Of a stretch of DNA of 64,000 nt, positions 1 to 64,000 are shown piece by piece (position 1 is the stretch's first letter; each line of letters begins with the position of its first letter). This stretch comes from Spirochaetaceae bacterium (GTDB lineage: Bacteria > Spirochaetota > Spirochaetia > Treponematales > Rectinemataceae), in assembly GCA_025356015.1 (NCBI GenBank), contig JANXYO010000069.1:62001-126000 (forward strand), given 5' to 3'. Under the pieces are notes generated by a model. It saw only the letters and a list, made by a program, of their open reading frames with translations, was not told the origin of the DNA and did no database searches. The position numbers were made by a program, and so were the translations under genes.

Positions 1-211
1 GGCCCAGTTCTCGGCCTCGGGCTTTTCGATCCGCGGAGACCTCAAGTACGGGGCAAAACGGAGCTGCGCCAATGGACTCATCATGCTCCACGCCCGCGAG
101 CTGGCGATCGCCCATCCCCGCACCGGGGAGAGGGTCGAGGTCACCGCTCCCTTCCCCGCCTCCGAGCCCCTCTGGGCGGTCCTGAGCATCGAGGACGAAA
201 GCAAGGAATAG
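1..211 (+). CDS. RluA-family 23S rRNA pseudouridine synthase, C-terminal fragment
   Basis: The gene enters from the left edge; about 69 codons plus the stop are visible, read from base 2. The visible tail carries the family C-terminal signature: IRGDLKYGAKRS, then NGLIMLHARELAIAHPRTGE, then a PLW box. These residues follow the catalytic domain in RluA/RluC/RluD-type enzymes, which isomerise uridines in 23S rRNA. The catalytic Asp region lies outside the window, so the exact target (RluA, RluC or RluD) cannot be assigned. It converges on the histidine phosphatase that ends at 224. Confidence 0.8.
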   Translation, partial: AQFSASGFSIRGDLKYGAKRSCANGLIMLHARELAIAHPRTGERVEVTAPFPASEPLWAVLSIEDESKE

Positions 212-223
212 ACGGCAGCGGCC

Positions 224-1000
224 CTAGAAGACCTGGGGCATCGCCTTCATGGAACCCGCCGCCTGGTAGTTGAGGAGGCTCCAGTGCATGTAGGCGCTCC
301 GGCCTCCGCCCGTGGGCTCGACCAGAAGCTCGAAGATCCCGCAGTTGCTCGTCGGCAGGAGGGGCATCCAGGAGCGGCATCCGAAGGTTGAGCGCACGAG
401 CCACTGGATGAAGCCCCCGTGGGTCACGCAGGCGACGGCCTTCTCCCCCGACACTGCCCGCTGCCGGAGCAGGGCCCAGCCGCGGACCGCCCGGGCAAAA
501 ACCTGGCTGCTCGTTTCGGCGTCGGCCACCCCGTCCCAGCTCATGCTCCTGAAGGCCTCGTAATCCTCGGGGTGGGCCTTGCTGGATTCCTCGAGGCTCA
601 GGCCCGAGAACTTCCCGGTGTCGATCTCCATGAACTCGGGATCTAGCCGCGGCGCCCCAAGGCCACAGGCCGAGCAGAGGATGTCAGCGGTTTCGGAAGC
701 CCTCGAAAGGGGGGAGGACGTTATCGAGGAGATCCCCTTCTGTGAGAGCCAGGCCCCGGCTGCCGCGGCCTGCATGCGGCCGGAATCGTCCAGGGGCAGG
801 TCGAGCCTGCCCTGGATTATCATCCGCGCATTGCCCTCGCTCTGGCCGTGCCTGACGATGTAAAAGCGGCATGGCTCGCGGAGCATGGCGAAGAACTGGC
901 CGTCGGCGGCGGGGCCAGGAGCCGGCTTGGCCGGGAGGACATTTCGTGGGGGCATCTCTCTCTTCATTTCGGGGCGAGTATAGCGAGGCCGTCTTGTCAT
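224..1000 (-). CDS. histidine phosphatase family protein (phosphoglycerate mutase-like)
   Basis: A 258-residue cytoplasmic protein of the histidine phosphatase superfamily. The phospho-acceptor motif is FYIVRHGQSEGN (near residue 47), followed by the SSPLSRASETADIL block and the second catalytic His in VTHGGFIQWL near residue 192, so the catalytic set looks complete. The family dephosphorylates sugar phosphates, cobalamin precursors or other small metabolites; the substrate cannot be named here. The first 40 residues are rich in Arg and Pro and may be untranslated: an internal ATG at 955 is preceded by AAGAGAGAG. It is transcribed in the same direction as the lipoprotein at 1085, but a terminator lies between them, so it is probably a separate unit. 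Confidence 0.8.
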   Translation of the reverse strand: MTRRPRYTRPEMKREMPPRNVLPAKPAPGPAADGQFFAMLREPCRFYIVRHGQSEGNARMIIQGRLDLPLDDSGRMQAAAAGAWLSQKGISSITSSPLSRASETADILCSACGLGAPRLDPEFMEIDTGKFSGLSLEESSKAHPEDYEAFRSMSWDGVADAETSSQVFARAVRGWALLRQRAVSGEKAVACVTHGGFIQWLVRSTFGCRSWMPLLPTSNCGIFELLVEPTGGGRSAYMHWSLLNYQAAGSMKAMPQVF

Positions 1001-1038
1001 GGGAAAGGGAGGCCCTAATGCCCCCGGAAAAGCCGAAA

Positions 1039-1059
1039 GCCCGCCTTAATGAGGCGGGC
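1039..1059 (-). terminator. intrinsic terminator of the small lipoprotein gene
   Basis: An 8-bp perfect GC stem (GCCCGCCT / AGGCGGGC) with a 5-base loop lies just past the stop at 1085. On the minus strand it is followed by a T-rich stretch (TTTCGGCTTTT). Confidence 0.7.
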
Positions 1060-1084
1060 CTTCGTTCTTTCCTCGATTTGGCTA

Positions 1085-1642
<558 letters not shown>

Positions 1643-1738
1643 GGTGCGCTCCTTAGGTTGAAATAGTGCCCCCATTCTAGCGCCACTCTAGGGAAAATCA
1701 AGGCTCTGCGCGCGGCATCCGAAAACCGGCCCCCGTGC

Positions 1739-2857
1739 TTGCGGAAGCCCTATTCGGGCGACTACATTCAAGCCGTGCCAAGAACAGCCCTTCCCGCTTC
1801 GGCCCTCCTCATCTCGGCCCTCGCTGCCCTCTCGGCCCTCCTCCTCTCATCCTGCTATGTCACCGGCCAGGGGGCGCGCTACATGGCGATCCGCTCCCGC
1901 GCCATACCGGTCGAGAGGGCCCTGGCCGACCCCAGGACACCGGGTCCTGTCCGTGCCCTCCTCGAAAGGGCGGCCTCGGTCCGCGCTTTCGCCGAGAGCA
2001 GGATCGGCCTCAGGCAGACGCGCAACTTCTCCTCGATCGTGGAACTAGAGGCCGACCACCTCGCCTCCGTGGTGTCGGCCTGCGCCGAGCTCGGCTTCAC
2101 GCGCCACCTCTGGACCTACCCCCTCGTGGGGGCACTGCCCTACCGGGGCTATTTCGACCAGAAGGAGGCGGACAAGGAGGCGGCCAGGCTCAAGAAGCTG
2201 GGACTGGATGTCATCGTCAGGCCCGTCGACGCCTTCAGCAGCCTCGGCTGGCTCTCGGATCCCCTCTTTTCCTTCATGGCGAGCTATGGGGAGGAGGACA
2301 TCGCCGAGCTCGTCATCCACGAGATGACCCACGCCACCGTCTTCCTCAAGGGCTCCGGCGGCGGGGCCGAGCAGTTCAACGAGGAGCTTGCGACTTTCGT
2401 GGGAAGGGAGGGGGCGCTCGAGTGGATTGCCTCGGTCCACGGGGAGGCTTCGAGCGAGCTCGCCTCGGCGCGGGCCGACCTAAAGGACGCCGAGGCCTTC
2501 TCGGCCTGGCTGCGTGGCACGGCCTCGCAGCTCGCCTCGGTCTATTCGGGTCCTCTCAGCGATGGCGAGAAGCGCGAGCGGAAGGCCGCGGTCCTCAGGG
2601 ACAGGGCTGCCGAATACCGAGACCGGTATCCGGAACTCTTCCAAAGCGACCGCTACCGGGATTTCCCCATGGAGCGCCTGAACAACGCCTACCTCGACCT
2701 CTACCGCCTGTACGAGGGGGAACCTGCCCTCTACCGCGACTTTTACGAGAAGGTCTGCGGTTCCGACCTCCGTCGCTTCATGGCGGAGATAGGCAGTCTG
2801 GTGGCAAAGACCCGGGGCGGCGACCCCAAGGCCCTCATGCGTGCGGCGATCGACTAG
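1739..2857 (+). CDS. predicted aminopeptidase lipoprotein (COG4324/PF10023-like)
   Basis: A protein of up to 372 residues resembling the predicted aminopeptidases of COG4324. A zinc metalloprotease motif, HEMTH, occurs near residue 197 (ELVIHEMTHATVFLKG) with a downstream acidic stretch (FNEELATFVG) that fits the third zinc ligand. The N-terminus is a lipoprotein signal ending in LLLSSC, which predicts membrane anchoring outside the cytoplasm. The start is uncertain: the reading frame opens with TTG at 1739, and a GTG at 1775 would give a compact signal peptide of normal length; neither has a clear ribosome site. The stop overlaps the stop of the convergent TPR gene in a shared CTAG. Confidence 0.75.
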   Translation: MRKPYSGDYIQAVPRTALPASALLISALAALSALLLSSCYVTGQGARYMAIRSRAIPVERALADPRTPGPVRALLERAASVRAFAESRIGLRQTRNFSSIVELEADHLASVVSACAELGFTRHLWTYPLVGALPYRGYFDQKEADKEAARLKKLGLDVIVRPVDAFSSLGWLSDPLFSFMASYGEEDIAELVIHEMTHATVFLKGSGGGAEQFNEELATFVGREGALEWIASVHGEASSELASARADLKDAEAFSAWLRGTASQLASVYSGPLSDGEKRERKAAVLRDRAAEYRDRYPELFQSDRYRDFPMERLNNAYLDLYRLYEGEPALYRDFYEKVCGSDLRRFMAEIGSLVAKTRGGDPKALMRAAID

Positions 2858-3597
2858 GGAGTCAGCTTCGCCTTGGCCCGGTCGCGTCCAGCCTGGGCAT
2901 CCTGGAAGCCGGGGCTCAAGGCCAGGGATTTGGCATAGGCGTCGTAGGCCCTCTGCCACTCGGCCTGGGCCTCGCAGGCTGCGCCCAGCCTGAACCACCA
3001 GCGCGGCATGCTCGGCTCCCTCGCCACCGCCGTGCTGTAGGCGATGTCGGCATGGGCGTATTTCTTGAGCCTGAGGTAGGCCTCGCCCATGAAGAAATAG
3101 GCCGTGGAGACCCTGTCCCCGCCCTCGCCCGCCGCGTCGATGTATTTCTGCAGGTACCTGAGGGAGCTATCCATCTGCCCGAGAAAATAGTAGGACTCGC
3201 CCATGACCTCTGCTGCCCTCGCGTCGAACTGGATCTTCAGGGCCGCGCTGCCGGTCGCGACCACCTCGTCATGCCGATTGAGGCGGAAGAGGCTCCAGGC
3301 CTTGACGACGAAGGCCTCGATGCGCTTGGGATCGGCGGCGAGCTCGAGGTCGCAGATCCTGACGGCCTCGTTGTACTTGGCCTGGGCATCCGCGGTCTTC
3401 CCGGCTGTCTCGAGGTCGCGGCCCTGGCGGTAGACCAGGAGGGCATCCTGCTTGCCCGGCGCCGCGGGGGCCTGGTCGGCCTTCTGCTCGCCCGGCGCCG
3501 GCTGCGCCTGCGGCGTCGCCACCTGGGAGAAGACCGGCAAAGCGAGCATCGCCGCGAGTGCAAAGCCGCACGCGAACCTTGAAAGGGATATGGGCAT
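2854..3597 (-). CDS. secreted tetratricopeptide-repeat protein
   Basis: About 247 residues with a signal peptide (SRFACGFALAAMLALPVFSQ), a low-complexity Pro/Ala/Gln linker, and then at least four TPR-like helical repeats (for example AEVMGESYYFLGQMDSSLRY and FRLGAACEAQAEWQRAYDAY). TPR proteins of this type are usually periplasmic scaffolds; no enzymatic motif is visible. An ATG at 3597 is used here; a TTG at 3609 lies only one base from the GGAGG motif and is less plausible. It converges with the aminopeptidase with a 4-base stop overlap. Confidence 0.7.
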   Translation of the reverse strand: MPISLSRFACGFALAAMLALPVFSQVATPQAQPAPGEQKADQAPAAPGKQDALLVYRQGRDLETAGKTADAQAKYNEAVRICDLELAADPKRIEAFVVKAWSLFRLNRHDEVVATGSAALKIQFDARAAEVMGESYYFLGQMDSSLRYLQKYIDAAGEGGDRVSTAYFFMGEAYLRLKKYAHADIAYSTAVAREPSMPRWWFRLGAACEAQAEWQRAYDAYAKSLALSPGFQDAQAGRDRAKAKLTP

Positions 3598-3690
3598 AAG
3601 GGTTTTCAAGCCTCCGAAAGCTCAGATGTCGGCCGCATTATTGCCCGGAAGGCCCGAGGCGGACAAGTACGGCCGGGCCGGAGCGAAAAA

Positions 3691-3716
3691 GGGGGCGCGG
3701 ATCGCTCCGCGCCCCC
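3691..3716 (-). terminator. intrinsic terminator of the pnt operon
   Basis: An 11-bp perfect stem (GGGGGCGCGGA / TCCGCGCCCCC) with loop TCGC sits just past the pntB stop. On the minus strand it is followed directly by TTTTTCG. Confidence 0.8.
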
Positions 3717-3750
3717 CCTGGTATGCCGCGCGCCCACGCGCGCCGGCGGC

Positions 3751-5136
3751 CTAGCTCAGGGACTTTACGTTTGCGATGACCTCGGCTATCGCGGCCTGGG
3801 CCGAGCCGTAGAGCATCATCGTGTTGTCGCCGTAGAACAGGGCGTTCTCGATCCCGGAGTAGCCGGTGCCCTTGCCGCGCTTGTTGACGATGACGTTGTG
3901 GGCGTGGTCGGCGTTGAGGATGGGCATGCCGTAGATCGGGCTGGCTTTGTCGGTCCTCGCGGCGGGGTTGACGACGTCGTTCGCGCCGATGACGAGGGCG
4001 ACGTCGGCCTGGTCGAACTCGCCGTTGATCTCCTCGAGGTCGGCGATGAGGTCGTAGGGGACCCCGGCCTCGGCGAGGAGGACATTCATGTGGCCGGGCA
4101 TGCGGCCCGCCACCGGATGGATCGCGAACTTCACCGAGACGCCGAGCTCCTGGAGGAGCTTCGCCAGCTCCCAGACCTTGTGCTGGGCGCCGGCGACCGC
4201 CATGCCGTATCCCGGCACGATGATCACCTTCTGGGCGTAGCGCATCATCGAGGCGACGTCCATGGGCGAGGCTTCCTTCATGGTCCCCGCGACGGCGGTG
4301 CCGCCCTGGGCCTCACCGGTGATGGGCTTGAAGATGATGCGCAGGATCTTGCGGTTCATCGCCTTGGCCATCAGCTGGGTGAGCAACGAGCCCGAGGCTC
4401 CGACCACGATGCCGGCGATGATGAGGGCGGGGTTCTTGAGCACATAACCCTCGAAGCCGACGGCGAGGCCGGTGAAGGCGTTGAGCAGGGAGATGACGAC
4501 GGGCATGTCGGCCCCGCCTATGGGCGAGGTGAGGATCACGCCGAGGAGGAGGGAGAGGCCGTAGAAGGCGAGGAGCCAGGGACCCTCGATGTGGCCGGTC
4601 ACGACGATGTAGACGCCCAGGCCGATGGCGCCGAGGCCGAGCACCACGTTGACCACGTTCTGGGCGGGAAGGCGGTGGGCCTTCTTCATGATGCCCTGGA
4701 GCTTGGCGAAGGCGACGCAGGAGCCCGAGAAGGCGACGGCCCCGATCAGGGAGCCGAGGATGGCGAGGGAGGTGGTCGCCAGGCCCAGGGTCTCGCCGTG
4801 GGCCGAGGTCCGCACGAACTCGAGGGCGGCTATCGCGGCGGCGGCTCCGCCGCCCATGCCGTTATAGACCGCGACCATCTGGGGCATGTCGGTCATCTTG
4901 ACCGTCTTGCCGAGCCAGGCCGCGATGATTCCGCCAACAGCGAGGGCGGCGATGATGTAGATGAAGTTGCCCATGCCCGGTGTGGCGAAGGTGATCAATG
5001 TGGCGATGACCATGCCCACGCCCGCCTGGAGGATGCCCTTTCGCGCGGTGACCGGGGAGGACATGGCCTTGAGGCCCAGGATGAAGAGGACGGCTACGAC
5101 AAAGTAGGAGACATCGATCGGCAGCTGGATGTTCAT
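3751..5136 (-). CDS. pntB: NAD(P) transhydrogenase subunit beta
   Basis: A 461-residue integral membrane subunit of proton-translocating transhydrogenase, which moves hydride between NADH and NADP+ coupled to proton flow. The first 260 residues hold about nine hydrophobic segments (domain II). The C-terminal third is the NADP(H)-binding domain III, with VPGYGMAVAGAQHKVWELAK, GRMPGHMNVLLAEAGVPYD and VIGANDVVNPAA. The length is normal for the family. The start overlaps the end of the pntAB-type gene by four bases, so the three pnt genes form one coupled operon. In an anaerobe it most likely supplies NADPH for biosynthesis. Confidence 0.96.
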   Translation of the reverse strand: MNIQLPIDVSYFVVAVLFILGLKAMSSPVTARKGILQAGVGMVIATLITFATPGMGNFIYIIAALAVGGIIAAWLGKTVKMTDMPQMVAVYNGMGGGAAAAIAALEFVRTSAHGETLGLATTSLAILGSLIGAVAFSGSCVAFAKLQGIMKKAHRLPAQNVVNVVLGLGAIGLGVYIVVTGHIEGPWLLAFYGLSLLLGVILTSPIGGADMPVVISLLNAFTGLAVGFEGYVLKNPALIIAGIVVGASGSLLTQLMAKAMNRKILRIIFKPITGEAQGGTAVAGTMKEASPMDVASMMRYAQKVIIVPGYGMAVAGAQHKVWELAKLLQELGVSVKFAIHPVAGRMPGHMNVLLAEAGVPYDLIADLEEINGEFDQADVALVIGANDVVNPAARTDKASPIYGMPILNADHAHNVIVNKRGKGTGYSGIENALFYGDNTMMLYGSAQAAIAEVIANVKSLS

Positions 5137-5432
5137 TTCGCTTCCTTCTTCTTGCCGGTCTTGAACATGGCGAGCATGCGCTCGGTGACGACATAGCCGC
5201 CGGCCGCGTTGGCGGCGCCGAGTACGACGGCGAACACGCCGATGGCGATCTGCAGGGGATCATTCGGGTCTGCGGCGCCGAGGGCGACCATCGCGCCCAC
5301 GAGGACGACGCCGTGCACGAAGTTGGAGCCAGACATGAGGGGGGTGTGGAGGATCACCGGCACCCGGCTTATTACCTCGTAGCCGGTGAAGGCCGCGAGC
5401 ATGAAGACGTAGAGGTAGATGAAGCCTTCCAT
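5133..5432 (-). CDS. pntAB: NAD(P) transhydrogenase subunit alpha part 2 (membrane piece)
   Basis: A 99-residue small membrane subunit with three hydrophobic helices (near residues 5-20, 35-55 and 62-80) and the conserved PLMSGSNFVHGVV segment. It corresponds to the C-terminal membrane part of E. coli PntA, which is encoded separately in organisms with a three-subunit enzyme. The ATG at 5432 is chosen because it overlaps the pntAA stop by one base (TGATG) and opens directly with the first helix (MEGFIYLYVF). The 22 residues upstream in frame are antisense-like and rejected. Confidence 0.92.
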   Translation of the reverse strand: MEGFIYLYVFMLAAFTGYEVISRVPVILHTPLMSGSNFVHGVVLVGAMVALGAADPNDPLQIAIGVFAVVLGAANAAGGYVVTERMLAMFKTGKKKEAK

Positions 5433-6562
5433 CAGACGCATCCTTTCAGCGCCATCTTGACGCCGACATGCACGAGCTGTCCCTCGCGCGTCAGGCACGA
5501 GCCGGAGATGATCTCGTCGTTCCAGTCGATCGCGAGCTCGCCCTGCTTGATGAAGGGGGAGATGAAGTTATAGAGGTTTTTCGCGTACATCTCGGAGGCG
5601 TGGACCGGCATCCTCGAGGGCAGGTTGGTCGGGCCCATGATCTTCACCCCGCCCACGTCGACGGTCTTGTCGGCCACCGTGCCGGCGACGTTGCCGCCGC
5701 CCTCGGCGGCCATGTCCACGACGACGGAGCCGAACTTCATGCCGGCGACCATCGCGGCGCTCACGATGAGGGGCGACCGCTTGCCGGGAATAGCCGCCGT
5801 CGTTATGAGGACGTCGGCCATCGCGACTGCCTTGCCGAGCTTCTCGGCCTGGAGGGCCTTCTCCTCCTCGGTGAGCTCGCGGGCATAGCCGCCTGAGCCC
5901 GCCGCCGAGACTCCGGTGTCCACAAAGCGGGCGCCGAGGGACTCGATCTGCTCCTTGGTCTCGGGGCGGACATCGTAGGCCTCGACGATGGCGCCCAGGC
6001 GCTTGGCCGTGGCGATCGCCTGGAGGCCTGCGACGCCGGCTCCGATCACGAGGACCCGCGCCGGCCTGATCGTTCCCGCGGCGTAGGTGAGCATCGGGAA
6101 GAACTTGGGGCAGTTGTTCGCCGCGATGAGGGAGCAGAGGTAGCCGGCGACCGCAGCCTGGGAGGACAGGGCGTCCATGCTCTGGGCCCGGGAGATGCGC
6201 GGGATGAGCTCGACTGCGAAGCTGGTGATGTTGCGCTCGTTGAGGGCCTTGATCCGGGCTGCGTCCTGGTAGGGCTGGAGATAGCCGAGGAGGACGGATC
6301 CGCTCTTCATGGCCGCGATCTCCCCGAGGCTCGGGGGCTGGACCCTGAGGATGAGGCCCGAACGGGAATAGACCTCGGCAGCGGTTTTGGCAATGGATGC
6401 ATCGCCGAAATCGCCGTCGCGGCAGGAGCTTCCCGTCCCCGCCTCAGATTCGATGCACAGTTCCGCCCCGAGGGCGCGGTACTTTTTCGCGATTTCGGGG
6501 ACCACCGGGATACGGTTTTCCCCCGCGGCGGTTTCCCGCGCAATGCCGATGAGCACAGGCAT
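5432..6562 (-). CDS. pntAA: NAD(P) transhydrogenase subunit alpha part 1 (NAD-binding)
   Basis: A 376-residue soluble subunit corresponding to domain I of transhydrogenase, related to alanine dehydrogenase. It begins MPVLIGIARETAAGENRIPV, has the Rossmann glycine motif VIGAGVAGLQAIATAKRLGA near residue 170, and the substrate loop segment GYARELTEEEKALQAEKLG. The ATG at 6562 is preceded by GAGGAG at good spacing. It is the first gene of the pntAA-pntAB-pntB operon. An AT-rich partly palindromic segment at 6642-6666 is the likely promoter or operator. Confidence 0.95.
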   Translation of the reverse strand: MPVLIGIARETAAGENRIPVVPEIAKKYRALGAELCIESEAGTGSSCRDGDFGDASIAKTAAEVYSRSGLILRVQPPSLGEIAAMKSGSVLLGYLQPYQDAARIKALNERNITSFAVELIPRISRAQSMDALSSQAAVAGYLCSLIAANNCPKFFPMLTYAAGTIRPARVLVIGAGVAGLQAIATAKRLGAIVEAYDVRPETKEQIESLGARFVDTGVSAAGSGGYARELTEEEKALQAEKLGKAVAMADVLITTAAIPGKRSPLIVSAAMVAGMKFGSVVVDMAAEGGGNVAGTVADKTVDVGGVKIMGPTNLPSRMPVHASEMYAKNLYNFISPFIKQGELAIDWNDEIISGSCLTREGQLVHVGVKMALKGCV

Positions 6563-6641
6563 GTCACGCTCCTCGATCGTAGTGTTGCCGCGAGGATGGC
6601 CCCGACAACCGGGGCGCCGGACCACTGCGGCCTTTCGATAA

Positions 6642-6666
6642 ACTAATACTGATTTTATCTGTTAGT
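6642..6666 (-). promoter_or_regulatory. AT-rich imperfect palindrome upstream of pntAA
   Basis: An AT-rich island of about 25 bases lies 80 bases upstream of the pntAA start in an otherwise GC-rich sequence. Its ends are inverted copies (ACTAA-A and T-TTAGT) around a central GAT-AAA-ATC core. This fits a promoter with an overlapping operator. The regulator is unknown. Confidence 0.4.
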
Positions 6667-6678
6667 ACTAAAATAGCG

Positions 6679-6704
6679 ACGGCGCGCCCTCTTTGGCGCG
6701 CCGT
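6679..6704 (-). terminator. hairpin after the chemoreceptor gene
   Basis: A 10-bp perfect GC stem (ACGGCGCGCC / GGCGCGCCGT) with a 6-base loop lies about 105 bases past the chemoreceptor stop. On the minus strand it is followed by CGCTATTTTAG. A second, smaller hairpin (GGCCGC-ATTT-GCGGCC, 6728-6743) precedes it. Confidence 0.6.
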
Positions 6705-6808
6705 GCTCGTGGTTTCACCCCCGGAAAGGCCGCATTTGCGGCCCGCAGGCAGGCTAGCCCGATCCTTGCGGGATGTCAAGCAAAAATAATCCGCTTCTTC
6801 CAACAGCA

Positions 6809-8719
6809 TCACGCGTGGCCTCCAGCTCCCGTCTTGAAGTGGGAGACCGCCTCCTCGAGCCCGCGAACGAGCTCGCGGTTGTGGCCCGCCTCCTCGCTGA
6901 CGACGGCCACGACCCGGCCAAGCGACTGAGTCGCGCCGGTCTCCTCCTGCACGGCCTCGAAGATCTCGTTCGAGGCCGACACGATGCGCAGCATCGAGCC
7001 CTCCATGGCCTTGGACTCGGCGCGCTGCTCGGCGGTGAGGGTCTTGATCGTGCGGGTCGCCTCGGTCAGGGACTCCACGCTACGCAGGATCTCCTCGGCC
7101 CCGAGCTGCTGCTCGCTCATCGAGGCGGCGATCGTGCGCACCAGCTCCCCCGTCTCGGCGACCCCGTCACGGATGCGGTCGAAGGACCTGCCCGCGCGGT
7201 CTGCGAGGCCAGCGCCCTTGTCGATCTTCTGGGCCATGCCCCGGATGTGGCTTTCGATCTCCTTCGCGCTCCGCGCGGAGTTCTCGGCGAGGCCGCGCAC
7301 CTCGTTGGCGACCACGGCGAAACCCGAGCCCGCCTCTCCCGCGTGGGCGGCCTCGATGGCGGCGTTCATGGCGAGGAGGTTGGTCTGGGCGGCGATCTTG
7401 GAGATGACGGTGATGGTCTCACGCACGGCCGTCGAGGCCGTCGCGATCTCGGCTATGGCCGAAAGCGAGTCGCGCAGGGCCTGGCCGCCCTCGTCGCTCG
7501 CCTCGCGGAGCTTCACGGCGAGCTCGTCGGCCTTTACCGCGATGCGCGACACCGAGGCGATGTTGGCCGCCATCTCGCTTACGGCCGCCGAGCTCTGGTC
7601 GACGAAAAGGGACTGGTCGGTCACCCTCGCGGCCACTTGCTCGATCGAGGCGAGCATGCGGGCAATCTCTCCCTCGGCCCCGCCCACGGTCTCTGACTGC
7701 TTCTCGACAGCCTGGCGGACCGACGCGACCGAGGTCTCGAGGCCGCCCACGGCCGTCCTGGCGTGGTCGGAGGACTCGGCAAGGGCCACCGAGCCGTGGC
7801 GGACAGCGCCAGCGAGCTCGGAAACCCTCCCTATGAGGCCGGTGAGGCGCTCCAAGAAGAGGTTGAAGGAGGCGGCGACGCGGCTGAGCTCGTCGTTCTT
7901 CGTTACCGCCGCCCTGACGGTGAGGTCGCCCTCGCCCACCGCGACCTCGACGATCCTGTCGGAGAGGTCGACGGCCCTGCGCGAGAAGGTGCGCGCATAG
8001 CTCCAGAAGACCGAGACTGACCAGGCAACAAGGAGGGCGGCGATGACGAAGGTCTGGAGGAGGAATGAGGTGGAGGAGATCTGGACACCACGGGCCACGG
8101 CCTCGAGGGCACCGAAGCCGGCGACTGGCAGGAGGAGGCCCAGCATTGAGGTGGAGGCCGCAGCGGCGAGGACGATCCTCGTTCGCAGGGAGGTGCGCCT
8201 GCCGTCCCTGGGCAGGTCGTGGAAGGCGAGGATGAAGAGCGGTGCGCGCAGGAAGCCGTCGATGAGGAAGACGACCTGGATGGCGGCCATGAAACCCACG
8301 GCCATGTTGGTGAGGATGATGGCGAGGGCCGCGAAGCCGCCCGTCTGGCCTCCCCCCAGGACCGGGCCCAGGCCCAGGACGGCAAGGGGGCCGACAAAGA
8401 AGCCGAGGACGACGAAGGCGGCGACGAGCCGGGGCACCAGGAGGGACGATGCCCGCGCGGCCTCGCGCTCGGCCTCGCTGATGGCCTTTCCCGCTGTGAC
8501 GGCGCGCACCGCTGCCTCAAGAGGTCGCAGGATGAGCCAGAGGGCCAGGGCTGCCGCGAGCTCGGCGGTGCAGATCACGAGGGCCGAGAAGCCAAAGGTG
8601 GCTGCGACTCCGGCAAAGTCCCTGTCGATGAAAAGACCCACATAGACCTGGAGGGCCAGGGCCGCGATGCCCGTCACGAGGACGAGGGAGAGGATTGCCT
8701 TGATGCGAAACCGATTCAT
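6809..8719 (-). CDS. methyl-accepting chemotaxis protein, six-helix membrane sensor
   Basis: A 636-residue chemoreceptor. The N-terminal 240 residues contain about six hydrophobic segments with short loops and no large periplasmic domain, unlike the classic two-helix receptor, so it may sense a signal in or near the membrane. A HAMP-like linker follows ([20 protein letters not shown]). The cytoplasmic signalling domain has the strongly conserved hairpin tip [20 protein letters not shown] and [20 protein letters not shown]. Start at 8719 is preceded by GGAGGC. No other chemotaxis gene is nearby; it should cluster with CheA/CheW at a pole and feed the flagellar motor. Confidence 0.93.
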
Positions 8720-8872
8720 TCTGCCTCCACGTACGGGGCCTCGTGCGCCTAAGAACCGTCCGTGGAAATGATAAACGAAGCTCGGGGATTTGGAAATGCG
8801 ATTCGGCGGGAAACGCCATAGGCATGGGCCGGGGCCAAAGGCTACTATGGGAGGGCAAGGAGCGCTCGCGAA

Positions 8873-9646
8873 ATGTCGGTCCCCCTCGATCCCTCGAAAT
8901 ACCAGTCCAGGCCCTTTTTCAATCCCAGCGACTTCATAGGCTACATAAAGGGCCTGGGCCGCCTCGGAGAACGAAAGGCGCCCGAAGCCGTCATCCTCTC
9001 CTACCAGCGTTCCCTCTTCGACCACGTCATCGCCAGCCATGCAACGAGCCCGGCCGAGGGCTACTTCTCGAACGAGTTGCGCTACCTCGACGGCAGCGAG
9101 GGGAAATTGGCCATCGGCGGCCGTTTCGGGGTCGGCTCTCCCGCGGCGGCTGTCATGCTCGAGGAGCTGATAGCCTTCGGCGTGAAGCGCTTTGTCTCGG
9201 TGGGGACAGCGGGGAGCCTGCGCATCGACCTGCCCCCCGGCTCCCTCGTCGTCTGCGACTCGGCCTTGCGTGACGAGGGCACCTCCTACCACTACCTGCC
9301 GGGAGGAGCCCCCGTCTACCCCGCCGAGGTCCTCACCCGCCGCCTCGCCGAGGCCCTGGCCAGCCGTGGCCTCGCCTTCCGCAAGGGCAAATCCTGGACG
9401 ACAGACGCGATCTACCGCGAAACGCCCGAGGAAGTGCTCAAATTCGGGGCCGAGGGCGCCCTCGTCGTCGAGATGGAGGCCGCTGCCCTCTTCGCCGTCG
9501 CCCGCTTCCGGGGCGTCCAGATCGCCGCCTGCTTCAGCGTGAGCGACACCCTCGCCGAGCTCCAGTGGCGCCCCGAGTTCCACGCCGAGACCACGGCCGA
9601 GGGCCTCGAGAGCCTCTTCGCCGCCGCTGTCGAGACCCTCTCCTAG
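8873..9646 (+). CDS. nucleoside phosphorylase, uridine phosphorylase-like
   Basis: A 257-residue enzyme of the PNP/UDP family, which cleaves nucleosides with phosphate to a free base and ribose-1-phosphate. Family motifs are in order: [15 protein letters not shown] near residue 85 (phosphate binding), [24 protein letters not shown], and [16 protein letters not shown] near residue 200 (ribose-binding Glu-Met-Glu). The [12 protein letters not shown] segment resembles uridine phosphorylases more than MTA nucleosidases, but the base specificity is not proven. AAGGAG lies upstream of the ATG. Its stop overlaps that of the convergent omptin gene in CTAG. Confidence 0.85.
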
Positions 9647-10608
9647 AGCCGCAGCTCCAGGTAGATCGCCATCTCGAGGTCCGACATCGAGACTCCTCCG
9701 GAGCCGGGGAAGCTCTGCTTCTGGCCGGTGACGAGGCCTGAGTCGAAGGGGTTCGGGTTGCCGTCCACCCCGATCGGCAGAAGGCTCGAGTCGCCCTTGA
9801 GCGTCCCCACAAGGCGCCCGCCAAGGTCGAGCCTCAGGGTCGCCCCCTGATCTATCTCGTACCAGCCGGAGAGCTCGGCCTCGAGGTAGAGGTTGCCGCT
9901 CATCGTCTCGGAGAACTCGAGGAGCCTGAGGATGTGCGAATCCGAGTCAGAGCAGTACACGTAGGGCGAGCCGGCGATCGAGGCAGAGAGGCCTGTCCTT
10001 GCGCGGGGCGTCGAGAGCCGCAGGCCCACGAAGGGGTAGACATAGGTCTGGGAGTAGAGGAAGACGGTGCCGAAGACCGTGGTCTTTGGAATGGCCGAGA
10101 GATCGGTGATGAAACCGCTCGCCGGGTACTGGAGGTAGCCCCCCCGCCCCGTCCAGGAGAAATGCATTGCGCCAAGGCCGAGGAAGGGCTCGAGGACGAG
10201 GGCCCTCGACCTGTCCTCGCCCAGGGGAAGGTCCAGGCCGGCGCTGAGCTCGGCGAGCACAGAGTCCTCGAGCCAGGCATCGTGCTTTGAGTAGTTGGTC
10301 CAGTTGCCCGAATCGTCCCAGTCGTAGTCCTGGATCGAACCCGACTGAGCCGGTATGCCGGCCTTGTACTCGGCCTCGAGATGAAGGCCTCCCGGGTAGA
10401 TGGCGTCAAAGGAGATGCCGAGGTAGTAGACGGGCTTCAGGTCCCAGTCGAGTTCGCTTATCGTGCCCGAAGGGCCGAAGACGAGCTCCTTCGCCTGGCC
10501 GAAGAGGATGCCCGAGTTGACGCCAAAGCTCAGCTCTGGCCTGGCCTGGGCGCCCAGGGAGGAAAGGGCGAGGAAGAGAAGGGTGGCGGGAAGCAAGGTT
10601 CGTCTCAT
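9643..10608 (-). CDS. omptin-family outer-membrane protease
   Basis: A 321-residue protein with a signal peptide ([22 protein letters not shown]) and many alternating beta-strand segments ending in an aromatic-poor ELRL tail. It resembles omptins, ten-strand outer-membrane aspartyl proteases. The catalytic Asp pair is matched by D-Y-D in [13 protein letters not shown], with the following [14 protein letters not shown] typical of the first extracellular loop, and the Asp-x-His dyad by DSH in [17 protein letters not shown] at 10608 begins the signal peptide; in-frame codons upstream are antisense to the next gene's leader and rejected. Substrate unknown. Confidence 0.8.
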
Positions 10609-10736
10609 GCTGACAAGTCTAAGGCCATACGGAGGGCAAATGCAAAGCGCCCGAGGGGCCTTCCTTGCGGGCCGCCCCGGCCGCGGCCTACAATGTGCCA
10701 AGCGGGGGCGCCATTGCAGCCCCCAAGGAGGGTCCC

Positions 10737-11396
10737 ATGACGAAGGTCACCATTGAATCCATCATCGGCTGGATGTCCTGGTACGGGCAGTCGGCGATAC
10801 GGATCGCCTGGCCCTCGACCCAGGGTCCCAAGACCGTGTGGATTGATCCCCTCAAGATTGGCCAAAGGGAGAAGTCAGACCTCATCCTCATCACCCACCC
10901 CCACAGCGATCATTTCGACCAGGAGAGCATGGACATCCTCTACGGTCCCTCGACCATAGCCATGGGCCCCTCGGAGGTGATCTTGAGGCGCAGGGGCATG
11001 ATCACCATTGAACCGGGCCAGTCCAAGGACCTGGTCTGGATAAAGGTCGAGGCAGTGCCCGCCTACAACATCGTCAAGAAGAGCAACCACCCACGCTCCT
11101 CGAAGTGGAACGGCTACATCCTGAGCATCGGGGATCTGCGGGTCTGGCACGCCGGCGACACCGAGCGCATCCCGGAGATGAAGGGCTACCACGCCGACAT
11201 AGCCCTCGTCCCCCTGGGCCAGACCTACACCATGGAGTCGGTCGAGGAGGCCGCGGGGGCAGTCATCGATTCCGGGGCGAAGGTCGCCATCCCGATCCAT
11301 TACGGCATGTACGAGGGCAGCGCGGCCGACGCGGCGCGCTTTGCCTCCCTTCTCGAGGGCAAGGCAAAAGTGGTCCTCCTCCCGCAGAAGAAGTAA
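10737..11396 (+). CDS. metallo-beta-lactamase-fold metal-dependent hydrolase (UlaG-like)
   Basis: A 219-residue cytoplasmic hydrolase. The metal-binding motif is THPHSDHFD near residue 58, followed by VWHAGDTERIPEM (third His and Asp) and PIHYGMYEGS (final His), giving a full dinuclear metal site. Small proteins of this layout are annotated as UlaG-like or UPF0173-like hydrolases and often act on phosphodiester or lactone substrates; the real substrate is unknown. AAGGAGG precedes ATG at 10737, and codons upstream are not supported. Single gene unit. Confidence 0.87.
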   Translation: MTKVTIESIIGWMSWYGQSAIRIAWPSTQGPKTVWIDPLKIGQREKSDLILITHPHSDHFDQESMDILYGPSTIAMGPSEVILRRRGMITIEPGQSKDLVWIKVEAVPAYNIVKKSNHPRSSKWNGYILSIGDLRVWHAGDTERIPEMKGYHADIALVPLGQTYTMESVEEAAGAVIDSGAKVAIPIHYGMYEGSAADAARFASLLEGKAKVVLLPQKK

Positions 11397-11493
11397 GGCG
11401 AGCGAGGGAATTCTGTCTATATTCTGCTTATCTTATATATCGATACGCAAGTGATCGATGGCCGCCTCCCGAAGAGGCGGCAGGGGTGGGCAG

Positions 11494-12561
11494 ATGAAGA
11501 AGCTTGGCATTGTCCTCGGCCTTTTGTTTATCCTGGCGGGTCTCTCCTTCGCTGCCGGGACAGCTTCGAAGCCGGCCCGTCCCGAAACCGCCCTCTTCGG
11601 CGGGGGCTTCCGCAGTCTCCAGGGCCTGTTCGACCGCGCCTACGGCGTCCTCTCGACCCAGGCAGTCTATGCCGGCGGGAAGATCAGGAAGCCGACAGCC
11701 TCGACGGCGGCCGACAACGGCCACTCCCTTGCCGTCCAGGTCAGCTTCGATCCCTCGCGTGTCGGCTATGCCGAGCTCCTCGACCTCTATCTCCGCTCGA
11801 TCGACCCGACCGACGGCCAAGGCCAGTTCGCCGACCGCGGCCCCCTCTACCGGCCCATCGTCTTCTACGCCAACGAGGCCCAGCGTACGGCCGCGGCCGC
11901 CGCCCTCGCGGCCCTCGGCAAAACCGGCCCCTTCGCCGGCAAAAGCCTGGCGGTGGCCGTCACGGCCCTTCCCTCCTTCGTCCCCGCCGAGGACAGCGAG
12001 CAGGACTACGCCCTCCGCAAGGCTCAGGCCTTCGCCGGCGAAGAGGCGCGATCTGGCAGGGCGGCCTTTCTAGAAAAGGCCTGGGGCAAGGGAGCTGACC
12101 TGGGACTTCCGCCCGCCATCACCAGCTACAGCAAGCCCCCGGCCCAGGAGCTGCGCAAGAAGCTGAACCCCATGCAGTACCAGGTGACCCAGGAGGAGGG
12201 GACTGAGCCGCCCTTCGCCAACGAGTACTACAACAACGAGCGCTCGGGCATCTATGTCGACATCGTGTCTGGCGAGCCCCTCTTCGCCTCGACCGACAAA
12301 TTCGACTCCGGCACCGGCTGGCCAAGCTTCGACCGCCCCCTCGTGCCCTCGAACATCGTCCTCAAGTCGGACTCGACCTTCGGCATGGTGAGGATAGAGG
12401 TCAAGAGCAGGTTCGCGGGCTCCCACCTGGGCCACCTCTTTGACGACGGACCCGCCCCGACGGGCTTGCGCTATTGCATGGACTCGGCATCACTGCGCTT
12501 CATCCCGAAGGAAGACATGGCGAAGCTGGGCTACGGCCAGTTCCTGAGGTACGTGAAGTAG
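11494..12561 (+). CDS. msrB: MsrA-MsrB fusion, exported, with MsrA active site lost
   Basis: A 355-residue exported protein: signal peptide ([20 protein letters not shown]), MsrA-fold domain (about residues 30-205), then MsrB domain (about 225-350). The MsrB half keeps the catalytic Cys in [13 protein letters not shown] and [13 protein letters not shown], where Thr replaces the usual resolving Cys. The MsrA half reads [15 protein letters not shown] where active enzymes have GCFW, so the catalytic Cys is Gly and the Trp is Arg; the downstream GHAE position is GHSL. It should therefore reduce only methionine R-sulfoxide in envelope proteins. The whole protein has a single Cys. Start at 11494 opens the signal peptide; a start at 11458 is possible. 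Confidence 0.88.
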
Positions 12562-12598
12562 ACCTGTATTCGAGGATGCAGGAAAAACCACGGAGGCA

Positions 12599-12686
12599 CA
12601 CGAAGGAACACGAAGCAAGGAAGAACCCCCCGGGGCAGCCGAGGCGCCTCGAGCGGAAGCCCGGGCGAGACTCGTGTTCCTTCGTG
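12599..12686. repeat. inverted repeat with 15-base perfect arms
   Basis: CACGAAGGAACACGA (12599-12613) is repeated exactly, inverted, at 12672-12686, separated by 58 bases that include a GC-rich core (GGCGCCTCGAG). Both arms continue with similar AACCACG flanks. It lies just after the msr gene and looks like a small dispersed repeat or a long terminator-like hairpin. There is no coding potential. Confidence 0.7.
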
Positions 12687-12798
12687 GTTCTTCTTCCCGA
12701 TCCGGCGGATTTCTGAACTCGAATTTCGCCCTTCAAAACGCGCATTTCATTGAATAATACATTCCTGAGCGAATAGCTCCGTCCGCGAGAAACCCCGG

Positions 12799-12836
12799 TT
12801 GTATACAATGGAACGCATTGTTTTCATGTGCAATGC
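12799..12836 (+). promoter_or_regulatory. three overlapping palindromes upstream of nifJ
   Basis: TTGTATACAA (12799-12808) is a perfect 10-base palindrome. ACAATG-gaacg-CATTGT (12805-12821) is a perfect interrupted one. GCATTG-N10-CAATGC (12815-12836) is a third that shares its left half. The AT-rich stretch lies 134-171 bases before the nifJ ATG and is a plausible multi-site operator for a redox or carbon regulator, which I cannot name. Confidence 0.5.
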
Positions 12837-12969
12837 ACTCGCATATTGAATAAAAATGAGATTGGCCTTACTATCGAGCCGAGCTCCGACAGAGCCTCCC
12901 TGATTCCGCGTCCGGAATCGTCCGCCGGGTCAGTGATCCCCATCCCCATTTCCCTTCAAGGAATCCTCT

Positions 12970-16545
<3,576 letters not shown>

Positions 16546-16863
16546 AGACTAAAGCATCGTGAACTGAAGCCGCCCTGCGAGGGGCGGCTTATTCATTGGC
16601 TGTAGGGGGAGCGCCATCACCGATCAATGATCCTGCGCCATGCCGAATCGCGCGAAATCTCGAACGCGAGGCGTATGCCCGAGCTGCGAGCCCTGCTCGG
16701 GAAAGGGGTCATGATCTCCGCCGCCGCCGAAATAGCCAGCCTCCTCTGGCTCCTGATCGTCGGCGTCAAGCCTCAGCGCCTAGGGCGAGCCTGCGGGGAT
16801 CCTAATTTTCGCGCGGGCCGTATCGGCTTCCCCGCCGCGGCAGGATTCCGTACCTTACACCAC
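16546..16863. other. 318-base gap between nifJ and ptsP
   Basis: It contains the nifJ terminator (16567-16590). The ptsP frame stays open back to 16627, but the codons before 16864 show no homology I recognise and no ribosome site, so I treat them as leader. Nothing else is evident. Confidence 0.5.
16567..16590 (+). terminator. intrinsic terminator of nifJ
   Basis: A 9-bp stem AAGCCGCCC / GGGCGGCTT with a 6-base loop lies 21 bases past the nifJ stop and is followed by ATTCATT. Confidence 0.75.
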
Positions 16864-19212
16864 ATGAATCCAGGCACGATCGCCGCCGCCTTCGAGGAGA
16901 TCGCCGGCAAGATACCCCTGTTCGAGGACGAGGGCGCGCGCAGCGGCCTCCTTAGGGAGCTGATAAGCCTCCTCGTGACGCGCGCGGGGGCTGACATGGG
17001 GGCCTTCTTTGTCCACGACGAGGCCCAGGGACAGCTCGTCCTCCGAGCGGCCTTCGAGGATGGGGCCATGTGCGAGGACGAGCAGTGCGGGGGCAGGGGG
17101 ATGCCACCGAGCCTCGCCCTCGAGGGCAACGAGATTGGCAGGGCCTTCATCGAGGCCCGGGTCATAGCCCTGGGCTACGGCGAGGCCGGGGGCGACCATC
17201 CCTACCGCTCGAAGCTCCTTATCCCCATCATCCGCGGCCTGGAACGCTCGGGTGTGCTCATCCTGGCACGGAGGGACGAGCGCGGCTTCGAGAGCGAGGA
17301 CGAGGCGCTCCTGATGGCCGCGGCCGCACGTTTCGGCGACCGCCTGAGCGAGGCCTCGGCCCTCATCGCTTCCCGGGGCTCGGGCCCTGACCCGGCTCCC
17401 CGGCGCTCGATCCGCGGAACCAATGCCTCCACCGGCCAGGCTTACGGAATCGCCCTGCCCTTCTGGACCGACATCGAGCTCCTCGCCGCGAGGGCGAGGC
17501 CCTCCCTCGACACCGAATCGGAGCTCGCCCTCTTCGAGGCCGCCCTCGCGGCGTCAGTCAGGCAACTCGGGGAACTACAGGACAGCGCCACCTCGAGCGA
17601 CATCGAGATGGTGGCCCTCATCTTCTCGGCCCATCAGCTCATGATCAAGGACGAGGGCTTCACCTCCAAGATGCGCCGGCGCATCCAGGACGGCCAGTCG
17701 GCGGTGCAGTCTGTCCAGACTGTGGTGGCCGACTACGCTGCCCTCTTCGCGGGCATGAGCGAGGTGAGGCTGGCCGAGAAGGCCCAGGATGTCCGCGACC
17801 TCGGCTACCGCCTCGTGAGCAACCTCGTGGGCGGCTCCCCCGAGGGCTTCTCGTACAAGGGCAGGATCGCGATCGCCCGGCACATCTACCCCTCGGACCT
17901 GTACCGCCTCGCCGTCGAGGGCGTCGAGGGCGTCGTCCTCCGCGGCTCCGGGGTCACCGCGCACATAGCCATCCTTGCCAGGTCCCTGGGCCTGCCCGTC
18001 ATGATCACCGACGACAAGGGCATCCTGAGCATTCCCGAAGGGACGCCCCTGCTCCTTGACGCCTCGGGCGGCTGGCTCCACGTCGATCCCGACAGCCTGC
18101 GGCTCGGCCAGTACCACAGCTCGCGCCTCGGCCCCGTGACCGGCCCTGATTCCTATCACCTAAAAGGGCGGACCGCAGACGGGACCGCCGTCCAAGTCCT
18201 CGCGAACGTGAACATCCTCAAGGACGCACTCGAGGCCACCGCCCAGGGCGCCGAGGGCATAGGCCTGTACCGGAGCGAGTTTCCCTTCATCCTGAAGAAC
18301 GACTATCTGTCCGAGGAGCAGCAGTTCCGCATCTACCGGTCCATCGTCGCAAGCCAGACGGGGAAGCCCGTGGTGCTCCGCACCGCCGACATCGGGGGGG
18401 ACAAGCTGCTGCAGGGCCGGGCCGAGGCCGAGAGCAACCCCTTCCTGGGTGTCCGCGGGATCCGCTTCTCCCTCGCGAACCGGGAGATGTTCCGCGAGCA
18501 GCTGCGCGCGATGCTCAGGGCCGGCGAGGGCTCTGACCTCGGGATCATGCTCCCCATGGTTTCCGGCGTCGAGGAGGTCCTGGAGGCGAAGGCCGAGATC
18601 CGCTCGGCCGCGGCCGCCCTCGCGGAGCGCCGGGTCGCCCACAATACCGCTCCGCGGATCGGGGCGATGATCGAGCTGCCCTCGGCCGCCATGGCCGTCG
18701 GCGACATCGCCTCCGAGACCGACTTCCTCTCCATCGGGACAAACGACCTCACCATGTACCTCCTGGCCGTGGACCGCACCAATGAGAAGCTGAGCCACCT
18801 CTACCAGAGCCACCACCCTGCGGTGCTCCGGGTGCTCGCCGCGATCGCCCGCTACAGCGGAAGCAAGCGTGCAGAGCTCTCGGTGTGCGGTGACGTCGCC
18901 GCCGATCCTGTCCTCGGCCTCTTCTTCGTCGGGATCGGGATCAGGAAACTGAGCGTCAGCCCGGCCAAGGTGGAGTCTGTGAAGCGCCGCCTGGCCTCCT
19001 TCAGCCTGGACGAGATGCGTGAGGTATCGCGCGAGCTGCTTGGAATCAGGCGAATCTCCGAGATGGAGGAATACCTGAAGGGCTTCGAGACCCGGCATCC
19101 CGGGAACCTAGGCCGGGCGGCCCAGCCCACGCCCCCTCCACGGACAAGCCCAAGGCAAAAGCCTCGATCCTCGAGGCCACCGAAGTCAGGCAGTTCCCCC
19201 CGCGTCAGCTGA
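16864..19212 (+). CDS. ptsP: phosphoenolpyruvate-protein phosphotransferase with GAF domain (EI-Ntr)
   Basis: About 782 residues. The N-terminal 170 residues are a GAF-type sensor domain. The rest is PTS enzyme I: phospho-His region SGVTAHIAILARSLGLPV near residue 358, then the PEP-binding barrel with GIGLYRSEFPFI, LRTADIGGDKLLQG, NPFLGVRGIRFSL, MIELPSAAMAVGDI, SIGTNDLTMYLLAVDRTNE and the catalytic Cys in ELSVCGDVAADP. It autophosphorylates from PEP and passes phosphate to an HPr/NPr not seen here, usually for nitrogen or carbon regulation rather than sugar uptake. The last 35 or so residues are Pro/Arg/Ser-rich and unlike the family; they read out of frame through a decayed gene. The start is uncertain. 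Confidence 0.92.
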   Translation: MNPGTIAAAFEEIAGKIPLFEDEGARSGLLRELISLLVTRAGADMGAFFVHDEAQGQLVLRAAFEDGAMCEDEQCGGRGMPPSLALEGNEIGRAFIEARVIALGYGEAGGDHPYRSKLLIPIIRGLERSGVLILARRDERGFESEDEALLMAAAARFGDRLSEASALIASRGSGPDPAPRRSIRGTNASTGQAYGIALPFWTDIELLAARARPSLDTESELALFEAALAASVRQLGELQDSATSSDIEMVALIFSAHQLMIKDEGFTSKMRRRIQDGQSAVQSVQTVVADYAALFAGMSEVRLAEKAQDVRDLGYRLVSNLVGGSPEGFSYKGRIAIARHIYPSDLYRLAVEGVEGVVLRGSGVTAHIAILARSLGLPVMITDDKGILSIPEGTPLLLDASGGWLHVDPDSLRLGQYHSSRLGPVTGPDSYHLKGRTADGTAVQVLANVNILKDALEATAQGAEGIGLYRSEFPFILKNDYLSEEQQFRIYRSIVASQTGKPVVLRTADIGGDKLLQGRAEAESNPFLGVRGIRFSLANREMFREQLRAMLRAGEGSDLGIMLPMVSGVEEVLEAKAEIRSAAAALAERRVAHNTAPRIGAMIELPSAAMAVGDIASETDFLSIGTNDLTMYLLAVDRTNEKLSHLYQSHHPAVLRVLAAIARYSGSKRAELSVCGDVAADPVLGLFFVGIGIRKLSVSPAKVESVKRRLASFSLDEMREVSRELLGIRRISEMEEYLKGFETRHPGNLGRAAQPTPPPRTSPRQKPRSSRPPKSGSSPRVS

Positions 19213-19475
19213 CGGCAACGGTGACTCCGGCCAAGAGCAAGACCCTGGCCGAAACCATCGTGATGTTCAATCAATACAGCAACGTCCGCTATCTCAAGCC
19301 AGACCAGGAGGGAAAGATCTCCTTCCGCTTCTAAGGCGAGCGCCTGCTGGTCAACTTCGGCACCAAGAGGACCTACCCCAATGGCGGAATCACCTTCGAG
19401 AACAACGCGCCCGCCAAGGTCGAGCTCGGGCCCGATTCCGAATCAAGGAACCCGGTCCTGAAACGCGCCAACTAG
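19143..19475 (+). pseudogene. fossil of an unknown gene, interrupted by a TAA and overrun by ptsP
   Basis: In the frame beginning GAC at 19143 the DNA reads as a protein-like C-terminal segment (ASILEATEVRQFPPRQLTA, then LAETIVMFNQYSNVRYLKP), stops at TAA 19332-19334, and continues in the same frame with equally protein-like sequence (GERLLVNFGTKRTYPNGG, FENNAPAKVELG) to TAG 19473-19475. The ptsP stop at 19210-19212 falls inside it in another frame. This looks like the tail of a lost gene joined to the end of ptsP by a deletion. I do not recognise the family. Confidence 0.5.
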
Positions 19476-19497
19476 TCCGGGCGGACCGGCATGCGCC

Positions 19498-20121
19498 CTA
19501 GTCCCCCGTGGGTTCCCTCACAAAAATGAGTGTGAGCTTCCTTCCCAGGAAGGCGACCTCGTTGTGGATCACCATGAGCTTCCCAAGGGTGGTGCCCATC
19601 TTGCCGCCCGTCATGGCCCTCATCCGTAGCTCCTCGTGGGGCATTATGTATTCCTTGATTCGCTTGATCGCATCATCGAGGCTCGCGACGATCTTCTGCG
19701 AGCCTACTACCCAGATGAGGTTCGAGGCGGCGAAGGCATAGGGCCCGAGCTGGCTCCCCGTCGCGCTCGCGATCACAAGCTCGCCTGATTCCACCACTGC
19801 ATGGACGCTCCCGAGGAAATAGTCGGCGAGCAGGGCCTGCTTGCGCAGTAGGCCCTGCTTGGCGGGATCCTTCTCCGCGAGGACCGCGGCCTTGAGGTTC
19901 CTCCAGGGATGGGCGCCCGAGATGAGGTAGTCCTCGAAGCCGATCTCCTTGAGGCTGAGCGAGGCCCCGGTGTTGACGCTGGCTCCGCCGGGGATGATGG
20001 CCTTTATCCGTTCCAGGGCCTCTGCCCTGGTCCCGACTATTTCGACGGCTATGCCGTGCGAGCGGACCGCGTCGGCTGTGCTCTCAAGGAGCTTCTCTTT
20101 AGGGTCGAGGGTACTTGCCAT
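19498..20121 (-). CDS. LUD-domain protein (lactate utilisation protein-like)
   Basis: A 207-residue protein of the LUD domain family (related to LutC/YkgG): SHGIAVEIVGTRAEALERI, GGASVNTGASLSLKEIGFED, HAVVESGELVIASATGSQ and ASNLIWVVGSQKIV. Stand-alone LUD proteins are linked to lactate or other hydroxyacid oxidation, but the partner LutA/LutB genes are not nearby, so the role is open. ATG at 20121 is preceded by AAAGGAG; a longer frame to 20172 would overlap the promoter. It is transcribed divergently from the HxlR-type regulator at 20222, its likely controller. Confidence 0.85.
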   Translation of the reverse strand: MASTLDPKEKLLESTADAVRSHGIAVEIVGTRAEALERIKAIIPGGASVNTGASLSLKEIGFEDYLISGAHPWRNLKAAVLAEKDPAKQGLLRKQALLADYFLGSVHAVVESGELVIASATGSQLGPYAFAASNLIWVVGSQKIVASLDDAIKRIKEYIMPHEELRMRAMTGGKMGTTLGKLMVIHNEVAFLGRKLTLIFVREPTGD

Positions 20122-20143
20122 TCGTGCATTTCTCCTTTGACGG

Positions 20144-20172
20144 AATCTACGAAGGGAAAGATTATTAGTCAA
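20144..20172 (-). promoter_or_regulatory. sigma-70-type promoter of the LUD gene with overlapping direct repeat
   Basis: On the minus strand TTGACT (20172-20167), a 17-base spacer and TAGATT (20149-20144) form a good promoter 23 bases before the LUD ATG. On the plus strand AAAGATT occurs twice, at 20157-20163 and 20171-20177, flanking the -35 box; this is a candidate operator for the adjacent HxlR-type regulator. Confidence 0.6.
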
Positions 20173-20221
20173 AGATTTTTACCGATGTCCCGGCTCTGGG
20201 CTTTTTGAGTATGCTTTCCTC

Positions 20222-20563
20222 ATGGCTGGGAAAGATGGGGCGCGCGGGCGCGGGGCGGCCGGGCACTGTCCCTCCGTGGCGCTCAAGCTCCTCGGAGACT
20301 ACACGACCCTGAGGATTATCGATGTCCTTTCGGAGTCAGGACTCCGCTTCACCGACCTGCGCAAGGCCCTCGTCGATGCCAATGCGCCCACCCTCATCGC
20401 GAGGCTCAGGCGTCTCACCGAGGCTGGCCTCGTGAAGCGCACCGAGGCTGCCCTCGACGGAAAGTCGGTCAGCTACGAGCTCGCCGAGGACGGCAGGGCC
20501 CTCATCCCGGTGCTGCGGGAGATCCAGAAGTTTGCCGCGCGCAAGGCCATGCCCCTGACCTAG
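20222..20563 (+). CDS. HxlR-family winged-helix transcriptional regulator
   Basis: A 113-residue DNA-binding protein. It follows the HxlR pattern: a Cys-Pro start (HCPSVALKLLGDYTTLRIID), RFTDLRKALVDANAPTLIARL as the recognition helix region, LTEAGLVKRT, and the wing SVSYELAEDGRALIPVLRE. The family senses thiol-reactive or electrophilic stress through the N-terminal Cys, or small metabolites, and binds short repeats next to the gene it controls. It faces the LUD gene across 100 bases with a promoter-overlapping direct repeat, so it probably regulates that gene and itself. Confidence 0.88.
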   Translation: MAGKDGARGRGAAGHCPSVALKLLGDYTTLRIIDVLSESGLRFTDLRKALVDANAPTLIARLRRLTEAGLVKRTEAALDGKSVSYELAEDGRALIPVLREIQKFAARKAMPLT

Positions 20564-20614
20564 GGGGCCTTGGGATCATTGCCACAAGACCGGCCCCGCC
20601 GTATCCTGTCGCCC

Positions 20615-21358
20615 ATGAAAGAGAACAGCTCATGGAAATCGCTTTACGCGGTGGGCGCCACATCGGCCCTTGCCTATGTCGTCATGATCCTCGTGCCCCT
20701 GGTCCTCATGGTCGTCCAGGCCCCGGCACCCCTGGCCGGCGGAGCCGCGATCCTCGAGTACATCTCAGGCCACCGGGCTGTCTATCTCGCCGAGCTCATC
20801 TGCTTTGTGGGTCTATCCCTGCCCGCGATCTTCGTCTTCCTCGCCCTCGGCGCGGCGCTCTGGCCTGCCAGCCGCAGCCTCGCCCTCATGGGCGCCTCCA
20901 TCGGCGTCGGCTCCGAGCTCATCGCCCTCGCCTTGGGCTCGAGTCCACCCTCGCTCAACGGGGGGCTCTGGGTCCTGAGCGGCCGCTACGAGGCAGCTGC
21001 CGACCCCGCCGTCCGCGCCTCCCTCGCATCGGCCGCCGAGGCCCTCGCCGCCTACGCCAACGCCGTCTCGGCCGCGGGCATCCTCACAGCCCTCGGCATC
21101 CTCCTCGTCTCCATCCCCCTGGCCAGGGCGGGCTTCAAGCGGTGGCAGGCGATCCTGGGAATCGTAACCGGTGTGGCGGGCATCGTGTCGGAGATCTTCC
21201 GCGATTACATCGGCGCGGCCTACCTGGTCTACGGACTGCTGCTCCCCGCCTGGTTTGCAGTCGCGGGCCTGGTCCTCCTTGGCCTGCGCAGAGCGGCGGA
21301 GGTCAGTCCGGCGGACCTCACTAGAAGGTTATCTCCTTCGACTTCGAGAACTTCATGA
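20615..21358 (+). CDS. multi-spanning membrane protein, DUF4386-like
   Basis: A 247-residue integral membrane protein with about six hydrophobic segments (for example ALAYVVMILVPLVLMVV, LICFVGLSLPAIFVFLAL, LIALALGS, GILTALGILLVSIPLA and LLPAWFAVAGLVLLGL). The spacing and the polar SSPPSLNGGLWVLSGRYEAA loop recall DUF4386 proteins, whose function is unknown. It lies 51 bases after the HxlR regulator on the same strand and may be co-transcribed with it. The last 13 codons overlap the 3' end of the convergent permease gene. Confidence 0.65.
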   Translation: MKENSSWKSLYAVGATSALAYVVMILVPLVLMVVQAPAPLAGGAAILEYISGHRAVYLAELICFVGLSLPAIFVFLALGAALWPASRSLALMGASIGVGSELIALALGSSPPSLNGGLWVLSGRYEAAADPAVRASLASAAEALAAYANAVSAAGILTALGILLVSIPLARAGFKRWQAILGIVTGVAGIVSEIFRDYIGAAYLVYGLLLPAWFAVAGLVLLGLRRAAEVSPADLTRRLSPSTSRTS

Positions 21359-22970
21359 AGACCATGAGTGACACTATCGTGAGGGCTGTAAGGACGGTCG
21401 CGAGGGCCGCCGCGTAGCCGTAGTTGCCCCGGGTGACGAAGGTGTAGATCGCCAGGGTCAGGGTGATGGTCTTCGAGTTGTAGAGGATGATCGCCGTCGA
21501 CAGCTCGGTGATGATCGTCACCCAGCTGATGATCGCCCCCGAGATGATGCCGTTGGACATCATCGGCACGGTGATCCTGAAGAAGGTCTTCATCTTCGAG
21601 GCCCCGAGGCTTATGGCCGCCTCCTCGATGGTGATGGGGATCTGCTGGAGGATGGCCACCGAGGATCGTATCGTGTAGGGCAGTCGCCTTATGCACAGGG
21701 CGATGACCATGATGGCGACGGTTCCGGTGAGCACCAGGGGCTTCTTGTTGAAGGCCATCACGAGGGCTATGCCCACGACCGAGCCCGGAATGATGTAGGG
21801 CAGCATCGACATAGTGTCGATCGCCGTGGTGACGACGTTGCTCCTGCGCACCACGAGGTAGGCGATGACTATGGCGATGAGGACGACGGCCACGAGGGCG
21901 ATGCCGCCGATGATGAAGGTGTTCGGTATGGCGTCGCTCATCCTCTTGATCGAGGTCGTGTAGCTCGAGAAGGAATAGCCCTCCTTGAAGAGCTTGCCCG
22001 AGGTGTTCTGGAAGCTCTGGTACACGATGTAGAGCTGGGGAAGGAAGGCGAGGCCCACGACGAAGTAGGTATAGAAGTGGATGAGGACCTTGAACATCCC
22101 CTTGGCGGGCTTTCTCTCGATCGGGTGGAGGGCGTTCATCGTGAAGGCGAAACGCTTTGACAGGGCCCTTTGGACCATGAAGAAGGCCGCGGTGATGAGG
22201 ATGGCGATGACGCTTATTGCGGCGGCGAAGCTGTAGTCGGTGCCGGTCTCTCCCAGGAATTGGGTGTAGATCTCCACGGGAAAGACCCGGTAGCCCTCGC
22301 CTATTAGAAGCGGCGTGCCGAAGTCGGCGAAGGCGCGCATGAACACGAGCAGGGATGCCGCCAGTATCGTGGGCATGCACAGGGGGACCACAACCTTGAA
22401 GAAGCGCTTCACACCGGTGCAGCCGAGGTTGTCCGAGGCCTCGAGCAGGGAGTTGTCGATGTTTTTCAGGGCGCCCGAGACGTAGAGGAATACCAGGGGG
22501 AAGAGCTGGAGGGTGAGCACGAGGAGTATGCCGTTGAAGCCGTAGATGTTGGGGATGGTCAGGCCGGTGAGGTTCCTTATGAAGACCGTGACCACGCCCA
22601 TGCGGCCCAGGAGCTGGATCCAGGCATAGGCCCCGATGAAGGGCGCCGACATCGAGCAGAGGATGATAAGGACCTGGATGAAGGCTTTCCCCTTGATCTC
22701 GTACATGTTGTAGAAATAGGCGAGGGGCACCCCGATGATCAGGGTAAGGATCGTGGTCCAGATGGTGACGTTGAAGCTGTGGATCAGGGTCTGCGAATAG
22801 TACTTCGCGCTGAAGAACTTCACGAACCACTGGAGGGTCAGCCTCCCGTCCTCGCCTATGACGGAGTTCCGAAGGATCGAGTACATGGGATAGAGGAGAA
22901 AGATGGCGTAGGCGGCGAAGATCGCGACGTAGAGCACCGACCAGATATCGAACATTTTCCTGCGGGCCAT
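21321..22970 (-). CDS. ABC transporter permease, fused double unit (ferric-type)
   Basis: A 549-residue permease made of two fused halves of about six helices each, as in FbpB/SfuB-type importers. Each half has its EAA coupling loop: EASDNLGCTGVKRFFKVVVP near residue 197 and EEAAISLGASKMKTFFRITV near residue 462. It is the last gene of a binding protein-ATPase-permease operon, two bases after the ATPase stop. The substrate is uncertain; relatives import Fe3+, thiamine, phosphonates or sugars phosphates. Confidence 0.92.
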   Translation of the reverse strand: MARRKMFDIWSVLYVAIFAAYAIFLLYPMYSILRNSVIGEDGRLTLQWFVKFFSAKYYSQTLIHSFNVTIWTTILTLIIGVPLAYFYNMYEIKGKAFIQVLIILCSMSAPFIGAYAWIQLLGRMGVVTVFIRNLTGLTIPNIYGFNGILLVLTLQLFPLVFLYVSGALKNIDNSLLEASDNLGCTGVKRFFKVVVPLCMPTILAASLLVFMRAFADFGTPLLIGEGYRVFPVEIYTQFLGETGTDYSFAAAISVIAILITAAFFMVQRALSKRFAFTMNALHPIERKPAKGMFKVLIHFYTYFVVGLAFLPQLYIVYQSFQNTSGKLFKEGYSFSSYTTSIKRMSDAIPNTFIIGGIALVAVVLIAIVIAYLVVRRSNVVTTAIDTMSMLPYIIPGSVVGIALVMAFNKKPLVLTGTVAIMVIALCIRRLPYTIRSSVAILQQIPITIEEAAISLGASKMKTFFRITVPMMSNGIISGAIISWVTIITELSTAIILYNSKTITLTLAIYTFVTRGNYGYAAALATVLTALTIVSLMVFMKFSKSKEITF

Positions 22971-22972
22971 CT

Positions 22973-24097
22973 TTAGACCTCTCCGACCGCGGTCTTGTCG
23001 TCGCTCACGCCCTTGAGGATGTTCACGCTTCCGTCGGCAGTGAACACGTTGATCTTCTCGCTCTTGACCGACAGGGCTATCCCGCTCAAGTTGGGGATGA
23101 TCTCGTCGATCTTGGATTCCTGGATGATCTCCAGCTGCTGGCCCGTCTCGAGATGGACGAAGTAATGGGTGTTGAGGCCGAGGAAGACCGAGGAGTCGAC
23201 AATGGTCTTAAGCCCCGCGCCGCTTCCGTCGGCGATCACGAACTCCTCGGGCCTGATCGAGACGATGACATCCTGGCTCTTCCTGCATTCATCTCTCACG
23301 TTCTCCATCGCGAGCTCGAAGCCCCCCGGAAAGGCAAGCCTGGCCCGGCCGGCCTCCACCACGAGCTTCGCCTCGAGGAGATTGGTCCTCCCGATGAAGG
23401 TGGAGACGAAGAGGTTTGCTGGCCTCTGGTAGAGGTCCTTGGGCTTCCCGATGTGCTGGATGACCCCGTCCTTCATCACCGCGATGCGGTCGCTGATCGC
23501 CATCGCCTCTTCCTGGTCGTGGGTGACATAGACGGTGGTGATGCCTACCCGGTTCTGGATCTCCTTGATGGCGAAGCGCATCTCGACGCGGAGCTTGGCG
23601 TCGAGGTTCGAGAGGGGCTCGTCCATCAACAGGACATCGGGCTGGATGACGAGGGCGCGGGCGAGGGCCACGCGCTGCTGCTGCCCACCCGAGAGTTTCT
23701 CGGGCATCCTGTCCTTGTACTGGTCGATCTTCATGAGCTCGAGGAATTTCTGGGTCTCGGCCTCGATCCTGTCGCGGGGGAACTTGCGGTTCTTGAGCCC
23801 GAAGGCGACGTTCTGCCTGACCGAGAGGTGGGGGAATATCGCGTAGTTCTGGAACACCATGCCTATGTTCCGCTTCGCGGGATCGAGGAGATTGATCCTC
23901 TTGTCGTTGAAGTAGAAGTCGCCGCCCTCTATCGTGTTGAAGCCCGCGATCATCCGCAGGAGTGTGGTCTTGCCGCAGCCCGAGGGGCCGAGGAGGGTGA
24001 AGAACTCGCCCTCCTTGATCTCGAGGGAGAGGTCGCTGATGATCGTGCTCTGGCCATAGCGCTTCACGGCATTCTTGATCTTGATGTTCACGCTCAT
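22973..24097 (-). CDS. ABC transporter ATP-binding protein (FbpC/PotA type)
   Basis: A 374-residue ATPase that powers the adjacent importer. Walker A is GPSGCGKTTLLRMIAG near residue 38, the Q-loop FQNYAIFPHL, signature LSGGQQQRVALARAL, Walker B LLMDEPLSNLDAKLR and H-loop VYVTHDQEEAMAI. A C-terminal TOBE-like regulatory region (residues 240-374) follows, typical of the CUT1/ferric/polyamine class. ATG at 24097 has GGAG at good distance. It is separated from the binding-protein gene by a strong hairpin that may lower its expression. Confidence 0.94.
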   Translation of the reverse strand: MSVNIKIKNAVKRYGQSTIISDLSLEIKEGEFFTLLGPSGCGKTTLLRMIAGFNTIEGGDFYFNDKRINLLDPAKRNIGMVFQNYAIFPHLSVRQNVAFGLKNRKFPRDRIEAETQKFLELMKIDQYKDRMPEKLSGGQQQRVALARALVIQPDVLLMDEPLSNLDAKLRVEMRFAIKEIQNRVGITTVYVTHDQEEAMAISDRIAVMKDGVIQHIGKPKDLYQRPANLFVSTFIGRTNLLEAKLVVEAGRARLAFPGGFELAMENVRDECRKSQDVIVSIRPEEFVIADGSGAGLKTIVDSSVFLGLNTHYFVHLETGQQLEIIQESKIDEIIPNLSGIALSVKSEKINVFTADGSVNILKGVSDDKTAVGEV

Positions 24098-24155
24098 GAG
24101 TCTTCGCTCCGGGCTTGGTATGTTGGTGTGTGCTTTGGGAGATGCGGCGCGCTGC

Positions 24156-24185
24156 GCCCTCCGGGCCCGCGAGGGCCCGGAGGGC
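24156..24185 (-). terminator. strong intra-operon hairpin between binding-protein and ATPase genes
   Basis: A 13-bp perfect stem GCCCTCCGGGCCC / GGGCCCGGAGGGC closes a four-base loop. It sits 19 bases past the binding-protein stop and 58 bases before the ATPase start, with no T-run. This fits a partial terminator or 3' stabiliser that makes the binding protein more abundant than the membrane parts, as is known for other importer operons. Confidence 0.7.
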
Positions 24186-24204
24186 CATTCTCATTGATCC
24201 CTTT

Positions 24205-25215
24205 CTAGTTCAGCTTCGCCCAGGCCTCGGACCACTTCTTCTGGATGTCCTTCTTGTGGGCGGCGGTGTAGGCGATGTCCTCGAAGGCCAGCTTGATCTG
24301 CGCGAAGGGCAGGAGGAACTTGTTCGTGTTGGCGATCTTGGTGTTGACCGGCCTGTTCGTGAGGCCGGCGACGATCTTCTGGCACTCGTCGCTGACGAGG
24401 AAGTCCATGAAGAGCTTGGCGTTGTCGAGGTTCTTGGCTCCGGCGACGATGGCCGAGGCCGCGGGGAGCCAGACCGCCCCTTCCTTCGGATAGACGACCC
24501 TGACGTTCTTGGCGCCGTCTGCAAGGAGGGCGACCGAGGGATCCTCGTAGGTGAGGCCGACCGCGTATTCGCCCTGGTACACACCCTTGTACACAGCGGA
24601 GGAACCGGAGGTGAGCTTGCCGTTCAGCTGCTTGATGAGGGCCTCGACATAGGTCCAGGCCTGGGGGCTCTCGTAGCCGCCCTTGACCAGGAGGATGTTG
24701 CAGAGCTGGGCCCAGGCGCTCGAGGAGGAGACCGGGTCGGCCGAGGCGATCTTTCCCTTGAGGGCGGGGTTGAGGAGGTCGTCGTAGCCATTGATGGTGA
24801 TGCCGAGGGACTTCTCGAGATCGGTATTCACGAGCAGGTTGCTGCCCGAAAGCAGGTAGTTCGTGAAGAAGCCGGTGCTGTTCTGGTAACCGGCCGGGAG
24901 GCTGGCGTTGCCCTTGGCGACGTAGACCTGGAAGATGTCCTTGTTGGTGTTGTAGACGCCCATGTTGACGCCGCCGAACATGACATCGGCCTGGGGATTG
25001 CCCTTCTCGGCGTTGAGCTTGGAGAGGACTTCGCCCGTGCCCATGGACTGGAGGCTGATCTTGACGCCGTACTTGTCCCCGAAGTAGTTGAGGATGCCCT
25101 GGATCTCCCCGTCGGAGTTGGGCGAGTAGACGACCATGTTCCCGGCCGCGAAGGCCATGCCGGAGACGAGCAGGAGTGCCATGACCGCGATCGCGGCCTT
25201 AGAGATGCTTTTCAT
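24205..25215 (-). CDS. ABC transporter substrate-binding protein (ferric-type)
   Basis: A 336-residue periplasmic binding protein with a cleavable signal peptide (KAAIAVMALLLVSGMAFAAG). The mature part follows the FbpA/AfuA pattern: NMVVYSPNSDGEIQGILNYF at the start, ADVMFGGVN, GKIASADPVSSSSAWAQLCN and a C-terminal EAWAKLN. No lipobox is present, so it should be soluble in the periplasm or retained by an uncleaved signal. AAGGAGG precedes the ATG at ideal spacing and a TTGACG/TATACT promoter lies upstream. It is the first gene of the importer operon. Confidence 0.92.
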   Translation of the reverse strand: MKSISKAAIAVMALLLVSGMAFAAGNMVVYSPNSDGEIQGILNYFGDKYGVKISLQSMGTGEVLSKLNAEKGNPQADVMFGGVNMGVYNTNKDIFQVYVAKGNASLPAGYQNSTGFFTNYLLSGSNLLVNTDLEKSLGITINGYDDLLNPALKGKIASADPVSSSSAWAQLCNILLVKGGYESPQAWTYVEALIKQLNGKLTSGSSAVYKGVYQGEYAVGLTYEDPSVALLADGAKNVRVVYPKEGAVWLPAASAIVAGAKNLDNAKLFMDFLVSDECQKIVAGLTNRPVNTKIANTNKFLLPFAQIKLAFEDIAYTAAHKKDIQKKWSEAWAKLN

Positions 25216-25299
25216 AAAACCTCCTTGGAATCTTTGGGACGGAAGGATATGGGAACCAACGCATTCCGCGCGGGCCTTGACGACGGCCCCGCGTCGGAC

Positions 25300-25329
25300 A
25301 GTATAGGTTCAGTGAATTCGGCCCGTCAA
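25300..25329 (-). promoter_or_regulatory. promoter of the ferric-type importer operon
   Basis: On the minus strand TTGACG (25329-25324), an 18-base spacer and TATACT (25305-25300) lie about 85 bases before the binding-protein ATG. No operator palindrome is obvious. Confidence 0.6.
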
Positions 25330-25345
25330 TGCTATTTCGGGAAAC

Positions 25346-25507
25346 GCCACGCCGTCCCAGCTTGCTAACGCCTATGCTGGCGACTATGCGGCCTGCGCCG
25401 ACGCCGCGATGGTCGTGGTCACAGCGGGCGCAAAGCAGCGTCCCGGGGAGATCAGGCCCGAGCTACTCGGCCGCAATGCGCTCATCGCCCGCGCGTCCTC
25501 GCCCTAG
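25346..25507 (+). pseudogene. L-lactate dehydrogenase fragment
   Basis: Fifty-three codons and a stop read as an internal piece of lactate/malate dehydrogenase: LANAYAGDYAACADAAMVVV, then TAGAKQRPGEIRPELLGRNA. This matches the segment after the Rossmann glycine motif, including the TAGA-x-Q-x-PGE-R loop. Both ends of the gene are absent: there is no GxGxxG motif before it and no catalytic Arg/His region after it. It lies between the importer promoter and the reductase gene and is a gene fossil. Loss of Ldh would fit reliance on NifJ for pyruvate. Confidence 0.75.
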
Positions 25508-25568
25508 GGCCGGTTGGCCAGGACCGGCTCGGGCGGCATTATCTTGTACCTGAGCAAGGAGGCGCGAG

Positions 25569-26303
25569 ATGGCCAGGATCGTCATGTGGAACCTTGTGAC
25601 CCTCGACGGTTTTTTCGAAGCTGCCAAGAAATGGGACCTGGGATTTCACGAGCTCGTCTGGGGCGAAGAGCTCGAACGCTTCTCCATCGAGCAGCTTGGC
25701 TCGGCCGGCGCCCTCATCTTCGGCCGCGCGACCTACGAGGGCATGGCCGGCTACTGGAGCACGGCCAAGGGCGAGGTCGCCGAGCTCATGAATGCCATCC
25801 CCAAGTTCGTCTTCTCGCGCAGCCTGGGCAAGGCCGAGTGGAACAACACCCGTCTGCTCGCGGGCGAGGCTGGGGAAGCGGCCGTGAGGCTCAAACAGGA
25901 AGAGGCCGGGGACATGCTCGTCTTCGGCAGCGCCGGACTCTCCCGGACCCTCATGGAGAGGGGCCTGTTCGACGAGTACCGCCTCTGCCTGGTCCCCGTC
26001 GTGCTTGGAAGCGGGACTCCTCTCTTCACACCGGCTCAGTCGGCCGCAAGGATGGACCTGGTCGAGGGCGGCCCCTCAAGTCCGGCGCCGTCATCCTCTT
26101 CTACAGGCCCCACTGAGAGCGGGCAGGCCACGGATGGTGAACCTGCCCCTTGCTTCCCGCGACCGAGCTGCCTAGAAGTACTTCGCGAGATAACCCTGGA
26201 GGTTCTTGTCGCGGAGCTCGGCGGCAGCGGCCCAGATCCTGGCCGCGAGCTCGGGTTCCTTGGCGACAAATTGCCTCGAGAGCATGATGTAGTAGGGCTT
26301 TGA
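25569..26303 (+). CDS. RibD/DHFR-family reductase with a C-terminal frameshift
   Basis: The first 165 residues match the small dihydrofolate-reductase-like/RibD C-terminal family: MARIVMWNLVTLDGFFEAAK, IFGRATYEGMAGYW, FSRSLGKAEWNN, GDMLVFGSAGLSRTLMERGL and VPVVLGSGTPLF. The usual ending is present one frame away: PLKSGAVILFYRPH followed by TGA at 26114-26116. A single-base indel near 26062-26074 (a GGCGGCCCC run) therefore diverts the open frame into an unrelated 60-residue tail that overlaps the next gene. The intact gene would be 25569-26116. It probably reduces a small molecule with NADPH, but the substrate is unknown. Confidence 0.75.
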   Translation: MARIVMWNLVTLDGFFEAAKKWDLGFHELVWGEELERFSIEQLGSAGALIFGRATYEGMAGYWSTAKGEVAELMNAIPKFVFSRSLGKAEWNNTRLLAGEAGEAAVRLKQEEAGDMLVFGSAGLSRTLMERGLFDEYRLCLVPVVLGSGTPLFTPAQSAARMDLVEGGPSSPAPSSSSTGPTESGQATDGEPAPCFPRPSCLEVLREITLEVLVAELGGSGPDPGRELGFLGDKLPREHDVVGL

Positions 26304-26955
26304 GACGACGGGTATCGCCACTTTCTCGATCTTGCCAGTGAAGGCCGCGTTCGTTTCGAGGAGATAGTCGCCGTCGAGCTCGAGCGTCGCGACAAGGGCG
26401 AGCCTTCCGTTGAGGAGGTTCCTGAAGTTGACCTCGGTGTTCGCCGAGGACACGACATCCATGCCCATCTTCTTGAGGTCGTCGCTCACCGAATAGCCGC
26501 CTGGCACCCCCACGGGGCCACCGGGACCGCTGGCCGTCTTCCCGTCCCAGTTCCAGGTCGAGGACTTGAGACGGTAGAAGGAGTAGGTGCTCGTGTTGAC
26601 CCGGCGCGCGGGATCGGTCTTGCCGTCCTTCTGCGGGTACAGGCCAAAAGCCTCTCGCTCTGCCTTGTAGGAGGCGAGGAAGGCCCCGTCGGCGCTTCCG
26701 TTCTTGAGCTCTGTCTCAAGGCAGCGAGTCCAAGGATAGCGCCTGATCTCGATCGTGATCCCAAGCTTAGCCGCGATGGCCCGCACGAGGTCGATCGAGG
26801 CGCCCGGCCTATCGGCAGGGATGGCCGTGGTATCGCCGATAACCCAGGGGAAGTCCTGCTTGTCCTGGGTGACGAACACGAGTGTCTTCGACTCCCGCTG
26901 CGACTGGCGCCAGCATAGCCAGGCATAGGCCGATCGCCAGAAGGGTTGATTTCAT
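26172..26955 (-). pseudogene. periplasmic solute-binding protein (family 3-like), frameshifted after the signal peptide
   Basis: The mature domain (to 26172) resembles family 3 binding proteins: LVFVTQDKQDFPWVIGD, DLVRAIAAKLGITIEIRRYP, ETELKNGSADGAFLASYKAE. The signal peptide MKSTLLAIGLCLAMLAPVAA starts at an ATG at 26955 but in a different frame. Removing one base from the CCC run at 26894-26896 restores an uninterrupted protein with a normal cleavage site (PVAA-ESKTLVFV). Without that repair only an unsecreted fragment from 26879 can be made. It is either a recent mutation or a sequencing error. The ligand is unknown and no permease is adjacent. Confidence 0.65.
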
Positions 26956-27027
26956 CAGATCACTCTAATTCGTACGAAGTCGCATTGCAAGCATTATTAG
27001 GATACTGCAAGCCGTAAAGCTTCGCCC

Positions 27028-27702
27028 CTAGACGAAGCTAAGCCACTTCCTGCTCGCCTTGGAAAGGTCGGCATAGGCTCCGCGATATTCCTCGGGGAGC
27101 AGGCGGGCGAGCTCGTACATCATCTCGTCGGCCATTTCCTGCCGCATCTCCCTTGTCACCTTCTGCCCCTTCGGATCGAGGCGGAACATGGGGCCGACGC
27201 GGATGGCGAAGCTGTCCCTGCGAAACCGCTTGAGGTTCTCGCGGATCCGCGCCCCTCCCCAGTGCGCGACTGGCATGAGGGGCGATCCCGAGTGGAGTGC
27301 AAGGACGGCGACCCCTCCCTGGGCCCTCTGAAGCCCGCCCGTCGGACTCCTCGTCCCCTCCGGCGCGATGCCGAGAATGCAGCCCCCTTTCAGACGCTCG
27401 ATGCAGCTGCGCATTGCCTCCATGTCGGCCTCGCCCCGCTGGACCGGTATGATCTTCCAGACCTTCATGACGAAGCCAAGGAAGAACTTCTGGAAGTTCT
27501 CGATCTTCGAGAGGGCCGTGACATTGGGCCTCGGCGCCATCTCGCAATAGAGGATGGGCGCCTCGATGAGGCCTGTGTGGTTCGTGTAGAAGATGAGGGG
27601 GCCAGTGCGGGGGACCTTGCCCAGCTCGGAGCGGTCTATCCTGAGGACCCGCCGAAGGCCGAACCGGCATCCGTAGGTGATGATCCATTCTATGGGACTC
27701 AT
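27028..27702 (-). CDS. 1-acyl-sn-glycerol-3-phosphate acyltransferase (PlsC family)
   Basis: A 224-residue membrane-associated acyltransferase of phospholipid synthesis. The catalytic block is YTNHTGLIEAPIL near residue 41: His is present, but Glu stands where the family usually has Asp (HX4D). Later blocks are present: PVQRGEADMEAMR, GIAPEGTRSPTG (the EGTR substrate box) and PLMPVAHWGG. The N-terminus lacks a long hydrophobic helix, so membrane contact is probably by an amphipathic segment. It is followed on the same strand by the frameshifted binding protein, with no sign of coupling. Confidence 0.88.
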   Translation of the reverse strand: MSPIEWIITYGCRFGLRRVLRIDRSELGKVPRTGPLIFYTNHTGLIEAPILYCEMAPRPNVTALSKIENFQKFFLGFVMKVWKIIPVQRGEADMEAMRSCIERLKGGCILGIAPEGTRSPTGGLQRAQGGVAVLALHSGSPLMPVAHWGGARIRENLKRFRRDSFAIRVGPMFRLDPKGQKVTREMRQEMADEMMYELARLLPEEYRGAYADLSKASRKWLSFV

Positions 27703-27802
27703 GCCACATCATACGCCAAGGGATATCATGCAGTCACTACCCGGAAGGCCCCCATGGGCTCTCTCCGACCGAGCCGCGTTGACCGAAACAGCCCGTGGCC
27801 GG

Positions 27803-29074
27803 TCACTCGCCTTTGGGCGAGCCTCCCTCCTCGGCGTCGGCGGGGGAGCCCAGGCGCCGCAGCAGGAGGAGGAAGGGCAGGGCCCCGGCCAGGAGGATGG
27901 ATCCCCCCGCGTAGCCCGCCCCAAGTCCAAGGCCGCGGGATAACCAGCCCAGGCCGGTCTGCCCCACGATGGCGCCCCCGTCTCCCAGCAGGGAATCGAA
28001 GGAGAGGACCGTGGCCCGCTGGGCGCTCGGGATCAGGCCATTGATGAAGGCCTGCCTCACCGGGGCGAAGAGGCCCTGGAAGAGGGTCATGATCACGATG
28101 GCGGCAAAGGCGGCCACAAAGCTCCCGGCCAGCGACAGGGCGAGGCAGGCGGCGGCGGAGATGGCGGCCGCGGCCATGAGGAGGCTTGTCCTCTTGCCCC
28201 CGAGCCGCCTCGCGAAGCCCACGAGGCTGTTGCCTGCCATCGTCGAGAGGGCGAGGCCGGCGGTCATAACCCCGGCAATCCACACCGCCTTCATGTCCCC
28301 TAGCTTCGCGAGGAGGTAGGGCTGGGAGGCGTAGAAGCCCCAGATGCCAAAGCTCGAGCGCGAGAGACCCTCGAGGAGGAGGTAGCGGACTCCCTTCACC
28401 CTCCAGCCATACACCACGCTGGCCGAGGCGATCTCCCTGGCCCTGGGCCAGAAGGACCCTGCCTCGCCCCGGACGGGCACGAATCCCCTTTCCTTCATGA
28501 AGCCAAGGGCGAACAAGAACAGGACAAAGAGGGCGGCAGACCTGAGGACATAGGGAAGGCTCAGGGAGACCTGTCCAAGGATCCCCCCGAGGAGGGAGCC
28601 GAGGACCATCGATGCTGCCGAGATCATGCCGCCCCTCGAGAACACCCTGTCGAGGCTGCCCTCGTATCCCTCGACCTTGAGCTCGTCCACCACCCAGGCC
28701 TCGACCGCCCCCGAGTAGAAGGTGAAACCGAGTCCCAGGACGACCGACATGAGGCAGAATGCCGCGAGCCCTCCGCCAAACCAGGAGGCCGAGGCATAGC
28801 CCAGGGTTCCGATGAAAAGAAAAACCGTGCACATTAGAAATGAGAACTTCCTCCCTCGCGTGTCGGCGAACACCCCCGTCGGTATCTCGAAAAGGCACAT
28901 CGCGGCCGTAAACACCGCGTTGGCAAGGAAGACCCCGAAAAGGTCCAGCCCGGCCTTGAGCAGGAAGAGGGTGTTGACGCTCCAGATGAAGGAGGCAGAG
29001 AGGGTGTACAGTCCGGTAATGAAATAGAAGGCTCGGGCCGCCGACGAGCCCGGTTCGCCGCTTGGTCTGTCCAT
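27803..29074 (-). CDS. MFS transporter
   Basis: A 423-residue carrier with about 12 hydrophobic segments. The loop after helix 2 carries the MFS signature IPTGVFADTRGRKFSFLMC, and the central loop (EIASASVVYGWRVKGVRY) separates the two six-helix halves. The layout is that of drug or metabolite exporters, and the closest motif set is that of the DHA-type efflux group; the substrate cannot be told. It stands alone, with the gene upstream ending 115 bases away behind a hairpin. Confidence 0.88.
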   Translation of the reverse strand: MDRPSGEPGSSAARAFYFITGLYTLSASFIWSVNTLFLLKAGLDLFGVFLANAVFTAAMCLFEIPTGVFADTRGRKFSFLMCTVFLFIGTLGYASASWFGGGLAAFCLMSVVLGLGFTFYSGAVEAWVVDELKVEGYEGSLDRVFSRGGMISAASMVLGSLLGGILGQVSLSLPYVLRSAALFVLFLFALGFMKERGFVPVRGEAGSFWPRAREIASASVVYGWRVKGVRYLLLEGLSRSSFGIWGFYASQPYLLAKLGDMKAVWIAGVMTAGLALSTMAGNSLVGFARRLGGKRTSLLMAAAAISAAACLALSLAGSFVAAFAAIVIMTLFQGLFAPVRQAFINGLIPSAQRATVLSFDSLLGDGGAIVGQTGLGWLSRGLGLGAGYAGGSILLAGALPFLLLLRRLGSPADAEEGGSPKGE

Positions 29075-29136
29075 CAGTAGAGCTTACTGATGCACGGCCC
29101 TCATCGGAAACAGAGCTTCCGCATCTTCACGTCACC

Positions 29137-29161
29137 GGCCGTGGCGGCCACCGCCACGGCC
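29137..29161. terminator. hairpin between the secreted-protein and MFS genes
   Basis: GGCCGTGGCGG (29137-29147) pairs perfectly with CCGCCACGGCC (29151-29161) around CCA. A T-rich tail follows only on the plus strand, while both flanking genes are on the minus strand, so terminator activity is uncertain. Confidence 0.45.
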
Positions 29162-29189
29162 TTTCTCGGCTTTAGAGCCGCCTCGGCCT

Positions 29190-30344
29190 TTAGGGGCGGG
29201 CCTTCATGACGATCACGGTCGTGTCGGTCATGCCGGGCTGCCTCGGCATGATCATGAGACCCTGCTCTGCGGTCTGGGCGCTCGTGCCCTTGAGGACGAA
29301 GATGAAGGATCCCTTTCCGTCGCTCACTGCCTTCTTCCCGAGCTTGGCTTCGTAAAACGCGACAATTGCTGCCTGCTCCTGGGGGCTCTTGAGGACGACG
29401 AGGTTCATGGGGCTGCCGGGCTTCCACATGTGGGTCTGGGTGTCGAAGTCAGCCTTCAGGCCAGGGGAGGGGGGAACAAGGATGTTCTTCTCGGACAAGG
29501 GCTCGGCGAAGACCGCGGCCAGGGCGAGGGCATCGGCGTCACTCAGGTTGCGGAGCATCCGGCGCAGCGCCCCCTCGTCGAAACCGCTGAGCTTCGCAGC
29601 GACCCTTCCCAGGGCCAGCCAGCCCGGGGCAGTGCACTTGGAGGCGAGCATCTCCTGCTCGGTGTGGAGCACCGTCTTCGTGCCGCCGATCATGACCTCG
29701 GTCCTCTGCTTGTAGCTCGCCGTCTTGGGGCCCGTCTGCGCGAAGCCCCTGTCCTGGATGCTCACCGTTATTGTCGTCAGGCTCCAGTCGGTCTGCATGG
29801 CCGCCCACTGGATTGTCGCACCGCGTATCCAGCCATCGGCCGTCTTCTTGCGCCCCTGGAGGATCTTCTTATAAAGGGCTCCGTCGTTGAAGGTCGCCGG
29901 TCCGTCCACAGCGTTGGGGAAATTGGTGAAGACCTTGCCCTCGTCGTAGGCGTTCAGATCGGTTATCAGTGCCGCCGTGGTCTTTCCGGGAGAAAGCCTC
30001 GTGGCGTCGAAATCGCCGGCCTTCGCCTCGAGCTTCTGCTGGTACCAGGTGAAGACCTCTTCGGGAGTGGCCTCGCTGAAGTAGTTGGAGTTCTTGATCG
30101 CGACAGTCTCCTCGAAGGAGACCGGATCGGGGGAGGCCTGGGCGCGCGCGGCCGTGAGGGCCTCCTGGTAGGAGGCGGCGCTCAGCGCGACTGGATCAGG
30201 GTCGGGGACGTAGCTGTCCTTCTCGACATCGGACTTCAGGCCCGGGAAGCGCGGAACGTCCTTGTCGGTCTTGGCAAGGTCGGCCGCGGAAAGCGCGACC
30301 ATGGCGAGCAGGGCGAGGCAGGTCGGAAGCATGGTTTTTCTCAT
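29190..30344 (-). CDS. secreted protein with an internal duplication, unknown function
   Basis: A 384-residue protein with a signal peptide (MRKTMLPTCLALLAMVALSA) and no membrane segment. The N- and C-terminal parts look like copies of one module: VPRFPGLKSDVEKDSYV with WYQQKLEAKAGDFDA, and VPPSPGLKADFDTQTHMW with FYEAKLGKKAVSDGK. The C-terminal copy ends in a hydrophobic strand pair (GSFIFVLKGTS, DTTVIVMKARP). A middle region of about 100 residues with many Thr and Lys separates them. No known catalytic motif is seen. It is monocistronic with its own leader of about 235 bases. Confidence 0.7.
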   Translation of the reverse strand: MRKTMLPTCLALLAMVALSAADLAKTDKDVPRFPGLKSDVEKDSYVPDPDPVALSAASYQEALTAARAQASPDPVSFEETVAIKNSNYFSEATPEEVFTWYQQKLEAKAGDFDATRLSPGKTTAALITDLNAYDEGKVFTNFPNAVDGPATFNDGALYKKILQGRKKTADGWIRGATIQWAAMQTDWSLTTITVSIQDRGFAQTGPKTASYKQRTEVMIGGTKTVLHTEQEMLASKCTAPGWLALGRVAAKLSGFDEGALRRMLRNLSDADALALAAVFAEPLSEKNILVPPSPGLKADFDTQTHMWKPGSPMNLVVLKSPQEQAAIVAFYEAKLGKKAVSDGKGSFIFVLKGTSAQTAEQGLMIMPRQPGMTDTTVIVMKARP

Positions 30345-30580
30345 CGGTTTCTCCTTGATTCAACGCGCATCGATCTAGGCGAGACGGATCAGGGCAGGGC
30401 GGAAAAAATCCAGGTAACACGTTAGGCGGATCAGGACGCGAAGGGATTCATGTCTCTCTCTTCACCGAGTGTACAGGATGGCCCGGAAGCGGGCAAGGCC
30501 GGCTTTGCGGCCGGCATACTTAAGAATGCGGTGCGGGGCTATCTGCCGGGCCTACCCCAGCCTGATTCGAGGCCGCCGCC

Positions 30581-31072
30581 TCAAGGTGCCTTCTTCCAGA
30601 ACCCCGCGTGGACCGCGAGGACCTGTGAGCTGACCTCTTCGAAGGGGCCGAGGACCTCGACGTGGCGCTGGCCGCTTGCGAAGATCTTGCGGCAGGGGAG
30701 GTCGAGTGTCGGGTTCCTCTCGTCTGAGCCGGTAAGCTCCAGGAGCCTGCGCTCCGGAACGCCGTAGACCACCCGGCCTATGCCGCTCCAGTAGACGGCG
30801 CCCGAGCACATCGCGCAGGGTTCGAGGGTCGTGTAGAGTGCGCAGCTTGCGAGGAAGGCCTTTGACCAGCGCTTCGAGGCCGCCCGCACCAGGGCAGTCT
30901 CGGCGTGGCCCGTGCAATCGTTCTCCGCGACCTCGACATTGCCCTGCTCGAGGAGGATCTCCCCGTCGGGACCGGCCAGAAGGGCGCCGAAAGGGGTGTT
31001 GCCGGTCTCTCTCGCAATCCTGGACAGCTCGGCGCAGCGCAGCAGGAGGGCGACATGGTCCGACCTGTTCAT
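30581..31072 (-). CDS. zinc-dependent nucleobase deaminase (guanine deaminase/TadA-like)
   Basis: A 163-residue member of the cytidine-deaminase fold. The zinc site is intact: GHAETALVRAA (His and catalytic Glu) near residue 55 and LEPCAMCSGAVYWSGI (two Cys) near residue 84. The GAVYWSGIGRVVYGV stretch is closer to free-base guanine deaminases than to tRNA adenosine deaminases, but this is a judgement by motif only. AAGGAG lies just before ATG at 31072; an upstream in-frame ATG at 31117 has no such site. It is divergent from the membrane cyclase at 31188. Confidence 0.83.
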   Translation of the reverse strand: MNRSDHVALLLRCAELSRIARETGNTPFGALLAGPDGEILLEQGNVEVAENDCTGHAETALVRAASKRWSKAFLASCALYTTLEPCAMCSGAVYWSGIGRVVYGVPERRLLELTGSDERNPTLDLPCRKIFASGQRHVEVLGPFEEVSSQVLAVHAGFWKKAP

Positions 31073-31187
31073 GGCTTCTCCTTCCGGGAGCTTGTCCTCA
31101 TGGCCCCCTTCCTGCAACTATAGCCTCGCCGCCACTGCCGGTACAGCTTTGAAGGCGGGATCAAGGGGACATTCGCCAGGAACGCGC

Positions 31188-33023
31188 ATGAAGGATGGGC
31201 TTGGAAAGAAAATGGCCGCAAAGGATCGCGGCAGCACAAAGCGGATCCTGGGTTTCGGCCTCAGGCTTAAGATCACCCTCACCTTCTTCGTCATAAGCGC
31301 CCTGGTGGGAGGCCTGATCTCATGGTCCAGCTACCGGGTCCTGAGCGACCAGCTCTTCCAGGAGCTGCAGGGCAAGGTCCTCAACCTCCCGCGCATACGC
31401 AGCATGATGCTGGACAGGCCCGCCCTCGCCCGTCTCGCCTCAAGCCTCCAGGTGGAGATGGACGAGGCAGGGACGGCGGCCGTGGAGCAAGGCGCCGACT
31501 ACCGCACGATCTCCGAGCAGCTCAACTCGATCCGCGAGGTCGACGGCCGGCTGGTCCGCTACATCTACCTCTTCGCCCCGACGGCAGATCCCGACCACGC
31601 GCGCTATCTCGCCGATGCCGACGCCCTCGGCCTGCTTTTCCGCAGGGCGAAAGGCGAAAAGATCGCCGACGAAGAGATCACCCGTTTCGGCTCGGACTTC
31701 GACATCTCGCTCTTCCCGGTCGCGAAAGCGGCGCTCGCCGATGGCAAAAGCGCCGTCGAGCACGAGTATTCCTGGGACGATGCCTTCAAGGTCAATTCGG
31801 TGAGCGGCTACAGCCCGGTGACGGGTAAGGACGGGAAGCCCCTCGCATGGCTCGGCCTGGACATGACCGACACCGATGTCAGGGCCTCGCTCGCGAGGGC
31901 GACAAGGCTCTCCATCCTCATCACGGGAGCAGCCCTTTGTCTTTCGCTCGTCGCCTCAGTCATCCTGGGCCTCCTGTTCACGAAGGGAATCATCTACCTC
32001 GACCGCATCGTGAAGCGTTTCGGCGACAGGGAGTTCGACGCCCGTGCCCAGGTGCGCAGCCGTGACGAGGTGGGGCGCCTAAGCCACTCCTTCAACCAGA
32101 TGGCGCACACGATAGAGCTCTACAGCGCCCAGCTCCAGGGACTCTTGGACGCCTACGCCCGCTTCGTGCCCCAGGACTTCCTCAAGTTCCTCGAGAAGGG
32201 CAGCATCGTGGACGTCAAGCTCGGCGATCAGGTGAGGCGCGAGATGACCGTGCTGTTCAGCGACATACGCCAGTTCTCCACCCTCTCCGAGTCGATGTCG
32301 CCCGAGGAGAACTTCAATTTCCTCAACTCCTACCTCAAGCGGATAGGGCCCGAGATCAGGAACCATTCCGGCTTCATAGACAAGTATATCGGCGACGCCA
32401 TCATGGCCCTCTTCCCGACCGACCCGAAGGACGCTATCGATTCGGCGATCGCGATGATGAGGAGCGTCAGGTCCTACAACGGGGACAGGGCCAAGAGCGG
32501 CTACAAGCCGATCGCGATAGGGATCGGCATCAACCTGGGCTGGCTCATGCTCGGCACCCTTGGCGAGGATCAGAGAATGGACGGCTCGGTGATATCGGAC
32601 GCGGTCAACCTCAGCTCGAGGTTCGAGGGCCTCACCAAGTTCTACGGGGCCTCGATACTCACGACGGACGCCACCTTGCGCCGGGTCGGGGGACCTACCA
32701 ACTTCCGCGTCCGGCTGATCGACCGCGTGCTCGTCAAGGGCCGCTCGGCGCCGGTCAACATCGTGGAGATCCTGGACGGAGACGCCGAGGAAAGGCTTGA
32801 GCTCAAGCTGAGGACAAAGACGGCTTTCGTGAGGGCACTCGGCCAGTACCACGACAGGGACTTCGCCTCGGCCCACAGGTCCTTCTGCAGACTCGCGGTC
32901 GAGGATCCAGAGGACAGGGTCTTCTCCATCTACGTCGAGCGCTGCGAGATCCTGCTCAAGGGACGGCCCGGGCTAGGACTGGGACGGGGTCGAGGTCTTC
33001 GACTTCAAATGAGGCTGCTTTAG
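31188..33023 (+). CDS. membrane adenylate cyclase with HAMP domain, frameshifted at the extreme C-terminus
   Basis: About 611 residues. Domains: a transmembrane helix (residues 25-45), an extracytoplasmic sensor of about 180 residues, a second helix (TGAALCLSLVASVILGLLF), a HAMP linker (RDEVGRLSHSFNQMAHTI), and a class III cyclase domain. Both metal-binding Asp are visible (VLFSDIRQFSTLSES and YIGDAIMALFPTD) and the transition-state Asn/Arg region is SVISDAVNLSSRFEGL. It should make cAMP in response to an external ligand. The open frame ends in a run GLGLGRGRGLRLQMRLL, whereas the next frame gives DWDGVEVFDFK and TGA at 33010-33012, the expected kind of ending; a one-base indel lies near 32965-32982. 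Start at 31188 follows AGGAACG. Confidence 0.88.
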   Translation: MKDGLGKKMAAKDRGSTKRILGFGLRLKITLTFFVISALVGGLISWSSYRVLSDQLFQELQGKVLNLPRIRSMMLDRPALARLASSLQVEMDEAGTAAVEQGADYRTISEQLNSIREVDGRLVRYIYLFAPTADPDHARYLADADALGLLFRRAKGEKIADEEITRFGSDFDISLFPVAKAALADGKSAVEHEYSWDDAFKVNSVSGYSPVTGKDGKPLAWLGLDMTDTDVRASLARATRLSILITGAALCLSLVASVILGLLFTKGIIYLDRIVKRFGDREFDARAQVRSRDEVGRLSHSFNQMAHTIELYSAQLQGLLDAYARFVPQDFLKFLEKGSIVDVKLGDQVRREMTVLFSDIRQFSTLSESMSPEENFNFLNSYLKRIGPEIRNHSGFIDKYIGDAIMALFPTDPKDAIDSAIAMMRSVRSYNGDRAKSGYKPIAIGIGINLGWLMLGTLGEDQRMDGSVISDAVNLSSRFEGLTKFYGASILTTDATLRRVGGPTNFRVRLIDRVLVKGRSAPVNIVEILDGDAEERLELKLRTKTAFVRALGQYHDRDFASAHRSFCRLAVEDPEDRVFSIYVERCEILLKGRPGLGLGRGRGLRLQMRLL

Positions 33024-34018
33024 GCCGACTCTCTTATTATTAGCTGGGGTCTGATCGCTTCCATGGGGGCAAGCTCCTGGCCTGCCCGCAATTCGAGCAG
33101 GACGCCCATCGCCAGCCTCCCGAGGCCCGAGATGTCCACCTTAAGCGTGGTGAGCGAAGGACGCACAAGGGCCGCGTAGGGGACGTCGTCGACTCCGATC
33201 ACCGCTACATCGGCTGGCACACGCCTCCCCGATTCCGCAAGGCCGCGAAGGACGCCGATCGCGGTGATGTCGTTGTACGCAATGATCGCGTCGAGTGAGG
33301 GCTCGCGGGACAGCAGGACTGCCGCCGCACGGGATCCGCCTTCGATATCGGGGATGCATCGCTCGATGAGGCTGGGCTCAGGGCTCATGCCCGCCCTGAC
33401 AAGACCCGCCCTGTATCCCGCGAGCCGCCGCCTTGCGCTCCCCGATTCCCTGGGTCCGGCCACAAAGGCGATGCGGCGCCTGCCACAGGCGACAAGGTGT
33501 TTCACGGCCTCGAGGATTCCCCAACGGTCATCGACATCGACGTTCGCGATCCCTGGGCCCCCGATGTCGGAGTTGACCAGGACGGCTGACCCGAAACGGC
33601 TGACCTGCTCCAGGAGCCTGCGCCGCGGCAGGCGCGAGGCCGCCACGATGACGCCATCGATGTGCTCCTCGATGAGTGAATCGAAGGCCGTCAGTTCGAG
33701 CTCGGGATCCTCGTCGGTGTTCATGATAAAGACATTGAGGTCGGCGGCCCTTGCGATGTCGGTGGCGCCCTTGGCGAGGATTGCGAAAAAGGGATTCGCC
33801 ATGTCGGGGAAGACGATACCGAGGGTCGCGGTCCTCCTGGTGGCGAGGCCGCGCGCGACCCTGCTCGGCCTGTAGCCCATGCGCTCGGCAAGCTCGATGA
33901 CGCTGCGCCTCGTCTCCTCGCCTACCCCCGGGCGGCCGTTGATGGCGCGCGAGACGGTCATGAGCGAGACCCCGGCCACCCGGGCTACATCCTCGATGGT
34001 GCTGCGCTTGTTTGCCAT
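33020..34018 (-). CDS. LacI-family transcriptional repressor
   Basis: A 332-residue repressor. The N-terminal helix-turn-helix is TIEDVARVAGVSLMTVSRAI with the hinge helix YRPSRVARGLATRRT. The rest is a periplasmic-binding-protein-like sugar sensor: GIVFPDMANPFFAILAKG, NTDEDPELELTAFDSLIE, VNSDIGGPGIANVDVDD, and GVDDVPYAALVRPSLTTL. It faces the transport operon at 34142 across 123 bases that hold a palindromic operator placed on the promoter start, so it almost certainly represses that operon until a sugar-like inducer binds. The stop overlaps the cyclase stop by four bases. Confidence 0.95.
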   Translation of the reverse strand: MANKRSTIEDVARVAGVSLMTVSRAINGRPGVGEETRRSVIELAERMGYRPSRVARGLATRRTATLGIVFPDMANPFFAILAKGATDIARAADLNVFIMNTDEDPELELTAFDSLIEEHIDGVIVAASRLPRRRLLEQVSRFGSAVLVNSDIGGPGIANVDVDDRWGILEAVKHLVACGRRRIAFVAGPRESGSARRRLAGYRAGLVRAGMSPEPSLIERCIPDIEGGSRAAAVLLSREPSLDAIIAYNDITAIGVLRGLAESGRRVPADVAVIGVDDVPYAALVRPSLTTLKVDISGLGRLAMGVLLELRAGQELAPMEAIRPQLIIRESA

Positions 34019-34037
34019 TTCGCGTGGAAGTTTATCA

Positions 34038-34065
34038 TTGACAAGTCGGGGAAGGCAAGTATAAT
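34038..34065 (+). promoter_or_regulatory. consensus sigma-70 promoter of the LacI-controlled transport operon
   Basis: TTGACA (34038-34043), a 16-base spacer and TATAAT (34060-34065) match the vegetative consensus at all twelve positions. A promoter this strong needs tight repression, which the operator directly downstream would give. Confidence 0.85.
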
Positions 34066-34067
34066 CG

Positions 34068-34081
34068 CGTTAGCGCTAACG
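34068..34081 (+). promoter_or_regulatory. LacI-family operator
   Basis: CGTTAGCGCTAACG is a perfect 14-base palindrome with the central CG step typical of LacI/GalR-family sites. It begins two bases after the -10 box, covering the transcription start. It is the only copy I found in the window. Confidence 0.85.
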
Positions 34082-34141
34082 TAATCTGGCTGCTGGCCAG
34101 CCGGATCGCGCCTTTGGCGAAGCCACACATTGGAGGTCGCG

Positions 34142-35317
34142 ATGAGAACGAAGTCCAGATGGGGAGTTGTCTTTCTCGCGCTGCTAGCGATCAGTCTTTT
34201 CGCCGTCACAGACGCCGCCGCACAGGTAACCGTCGCAAAGCCGGTCAAGCTCAGCATCATCGACGTCGCAGGCAACCTGCGCCTGTCCAAGCCGGCGATC
34301 GAAGCCTTCAAGGCCGCGAATCCAAAGCTCGTCTCCGACATCGAATACCTGGTCGCGACCGCCCCGGAGCTTCCGTCCAAGCTCAAGGCCCAGCAGATGG
34401 CAGGCAATATCGACACCACTTTGGTCCTCACGGGATACGACGCCCTCGCAGGCGGCATGGACATGGACGTGTACGAGCAGATCATGCCCAAGTACAAGGA
34501 CGCCTTCCAGAAGACGATCGACAGCTACCTTCCCGGCGCCAAGGCCGCCTACGACCTTTTCAACGGCTATGGCCTGGCCCAGTCCTTCTGCCCCGGCGGC
34601 CCCATGTTCACCTACAACCCCGACAAGGTCGCGAAGGTCCCACAGACCCCGGCCGAGCTCCTCGCCTGGGCCAAGGCCAATCCCGGCAAGTTCATCTACG
34701 CCAGGCCAGCCAACTCCGGCCCTGGACGCGCCTTCCTCCAGGGCCTGCCCTACATCCTCGGAGACAAGAATCCCAAGGATCCCAAGACCTGGGACAAGAC
34801 CTGGGCCTTCCTCAAGGAACTTGACAATTACATCGATTATTATCCCACCGGCACCGCCATCGTGTGGAAGGAAGTGGCCGAGGGAACGAGATACATGGCC
34901 GCCAGCCACCTTGGCTGGGACATGTACATCAGGATCAGCAACACCGTTCCCGCCAATTTCCAGGCCTTCTTCCTCGACAACACCACCTGGGTGACCGACA
35001 CCCAGTTCATGGCCATCCCCAAGGGCCTCGACAAGGACCGCCTCGCCGTCACCGTGGAGCTCATGAAGTGGATGATGACCCCCAAGATGCAGGCCGTCAC
35101 CTACGATCAGGGCTATTTCTACCCCGGTCCGGCCATCAAGGGCGTCACCCTCGACATGGCTCCCGCCGATAGCCAGACAGGCATCAAGCCCGCCATCAGG
35201 GCGGCATACGAGCAGGCGATCGTCAAGCTTCCCAACACAACCCAGCTTGGCCCGGCGGCCCTCGTCGAGGCGATGAACATGTGGGACGACCTGGTGGGCG
35301 CGAAGATCAAGAAATAG
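34142..35317 (+). CDS. ABC transporter substrate-binding protein (family 1, YnjB-like)
   Basis: A 391-residue binding protein with signal peptide (WGVVFLALLAISLFAVTDAA). The mature part starts KLSIIDVAGNLRLSKPAIEA and contains RPANSGPGRAFLQGLPYI, IVWKEVAEGTRYMAASHLG and FMAIPKGLDKDRLA, which recalls the YnjB-type group of family 1 binding proteins. ATG at 34142 is preceded by GGAGG. It is the first gene of the LacI-regulated operon and is followed by the ATPase, two permeases and an epimerase. The regulator and epimerase point to a sugar or sugar-derived ligand, though family relatives are not classic sugar binders. Confidence 0.88.
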   Translation: MRTKSRWGVVFLALLAISLFAVTDAAAQVTVAKPVKLSIIDVAGNLRLSKPAIEAFKAANPKLVSDIEYLVATAPELPSKLKAQQMAGNIDTTLVLTGYDALAGGMDMDVYEQIMPKYKDAFQKTIDSYLPGAKAAYDLFNGYGLAQSFCPGGPMFTYNPDKVAKVPQTPAELLAWAKANPGKFIYARPANSGPGRAFLQGLPYILGDKNPKDPKTWDKTWAFLKELDNYIDYYPTGTAIVWKEVAEGTRYMAASHLGWDMYIRISNTVPANFQAFFLDNTTWVTDTQFMAIPKGLDKDRLAVTVELMKWMMTPKMQAVTYDQGYFYPGPAIKGVTLDMAPADSQTGIKPAIRAAYEQAIVKLPNTTQLGPAALVEAMNMWDDLVGAKIKK

Positions 35318-35459
35318 CCTGCCCTCCCGGAAACGGCGCCTTCGGTTCCCCGTGGCCTGGCCCTGCCAGCCCGGGGACCCGGGGTCGTCGCCGATCCTTT
35401 GCGCGCCTTTAGTCTCCTACAAGGAGCCGAAGGCATCCGAAACGTCACGAGGATATGGA

Positions 35460-36638
35460 ATGAAGGACTTCAAGACCATCTCCGTCAGAGGCATGACGAA
35501 GCGATTCGGCGAGAAGACAGCTGTCAACGACTTCTCCCTCGAATTCGGCAAGGGCGAGTTCGTCACCTTTCTTGGGCCATCGGGCTGCGGAAAGTCCACG
35601 GCGCTCAACTGCATCACAGGGCTCATCCCGATAACGAGCGGCGAGATATGGATCGACGACGAGTGCGTCGACAACACTAAAACCAAGATCCCGCCCGAGA
35701 AGCGCGAGTTCGGCATGGTCTTTCAGAACTATGCCCTCTTCCCCCACCTCACGGTCTTCGAGAACGTGGCCTTTGGGCTCAGGCTTCGCCGTGTCCGCAA
35801 GGCCGAGCTCTCGAGACGGGTCGACACGGCGCTCAGGCTGGTCCACCTCGAGGGTTACGCGGCGAAATTTCCGACCCAGATGTCGGGCGGGGAGCAGCAG
35901 AGGGTCGCGATCGCCCGCTGCATCGTCCTCGAGCCGCGGCTCCTCCTGCTCGACGAGCCGCTCTCGAATCTCGACGCGAAACTCCGCGTCGAGCTCCGCT
36001 ACGAGATCAAGGCCCTGCATGAGCGACTAAAGGTCACCACGATCTATGTCACCCACGACCAGACCGAGGCCCTCGCCCTCTCAGACCGGATAGTGGTCCT
36101 GCGCTCCGGCCGCATCCAGCAGGTCGGGACTCCCTCCGAGGTCTTTTCGGATCCAGCCAATCTCTTCGTCGCGGATTTCATGGGCTTCAAGAACGTCTGG
36201 ACCGTGAGGGTCAAGTCACTGCGCGAGATCGGCGGGGCGCTCGAGGCGAGCCTCGATGCCCAGGGCATTCCCCTCACCGCGCGGATGGCCTGGCCAGAGG
36301 GCGACAAGCGCCGCACCGTCCTGGCCGAGGCCTTCAGGACTGGCGCCGAAATGCGCACCGCCGTGCGGCCCGAGGACATCGTGATCGCCGGAGCGGCCGG
36401 GGAGAACCGCATCGCCTGCGCCGCGACCCTCGTCGAGTACCAGGGCCAGGCTAGCCAGGTCAGCGCCACGCCAAGGCTCGCAGCGACCAGTGATGACGGA
36501 AGTCCCCTGCGTCTGGACTTGCGCACCGGAAGCCGGATCGCCGAGGGCGGAAGCTTCGAGGTCTCCGTCCCGGGCGACAAGATCCTCCTCTTCCCGCCGA
36601 CCGAGACGGCCGCTGAGGCCGCGGGGTGGACGCCGTGA
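35460..36638 (+). CDS. ABC transporter ATP-binding protein (PotA/UgpC-like)
   Basis: A 392-residue ATPase. Walker A GPSGCGKSTALNCITG near residue 42, Q-loop FQNYALFPHLTVF, signature MSGGEQQRVAIARC, Walker B LLLLDEPLSNLDAKLR, H-loop VTHDQTEALAL, then a C-terminal TOBE-like domain (residues 240-392) that recurs in polyamine, iron and oligosaccharide importers. ATG at 35460 follows GAGGAT; in-frame codons upstream to 35352 lie in the gap after the binding-protein gene and show no homology. The last 13 bases overlap the first permease gene. Confidence 0.93.
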   Translation: MKDFKTISVRGMTKRFGEKTAVNDFSLEFGKGEFVTFLGPSGCGKSTALNCITGLIPITSGEIWIDDECVDNTKTKIPPEKREFGMVFQNYALFPHLTVFENVAFGLRLRRVRKAELSRRVDTALRLVHLEGYAAKFPTQMSGGEQQRVAIARCIVLEPRLLLLDEPLSNLDAKLRVELRYEIKALHERLKVTTIYVTHDQTEALALSDRIVVLRSGRIQQVGTPSEVFSDPANLFVADFMGFKNVWTVRVKSLREIGGALEASLDAQGIPLTARMAWPEGDKRRTVLAEAFRTGAEMRTAVRPEDIVIAGAAGENRIACAATLVEYQGQASQVSATPRLAATSDDGSPLRLDLRTGSRIAEGGSFEVSVPGDKILLFPPTETAAEAAGWTP

Positions 36639-37492
36639 AGGGCTCCTCGAAGGCCGGGGCCCTCCCCCTCCTCCTGCCGGCCATCCTCTTCCTGGTCTTG
36701 CTCTTCCTGTATCCCTTCGCCTACGGCCTCTACCTCAGCCTGACCACGGCAAAGGGCGAACCCAGCCTCGGCAATTACCTCAGGTTCTTCGGCGAGGCGA
36801 GGGATTTCCGGACCATCTGGGTGACCCTCCAGATCGCCGTTCCGATAACCCTTGTCAACGTGGGCCTCGCCGTCCCCTTCGCCTATTACATGCGCAGGGG
36901 GATGCGCGGAGAAAGGCTGATAACATTCTTCCTCATAATCCCCATTACCCTGGGGACAGTGCTCGTCTCCGAGGGGATGCTGTCTTTCATGGGCCCGAAA
37001 GGCTGGCTCAACCAGCTGCTGCTGGCCCTCCACGTGGTGGCCGAGCCCTACCGCTTCACCCACAACTACCTCGGCGTCGTCATCTCCCTCGGCTTGCAGG
37101 GTTTCCCCTACGCCTTCCTCATGCTCCTGGGCTACGTCTCGGGCATCAATCCCGATCTTGAAAAAGCGAGTCAGATGCTCGGCGCAAACAGGTGGCAGAC
37201 CTTCTGGAAGATCCTGTTCCCGCTCATGATACCCGGCATCGCGATCTCCTTCTGTCTCAATTTCGTGATGGCCTTCTCGGTCTTCCCCTCGGCTGTCCTT
37301 CTCGGCCAGCCATCGGGACCTACTCGCGTCATCTCGATAGCGGCCTACCAGTGGGCCTTCGAGAAATTCAACTTCAACGCCGCCTCGGCCATCTCGATGG
37401 TGATGGCGGCCATAGAACTCCTGGTGATATCCGCCGTCCTCGTCTGGAGGAGCAGGATGTACAAGGGAGCCTCGATGGTGGGGAAGGGGTGA
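36626..37492 (+). CDS. ABC transporter permease, first subunit
   Basis: A 288-residue inner-membrane permease with six hydrophobic segments (first: LLLPAILFLVLLFLYPFAYG). The EAA coupling loop is EKASQMLGANRWQTFWKILF near residue 177. It resembles PotB/ThiP-type subunits. It overlaps the ATPase gene by 13 bases and ends four bases before the second permease, so expression is coupled. Together with the next gene it should form a heterodimeric channel. Confidence 0.92.
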   Translation: MDAVKGSSKAGALPLLLPAILFLVLLFLYPFAYGLYLSLTTAKGEPSLGNYLRFFGEARDFRTIWVTLQIAVPITLVNVGLAVPFAYYMRRGMRGERLITFFLIIPITLGTVLVSEGMLSFMGPKGWLNQLLLALHVVAEPYRFTHNYLGVVISLGLQGFPYAFLMLLGYVSGINPDLEKASQMLGANRWQTFWKILFPLMIPGIAISFCLNFVMAFSVFPSAVLLGQPSGPTRVISIAAYQWAFEKFNFNAASAISMVMAAIELLVISAVLVWRSRMYKGASMVGKG

Positions 37493-37496
37493 TCCC

Positions 37497-38312
37497 ATGC
37501 TCGGCAGACTGAGGCCTTCAAGGCTAGTGTTCTTCGCGGCGATCGCCGCCTATGTGTTCATCGTACTCGGCATTCTCCTTACCGTCATCCTCAACTCCCT
37601 CTCCAAGGGATGGTTCTCCGGCCTCCTGCCACCCTACCTGACGACGGAGTGGTACAAGTATGCGGCGACCGACCACGACATACCCAACCTCCTCGCCGTC
37701 ACCTTCACGGTTGTCCTCGCCGATGTCCTCATAGCCCTGCTCATCGCCTTCCCTGCAGCCTATGTCCTCGCTCGTCAGGAATTCCGCGGGAAGGGCCTCT
37801 TCCTCTCCCTCCTGCTCCTGCCCATGATCGTTCCACCCATGACCTATGGCATCCCGCTCGCGATGCTCTGCTACAAGTTCCACCTCGCCGCCAAGGTGGT
37901 CGGCGTCGTCATCGTCAACCTGGTGCCCATCGTTCCCTTCATGGTCCTCGTCCTCATGCCCTTCATAGAACAGGTGGGGACGAACCTCGAATCGGCCGCG
38001 AAGATGCTCGGCGCGAGCCGCTGGACCATCTTCCGCAAGGTCCTGGTCCCCCTCACCGTCCCAGGGATACTCACCGCCGGCATCCTGTCGCTGGTGAAAG
38101 CCATATCGATGTTCGAGCTCACCTATCTCGTGGCCGGAGGCAAGAGCCAGACGATCGTCGTCGCCCTCTATGCCGACGCCTACGCCGCGGGGGCCAGGCC
38201 AGCCCAGGCTGTCGATGCCCTCGCCGTCATCTACTTCCTCATTGCGATGCTATGCCTCATGATCTCCCTGCGTTTCGTGAGTCCGACCCAGATGGTGTTC
38301 AAGCTAAAATGA
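37497..38312 (+). CDS. ABC transporter permease, second subunit
   Basis: A 271-residue permease with six hydrophobic segments (first: VFFAAIAAYVFIVLGILLTV) and the coupling loop ESAAKMLGASRWTIFRKVLV near residue 163. It resembles PotC-type subunits. The TGA stop overlaps the ATG of the epimerase gene (ATGATG), which argues that the epimerase works on what the transporter imports. Confidence 0.92.
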   Translation: MLGRLRPSRLVFFAAIAAYVFIVLGILLTVILNSLSKGWFSGLLPPYLTTEWYKYAATDHDIPNLLAVTFTVVLADVLIALLIAFPAAYVLARQEFRGKGLFLSLLLLPMIVPPMTYGIPLAMLCYKFHLAAKVVGVVIVNLVPIVPFMVLVLMPFIEQVGTNLESAAKMLGASRWTIFRKVLVPLTVPGILTAGILSLVKAISMFELTYLVAGGKSQTIVVALYADAYAAGARPAQAVDALAVIYFLIAMLCLMISLRFVSPTQMVFKLK

Positions 38313-39442
38313 TGGACCCGGGGATGGAGCTCGACCCGGCCGCGATCTGCTCCGAATGGCGGAAGTCACTTCCACTCACGGCAGGCGGCTACGCCGAGGC
38401 CGTCGATTCCTCCTGGAAGGAGGCAGGCGAGCAGTCGCGGACCGCCCTCGCCCAGGCGAGGCTCGCCTACGTGTTCACACACGCGGGCGTCAGGGGGGAC
38501 AGCGCCTGCGCGGCGGCGGGCGCGGAGTCGGTGGCCAGGTTACAGGGCATCTTCTGGAATCAGGACCGCAAGGGCTGGGCCCGCCTTGCCACGGTGTCGG
38601 GGCAGATCCTCGACGCCACGATAGACACCTATGACCAGGCCTTCGGCCTCCTCGCCCTCGCTTGGCACTACCGGTCCACGGGAGAGACCTGGACTAGGGC
38701 GGCCGCCGGCCTCGTCGTGGAAGGCCTCAAGGAGGCGGCGGCCATGGTGGGGGGGCTGGGCTATCCCGAGGAGCGCCGCGGCGCGGGATCGGCCCCGGCC
38801 TCGCCGTTCCGTAGGCAGAACCCCCACATGCACCTGCTCGAGGCCTTCCTCGCCTGGCACGCGGCCGATCCGGAAGGCCCCTGGCTCGCCCTTGCGCGGG
38901 AGATCGTGGTCCTCTTCCGGAGCCGATTCCGCGATCCTAGAGACGGCAGCCTCCGCGAATTCTTCGACGCTGGATGGAAGCCCGCGGACGGTGGCGCGGG
39001 AAGCATCAGGGAACCCGGCCACCATTTCGAATGGGTATGGCTCCTGCGGCGCTGGCAGGATGCGAGCGGCGACGAGACTTCCCTGGAGGACGCGAGCCGG
39101 CTCCAGGCCTTCGCCTGCGGCCGTGGCCTTGATTCCGACGGCCTCGCCTTCGACGAGATCGATCCGGAGGGAAGGGTCCTCAGGGGCTCAAAGCTCCTCT
39201 GGCCCCAGACCGAACTGCTCAAGGCTCGATTGGCTTGCCACGAGTGGACGAGGGATCTCGCGTCCCTCGATTCCGCGCGCGAAATCCTTGCCTTGATCGG
39301 CGAGCGCTACATGGTCCCCGGCACGGCCTTGTGGCACAACCAGCTCGACCGGGAGGGGCGGCCGCTTGCTTCCCCCACTCGTTCAAGGCTCCTCTACCAC
39401 CTCTTCATTGCCCTCGCCGAGGCTGAGCGCCTGCTCGGCTAG
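38309..39442 (+). CDS. AGE-family sugar epimerase/isomerase
   Basis: A 377-residue enzyme of the N-acylglucosamine 2-epimerase family, an (alpha/alpha)6 barrel. Family landmarks: YVFTHAGVRGD, YDQAFGLLALAWHYRST near residue 110, RRQNPHMHLLEAFLAWHAAD, PGHHFEWVWLLRRWQDAS, and KLLWPQTELLKARLACHE with WHNQLDREGRPL. The His residues in PHMHLLEA, PGHHFEW and WHNQ correspond to the active site that interconverts aldoses and ketoses (for example mannose/fructose) or epimerises at C2. It is the last gene of the LacI-regulated operon, overlapping the second permease. Confidence 0.85.
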   Translation: MMDPGMELDPAAICSEWRKSLPLTAGGYAEAVDSSWKEAGEQSRTALAQARLAYVFTHAGVRGDSACAAAGAESVARLQGIFWNQDRKGWARLATVSGQILDATIDTYDQAFGLLALAWHYRSTGETWTRAAAGLVVEGLKEAAAMVGGLGYPEERRGAGSAPASPFRRQNPHMHLLEAFLAWHAADPEGPWLALAREIVVLFRSRFRDPRDGSLREFFDAGWKPADGGAGSIREPGHHFEWVWLLRRWQDASGDETSLEDASRLQAFACGRGLDSDGLAFDEIDPEGRVLRGSKLLWPQTELLKARLACHEWTRDLASLDSAREILALIGERYMVPGTALWHNQLDREGRPLASPTRSRLLYHLFIALAEAERLLG

Positions 39443-39446
39443 AAGA

Positions 39447-40469
39447 TCAGGAACCGAGCACACCGAGGAAGGCCCTCAGATTCTCGCTCCCGACTCCCGG
39501 AGGCATGCCGCCGGCGCAGGAGTGAACCACCCGCGCTCCCGGAGGGACCGAGGCGAGCTGGAGCCTGAGGGCCGAGGCCACTGCCTCGGGCGAGGCCGCC
39601 GCGAGGACGTCCCGGGGCGGGATGCTGCCGAGGAAGGCCAGTTTTCCGCCTGAGAGCCCATGCAGCTCGGCGAGGGAATGCTGGATGCCAGGGTTGTAGA
39701 GGTTGATGCCGATCCCGCTATACAGGGCGACAGACGAGGCGCAGTCGGCGTCGTTGTGGAAGAGCTTCACCGGAAGGTCGGGCGCATAGAGCTCCTTCAT
39801 GTAGGGCATGGCGAATTCCCGGAAATCACCTTCGCCTATGAATCCCACGATGTCATCGAGGACCATTATCCCCTGGATGGAAGGAAAGCGCCTTCGCTGG
39901 GTCTCGTGCCAGCGGGAGAGGAAAGAGGTGATCACCCTGAGCAGACGATGGGCGCGCTCGCTCTCGGTCTTCAGGGCTATGAGGAACTCCGTCGTGCCCA
40001 TGAGGAAGGAGGCGATGTTGAGCGGGCCGCGGGATATCGAGAAGCGGAATCGATGGCCAAGCGCTTCCATCCTGGGCTGGGCATACTCCATGCGCTTGAG
40101 CACGAAGGGCAGGAGGCCGTCTTTCTCTGGATATGGCTCCGCGAGATCGTCTATGTCCTCGATCCGCCGTATCACCGGGTGGGCATAGGGGAACTCGTTT
40201 TCGGGAAAGGAGCACCGGGCGCCGAATGCCGATGGCTCGGTGCACATGCCGAACTCGGCCCAGAAACCCGGAAGAAAGACCGCATCGGGGAATGCCTCGA
40301 TCGCGGCCTTGTTAGCCTCGAACCAGGTGGCATCGCTTGCGAAGTAGTCAAGGATCGTGCGGCCCTGCCAGTTCGGGAGCCAAGGGCTGTCGATGATGAA
40401 GGCCGCGAGCGGCTTCTTCCGGCGTCCTTCGATGACCTCGCGCAATGCAGTCCACTGTGTATCGGTCAT
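39447..40469 (-). CDS. uroporphyrinogen decarboxylase-like (UroD/MtaA fold) protein
   Basis: A 340-residue protein with the URO-D barrel pattern: PLAAFIIDSPWLPNWQGRTI, PVIRRIEDIDDLAEPYPEKD, FRFSISRGPLNIASFLMGTT, MVLDDIVGFIGEGDFREFAM, VKLFHNDADCASSVALYSGI and HSCAGGMPPGVGSENLRAFL. Members of this branch are often corrinoid-dependent methyltransferases or enzymes of unknown role rather than haem enzymes; the HND and HSCAGG residues could bind a metal. ATG at 40469 follows AAGGGA. It converges with the epimerase gene and diverges from the DapB-like gene; locus membership is by position only. Confidence 0.75.
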   Translation of the reverse strand: MTDTQWTALREVIEGRRKKPLAAFIIDSPWLPNWQGRTILDYFASDATWFEANKAAIEAFPDAVFLPGFWAEFGMCTEPSAFGARCSFPENEFPYAHPVIRRIEDIDDLAEPYPEKDGLLPFVLKRMEYAQPRMEALGHRFRFSISRGPLNIASFLMGTTEFLIALKTESERAHRLLRVITSFLSRWHETQRRRFPSIQGIMVLDDIVGFIGEGDFREFAMPYMKELYAPDLPVKLFHNDADCASSVALYSGIGINLYNPGIQHSLAELHGLSGGKLAFLGSIPPRDVLAAASPEAVASALRLQLASVPPGARVVHSCAGGMPPGVGSENLRAFLGVLGS

Positions 40470-40621
40470 ATCCCTTGGACCCTCCCCGGGGCCCACCGGA
40501 CCCACGACACACTACACCCCGGCTTCCTGGGATCGCAATGCCCGCCTCGGGCGATTTTCCGCAGCCCTTCCCTGAAAATGGCGGCCTTCTCCCCTTCCTC
40601 GATACAGCATAACATGGGCGC

Positions 40622-41425
40622 ATGAAACTCAAGATCGGCATTTCCGGCGCGAGCGGCTGGGTCGGCAGGCCACTGTGTGTCGCCATTTCGAAGACCGACG
40701 ACCTCGAGCTTGTCGCCGCAGTCGCCAGGAGCCACGCGGGCCGCCTGCTTGCTGAGATCACCGGTCATCCCGGGCACGGGCTCATGGTCGCGGGCTCGGT
40801 CGAACAGGCGCTGCCCGAAACCGGGGCCTGCGATGTCTGGGTCGATTTCACCAGCGCCAGCGCGGTCAAGGCCAATGTCATGTCCGCGATGGTGAGGGGC
40901 GCCCATGTGGTGATCGGGTCCTCGGGACTCACGGAAGAGGATTTCGAGGAGATCGACAGGGCGGCCCTCCGGGCCGGAGTGGGAGTCATCGCGGCAGGTA
41001 ATTTCGCCATAACGGTTGTCCTCCTGCAGCGTTTCGCCTGCGAGGCAGCGAAATATCTGTCACACTGGGAGATCATCGACTACGCCACCGACGAAAAAGT
41101 GGACGCGCCGAGCGGCACGGCGCGGGAGCTCGCCTTCAGGCTCTCGCAGGTCGCCCAGCCCCGCAATCGTGTTCCGCTGGCGGACACGGTCGGAATGCGG
41201 GAAAGCCGGGGGGCGACGCTCAAGGGGAGCCAGATCCACTCGGTCCGCCTGCCCGGCCACGTCCTGGGCATCGAGGCCCTTTTCGGCTCTGCAGAGGAGC
41301 GGCTCTCGATCCGCCACGACGCGGGAAGCGGTGCGGCCCCCTACATAGACGGGACCCTCCTCGCGATTCGCAGGGTCGTCACCAGGGTCGGCCTCGTCAG
41401 GGGCCTGGACCGTATAATGGACTAG
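40622..41425 (+). CDS. DapB-like oxidoreductase lacking the catalytic His pair
   Basis: A 267-residue protein with the dihydrodipicolinate reductase fold. The N-terminal Rossmann motif is GISGASGWVGRPL, followed by VWVDFTSASAVKANV and AAGNFAITVVLLQRF. In true DapB the catalytic loop reads E-x-H-H-x-x-K-x-DAPSGTA; here it is EIIDYATDEKVDAPSGTA, so Lys and the DAPSGT loop remain but both His are replaced (Ala, Thr). The C-terminal half (HSVRLPGHVLGIEALFGSAE) is otherwise typical. It may reduce a different imine or ketone. It follows the sugar locus and converges with a FecR gene through a CTAG stop overlap. Confidence 0.8.
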   Translation: MKLKIGISGASGWVGRPLCVAISKTDDLELVAAVARSHAGRLLAEITGHPGHGLMVAGSVEQALPETGACDVWVDFTSASAVKANVMSAMVRGAHVVIGSSGLTEEDFEEIDRAALRAGVGVIAAGNFAITVVLLQRFACEAAKYLSHWEIIDYATDEKVDAPSGTARELAFRLSQVAQPRNRVPLADTVGMRESRGATLKGSQIHSVRLPGHVLGIEALFGSAEERLSIRHDAGSGAAPYIDGTLLAIRRVVTRVGLVRGLDRIMD

Positions 41426-42501
41426 CGGCCCTTGGCTCCGCCCCGCCTGCGCTCGGCGTCGTGCTCCTTGTAGAGCTTGCCGGCGAAGCGGAGCCAGGCG
41501 ACGCGCTGGATGTTGCGCTCCTTCTCGGCCTCGAAGCGCTTGAAGAAGTCGGCGACGGTGAAGCCCTTGCGAAGCTCCTGGGCCAGGACAGCGCTCTGGT
41601 CGGCAAGGGCCAGCTCGAGGGCTTCGACCCTCGCGCCAATTCGCTCCATCGTTCCGAGTATCTTCTTCGCCTCGAGGAGGCGACTTCCGGTCGCGGCCAG
41701 CTGCCTGTCCAGGTCCTGGGGCGCGGTCCTGGCGACCGATCCCTTGCGGGCATCCTCTGACCACTGTTTGAGGACTCCCGACGAGGAGAGCTCGGCATGC
41801 AGGGAGACGAGCCTCTCGGCCAGCTCGAGGTAGCGCGCGGCTATGGCCTTCGCCGCCTTCGGGGCGTTCTTCCTGAAGCTCTCCTCCTCGCCATCGATCC
41901 ACTTCTGCCTGAAACTCGCGGAGTCGGCCAGGGAGACGGCGAGCCTGCGCAGCTTGACGCCCTCTCGCTTCTCGACAGCCTGGCCGGGGAGGGCCGAGCT
42001 CTGCCCCGACTCGTCGCTGCAGCTGACCTCTCCCTCGGAGCAGTCGACGAGGACAGAGCCCTCGGGGGAGGTGGTGACCTCGAACTCGGTACCGCGCACG
42101 CCCATGACGGTGTTGCCGGTGGAGACGCTTAGGCTCGGCGAGCCGCTTGCCTTCTTGACCTTGAGGCTGATCTGCCCGGCGATGAGCTCGGCCTCGGTCT
42201 GCCTCTCGCCCTTGAGCTCGTCCACCCGGAGATAGAAGGAGGACCTGGGAGCGACCTTGATGGTCCCGCTCATCCCGGTCAGGGAGGCCGAGAGCGCGAG
42301 GGTCACGCGGCCGTTGGCGCCGGTGCTGATATAGTCCTCATCCTGGAGATCATCGCCTATTGAGACAGCCTTGAGCGGGGCACCGGCGCGCGTGATTGTG
42401 ACAGTCCCGTCGATGAACTCGATGCCGGCGATGGCCTCCTCGGAGGCGATCCAGCCGAGTGCCACAAGGCTCATCGCAAGGGCAAGTGCAAGCTTCTTCA
42501 T
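41422..42501 (-). CDS. FecR-domain secreted protein
   Basis: A 359-residue exported protein with signal peptide MKKLALALAMSLVALGWIAS. Residues 25-160 form a FecR-like beta domain: FIDGTVTITRAGAPLKAVSI, DYISTGANGRVTLALS, VAPRSSFYLRVDEL and SVSTGNTVMGVRGTEFEV, the last being the diagnostic VRGTEF strand. The C-terminal 190 residues are charged, helical and probably coiled. Such proteins in spirochaete-like genomes are periplasmic and not tied to iron sensing; no sigma factor or receptor gene is near. The ATG at 42501 has AGGAG seven bases upstream. Confidence 0.82.
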   Translation of the reverse strand: MKKLALALAMSLVALGWIASEEAIAGIEFIDGTVTITRAGAPLKAVSIGDDLQDEDYISTGANGRVTLALSASLTGMSGTIKVAPRSSFYLRVDELKGERQTEAELIAGQISLKVKKASGSPSLSVSTGNTVMGVRGTEFEVTTSPEGSVLVDCSEGEVSCSDESGQSSALPGQAVEKREGVKLRRLAVSLADSASFRQKWIDGEEESFRKNAPKAAKAIAARYLELAERLVSLHAELSSSGVLKQWSEDARKGSVARTAPQDLDRQLAATGSRLLEAKKILGTMERIGARVEALELALADQSAVLAQELRKGFTVADFFKRFEAEKERNIQRVAWLRFAGKLYKEHDAERRRGGAKGR

Positions 42502-42507
42502 ATCCAT

Positions 42508-42700
42508 TCTCCTAAGGTCGCGCTCACACTGCCACGAAGCCAAGGACGGATTGGCCAGTGTGCGCGGGCATGTCATACGGGCTTCTTATATCAATAAAAA
42601 AGCAATTGTTCCAGACTATGACAAAGAAACGTTGTGCGCGCGGCCACGAGGCATTAGAATCGGAATTAGAGATCATCTTCAAGAGTAAGGAGGGTAGCCC
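42508..42700. promoter_or_regulatory. divergent promoter region of the FecR and CBS genes
   Basis: The 193-base gap contains an AT-rich stretch (about 42578-42640) in contrast to the GC-rich flanks and TAAGGAGG just before the CBS gene. It presumably holds both promoters; no clear operator is seen. Confidence 0.4.
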
Positions 42701-43159
42701 ATGCAGACCGTAAAGGACATCCTCGATGCCAAGGGGAGCGAGATCATCAGCATCGGCCCTGATGCGACCCTGTACGAGGCCCTCGAGGTAATGGCGGATC
42801 GCAATGTCGGCGCCATCCTGGTGGTCGACAAGGGCAACGACATCCTTGGGATCTTCACCGAGCGGGACTTCGCCCGCAAGTTCATCATAAAAGGCCGCAC
42901 CGGCGAGGGCACAAAGGTCAAGGAAATCATGACCTCCCGCGTCCTGTATGTCCAGCCCGAGACCTCGATCTCCGACTGCATGAACCTCATGTCGGAGAAG
43001 CGCATCCGCCACCTTCCCGTGATCTCGGGCGGCAAGATCGTCGGTCTGGTCTCGATAGGAGACGTCCTCAAGGCGACGCTCAAGGAGAAGGAAAGCCTCA
43101 TCTCCCAGCAGGCCTTCGAGATCGGTCAACTCGAGCGCTACATCTCGGGAGGGCCTTGA
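42701..43159 (+). CDS. two-CBS-domain protein
   Basis: A 152-residue soluble protein made of a tandem CBS pair: ISIGPDATLYEALEVMADRN with GIFTERDFARKFIIKG, then YVQPETSISDCMNLMSEKRI with HLPVISGGKIVGLVSIGDVL. CBS pairs bind adenosine nucleotides (AMP, ATP, SAM) and regulate partner proteins. There is no enzymatic domain. It lies 30 bases before earP on the same strand and may share its transcript. The ribosome site TAAGGAGG is strong. Confidence 0.9.
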   Translation: MQTVKDILDAKGSEIISIGPDATLYEALEVMADRNVGAILVVDKGNDILGIFTERDFARKFIIKGRTGEGTKVKEIMTSRVLYVQPETSISDCMNLMSEKRIRHLPVISGGKIVGLVSIGDVLKATLKEKESLISQQAFEIGQLERYISGGP

Positions 43160-43189
43160 GGGCAGGGGCCAGGAAGGACCCCTCTAGCC

Positions 43190-44347
43190 TTGAGGATCGA
43201 CATCCTCTGCAAGGTCGTCGACAATTTCGGTGACATAGGCTTTGTGTACCGTCTTGCCCGGGCCCTCTCCGAACTCGGGGCGGGCATCGAGCTGCGCCTC
43301 ATCGTCGACGACCTCTCGGCCTTCCATGCCATCTTCCCGGGCGTGGATCCCACGAAGGACCTTCAGGTCCTGGGGACCTGGACCATCCTCAGCTGGGGCC
43401 TGCCCAGCGAACTCGTCCGGATGGAAAGGCCGAGGATCGTCCTCGAGTGCTTCGCCTGCGGGAGGCCCGACTGGTACGAGGACATCCTCTTCGACCCCAG
43501 CGACAGCGAGCGGCGGACCATCCTGAGCGTCGAGCATCTCACCGCCGAGCCATGGGCTGTCGAGTTCCACCGCCTGGTCTCGGCAACCCGGTCGGCACTC
43601 GTGAGGAAGTGGATGTTCATGCCTGGATTCCAGGCGGGTACCGGGGGCCTGATCGCCGAGAAGGGCCTCGAGGCGAGGATCGCCTCCTGGCGCGATCCCG
43701 CCAGCCGGCCAAGGCTCAGGCTTGAGCTGGCAGGCTCGGCGGGTGTGGCCCTGCCTCTGGCCGCGGAAGACAGCTACTGGCTGACGGTGTTCAGCTACGA
43801 GCACGACTATTCCCGGATCGTCAGTGAGCTCGCGGACTTCGCCTCGACGCGGCCCCTCCTCGTCTTGGTCGCGGCGGGCCGGAGCTCTGTCTGTTTTGTT
43901 GACGCCTGGCGCGGGGCCGGCGAGGCCTTCCCGATAGTGAAACTCCCCTTCCTGGACCAGGAGAGCTGGGATGAATTCCTCTTGGCATCGGATTTTGCCA
44001 TTGTCCGCGGGGAGGACAGCGTGGCGAGGGCCGCCCTCTGCGGCTTGCCCTTCCTATGGCACGCCTACCTGCAGGATGGGGCCCACCAGGTCGTCAAGGT
44101 GAGGGCCCTCCTCGACCGCATGTGGCCCCATTTCGGCGAAGGGGATTTTGCCCGCTACGAAGAGCTATCGATAGCCTTCAACGACAGGCTCGAGGACAAG
44201 CCTTCTGTCCGCGGGGAGGAATCGATTATATCCTTGCTCCACCGTGACTTGGAGATCAAGGAAGGATTCCGGGCCTTTTCGGGGGAGCTCAGGCAGCTTG
44301 GGAACCTCGCGGCCAACCTCGTGACATTCCTTGGGGAAATCGTGTAG
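43190..44347 (+). CDS. earP: EF-P arginine rhamnosyltransferase
   Basis: A 385-residue glycosyltransferase of the EarP family (formerly DUF2331). The N-terminal motif DILCKVVDNFGDIGFVYRLA includes the conserved Asp residues, and the nucleotide-sugar motif is FAIVRGEDSVARAALCGLPF near residue 272. EarP moves rhamnose from dTDP-rhamnose onto Arg32 of elongation factor P. The partner gene efp follows directly and does carry Arg at position 32. Initiation is at a TTG (43190) with AGGAAGGA upstream; no ATG is available near the conserved start. The dTDP-rhamnose synthesis genes are not in the window. Confidence 0.93.
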   Translation: MRIDILCKVVDNFGDIGFVYRLARALSELGAGIELRLIVDDLSAFHAIFPGVDPTKDLQVLGTWTILSWGLPSELVRMERPRIVLECFACGRPDWYEDILFDPSDSERRTILSVEHLTAEPWAVEFHRLVSATRSALVRKWMFMPGFQAGTGGLIAEKGLEARIASWRDPASRPRLRLELAGSAGVALPLAAEDSYWLTVFSYEHDYSRIVSELADFASTRPLLVLVAAGRSSVCFVDAWRGAGEAFPIVKLPFLDQESWDEFLLASDFAIVRGEDSVARAALCGLPFLWHAYLQDGAHQVVKVRALLDRMWPHFGEGDFARYEELSIAFNDRLEDKPSVRGEESIISLLHRDLEIKEGFRAFSGELRQLGNLAANLVTFLGEIV

Positions 44348-44399
44348 ACTGCCTCCTCAAGCTCGTCACGCATGCCGGAAACGCCTCAACTCGGTTCCG

Positions 44400-44420
44400 A
44401 CATAAAATCAAGTTTTATGT
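44400..44420 (+). promoter_or_regulatory. perfect AT-rich palindrome before efp
   Basis: ACATAAAA (44400-44407) pairs with TTTTATGT (44413-44420) around TCAAG, 11 bases before the efp ATG and directly before its GAGGAA site. It could be an operator, or an RNA hairpin that affects efp translation, or an earP terminator. Confidence 0.6.
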
Positions 44421-44431
44421 GAGGAAGACCT

Positions 44432-44998
44432 ATGTTGATGACCTCCGATATACGCGGCGGCACCGTTTTCAAGTCTGGGGACGACGTGGTCGTGGTCCAG
44501 CGCATGCTCGGCATCAAGGCTGGCCGGGCGGGCCAGGTCAAGAAACTCCGCGTCAAGAACATCCTGACGGGTCAGACCTCAGAGCTCGGCCTGGACATGG
44601 GAGAGAAGTTCGAGGAGGTCCACCTCGATTTCCACAAGATGAAGCTCTCCTACGTCGATGGCGACACCTACATCTTCATGGACCAGGAGAGCTTCGAGCA
44701 GTACGAGCTCTCCAAAGAAGACCTTGGGGACAATGTTGGCTACATCACGCCCGAGGACGACTTCGAGGTCGAGGTCGCCTTCTACGACGAGAAGCCCGTC
44801 AGCGTCACACTGCCCACGGCCATAGTCAGGACCATCACCTACTGCGAGCCCGGCATCAAGGGCGACACTTCGGGAAAGACCCAGAAACCCGCGACCCTCG
44901 ATACCGGAATCCAGGTTTCCGTGCCCCTGTTCTGCGAGATCGGGACCAAGATCAAGCTCGACACCAGAGACGGCAGCTTTATTGAGCGGGTGAAGTAA
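44432..44998 (+). CDS. efp: elongation factor P, arginine-32 type
   Basis: A 188-residue translation factor that relieves ribosome stalling at polyproline. Three beta domains are recognisable: N-terminal KOW-like (SDIRGGTVFKSGDDVVVVQR), the middle OB domain and the C-terminal OB domain ending FCEIGTKIKLDTRDGSFIER. The loop that contacts the P-site tRNA reads GIKAGRAGQVKKLRVKNILT, with Arg at position 32 as in the rhamnosylated class and unlike the Lys34 class. This agrees with earP next door. GAGGAA precedes the ATG. A T-run terminator follows. Confidence 0.96.
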   Translation: MLMTSDIRGGTVFKSGDDVVVVQRMLGIKAGRAGQVKKLRVKNILTGQTSELGLDMGEKFEEVHLDFHKMKLSYVDGDTYIFMDQESFEQYELSKEDLGDNVGYITPEDDFEVEVAFYDEKPVSVTLPTAIVRTITYCEPGIKGDTSGKTQKPATLDTGIQVSVPLFCEIGTKIKLDTRDGSFIERVK

Positions 44999-45050
44999 GA
45001 CAGCAGGCGCATGCCGGGTTCCCGATGACCCTGGCTGAACATTGACCTTA

Positions 45051-45082
45051 AGGGCCCATTGAGCGGCCCTGAGGTTTTTTTT
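45051..45082 (+). terminator. intrinsic terminator of efp
   Basis: AGGGCC (45051-45056) pairs with GGCCCT (45065-45070); after four bases there is a run of eight T (45075-45082). Confidence 0.8.
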
Positions 45083-45189
45083 GGCCCTGGGCCCTGTCCC
45101 GCCACTCTAAAGTCCCCCTCCTCGATGCAATTTCCAGATTGCGCCGCCCAAGCCCGGATACTATGCTTGGTGAAGAGGAGGCACGGGAC

Positions 45190-45711
45190 ATGACAAAACG
45201 CAGCTTGAAAGGGGCAGCTCGCCTTTTGGTCTGGTCCTTTTCCCTCGCCCTCGGCCTGCAGGCGGCGGGGGCGCAGGCAATCTGGACGACCTCGCAAAGC
45301 ATCCCTTCCTCGAATGGCCACTTCGCCTGCCGGCTCAGCCAGCAGGCGACCGGGACCTGCCAGGCCGAGATGATCGAGAGTTCCTCGGGCCTCGCCCTCT
45401 GGTCGCAGTGGATAGACTGGGACCACCAGAGCGTCGGCATCGCCTCCAATGACGGCAAGGTCTTCGCCGTGCTGAACTCGGAGTACGGCCCCGAATCGAC
45501 CCTGATCCAGATCAGCCGCCAGGACGGCCGGGAGGGCTACGGTGCGGCCAATATCGTCATCGCCCGCCAGTTCCTGAGCCGCGACGGCGGCAAGCTCCTC
45601 TGGATCAAGGACGTGGAGAAGAATGCCAGCTTCGAGTACGCGAGCGACGGCACGACCCAGGCCCTGAACCTCCACGCCGTCGACGGGAAGGTCTACAGGA
45701 TCCGTCTGTAG
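45190..45711 (+). CDS. small secreted protein of unknown function
   Basis: A 173-residue protein with a signal peptide ([19 protein letters not shown]). The mature domain is rich in Trp, Ser and Gln with a beta pattern ([60 protein letters not shown]). Three Cys are present, one in the signal region's neighbourhood (HFACRLS) and one in GTCQAEM, which could pair. No family is recognised. The ATG at 45190 has AGAGGAGG upstream; the longer frame from 45139 lacks one. It lies 52 bases before fbaB. Confidence 0.7.
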
Positions 45712-45763
45712 ACGTGGCATCGGCACCCGAGGACAGCTATACTGGTTTCAGAAGGAGGGAACC

Positions 45764-46828
45764 ATGAGCGGCGAGACGGCCAGGCTTCTCGGCGACAAGG
45801 CCGAATACCTTCTCTCATTCGCATCCCCGAAAATCCCCAAGGAAAGGCTCCACCTGCCCGGTCCGGATTGGATCGAGCGCATCTTCATCGGTTCCAACCG
45901 CAGCAATCGCGTCCTCTCGAACCTCGCCTGGCTCTATGGCCACGGGAGGCTCGCCCACACGGGCTACCTCTCGATCCTTCCCGTGGACCAGGGCATCGAG
46001 CATTCGGCAGGGGCGAGCTTCGCCAAGAACCCCGACTACTTCGATCCCGAGAACATAGTCAGGCTTGCCATCGAGGGAGGCTGCAATGCCGTCGCCTCGA
46101 CCTTTGGAGTCCTCGGGATCGTAGCGCGCAGGTACTGCCACCGCATCCCCTTCATCGTGAAGATCAACCACAACGAGCTCCTCACCTACCCGAACAAGGC
46201 CGACCAGATCATGTTCGGCTTGGTGAGGGATGCCGCCGAGATGGGGGCGGCCGCCGTGGGCGCGACGATCTATTTCGGCTCGCCAGAGAGCGGGCGGCAG
46301 ATAGTCGAGGTTTCCCAGGCCTTCGCGGCCGCCCACGAGCTCGGGCTCGCGACGGTGCTCTGGTGCTACCTGAGGAATCCCCAGTTCAAGAAGGAGACTG
46401 ACTACCATGTCGCCGCCGACCTCACGGGACAGGCCAACCACCTGGGCGCGACCATCCAGGCCGACATCGTGAAGCAGAAGCTGCCAGAGAACGACGGAGG
46501 CTTCAAGGCCCTCAACTCAGGGACCTCGAGCTATGGCAAGCTCGACGAGCGCATGTACACCGAGCTCGACTCGAGCCATCCCATCGACCTCTGCCGCTAC
46601 CAGGTGGCCAACTGCTACATGGGACGCATCGGCCTCATAAACTCGGGCGGCGCATCGGGCAAGAACGACCTCGCCGAGGCGGCTGCCACGGCGGTGATCA
46701 ACAAGCGAGCGGGCGGCACCGGACTGATCTCGGGACGCAAGGCCTTCCAGAAACCCATGAAGGACGGGATCGCCCTTCTTAACACGATACAGGACGTCTA
46801 CCTCGACAAGGCTGTGACGGTGGCATGA
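45764..46828 (+). CDS. fbaB: class I fructose-bisphosphate aldolase (FbaB/DhnA type)
   Basis: A 354-residue aldolase of the archaeal/DhnA class I group, which cleaves fructose-1,6-bisphosphate to two triose phosphates through a Lys Schiff base. Motifs: [20 protein letters not shown] (the DQG-EH phosphate and acid-base region), [15 protein letters not shown] (Schiff-base Lys), [34 protein letters not shown] and [17 protein letters not shown] for phosphate binding. AGAAGGAGGG before the ATG predicts strong translation. The adjacent ACT-domain gene follows after 22 bases. Confidence 0.93.
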
Positions 46829-46850
46829 TGCTCGGAAGGATGGCACAAGG

Positions 46851-47318
46851 GTGAAGATCAGACAGTTGAGTGTCGTGCTCGAAAACACGGCGGGGAAGCT
46901 CTACGAGATGAGCAGCCTGCTTTATGCGGGGAACATCGACATCAGGAGCATCTTTGTCAGCGAGGAGACCGAATTCTCCGCGGTCCACATCATCGTCGAC
47001 AAGCCGGCCGAGGCCCTGGCCCTCCTGCGCAAGAGTGGCTACTTCGTAAAGGAGGTCGAGGTCTTCGGCCTCAAGGCCGATGACCGCCCCGGCGGCCTCA
47101 TGAAGATCCTGGAGATCCTCAAGCGCTACAACCTCAACATCGAGTACGTCTACGGCTTCGGGGAGAAGACCGAGGGCAAGGCGGTCTTCATATTTAGGAT
47201 CACCGACATTGACGAGGCGATCAAGGTAATAGGCTCGGGGGTCGTGGATTTCCTGCCCACGGAGAATGTGGAGAGGTCGAAACGGCAGTCGAGCTGGGAG
47301 CTCATAGAGAACCTTTAG
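46851..47318 (+). CDS. tandem ACT-domain protein
   Basis: A 155-residue protein composed of two ACT domains: residues 2-70 (QLSVVLENTAGKLYEMSSLL, IDIRSIFVSEETEFSAVHII) and 71-140 (VEVFGLKADDRPGGLMKILE, YNLNIEYVYGFGEKTEGKAV, FIFRITDIDEAIKVI). ACT domains bind amino acids and regulate enzymes or genes allosterically. Stand-alone tandem copies are known beside acyl-CoA ligases and ferredoxin oxidoreductases in anaerobes, but here the neighbours are aldolase and an unknown gene. Initiation is at GTG (46851) with GGAAGG upstream. Confidence 0.87.
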   Translation: MKIRQLSVVLENTAGKLYEMSSLLYAGNIDIRSIFVSEETEFSAVHIIVDKPAEALALLRKSGYFVKEVEVFGLKADDRPGGLMKILEILKRYNLNIEYVYGFGEKTEGKAVFIFRITDIDEAIKVIGSGVVDFLPTENVERSKRQSSWELIENL

Positions 47319-47371
47319 CAGAAAGCCTGATGCTGTGATCGAGCCCTAAAGTTTGGGGAAAGGAGCCTTGG

Positions 47372-48148
47372 ATGGAAACCTACCTGTATCTCTCCATGAT
47401 GCCCGAGTCCCTCGTCGCCTCGATGCTGCCGCCGAAGGAGTTCGGCGCCTACATGGCGACGGGAACGCAGAAACAGACCTCAGGCCAGGCCATGTTCTTC
47501 ACGCTGAAGCCGGGCTTCAGGAGCGAGTTCTTCAGGCTCGCCGAGGTGGCGGAGCGCTGCGTCCCCCACGATGACGGCCGGCCCAAGCACTCCCTCTATC
47601 TCGCCATCTACCGCGTCCTCGAGCATATCCCCCTGGACGCCATCGACTCCCTCTGGCTCATCACGGCCCACGGCCGCGCCCTCGAGCTCAAGCAGGCCTC
47701 GACCTACACCGAACCGACCCAGAAGTACCACCTCTACCGGGAGATCGCCCCGGTGAACCCCCTCATCGCGAGCTCCCTCGGCCCCGTGGAGTTCTGCAGG
47801 TTCATCACCGATCCATCCAAGCCAGTCTACGTTCCCCGGCTCTGCCTGGTCGAGCTCGATCTGGCAGGCATGGCCGAGGACCCGAAGAACGGCAGGGCAG
47901 ACAACCTCCCCTACCGCCACCTCGCCCACATCAGGACCTGCCTCGGCGAGCTCGGCACCAAGCCGATCAAGACAGTCGACCGCCTCCCGCGCCAGGGCAT
48001 CATCTACCGCTGCATCAAGAGCGGCATCTACATTGGCGACCGGGAAAGGGTCCTCGAGTACGCCTTCCCATCCGTGGACGAGCTCGAGCTCAAGCACGAC
48101 GAGTGGTGGCGCTGCGCCAACGATTCCGAACTCCAGTGGACGGTCTAG
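47372..48148 (+). CDS. conserved-looking protein of unknown function
   Basis: A 258-residue soluble protein with a strong ribosome site (GGAAAGGAGCC) before its ATG. It starts METYLYLSMMPESLVASMLP and includes FGAYMATGTQKQTSGQAMFF, SLYLAIYRVLEHIPLDAI, YHLYREIAPVNPLIASSLGP and a late segment RLPRQGIIYRCIKSGIYIGD. There is no signal peptide, membrane helix or known motif. It follows the ACT gene on the same strand after 53 bases and may be in its operon. The calm, well-structured composition and clear start support a real protein. Confidence 0.75.
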   Translation: METYLYLSMMPESLVASMLPPKEFGAYMATGTQKQTSGQAMFFTLKPGFRSEFFRLAEVAERCVPHDDGRPKHSLYLAIYRVLEHIPLDAIDSLWLITAHGRALELKQASTYTEPTQKYHLYREIAPVNPLIASSLGPVEFCRFITDPSKPVYVPRLCLVELDLAGMAEDPKNGRADNLPYRHLAHIRTCLGELGTKPIKTVDRLPRQGIIYRCIKSGIYIGDRERVLEYAFPSVDELELKHDEWWRCANDSELQWTV

Positions 48149-48179
48149 AGCGCGCCCTTGCGGCCCCGGAGTCCGCGCT

Positions 48180-48560
48180 CTAGGGCCGCTTCGCCGCCAT
48201 CTCGATCTCGATCCTGGCCCCAAGCGGGAGGGCAGAGACACCGATGGTGGTGCGCGCGGGGTAGGGAGCCGAGAACATGCGCGAGTAGACGGCGTTCATC
48301 GCGGCGAAGTCCCCCATATCCACAAGGAAGACGTTGACCTTGACGACCTCGTCAGCCCCGAGGCCCGCGGCGGCGAGCACGGCGAAAAGGTTGCGGAAGC
48401 ACTGCTCGGTCTGGGCCTCGATGCCGCCGCCGACGAGGGCGCCGCTGCCGCTGTCCATGGGTGTCTGGCCAGAAAAGAAGACGATGTCGCCGGCTTCGAC
48501 GGCGTGGGAATAGGGTCCCACCGCGACTGCGCCCGGCGCGCTGAAGGCTTTCCTCGGCAT
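48180..48560 (-). CDS. ridA: RidA-family enamine/imine deaminase
   Basis: A 126-residue RidA/YjgF protein, which hydrolyses reactive enamines such as 2-aminoacrylate. Motifs: GPYSHAVEAGDIVFFSGQTP near residue 15, QTEQCFRNLFAVLAAAGLGA, VVKVNVFLVDMGDFAAMN and the terminal YPARTTIGVSALPLGARIEI with the Arg that binds the carboxylate. The start is ATG 48560, five bases after AAGGAG; a GTG at 48566 lies too close. It follows the cyclic-nucleotide-binding gene by two bases on the same transcript. Confidence 0.92.
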   Translation of the reverse strand: MPRKAFSAPGAVAVGPYSHAVEAGDIVFFSGQTPMDSGSGALVGGGIEAQTEQCFRNLFAVLAAAGLGADEVVKVNVFLVDMGDFAAMNAVYSRMFSAPYPARTTIGVSALPLGARIEIEMAAKRP

Positions 48561-48562
48561 GC

Positions 48563-49072
48563 TCACTCCTTCTCTTCGGGAATCAGGTCCTCGGGGGCTG
48601 ATGGATCGGCGGTGTCTGCCCCGGCGCGCAGTGAAGCGGCCTCGCGCAGGGTCACCATGATCTCATCCATGCGGCGCAGGTGGCGCGAGAGATCGCGAGC
48701 CAGGTTCATCACCATGATCGCGAAGACCTTGACGTCCATCTTGTAGATGTCGTGGAAGGAGACGTTGCTTATCCTGGCCACCCTTGTTGGCACGGCTGCC
48801 TTGACGGTCGCCGCCGAGGGCATGACGTCCAGGAATTCCATCTCGCCAAAGGTGTCGCCTTCGCGGAGTTCGACGAGAAAGGAGTGGCGCTTCGAGACTT
48901 CGACCCTGCCCTCGAGGATGAAGTAGATGCTGTCGTTCGGCTTCCCCTCGGTCTGGATCGGCGCGCCCGCCTCGAAGGAGCTGATGGCCAGGAAGCAGCG
49001 CACGCGCTCGATGTCCTCGGGGAGGAGACCGCCGAAGAGCGAGTACTTCTGCAGGGACTCCAGGTTGACCAT
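48563..49072 (-). CDS. stand-alone cyclic-nucleotide-binding domain protein
   Basis: A 169-residue protein consisting of one cNMP-binding domain (residues 5-125) and a helical tail. Motifs: YSLFGGLLPEDIERVRCFLA, EGKPNDSIYFILEGRVEVSK and GDTFGEMEFLDVMPSAATVKA. The phosphate-binding cassette keeps FGEM but has Ser-Ala where the Arg that grips the cyclic phosphate normally stands (RSATV in most). No DNA-binding helix-turn-helix is present, so it is not a Crp-type factor. It could bind a nucleotide weakly or act as a protein scaffold. ATG at 49072 follows GGAGAGG. Confidence 0.88.
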   Translation of the reverse strand: MVNLESLQKYSLFGGLLPEDIERVRCFLAISSFEAGAPIQTEGKPNDSIYFILEGRVEVSKRHSFLVELREGDTFGEMEFLDVMPSAATVKAAVPTRVARISNVSFHDIYKMDVKVFAIMVMNLARDLSRHLRRMDEIMVTLREAASLRAGADTADPSAPEDLIPEEKE

Positions 49073-49243
49073 GCCCCCTCTCCTCGAATCCACGCCCGGC
49101 TCCCACGATTAGGGCCCGCAGGGCCGATCCAGACGGAACATACCACGATCGGAGCCTGAGGGCAAGTTGCGCTTTTGCCGAGATGAGGTCGCCTTGAGGC
49201 CAGGGGCCGATGTGCTAGAAAACCCTAACTCAAGACGGTCGGC

Positions 49244-49891
49244 CTAGGCCAAGACGGGCGTCTCGCTCGGCCTGAGCTCCAGCTCGAGCCTTGAGCTGCC
49301 GCGCAGGAGGACGAGGGGAGTGCTCCTGCCGATGCTTTCCTCCCCCAGGAGGCGGCGAAGCTCGTCCATGCCTGCGACGCTCCGCCCGCCGAACTCAAGG
49401 AGGAGGTCGCCCTCGCGGACCCCGGCCGCATCGGCCGGTCCCCCGCGCTCCAGTTCGGTGACGAGGACGGCGCTCTCGGCCGCGAGCTCGTAATGCCGGA
49501 TGAGCCTGCGCAGGAGAGGCACGTTCTGGCCCCCGATGCCTATGTATCCCCGCCTGATCCTGCCTTTCTGCATGAGGGTCGCCGCGATCGAGGCAGCGGT
49601 GTTGGACGGCACCGCGAAGCAGAGCCCCTGGGCCATGCGGATGCCGGCGGTGTTCACCCCGACCACGCGGGCGCGGAAATCAAGGAGGGGGCAGCCCGAG
49701 TTGCCCGGGTTGAGGGCCGCGTCGGTCTGGATAACATCGTCGATCAGGCGTCCGTTGACCGAGCGGAAGGAGCGCCCAAGCGCGCTGATCACTCCCGCGG
49801 TGACCGAACTCTGGAAGCCGTAGGGGTTGCCGAATGGCCGGGTCGGGGGCCTGGAATCAGCGGCCAGGGCTTGAAGGCGAACGCTTGCCAA
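49244..49891 (-). pseudogene. HtrA/DegP-type serine protease, 5'-truncated
   Basis: The 215-codon frame holds only the C-terminal half of a DegP-like protease. The Ser motif (DDVIQTDAALNPGNSGCPLL) and a PDZ domain (SAVLVTELERGGPADAAGV, GDLLLEFGGRSVAGMDEL) are intact, but the catalytic His and Asp, which lie upstream in the family, and the signal peptide are absent. The first residues (AADSRPPTRPFGNPYGF) look like an internal deletion before GNPYGF. Only 40 bases separate it from the divergent CorA-like gene, leaving no room for the missing part. It could not be an active protease, though the PDZ part might survive. Confidence 0.75.
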
Positions 49892-49931
49892 GGCCCTATC
49901 CTCGGCTATACTTCAAGCCCCGGAGGGTCTG

Positions 49932-50900
49932 ATGGTCGAGCGCTATGGTTTTTCGAACGGCAAGGTGGTCCCGGTCGCGGACAACCCGAGCATCCTGGTC
50001 TACGCCGCCCCGACCGACACCGAGAGGCAGGAGCTCCTCGACGACTACGGACTCGACGCCCACAACCTCTCCTCGGCCCTCGACCCCGACGAGCTCGGAC
50101 GGGTCGAGCTCGACGGCGCCAGGGCCGACATCATCCTCAAGGTGCCGCGCAACTTCACCTCCGAGGACCAGCTCCTCTTCACCGTGACCTCTATGGGCCT
50201 CTTCATATCGCCCAAGCGCCTCATCGTCGTCACGACCGACCCCATCGACCTCTTCCACGACCGCTCCATCCACAGGGTCGGCAACGTCAGGGACGCCATG
50301 CTCAAGATCTGGTACGGCACGATCTCCCATTTCCTGGGCCATCTCAAGGTCATCAACATGCTCTCGGATTCCCTCGAGAAGCGCGTCAACGCCTCGATGG
50401 GCAACCGCTACCTCCTCGACATGTTCACCCTCGAAAAGAGCCTTGTGTACTTCGTCAACGGGATCAGCTCCAACCAGATGGTCCTCGAGAAGATGCAGGT
50501 CTGCGCCCCCAAGCTCAAGTTCACGGCCTCCCAGCGCGAGACCCTCGAGGATATCGGGATCGAGAACCTGCAGTGCTCCAAGCAGGCCGAGATCTACTCG
50601 AACATCCTCACTGGACTCATGGACGCCCGGGGCTCGGTGGTCAACAACAACCTCAACATCCTCATAAAGCGTCTCACCATAATCTCGGTGGTCTTCATGC
50701 CGATGAACGTCCTCGCCGGCATGGGCGGCATGTCGGAGTTCTCCACCTGGACGGCCGCCATACCCTGGCCCATCGCCTATGGCCTTGCCCTCCTCGCCCT
50801 GACGGCCGTCGGCTTCGGCACCTGGTGGCTCCTCAAGAAGTTCGGGATCGAGCGCAATGAGATGGATCATCGCGGCCGCCGAAGGCCAGCGGTGCGGTAG
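49932..50900 (+). CDS. CorA-family metal ion transporter with altered GMN motif
   Basis: A 322-residue CorA-like channel. A large N-terminal cytoplasmic alpha/beta domain and long helix (to about residue 255) precede two C-terminal membrane helices (LTIISVVFMPMNVLAGMGGM and WPIAYGLALLALTAVGFGTW). The universal CorA selectivity motif Gly-Met-Asn at the end of the first helix is replaced by AGMGGMSEFS, so the pore Asn is missing. It may carry Mg2+ or other divalent ions with altered selectivity. GGAGGG precedes the ATG. Confidence 0.85.
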   Translation: MVERYGFSNGKVVPVADNPSILVYAAPTDTERQELLDDYGLDAHNLSSALDPDELGRVELDGARADIILKVPRNFTSEDQLLFTVTSMGLFISPKRLIVVTTDPIDLFHDRSIHRVGNVRDAMLKIWYGTISHFLGHLKVINMLSDSLEKRVNASMGNRYLLDMFTLEKSLVYFVNGISSNQMVLEKMQVCAPKLKFTASQRETLEDIGIENLQCSKQAEIYSNILTGLMDARGSVVNNNLNILIKRLTIISVVFMPMNVLAGMGGMSEFSTWTAAIPWPIAYGLALLALTAVGFGTWWLLKKFGIERNEMDHRGRRRPAVR

Positions 50901-50917
50901 GCGGGAGCGCGCGCCGC

Positions 50918-51988
50918 ATGGCAGTGATAAGCGCGCGGGGCCTTGGCAAGACCTTCAGGACCAAGGTCAAGGCCGAGGGCTTTGCAGCCTCGGTGCGTGG
51001 CCTCGTCCGGCCCGTCTGGCGCAGCATTGAGGCAGTGCGGGGCATCGACCTCGAGGTCGAGGAGGGCGAGGTCCTTGCCTTCCTGGGCCCGAACGAGGCA
51101 GGGAAGTCCACGACGATCAAGATGCTCACCGGCATCCTCAGGCCCAGCCTCGGCTCGGCCACCGTGCTCGGCCTCGATCCCTCGAGGGACAGGGTCGCCC
51201 TCGCGCGGTCCATCGCCGCGGTCTTCGGGCAGAGGAGCCAGCTCTGGTTCCACCTGCCGCCAAGCGACAGCTTCCGCCTCCTCGGGGCCGTCTACGAGAT
51301 CGATGGGCGGGAGCTCGTCCGGCGCCAGGGGGAGCTCGTGGAGCGCTTTGGCATCGGGGACTACATGGACGTGCCCGTGCGCAAGCTCTCCCTGGGCGAG
51401 CGCGTCAGATGCGAGTTCGCGGCGAGCCTCCTCCACGCCCCCCGCATCATCTTCCTCGACGAGCCCACGATCGGGATGGACGTGGTGGCCAAACGCGAGA
51501 TCCGAGGCCTTCTCGAGGAGGTCAACAAGCGCGACCGCGTGACGATCTTCCTCACCAGCCACGACATCGGGGACATCGAGAAGGTGTGCAAGCGAGCCAT
51601 CATCATCCACCACGGGTCCATCATCGTGGACGAGTCCATGAAGAGCCTCAAGCACCGCGCGATGTCCAGGAAGATCGTGGGGGTGAAGTACGCTGCGCCC
51701 GCCCGGCCCGACATCCCGGGCCTCGAGCCGATCAAGCGGACCCAGGACGCCGTGCGCTACGAGGTGGACACCGGCAGGCACCGCATAGAGGAGGTCCTGC
51801 GCTTCCTGGTCGCGGCCGGCGAGGTCCTCGACATCACCGTCGAGGACGAGCCCCTCGAGAACATCATCGCCGGCATCTTCGAGGGCGAGGACCGCGGCGC
51901 CTCCCTCGCGGCGGCAGGCAGGGCCGCGGCGGGCACGAGGACCGAGGCCGCGCCGCCCCCGGCCCGGGATGAAGGCAGGGAGGCATGA
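50918..51988 (+). CDS. ABC-2 exporter ATP-binding protein (COG4586-like)
   Basis: A 356-residue ATPase. Walker A GPNEAGKSTTIKMLTG near residue 52 (Glu replaces the usual third Gly, a tolerated position), signature LSLGERVRCEFAASLL, Walker B IIFLDEPTIGMDVVAK and H-loop FLTSHDIGDIEKV. The N-terminal strand and the C-terminal 100-residue extension fit the COG4586 type, which works with COG4587 and COG3694 permeases, exactly as found next. It overlaps the first permease by four bases (ATGA). Exported substrate unknown. The last 25 residues are Ala/Pro-rich. Confidence 0.92.
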   Translation: MAVISARGLGKTFRTKVKAEGFAASVRGLVRPVWRSIEAVRGIDLEVEEGEVLAFLGPNEAGKSTTIKMLTGILRPSLGSATVLGLDPSRDRVALARSIAAVFGQRSQLWFHLPPSDSFRLLGAVYEIDGRELVRRQGELVERFGIGDYMDVPVRKLSLGERVRCEFAASLLHAPRIIFLDEPTIGMDVVAKREIRGLLEEVNKRDRVTIFLTSHDIGDIEKVCKRAIIIHHGSIIVDESMKSLKHRAMSRKIVGVKYAAPARPDIPGLEPIKRTQDAVRYEVDTGRHRIEEVLRFLVAAGEVLDITVEDEPLENIIAGIFEGEDRGASLAAAGRAAAGTRTEAAPPPARDEGREA

Positions 51989-52788
51989 GCCCGCTCGCCC
52001 TGGTCCTCCGCAAGTACCTGGTCGCTGCCTTTGTGAGCCTCAGGAACAAGGCCGCCTATCCCGGGAACCTCCTGGGCTCCCTCCTGAGCTACGCCATCTT
52101 CGTCTTCGTGTTCTCGCGGATCTGGGGGACGATCTATTCCGGCAGAGCCCCCATCGCCGGCTACGACGGGCGGATGGCCATCTGGTACTTCATCATCGCC
52201 GAGGTCACGGCCTTCGGGTTCGGCCGTTTCTTCATCTCCCTGGCCCAGGACATGAAGTCGGGCCAGGTCGCCTACCTTTTGTCCAGACCCTACGATTTCG
52301 TGCTCTACCACTACGCGGACCGCATGGGTGCGGCCATCCCCGAAGCGGCCGTCCTCCTCGCCCTCGGCCTTTCGATGGGGGCGACCTTCGCCGGCCCGGT
52401 CCCCCTCGCCTCGATCGCGCAGGCGTTCTTCCTTCTTCTGTCCCTCCTCCTCGCTGGCAGCATCCAGTTCCTCCTGCAGTTCTCCCTGGCCATGACCGCT
52501 TTCTGGGTCGAGGAGAACACAGCCTTCTTCTGGATCTACCAGAAGCTGTCCCTTGTCGTCGGCACCCTCGTGCCCCTCGAGTTCCTTCCGGCAATCGCAC
52601 AACGCCTTGCCTGGTTCACGCCCTTTCCCTCGATCGCCTACGCCCCGGCCAGGATCGCCGTCGCCTACACGCCGCACGAGGCCCTGCGTCTCGCGGGTCT
52701 GCAGGCGGCATGGCTGCTCGCTTCAGCCCTCCTCTGCAAGGCCGTCTTCGCCCTGGGCCGCTCGAGGCTCACGGTGCAGGGAGGCTGA
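51985..52788 (+). CDS. ABC-2 exporter permease (COG4587-like)
   Basis: A 267-residue membrane protein with about six hydrophobic segments (LLSYAIFVFVFSRIWGTI, WYFIIAEVTAFGFGRFFISL, LASIAQAFFLLLSLLLAG). Landmarks of the COG4587/DUF990-type permeases include RMAIWYFIIAEVTAFG and SGQVAYLLSRPYDFVLYHYA. The AGGGAGG site lies within the end of the ATPase gene, so the genes are translationally coupled. It should pair with the next gene as the channel of an exporter. Confidence 0.88.
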   Translation: MSPLALVLRKYLVAAFVSLRNKAAYPGNLLGSLLSYAIFVFVFSRIWGTIYSGRAPIAGYDGRMAIWYFIIAEVTAFGFGRFFISLAQDMKSGQVAYLLSRPYDFVLYHYADRMGAAIPEAAVLLALGLSMGATFAGPVPLASIAQAFFLLLSLLLAGSIQFLLQFSLAMTAFWVEENTAFFWIYQKLSLVVGTLVPLEFLPAIAQRLAWFTPFPSIAYAPARIAVAYTPHEALRLAGLQAAWLLASALLCKAVFALGRSRLTVQGG

Positions 52789-52790
52789 AG

Positions 52791-53612
52791 ATGGGAAAGG
52801 GCGGCGCAAGGCCATGGTGGAGGACAGCCCTGTCCTGCATGCGTTTCCTCGCGACGAGCTTCGTGGTCAACGTGCAGTCGGCCCTCGAGTACAGGACCAA
52901 TTTCCTCATCCAGGTCTTCGGGATGGCCCTCAACAACGCGGCCTTTGCCGCCTTCTGGGCTGTCCTCCTCTCCAGGACGGGAAGCGTGGGGGGCTACGTC
53001 TTTACGGACGTGATGTTTATCTGGGCCATCGTGCCGGCGGCCTTCGGCCTCGCCCACGCCCTCGCGGGCAACATCAGGTCGATTGGGCAGATCGTCCAGA
53101 GGGGAGAGCTCGATGTCTACCTGCTTCAGCCAAGGGACGTCTGGCTCAACCTCATCACCTCGCGGACCGTGGTGTCGGCCTGGGGTGATTTCCTCTACGG
53201 CTTCCTCGTCATCGCCCTGCTGCCGGGCCTGAGCCCCGGGCGCTTCGCGCTTTTCTGCGCCATGACCCTCACCGGGGCCGCCATCCTGGTCGCCGCCTTC
53301 TCGGCCGCCGAGAGCCTCGTGTTCTTCATGGGCGACTCCTCGAGCGCGAGCGGAGCCTTCACCGAGTTCCTGCTCTCCTTCTCCCTCTACCCCGAGACGG
53401 TCTTCGACAGGGGCATGAGGTGGGTGTTCTACACAATCGTTCCCTCGGGCTTTGTGGCCTTCGTCCCCCTGGCCGCCTATAAGGCCCTCGAGTGGAGGGC
53501 CCTAGCCCTCCTGGTCCCCGCTTCCCTGGCCTACACCGCGGCGAGCTACGCCCTTTTCAGGCTTGGCCTGCGGCGCTACGAGTCGGGCAACCAGGTGGGG
53601 ACAAGGAGCTAG
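52791..53612 (+). CDS. ABC-2 exporter permease (COG3694-like)
   Basis: A 273-residue membrane protein with six hydrophobic segments. Features shared with COG3694 permeases: SALEYRTNFLIQVFGMALNN, VFTDVMFIWAIVPAAFGLAH, IVQRGELDVYLLQPRDVWLN and VFYTIVPSGFVAFVPLAAYK. GGAGG stands upstream of ATG 52791, two bases after the previous stop; the longer open frame back to 51969 is a shadow of the first permease. It ends facing the lipoprotein gene with adjacent stops in the palindrome CTAGGCCTAG. Confidence 0.88.
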   Translation: MGKGGARPWWRTALSCMRFLATSFVVNVQSALEYRTNFLIQVFGMALNNAAFAAFWAVLLSRTGSVGGYVFTDVMFIWAIVPAAFGLAHALAGNIRSIGQIVQRGELDVYLLQPRDVWLNLITSRTVVSAWGDFLYGFLVIALLPGLSPGRFALFCAMTLTGAAILVAAFSAAESLVFFMGDSSSASGAFTEFLLSFSLYPETVFDRGMRWVFYTIVPSGFVAFVPLAAYKALEWRALALLVPASLAYTAASYALFRLGLRRYESGNQVGTRS

Positions 53613-53614
53613 GC

Positions 53615-54343
53615 CTAGCCCATGGAGTAAGGGTCGCCACCCGGCCATGACATGAACTCGATCCGGATGAAGAGCTCGCCATTGAAATCGATCACCTCGA
53701 AACCCTTTATCAGGAAGCCCTCGGACTTCATCTTCAGGTCGGGGGCGATGTCACTCGGATTGGCGGACCTGGTCTTGGCCGCCGAGATCGCCGCCTCGAG
53801 AGAGAGCCAACTCGGACCCGGGGCAGGTTTGCTGCCCGACATGGTCCTGAATTGAGGGAGGGAGCGTATGGCCTTGGTGGTCTTGCCGATGGGTCCGCTG
53901 ATCAATACCCCGTTTCCAGCGGCCCCCTTGTCCACTGCCGGACTCAGGCGCATCGAGACGACGACGGGCAGGCCCTTGCTGCTGCGCAGCTCGGCCTTGC
54001 TCCCCTGCAGACCCTGGAGGTAAAAGCCAAATCTGAGCGCAGGAAGGCTTGTCCCCCCATTCTTGAGGAGGATCGAGCCCTCGGGTAGTTCATCCCTGCC
54101 AACGTTGACAACTGCGACGTCCAGCAGGACCCTTCCGGTCTTTAGGCCTTTGGCAGCCAGGAGGGCATGCTCGTCGTAGTCGATCGTCGCGAAGACCTTG
54201 TCCCCGCGCATTATGGATACGCTCCTGTGGCCCTCGGCCTTCGGTCCCATCGTGTCGGAGCCATCGGGCAGGCCGGCGCAAGACAGGAGGGCCATCGCCA
54301 CCGCGGCCACCAAGGCCCCACCCAAAGCAGCATTTTTCCTCAT
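53615..54343 (-). CDS. lipoprotein coupled to the cyclase-STAND protein
   Basis: A 242-residue predicted lipoprotein: signal MRKNAALGGALVAAVAMALL ending at lipobox LLSC. The mature part has beta-type strands (SVSIMRGDKVFATIDYDEHA, VLLDVAVVNVGRDELPEGSI, GFLIKGFEVIDFNGELFIRI) and no recognised family. Its ATG overlaps the stop of the upstream cyclase-STAND-TPR gene in ATGA, with GGAGGG inside that gene's end, so the two proteins are made together. That pairing of a cytoplasmic signalling ATPase and an envelope lipoprotein is unusual and suggests a joint function. Confidence 0.75.
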   Translation of the reverse strand: MRKNAALGGALVAAVAMALLSCAGLPDGSDTMGPKAEGHRSVSIMRGDKVFATIDYDEHALLAAKGLKTGRVLLDVAVVNVGRDELPEGSILLKNGGTSLPALRFGFYLQGLQGSKAELRSSKGLPVVVSMRLSPAVDKGAAGNGVLISGPIGKTTKAIRSLPQFRTMSGSKPAPGPSWLSLEAAISAAKTRSANPSDIAPDLKMKSEGFLIKGFEVIDFNGELFIRIEFMSWPGGDPYSMG

Positions 54344-57213
54344 TTTTCCCTCCATTCCGGGTCCTGTGACTTTATTGGATCGGCCTTGCCAGCGGCCTCG
54401 ATTCTCGTTCGCAGCTCCCTCGCCCTCGCGAGCTCGTCGGCATCGCGGAGCTGGGAGAATATGGTCTCTGCCTCACCGAGGCGGGCAAGGGCCTGGCCAT
54501 AATCGCGGCGGGCCTCGTGGACTTCGGCCAGGATCCGCATGCACCAACCCTGTTCGGTGCGGGACGAGAGGGGACTGGCGAGACGCTGTGCCTCGGTTAC
54601 CCTGTCAAGGGCCTCGTCAAGACGACCAAGGGCAAGCAGGCTCTCGGCCTGGCTGCTCAGGGCAAGGGCTATGAACCTCGGCCAGCCGAGTGCCCTGGCC
54701 GAGGTCTCGAAATCGGAGAGCTGCTCAAGGGCGGCCTCGTGGTCTCCGGTCTGGGCGTAGAAGCAACCGAGGTTGTTGGCGGCGTGGAGGATCGCCTCCC
54801 GATCGCCGACTGCCGCCGCCAGTTCCAGGGCATGCCTTAGATTCGCCCTCGCCGAATCGAAATCTCCGGATCTGGCCATCGCGACACCAAGGTTGGTGAG
54901 GGCCCTCGATGCTGTGGCCATCCTGCCCTCGGCCTCGAACTCGCGGGTGGCGGCGAGGAGGAGGTCCCTGGCCAGGTCCAGCCTCCCCTCGATCAGGCTG
55001 GTCGTGCCGAGGCCGTGCTTCGCCCTCGCGATGAGGATGGGATCACCGCTCTCCCGGGCCGCTTCCATCGCTGCCTCGAAGGATTCCCTCGCCCCTCGGG
55101 CCTCGCCCTGGCGATACTGGGTCCAGCCCGTGCCTATCCGCGAGCGGGCTAGATCGCGAGGCCGGGCAGCATCCTGGGCCATGTTCCTGAGACCCTCGAA
55201 GGCCGCGAGCGATTCGGCGTACTCGCCCCTCGCCCGGTGGAGGTCTCCAAGCCACTCGAGGGCCACCGTGCCGCATTCCTTGACCGTTCCTTCGTCGGAC
55301 CGGGAGAGCGCGGCCCGAAGCCGCTCTATCCCCTCCTCGAGCATGCCCCGATTCTCCCAATAGCTGCCAAGGCCACAGGCGAGACGAAGCGCCGAGCCGC
55401 ACTGCCCCGTGGCAATGAAGTCCTCGTAGGCGGCGATGTAGTCGGGGTATTCCCTGTCGATGCCGCCGAAGTATTCAACCTCGCCGCAACGCGAGCCTCC
55501 GCTTCCACGACCGCACTCGGCAAGCTCGAGGAAGCGGCGCGAGTGCAACTCCCATACGGCGGCTGCCTCTCCCGAGGCCTCGAGCCTCTCCCGGGCGAAG
55601 GCCCTGAGAGTCTCGAGCATGCGGTAGCGCGTCTCGGCCTCGCCCTCCTCCCTGAAGATGAGGCTCTTGTCGACAAGTGAAGCGATCAGGTTGCCCACGC
55701 CCCTGGAAGCGCGCTTCCCACCGGAGAGGGGGCGGAGCAGGACCTCGGCCGATTCAAGGCTAAAGCTGCCCGCGAAGACCCCGAGGGACCGGAAACCGCT
55801 GCGCTCCCTGACCGAGAGGAGGCCATAGCTCCACTGGGCGGCGGCGCGCAGGGTCCTATGCCTCGCCGGCAGGTCGGCCACCTCGGATTCGAGGAAACCG
55901 AGGTCCTCGCCGAGGCGCTTGAGTATCTCGTGGGGGCTGAAGCTCCGTACCCGGGCCGCGGCGAGCTCTATGGCCAGGGGTATGCCCTCGAGGCGCACGC
56001 AGATCTCGGCTATCGGCGGCGCGTTGGCCTCGTTCACCGCGAAACCCGGCCTGGCGACCGTGGCCCTCTCGATGAAGAGGGCCACGGCCTCGTACTGGCC
56101 GATCCTGTGGGCCGTCCTGGGCAGGGCCAGGTCGGGCAGGGCAAGGGGCGCGAGGGGCAGGGTCCTCTCCCAGCGTATCCCGAGGGCCTCCCTGCTCGTG
56201 CCCAGTATCGCAAGCCCCGGACAGGACTCGAGGAGCTCCCCGATCAGGGACCCAGAGGCCATGTCCTGCTCGAGGTTGTCAAAGATGAGGAGGATGCGGC
56301 GGTCGCCGACATAGTCCTTGAGGGCTTCGGCTGGGCTCCTCCCCTCGCGTTCCTTGACCACCAGGACGCGGTTTACCGTCCTCGCTGTGTCTGCGGCGTT
56401 GCGGCAGTTGGAGAGGTCAATGAACCAGACGCCGCCCGCCGCGGCGTCGACGAGCTCTGCTCCCGACTGGAGGGCCAGTCTGGTCTTCCCTGCCCCGCCG
56501 GAGCCGATGATCGTGAGGAGCCTGCAGGCGCCGCCGCCCCTGGCTGCGTCGCCCTGGCCCGAAAGCCCGGGCGCGAAGGCCGAGCGTATCGCCTCGACCT
56601 CGGGCTCCCTTCCCACAAAAAGGGTGGGCTGGAGGGGGAGGTTGTGGGGCTTCCCGTCCAGCGAGGGGAGGGAGGGGAAGCTCACCCTGAGGCCAGGGGC
56701 ACAGACTTGAAAGAGCCTTTCTGGCCTGCTCAGGTCCTTGAGCCTGAAAAGGCCCAGGGGACTGAGCTCGCAGTCGGCCGGCAGGTGATCGACGAGGAGC
56801 TCGAAGCTGGCGAGTGAGCAGACGATCTGGCCGCCGTTGACGAGGGAAAGGATCCTGGCGCAGCGGTTGAGGACGGGGCCGAAGAAGTCCCCGTCACGCT
56901 CCTCGGTCGTGCCCGAGTGGATCGCCATCCTCACGATGATGCCGCCCGAGATCACCCAGGCCTGGGCGGCCAGGCCCGACTGGGCCTCAAGGGCGGCCTT
57001 GAGGGCCGAGCGGGGATCCTGGAATGCGGCGCAGAACGCGTCGCCAACGGTCTTGAAGACATAGCCGCCCTGGGACTCGATCGCCGCCCTGAGGATGGCG
57101 TCGTGCTGTCTGAGAGCCCTGGCCATCTCCCTCTGGTCACCCTCCCACTTGCGGGTGCTGCCCTCGATGTCGGTGAGGAGGAAGCTGAGGGTTCCGCTCG
57201 GCAGCCGAGTCAT
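54340..57213 (-). CDS. class III cyclase-STAND ATPase-TPR signalling protein
   Basis: A 957-residue cytoplasmic protein. Residues 1-170 are a class III cyclase domain (GTLSFLLTDIEGSTRKWEGD with the first metal Asp, TVGDAFCAAFQDPRSAL with the second). A linker leads to a STAND/NB-ARC-type ATPase (P-loop LLTIIGSGGAGKTRLALQ near residue 235, Walker B RRILLIFDNLEQDM, sensor SREALGIRWERTLPLAPL). From about residue 540 to the end come winged-helix and many TPR-like repeats (AKHGLGTTSLIEGRLDLARD, ALTNLGVAMARSGDFDSARA, NNLGCFYAQTGDHEAALEQL). The TPR part should sense a ligand or partner and the ATPase switch the cyclase. Start at 57213 fits the family N-terminus; no strong ribosome site is seen. Confidence 0.9.
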   Translation of the reverse strand: MTRLPSGTLSFLLTDIEGSTRKWEGDQREMARALRQHDAILRAAIESQGGYVFKTVGDAFCAAFQDPRSALKAALEAQSGLAAQAWVISGGIIVRMAIHSGTTEERDGDFFGPVLNRCARILSLVNGGQIVCSLASFELLVDHLPADCELSPLGLFRLKDLSRPERLFQVCAPGLRVSFPSLPSLDGKPHNLPLQPTLFVGREPEVEAIRSAFAPGLSGQGDAARGGGACRLLTIIGSGGAGKTRLALQSGAELVDAAAGGVWFIDLSNCRNAADTARTVNRVLVVKEREGRSPAEALKDYVGDRRILLIFDNLEQDMASGSLIGELLESCPGLAILGTSREALGIRWERTLPLAPLALPDLALPRTAHRIGQYEAVALFIERATVARPGFAVNEANAPPIAEICVRLEGIPLAIELAAARVRSFSPHEILKRLGEDLGFLESEVADLPARHRTLRAAAQWSYGLLSVRERSGFRSLGVFAGSFSLESAEVLLRPLSGGKRASRGVGNLIASLVDKSLIFREEGEAETRYRMLETLRAFARERLEASGEAAAVWELHSRRFLELAECGRGSGGSRCGEVEYFGGIDREYPDYIAAYEDFIATGQCGSALRLACGLGSYWENRGMLEEGIERLRAALSRSDEGTVKECGTVALEWLGDLHRARGEYAESLAAFEGLRNMAQDAARPRDLARSRIGTGWTQYRQGEARGARESFEAAMEAARESGDPILIARAKHGLGTTSLIEGRLDLARDLLLAATREFEAEGRMATASRALTNLGVAMARSGDFDSARANLRHALELAAAVGDREAILHAANNLGCFYAQTGDHEAALEQLSDFETSARALGWPRFIALALSSQAESLLALGRLDEALDRVTEAQRLASPLSSRTEQGWCMRILAEVHEARRDYGQALARLGEAETIFSQLRDADELARARELRTRIEAAGKADPIKSQDPEWREK

Positions 57214-57375
57214 GGCGAGACCCGGTCTCTGACGGCGCCCTTGGGCCGCGAGGGGATCATTAGTGCAATTCAAGGGGATGGGAGCGCATCTGTCAAGATT
57301 AATATATCGATTTCGACCGCGCCTTGACCGAGGCGCGATGGGCGAGCGATGATGCTCCCCAGGAAGGAGGCCTTG

Positions 57376-58140
57376 GTGTTCAGGAACGCGATTGTCAGAA
57401 GGCCCGCAAGCTCCATGGTGCAGGGCATCAGCTCCCACCCCGAGCTCGGGAAGCCGGATTACGAACTCGCCCTCCGCCAGCACTCGGCCTACAAGGCCAC
57501 CTTAAGGCTTTGCGGCCTCGAGCTGCGCGAACTGGACTGCGACGAGAGGTATCCCGATTCCTGCTTCGTCGAGGATGTCGCGGTCTGCACAAAGGCCTTC
57601 GCGATGCTCGCGAGGCCGGGAGCGCCGAGCCGCGCGGGTGAGACCGAGGGCATGGCCGCCCTGCTCGCCGAATACTGGCGCGAGGTCGAGTCGATCAAGG
57701 CGCCCGGCAGCCTCGAGGGCGGCGACGTCATGATGGTCGGCGACCATTTCTACATCGGCCTTTCCGCGAGGACGAACAGGGAGGGGGCCGGACAGTTCAT
57801 GGCAGCCCTGGAGCGCCATGGCCTCTCGGGGAGCCTCATCGAGATGCCCGAACTCCTCCACCTCAAGACCGGCCTGGCCTGGCTCGAGGACGGGACCTTG
57901 CTCACGACCCGGGAATTCCTTGACCATCCCGCCTTCAAGGCCTTCAGAAAGATCGTGGTTCCTGAGCACGAGGCCTACGCGGCCAACTGCATCAGGGTCA
58001 ACGACAGGGTCATCATGCCCTCGGGCTACCCCGAGACCGAAGGCAAGATCAGGGACTCAGGCTTCGCCGTGAGTCTTGTCGACAGCTCCGAATACCGCAA
58101 GCTCGACGGGGGTCTCTCCTGTCTTTCCCTCAGGTTCTAG
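57376..58140 (+). CDS. dimethylarginine dimethylaminohydrolase-like amidinohydrolase
   Basis: A 254-residue amidinotransferase-fold enzyme of the DDAH type, which hydrolyses methylated arginines (or arginine) to citrulline. The GTG at 57376 is chosen because AAGGAGG lies five bases upstream and the protein then begins FRNAIVRRPASSMVQG, the usual start; an ATG at 57349 would translate the ribosome site itself. Catalytic motifs: RYPDSCFVEDVAVCT, KAPGSLEGGDVMMVG, LLHLKTGLAWLEDG (His) and the terminal LDGGLSCLSLRF (nucleophile Cys). It is followed after 17 bases by a Gfo/Idh oxidoreductase on the same transcript. Confidence 0.88.
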   Translation: MFRNAIVRRPASSMVQGISSHPELGKPDYELALRQHSAYKATLRLCGLELRELDCDERYPDSCFVEDVAVCTKAFAMLARPGAPSRAGETEGMAALLAEYWREVESIKAPGSLEGGDVMMVGDHFYIGLSARTNREGAGQFMAALERHGLSGSLIEMPELLHLKTGLAWLEDGTLLTTREFLDHPAFKAFRKIVVPEHEAYAANCIRVNDRVIMPSGYPETEGKIRDSGFAVSLVDSSEYRKLDGGLSCLSLRF

Positions 58141-58157
58141 TACAAGGAGGCAATTCC

Positions 58158-59156
58158 ATGGAAGCCGTCAAATGGGGCGTTCTTTCGATATCGGGTCATT
58201 ATGCCCTTCGCGTCCACCTTCCCCTCTCCCGGCTGAGTGAAGCCAGCATCGTCGGCATCGCAAGCCGTGACGCGCCTAAGGCCAGCGCCGCGGCCGCCCG
58301 GCTCGGCATCCCGAAGGCCTTCGGCTCCTACGAGGCCCTGCTCGCCGATCCGGGGATCGAGGCTGTATATCTGCCCTTGCCGAACAACCTCCACGCCGAG
58401 TGGGCCACCAAGGCCCTCGAGGCCGGCAAGCACGTGCTCTGCGAGAAGCCCCTCGCCATGGACGCCGCGCAGGCGAAGGCGATGGCCGCGGCAGCGAGGT
58501 CGAAGAAGCTCTTGCTCATGGAGGCCTTCATGTACCGCTTCCACCCCCAGTGGAGGAGGGCGAAGGAGATCCTCGACTCGGGCGAGATCGGAAGGGTCCG
58601 CTCGATCGCCTGCTCCTTCTCCTACAATAACGCCGATCCCGCGAACATCCGCAACCGCATCGAGACGGGTGGAGGTGCCCTCTACGACATCGGCTGCTAC
58701 GCCATCTCGGTATCTCGCTGGTTCGCAGGGACTGAGCCCGAGCGTGCCATCTCCCTCGTGCAGCGCGACCCCGTGTTCGGGACGGACAACCTGAGTTCGG
58801 GAGTCCTCGATTTCGGGCCCTCGGGCGCGCGCGCCACCTTCACGGTCGCGACAAAGTGCTTTCCCGTCCAGAGGGTGGAGATCACAGGCGAGCGGGGAAG
58901 CATAGCCCTAGGCCTGCCCTTCAACGCCTACCCCGACGTCCCCATGAGCCTTGATGTGAGCACGGCCCTGGGAACGAGGCGGATCGATGCCGGTCCAGCC
59001 GACCAGTACGGCCTCATGTTCGCGGCCGTCTCGGGGGCGATACGCGAGGGCTCGCTCGCGCCTACCCCTTGTGAGGACGGCGTCGCCAACATGGCTGTCC
59101 TCGACGCCCTCTTCCGCTCCGAGCTGAGCGGGTCCTGGGAGAACGTGAAGGGCTAG
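58158..59156 (+). CDS. Gfo/Idh/MocA-family oxidoreductase
   Basis: A 332-residue NAD(P)-dependent oxidoreductase. The Rossmann half has VKWGVLSISGHYALRVHLPL, where the glycine motif is weaker than usual (SISGHYA), then YLPLPNNLHAEWATKALEAG and VLCEKPLAMDAAQAKAM, the diagnostic EKP motif. The C-terminal half has FMYRFHPQWRRAKEILDSGE and GGALYDIGCYAISVSRWFAG with the active-site-type Asp/Cys/His neighbourhood. Such enzymes act on sugars, inositol or pseudo-sugars; the substrate is unknown. AAGGAGG precedes the ATG. A strong terminator follows. Confidence 0.9.
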   Translation: MEAVKWGVLSISGHYALRVHLPLSRLSEASIVGIASRDAPKASAAAARLGIPKAFGSYEALLADPGIEAVYLPLPNNLHAEWATKALEAGKHVLCEKPLAMDAAQAKAMAAAARSKKLLLMEAFMYRFHPQWRRAKEILDSGEIGRVRSIACSFSYNNADPANIRNRIETGGGALYDIGCYAISVSRWFAGTEPERAISLVQRDPVFGTDNLSSGVLDFGPSGARATFTVATKCFPVQRVEITGERGSIALGLPFNAYPDVPMSLDVSTALGTRRIDAGPADQYGLMFAAVSGAIREGSLAPTPCEDGVANMAVLDALFRSELSGSWENVKG

Positions 59157-59187
59157 GGGCCAGGCAGGAATCGGAGCCGCACGGAAA

Positions 59188-59217
59188 GGGGCGCCCCGTC
59201 GGAGCGCCCCTTTTTTT
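59188..59217 (+). terminator. intrinsic terminator after the DDAH/Gfo-Idh pair
   Basis: GGGGCGC (59188-59194) pairs with GCGCCCC (59204-59210), followed by seven T (59211-59217). AAA before the left arm may also serve the convergent ior operon. Confidence 0.85.
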
Positions 59218-59275
59218 AACTCCGCGCGCTAGGACGAGCGGCGAATTACGAAATCCCGTGCGGCCTTGTAGGCCT

Positions 59276-59863
59276 CTAGGGCGCCTCGCCAAAAAGGGCG
59301 AGGCTCTGGGCCAGGCTCTTTCCCTCCATGAGGTCGCCAAGGGCCGCCTTGAAATGCTCGCTCCCCACACCCGGCATGAGGCCCAGGGCCGCGATGCGCT
59401 CCATCACTGCGACGTTCTGCTCCCTTGGGTCCTCGAGATCGTCCCTCGAGACCACGTGGCAGCTCGCCCCGGCGGAGCGGCACTCATCTTCGACCTCCTC
59501 ACGCGTCACCGCCGGGGCCTCGCCGAGCCTGACCTCGAGGGGCTGGAGGGTCGCGTCGTACCAGACCAGGACGCCGCCGTCCTGCAGATAGGTCCGGGCA
59601 GCGCGCAGGGCCTCGTTGCGCTCGAGGGCGACGACGAGGTCGGCGCCGAGGGGGGACACCAGGGGCGAATGGGCGGCGGCGCCCAGGCGGAGGTGGCTCG
59701 TGACGATGCCGCCACGCTGGGCGAGGCCATGGGTATCGCAGCCCTTGACGACGAGTCCCGCGTGGTCGGCCGCCCTCGCCATGGCCTCGGCGAGGAGGCC
59801 GATGCCCTGGCCGCCGACTCCGATCATGTAGATGTCGAAACTGGATTTCCCCTTGCTTGCCAT
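59276..59863 (-). CDS. iorB: indolepyruvate ferredoxin oxidoreductase subunit beta
   Basis: A 195-residue gamma-domain-type subunit of 2-oxoacid oxidoreductases. It begins FDIYMIGVGGQGIGLLAEAM and has GLVVKGCDTHGLAQRGGIVT, LRLGAAAHSPLVSPLGADLV and YLQDGGVLVWYDATLQP, all matching IorB. Together with IorA it oxidises arylpyruvates from aromatic amino acid breakdown to aryl-acetyl-CoA, reducing ferredoxin. ATG at 59863 has GGGGGAAGGG upstream and follows the iorA stop by 16 bases, so the two form an operon. Confidence 0.92.
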   Translation of the reverse strand: MASKGKSSFDIYMIGVGGQGIGLLAEAMARAADHAGLVVKGCDTHGLAQRGGIVTSHLRLGAAAHSPLVSPLGADLVVALERNEALRAARTYLQDGGVLVWYDATLQPLEVRLGEAPAVTREEVEDECRSAGASCHVVSRDDLEDPREQNVAVMERIAALGLMPGVGSEHFKAALGDLMEGKSLAQSLALFGEAP

Positions 59864-59879
59864 AGCCCTTCCCCCTTTC

Positions 59880-61757
59880 CTATGCCCGCTCGGCATTGAC
59901 GATCGCCCCCGAGGGGCAGATCTGGCGGCAGGAGCCGTCCCCGATGCAGAGGTCGTTCGAGACGACCACCGCCCTGCCCTCGATGATCTGGAAGCTGGGG
60001 CAGCCGAAGCGCTCCACGCAATCGTGGGCGAGGGTGCAGGTCCCCGTGTCGATCCTCACGTGGCGCGCGTACCAGCCGGGCTTTCTCCGGGCCTCCCTGG
60101 TGAACTTGAGCATGCAGGGATGCTTCGCGATGACCACCTTGAATCCGGTCTCCGCCACGGCATCCTTGACGGCCTGGGTGAGCTTGCCCACCTGGTAGGT
60201 GTCGATCTCGCGGATGTTGGTGATTCCCAGGCCCTCGAGCACCGAGCGGACGGGGATCCTGGGCGCCTCGCCGTTGAAGTTCCGCCCCACCCCCGGATGG
60301 TCCTGGTGCCCTGTCATCGCCGTGGTCCCGTTCTCCATCATCACATAGGTGACGTTGTGCGAATTGAACAGCGCGTTGACCACGCCGGGTATGCCCGCGT
60401 GGAAGAAGGTCGAGTCTCCCATGAAGCAGAGGACCCGGCGCTCGTCGTTGTAGATCGAGAGCCCCGCCGCGGTCGAGGTCGAGTGCCCCATCGACAGCAG
60501 GACCCGGCCCATGCGGTAGGGGGGAAGGTAGCCCAGGGTGTGGCAGCCTATGTCGGCCACGGTGATGTCGCTGCCCTCCAGGGCGGCGCGGACGGCCTGG
60601 AAGGCCGTCCTGTGGCCGCAGCCGGGGCAGAGCTGGGGAGGGCGGTCGGGGACCTTGCGCCCGGCCTGCCTGGGAGAGGGGGGCGGGGCCACTAGATCGG
60701 GCCAAGTGGCGGCCAGGATGGCCCGGAGCTTCTCTGGCACGTATTCCCCGATGAGCTCCTCCGGGTCGACCTTGCCGATGATCCTCGTGCGCAGGAGCGC
60801 GTCATAGGCGAGGGACTTGATCTCGGCCTCGAGGATGGGGTCGAGCTCCTCGAGGATCTTTACCTCCTCATGTGAGGAGAGGAAACGCATGACGAGGGAC
60901 CTCGGAAGGGGGATCACCGTCCCGAGCTCGAGGATGTCGGGCGGCTCGGCCGAGCCCTCGAGGGCGTCGAGGAGGGAGAGCCTGGCTGTCCCTGCGGCGA
61001 TGACGCCGCGCTTCGCGTTGCCATTGTCGATGATGCGGTTGAAAGGCGAGGCCTCGAAGCGCTCGCGGACCTGCTCGAGCCTCTTGAGGGCGAAGCGCTT
61101 GAGGGGGAGGACCGAGGCGGCCAGGGGGATGTAGTTCCAGCCCTCGCTGTCGAAACGCGGCCTCCGGTCCAGGGCCTCGGGTCTCCATGGCCCAAAGCTG
61201 ACCTTCTCCTTCGCGTGGCAGACGTGGGTGGTCATGCGCAGGATAACGGCGCTCCGCTTTTCCCGGGCGAGGGCGATGGCCTCCTTCATCATCAGATAGG
61301 CCTCCTGGGCGTCTGCCGGCTCGAGGAGGGGCAGGCAGGCGAGACGCGCGAAATGCCGGTTGTCCTGCTCGTTCTGGCTCGAGTTGGCGCCCGGATCGTC
61401 GCCGAGGAGGACGACCATGCCGCCGGTGATGTCCATCATCGAGAGCTGGACGAAGCTGTCGGCGGCGACGTTGAGGCCGACGCTCTTGAAGAAGACTACG
61501 GAACTGTGGCCGTTGAGCGCGGCGCCAAAGGCCACCTCGAGGGCCACCTTTTCGTTTGTCGAGAACTCGAAATAGAAGGGCCGCTCCGCTGCCGGCATGG
61601 ACTTGATGGCCGAGGCTATCTCCGGGGTCGGTGAGCCGGGGTAGGAGGTGACGACCCTCGTCCCTCCCTCGATCATCGCCCTGACCACGGCCGTGTTGCC
61701 GATCACGATCTCCGAGAATGCGTCCTTGCGGAGCAGCGTGGCTCCCAGCTCCTTCAT
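59880..61757 (-). CDS. iorA: indolepyruvate ferredoxin oxidoreductase subunit alpha
   Basis: A 625-residue TPP enzyme. The N-terminal domain has VVTSYPGSPTPEIASAIKSM and FSTNEKVALEVAFGAALNGH; the TPP domain has LCPGCGHRTAFQAVRAALEG near residue 375, VLLSMGHSTSTAAGLSIY, CFMGDSTFFHAGIPGVVNAL and YVMMENGTTAMTGHQDHPGV. The C-terminal ferredoxin-like tail reads CTLAHDCVERFGCP and CIGDGSCRQICPSGAI: each cluster motif lacks the usual second Cys (Ala and Asp stand there). AGGAGGGG precedes the ATG. It is the first gene of the iorAB operon. Confidence 0.94.
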   Translation of the reverse strand: MKELGATLLRKDAFSEIVIGNTAVVRAMIEGGTRVVTSYPGSPTPEIASAIKSMPAAERPFYFEFSTNEKVALEVAFGAALNGHSSVVFFKSVGLNVAADSFVQLSMMDITGGMVVLLGDDPGANSSQNEQDNRHFARLACLPLLEPADAQEAYLMMKEAIALAREKRSAVILRMTTHVCHAKEKVSFGPWRPEALDRRPRFDSEGWNYIPLAASVLPLKRFALKRLEQVRERFEASPFNRIIDNGNAKRGVIAAGTARLSLLDALEGSAEPPDILELGTVIPLPRSLVMRFLSSHEEVKILEELDPILEAEIKSLAYDALLRTRIIGKVDPEELIGEYVPEKLRAILAATWPDLVAPPPSPRQAGRKVPDRPPQLCPGCGHRTAFQAVRAALEGSDITVADIGCHTLGYLPPYRMGRVLLSMGHSTSTAAGLSIYNDERRVLCFMGDSTFFHAGIPGVVNALFNSHNVTYVMMENGTTAMTGHQDHPGVGRNFNGEAPRIPVRSVLEGLGITNIREIDTYQVGKLTQAVKDAVAETGFKVVIAKHPCMLKFTREARRKPGWYARHVRIDTGTCTLAHDCVERFGCPSFQIIEGRAVVVSNDLCIGDGSCRQICPSGAIVNAERA

Positions 61758-61854
61758 GGCCCCTCCTGGATGCCGCCCGCGCCCGGCTGCCGGGACTGTA
61801 AACCGCCGCGGACGACATGCTAAACTCTGGTTCGACTATCGATGGAGGCATTAG

Positions 61855-63759
61855 ATGGCGTCAAGAGCCGCTTCAGTACGATCCAGACCCTCCGCGGCCT
61901 TCCGCCGCATCCTTGTGCCGGCCTTCCTGGCCCTGCTGGCCTTGCTCGTATCCGCATGCGTGGAATCAAGCCCTGCAGGGCCCCTGGTCTCCCTCGTCCC
62001 GGAAGGCGCCGTCTTCGTCGCGACGATCGACTCACCTGCCCGCCTGGTCAACGCCGCGGCGGACTTCTGGAAGGCTGCGGGCCTCTCGAAGGCTTTTGGA
62101 AGCGAGCTCATTGACTTCCTCACAAAGACAGTGCCAGGCGGCGGGGATGCCGAGCGCTACATCGACGGGGCGAGGCCCATGACCCTCGCAATAATCCCCG
62201 TCGGGCCGGGATCCAAGACGACCCGCACTGTCGTCTATGTCCCGATGCGGGGGCAGAGCGATGCCTTCCTGAAGAAGCTGAGCGACGAGTCCATGAAGCT
62301 CGTCAAGCAGGCCAAGGGCTACGCGGTCTTCGCTACGGGCGAGGGCGAGCTCGCCTTCCCTCCGCAGAAGCCGCTGGACCTTTCCCGCCTATCCCGTTAC
62401 CCCGCGGCCTCGATCAAGTTCTGGGCCGACCCCAAGGCCCTTGGCCTCATCTCCCCGAAGGACGGCTTCAAGCCCATCGAGACCGCCGCCCGCGACTTTG
62501 TCAGCGGTGCTCCCGACAAGGCTGCCGGCCCACTCGCGGCCCTCGGGGAAAGGGGCCTCGCCCTCCTCAAGCAGCTCGGCTCGGCCGACGCCGCCATCGT
62601 CCCCGAGGCCTCGGGCCTCTCGATCCGGCTCGGAGCCTCGGTGCTCGCCGGCAGCGAGGCCGACGCCATCCTCAGGCGAAGCTCGACAGGTCCCTCGGCC
62701 CTCGACTGGGCTGGCCAGCTCAGCGCGACGGCCCTCGTGAGCAGTTCCTGGTCTCTGGATCCGAGCCTCATCGCCGATTACTCGAGAGCGTTCATGAAGC
62801 CCCTGTTCTCCATCCTCAAGATGCCCGCCTCCACCGCGGATGCGATCGTCTCCCTCGAGTCCAGGTGGGCGCTCTCCGCCGGGCCTAGGGGCGTGAGCAA
62901 CGTCGACTTCGAGATCAATCCCGCGGCCTTCACGGATCTGAAGACCAAGGACGCCCTCGCCCTCGCGGCCGCCATCAAACAAGGCTTCTCCATACGGCAC
63001 GAGTTCCTCATCGAGGCCAGGGACGAGGCCGGCCTGGCGCTCTTCATCGCTGGCCTCTCCGGCGACGGGGACATGCAGGCCGTCCTCAAGGCCTATGCCG
63101 ATGTCCTGGGCCTCGGCATCGAGGTCAGGAACCAGGACAGGATGGCCGGCGGCTTCGCCTACGGCGACCTCGGCCTCTCCTTTAAGGTCCTCGATGCGGA
63201 AAAGCTGGCCGCCCTCGGGAAGGACGGCTCTGAGGCAGGAAAGGCGGGCATGGACGCCGTGCTGGACGCCCTGGGAACGAAGTTCGGCATGCGCTGGGCG
63301 ACGGCCCAGGGAAAGCTCGCCGCGACGACGGGCGACTTCAACGAGCTCCGCGGCCTCCTGGCGAGGCCCTCCTCCGCCAGTCCCCTCACGGGCGATCCAG
63401 CCTTCGCCGCCTTCGCCAAGACCCTGCCGGGGAAGGTGGTCTCGGTGGGATCCTTCTCGACCAAGCGCCTCGCCACAATAGTCTCGAAGCTCGGCCCCGC
63501 CCTCTCAGGCAATGACGCGAAGGGCATGCCGAAGTTCGACCCCGGAAGCTTCTCGGCCTGGTACGGCTACCTTTCGACGGGCGCGGGCGATGCCGCAGGC
63601 GGCGGGAACGCGGGCGCCGGCCCCAGCGGCCCACAGGCCAGGGGCCCCGCCGCCACTGCCCTGGGCTCCTGGGTCGAGGGCGGGTTCTTCATCCCATCGG
63701 GAGACGCCGCGGCCCTGATAGAGCTGGCGAGCCCCCTGTTCGGGAAGCAGGGGCAGTAG
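61855..63759 (+). CDS. large lipoprotein of unknown function (DUF3352-like)
   Basis: A 634-residue predicted lipoprotein: basic N-terminus, hydrophobic core LVPAFLALLALLVSAC with lipobox VSAC. The mature part begins GPLVSLVPEGAVFVATIDSP, a pattern of Ala-rich alpha/beta repeats that recalls DUF3352-type proteins, and ends with a Gly/Ala-rich linker (GAGDAAGGGNAGAGPSG) and GSWVEGGFFIPSGDAAALIE. Four or five similar segments (for example GLSIRLGASVLAGSEADAIL and KLAATTGDFNELRGLLARP) suggest internal repeats. GGAGG precedes ATG 61855. It ends seven bases before mazG, so the two may be co-transcribed. Confidence 0.75.
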   Translation: MASRAASVRSRPSAAFRRILVPAFLALLALLVSACVESSPAGPLVSLVPEGAVFVATIDSPARLVNAAADFWKAAGLSKAFGSELIDFLTKTVPGGGDAERYIDGARPMTLAIIPVGPGSKTTRTVVYVPMRGQSDAFLKKLSDESMKLVKQAKGYAVFATGEGELAFPPQKPLDLSRLSRYPAASIKFWADPKALGLISPKDGFKPIETAARDFVSGAPDKAAGPLAALGERGLALLKQLGSADAAIVPEASGLSIRLGASVLAGSEADAILRRSSTGPSALDWAGQLSATALVSSSWSLDPSLIADYSRAFMKPLFSILKMPASTADAIVSLESRWALSAGPRGVSNVDFEINPAAFTDLKTKDALALAAAIKQGFSIRHEFLIEARDEAGLALFIAGLSGDGDMQAVLKAYADVLGLGIEVRNQDRMAGGFAYGDLGLSFKVLDAEKLAALGKDGSEAGKAGMDAVLDALGTKFGMRWATAQGKLAATTGDFNELRGLLARPSSASPLTGDPAFAAFAKTLPGKVVSVGSFSTKRLATIVSKLGPALSGNDAKGMPKFDPGSFSAWYGYLSTGAGDAAGGGNAGAGPSGPQARGPAATALGSWVEGGFFIPSGDAAALIELASPLFGKQGQ

Positions 63760-63766
63760 GAGTACC

Positions 63767-64000
63767 ATGACAGATCCAGGCAAGGCGGCCGAGGCCTTCG
63801 GCCGGCTCTACGAGATAGTGGCGAGGCTGCGCGCCCCGGATGGCTGCCCCTGGGACAGGGAGCAGACGCCCAAGACGATGCGCGGCGGCATCATCGAGGA
63901 GGCCTACGAGCTCGTCGAGGCCATCGACGAGGGCGACAGCGCCCACGTGCGCGAGGAGCTGGGCGATGTCTTCCTCCTCGCGGCGATGGTCGCCTACATG
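63767..64000 (+). CDS. mazG: nucleoside triphosphate pyrophosphohydrolase, N-terminal part
   Basis: The first 78 codons are visible before the window ends. The MazG signature is clear: ARLRAPDGCPWDREQTPKTM near residue 19, then IIEEAYELVEAIDEGDSAHV and REELGDVFLLAAMVAYM, which carry the Glu/Asp metal ligands (EExxE and ExxD). MazG hydrolyses NTPs and dNTPs to monophosphates and pyrophosphate. AGGAG stands five bases before the ATG, overlapping the end of the lipoprotein gene. Confidence 0.93.
   Translation, partial: MTDPGKAAEAFGRLYEIVARLRAPDGCPWDREQTPKTMRGGIIEEAYELVEAIDEGDSAHVREELGDVFLLAAMVAYM

Follow-up and report, generated by a model that had tools for sequence, protein, structure and literature searches.

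A gene encoding a class III cyclase fused to a STAND ATPase and a TPR array is followed, in eight related genomes, by a gene for a small partner protein with an invariant C-terminal tail, and this conservation points to an undescribed signalling pair. With a probability of about one half, and on the basis of sequence, we propose that the two genes form a bicistronic cAMP-signalling module, in which a STAND-gated cyclase and its dedicated partner would tie cAMP output to the condition of the envelope. The architecture of the cyclase is already known, and it is the dedicated partner that appears to be undescribed. The sequence-only reading had not recognised a pairing of this kind with a secreted lipoprotein; we likewise found no such pair, and no description of the partner family, in the freely accessible literature searched. 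Cyclase-STAND-TPR proteins occur in several phyla, and no biochemically defined input for them was found in the literature examined. A linked, dedicated partner provides a specific candidate for the molecule that such a protein detects or regulates, and the partners are a small protein family whose invariant tail is open to testing. Should the partner turn out to be the cue or else the output, direct experiments on a class of bacterial cAMP sensors would become possible.

The gene pair and its conservation among relatives

The two genes are located in the window, the 64,000-nucleotide stretch of DNA from a Spirochaetaceae bacterium analysed here (Table 1). They are flanked in the window by a divergent and a convergent gene, so the cyclase and partner genes make up a stand-alone two-gene unit. 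The positions that the sequence-only reading had given for the pair, and the ATGA overlap of its genes, agreed exactly with the sequence. A 4-nt overlap is unremarkable for this genome, and the window has others at 51988/51985 and 40625/40622; the pair is therefore judged to be more than chance from its retention in all eight orthologs, and not from the overlap alone.

Table 1. Features of the cyclase-partner locus and its boundaries (window coordinates)
Feature	Position	Strand	Details and basis
Class III cyclase-STAND ATPase-TPR gene	57213-54340	minus	957 aa (P0001); ATG at 57213, TGA ending 54340; translation, Pfam, ortholog motifs
Partner gene	54343-53615	minus	242 aa (P0002); ATG at 54343, stop at 53615; translation
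ATGA stop/start overlap of cyclase and partner genes, 4 nt	54343-54340	minus	Sequence
GGAGG Shine-Dalgarno of partner gene	54350-54354	minus	Six bases 5' of ATG, within the cyclase reading frame
Arginine deiminase-like gene	57349-58140	plus	Divergent; Pfam ADI; unit boundary, outside the pair
ABC-2 transporter permease gene	52785-53612	plus	Convergent; Pfam ABC2_membrane_6; unit boundary, outside the pair

The ortholog set comprised the window and seven further genomes (G002, G014, G017, G058, G040, G157 and G090), a small sample from one order, and the orthologous cyclases share 36-52% identity with the window cyclase. The sequence-only reading would have been refuted had related genomes lacked the lipoprotein gene beside the cyclase; a small protein gene was directly downstream on the same strand in 8/8 orthologs, and the pairing thus stood. 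The distance between the two genes was +36 nt in G002, +14 in G014, +24 in G017, +16 in G058, -4 in G040, +17 in G157 and +80 in G090, and a purine-rich Shine-Dalgarno sequence precedes the partner start in all seven. The ATGA coupling described for the window is present there and in G040 (L008), but the other six pairs are separated by gaps of +14 to +80 nt. Translational coupling was rejected as a defining feature, since the overlap is kept in only two of the eight pairs; it is common elsewhere in the genome. The conserved feature is the adjacency of two genes in an operon, together with a partner that carries an invariant tail.

A single-sequence search of 58 relatives with the partner gave no true match, and conservation of the partner became visible only when the genes downstream of the cyclase orthologs were read. 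Partner profiles, full-length against 394 genomes of the order and C-terminal against 244, gave strong matches only beside the eight cyclases, one per genome; the C-terminal profile gave one further match, weak and at chance level. Since the profiles were built from the eight partners, their own scores prove nothing, and the information lies in the absence of orphan copies, none of which was found with the full-length profile in the 394 genomes. A search of contigs with the cyclase returned one relative from Actinomycetota, in a match without the cyclase.

A maximum-likelihood tree built from 19 relatives separates the eight paired cyclases from the others by a branch supported at 98/98, and this paired clade is spread over three families. 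Four of the five nearest cyclase-STAND relatives outside the clade have no partner downstream; the fifth, L009, cannot be judged, as its contig ends 146 bases away. Across neighbourhoods of 10-20 kb, the cyclase and its partner were the only genes common to all eight loci. A CorA-type transporter gene is near the pair in two of the eight genomes (window 49932-50900; L117 6668-7660 in G058), and a small number of further gene families are shared between two loci at a time. In G090, the gene immediately before the paired cyclase encodes, by eye, a secreted FecR-like protein (L041 626-1372).

The cyclase-STAND-TPR protein

The Pfam Guanylate_cyc domain matched residues 8-141 above the cut-off, within a cyclase region of residues 1-175. 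There follow a STAND NTPase of AAA_16/nSTAND/NB-ARC type at about residues 196-360 (Pfam match starting at about 199), a winged-helix/helical part at about 361-560 and a TPR array at about 600-940 (Pfam match starting at about 650). Pfam scores of the NTPase were under the cut-off in the window protein alone and stronger among orthologs, with an NB-ARC match in five of the six orthologs scanned. The protein has both metal aspartates (D15 and D58), the transition-state residues N116 and R120 and the purine-selecting residues K54, the ATP-type lysine, and D109, all of them invariant among the orthologs that retain the region. The metal aspartates, the Asn/Arg pair and the fold match assign the domain to the class III nucleotidyl cyclases, and the closest solved structures by sequence were members of this class, for example GRESAG 4.3 and Ma1120 (aligned to 1fx4 and 4wp3). 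Walker A (GSGGAGKTR at 237) and Walker B (LLIFDNLE at 308) are intact, and are invariant where the region is present. The sensor TSR motif of the window protein is GTSREAL at 338 and its GxP motif GIPLA at 410; both are conserved among the orthologs, the GxP motif as GLPLA in the G090 cyclase. Walker A, a Walker B with DN.E, TSR and GxP together identify a STAND ATPase (NB-ARC/AP-ATPase-like). The count of motif conservation omits L006, whose N-terminus is missing at a contig edge. This confirmed the proposal that a class III cyclase with both metal aspartates is fused to a STAND ATPase and TPRs.

In class III cyclases, a lysine together with an aspartate at the purine-selecting positions predicts ATP as the substrate, and hence cAMP. 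Since K54 and D109 are kept, ATP is the predicted substrate and cAMP the predicted product, and sequence predicts an active, adenylate-specific, cAMP-making enzyme that is probably cytosolic. In the paired clade, invariant positions make up 33% of the cyclase domain, about 17-18% of the STAND part and 4% of the TPR array. The latter is the least conserved region of the protein, with only 14 invariant positions, nearly all of them Gly, Ala and Asn of the generic TPR consensus. A conserved output with a variable sensor and a variable partner body fits a STAND switch through which binding of a cue by the TPR array would lead to dimerisation of the cyclase.

With 20 class III cyclase domains and 26 cNMP-binding domains encoded in the genome, a cyclic-nucleotide output could be read, and the window cyclase is one of many inputs to a rich cyclic-nucleotide network. 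About 5 kb from the pair, the 176-aa product of a minus-strand gene at 48563-49093 consists of little more than a single cNMP-binding domain and is a possible reader of the cyclic nucleotide; by eye, the gene overlaps a RidA-like gene. The second class III cyclase of the window (30912-33023, plus strand) has a HAMP-like membrane architecture by eye.

In Mycobacterium tuberculosis, the Mclx proteins (Rv0386, Rv1358 and Rv2488c) are described as carrying a class III cyclase homology domain, then an AAA/NB-ARC ATPase and a LuxR HTH (PMC4452763). The window protein shares with them an N-terminal class III cyclase followed by an AAA/NB-ARC-type ATPase; however, it ends in a TPR array in place of the LuxR HTH, with no HTH in the Pfam scan. 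According to a study cited in PMC4452763, Rv0386 has non-canonical substrate-selecting residues, whereas the window cyclase keeps the canonical K and D; and while the description of Mclx examined mentions no linked exported partner, the window cyclase has a putatively exported one. Generic cyclase-STAND proteins, including L025 in the same genome, L053 and L054 in the phylum and copies on Sinorhizobium plasmids, have the same domain order; L025 and the Sinorhizobium copies share 35-40% identity with the window protein, and the longer of the generic proteins have the TPR array. They differ in having no downstream partner gene where this was testable, and those placed in the tree, the Sinorhizobium copies apart, lie outside the paired clade. 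No such partner is annotated beside the rhizobial-plasmid genes. In both Sinorhizobium plasmids (L130 and L131), an M12 metallopeptidase gene is near the cyclase-STAND gene on the opposite strand, and the annotation of one of the two splits the cyclase reading frame into a pair of overlapping genes. The window protein also resembles STAND-TPR regulators of the MalT/AfsR type in its AP/NB-ARC-like ATPase and TPRs (matches to the TPR_MalT and AfsR models), but it has a cyclase as its output where those regulators have an HTH or SARP transcription-factor domain.

The partner family

The window partner begins MRKNAALGGALVAAVAMALLSC, with a lipobox (LLSC) and Cys22 as judged by eye, and consists of this lipobox signal, a variable body and a conserved C-terminal tail, FMSWPGGDPYSMG. 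Scans of the partner against Pfam, NCBIfam and PADLOC gave no match, a PDB profile search gave chance matches only (complement factor B, E about 1), and a single-sequence AlphaFold model had a pLDDT of 33. The motif W-P-x-(x)-D occurs within the last 20 residues of 8/8 partners versus 2/3107 background ORFs. This extreme C-terminus, which can also be written WPx(G/D)D, is the sole invariant part; the bodies are fast-diverging and barely alignable across the eight orthologs. Pairwise homology was detected between the window and G017 partners (23.7% over 215 residues, E 4.7e-7), and in leave-one-out profile tests three of the eight partners ranked first (E 3e-5 to 0.015), while the G014 copy was not recovered. 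Since full-length homology is weak, the partners are assigned to one family by their position, size and export signal, and chiefly by the C-terminus. The idea that the tail is a general C-terminal sorting tag was rejected, because it is found once per genome and only beside cyclases of the paired clade.

Export signals were recognised by eye in seven of the eight partners, as a lipobox in two (LLSC in the window, LIGC in G040) and a type I-like signal in five. The partner was thus correctly called a lipoprotein at the window locus, but lipidation is not a property shared by the family. The one partner lacking an export signal, that of G090, begins with MGTTDKLPKE, and an in-frame stop precedes its start by 30 nt; G090 is a draft of 72% completeness, so this exception needs care. 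In G002 the partner gene is followed by a gene that is lspA-like by eye (L004, after 4249), probably by coincidence, since the G002 partner has no lipobox.

A proposed envelope-linked module and its alternatives

In the proposed module, the first gene would encode an adenylate cyclase that is located in the cytosol and controlled by a STAND ATPase switch. The fast-diverging TPR array would bind a peptide or protein cue, exchange of ATP would reorganise the STAND core so that cyclase domains form active dimers, and the resulting rise in cAMP would reach the cNMP-binding effectors of the cell. The second gene would supply a dedicated partner in the same circuit, usually Sec-exported and sometimes lipidated. 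This partner would most likely be an envelope component made together with the sensor, tying cAMP output to envelope condition. We infer cAMP as the product, the STAND gating, the TPR ligand and any contact between the two proteins, and likewise that the pair signals across the envelope. Since the cyclase is predicted to be cytosolic and the partner is mostly exported, direct contact is not obvious.

The difference in predicted compartments is also what would be expected if the two genes were co-transcribed and mechanistically separate, with an envelope partner needed under the conditions in which the cyclase is expressed and no pathway shared between them. The rapid divergence of the partner and the lack of a known interaction are consistent with this. 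However, an exclusive association throughout the clade, across three families and with no other gene shared, goes beyond usual co-expression, and we consider this explanation rather unlikely.

A further explanation gives the partner the role of the cue. When left unexported, it would be bound by the TPR array through the WPx(G/D)D tail, switching the cyclase on or off, and cAMP would report export or envelope load. This would explain both the invariant tail and the signal-less copy: a TPR protein adjoins a protein that is invariant only at its extreme C-terminus, the tail is too exclusive to the paired clade for a general sorting tag, the G090 partner would remain in the cytosol, and the gene overlap in two genomes keeps synthesis of both proteins close. 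However, a groove that receives an invariant tail should be conserved, and the few invariant TPR positions are nearly all generic consensus; the tail may also simply form the end of the fold's last strand. We therefore regard it as distinctly improbable that the partner is the cue, although, if unexported partner is indeed sensed, secretion would be monitored in a novel manner.

The sequence-only reading had also hinted at defence. In a phage-defence or conflict module, the STAND-TPR part would sense an invader protein, cAMP would be the alarm, and the exported partner would be an effector or immunity-like. cNMP cyclases have been noted among conflict-system domains (PMC7159879; PMC8195603), STAND-TPR proteins and cyclases both occur in such systems (PMC7159879, PMC8195603, PMC12931631), and the sensor and partner diverge fast. 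As in Pycsar, a cyclase operon contains a second gene. However, PADLOC gave only a generic TPR match and a PycC match at E 0.059 and 10 bits, which is too weak for assignment to PycC, and unlike the effectors of Pycsar the partner is not of PycTIR or PycTM type and has no cNMP-binding domain. Avs models gave no match. The window neighbours scanned gave only cross-matches to an ABC ATPase and a cNMP-binding domain, no defence genes were found among them or in the ortholog neighbourhoods, and the latter are non-conserved and mostly housekeeping-looking, not defence islands. Matches in phage collections were limited to three unannotated faecal contigs. The hint of defence was thus not borne out, and a role of this kind is very unlikely. 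One phage-collection entry, L132 (MT838110.1), is a 14-kb contig of human faecal origin, listed as 'bacteriophage' and unverified; it encodes a cyclase-STAND-TPR protein that covers 83% of the query, and may be mislabelled bacterial DNA.

It is most improbable that the cyclase domain only binds nucleotide while the STAND-TPR part does the work: the Pfam score of the window cyclase is low (27.6 bits, or 31.7 in the genome scan, second lowest of the 20 in the genome), but none of its catalytic residues varies within the clade, and the cyclase domain ranks with the best-conserved parts of the protein.
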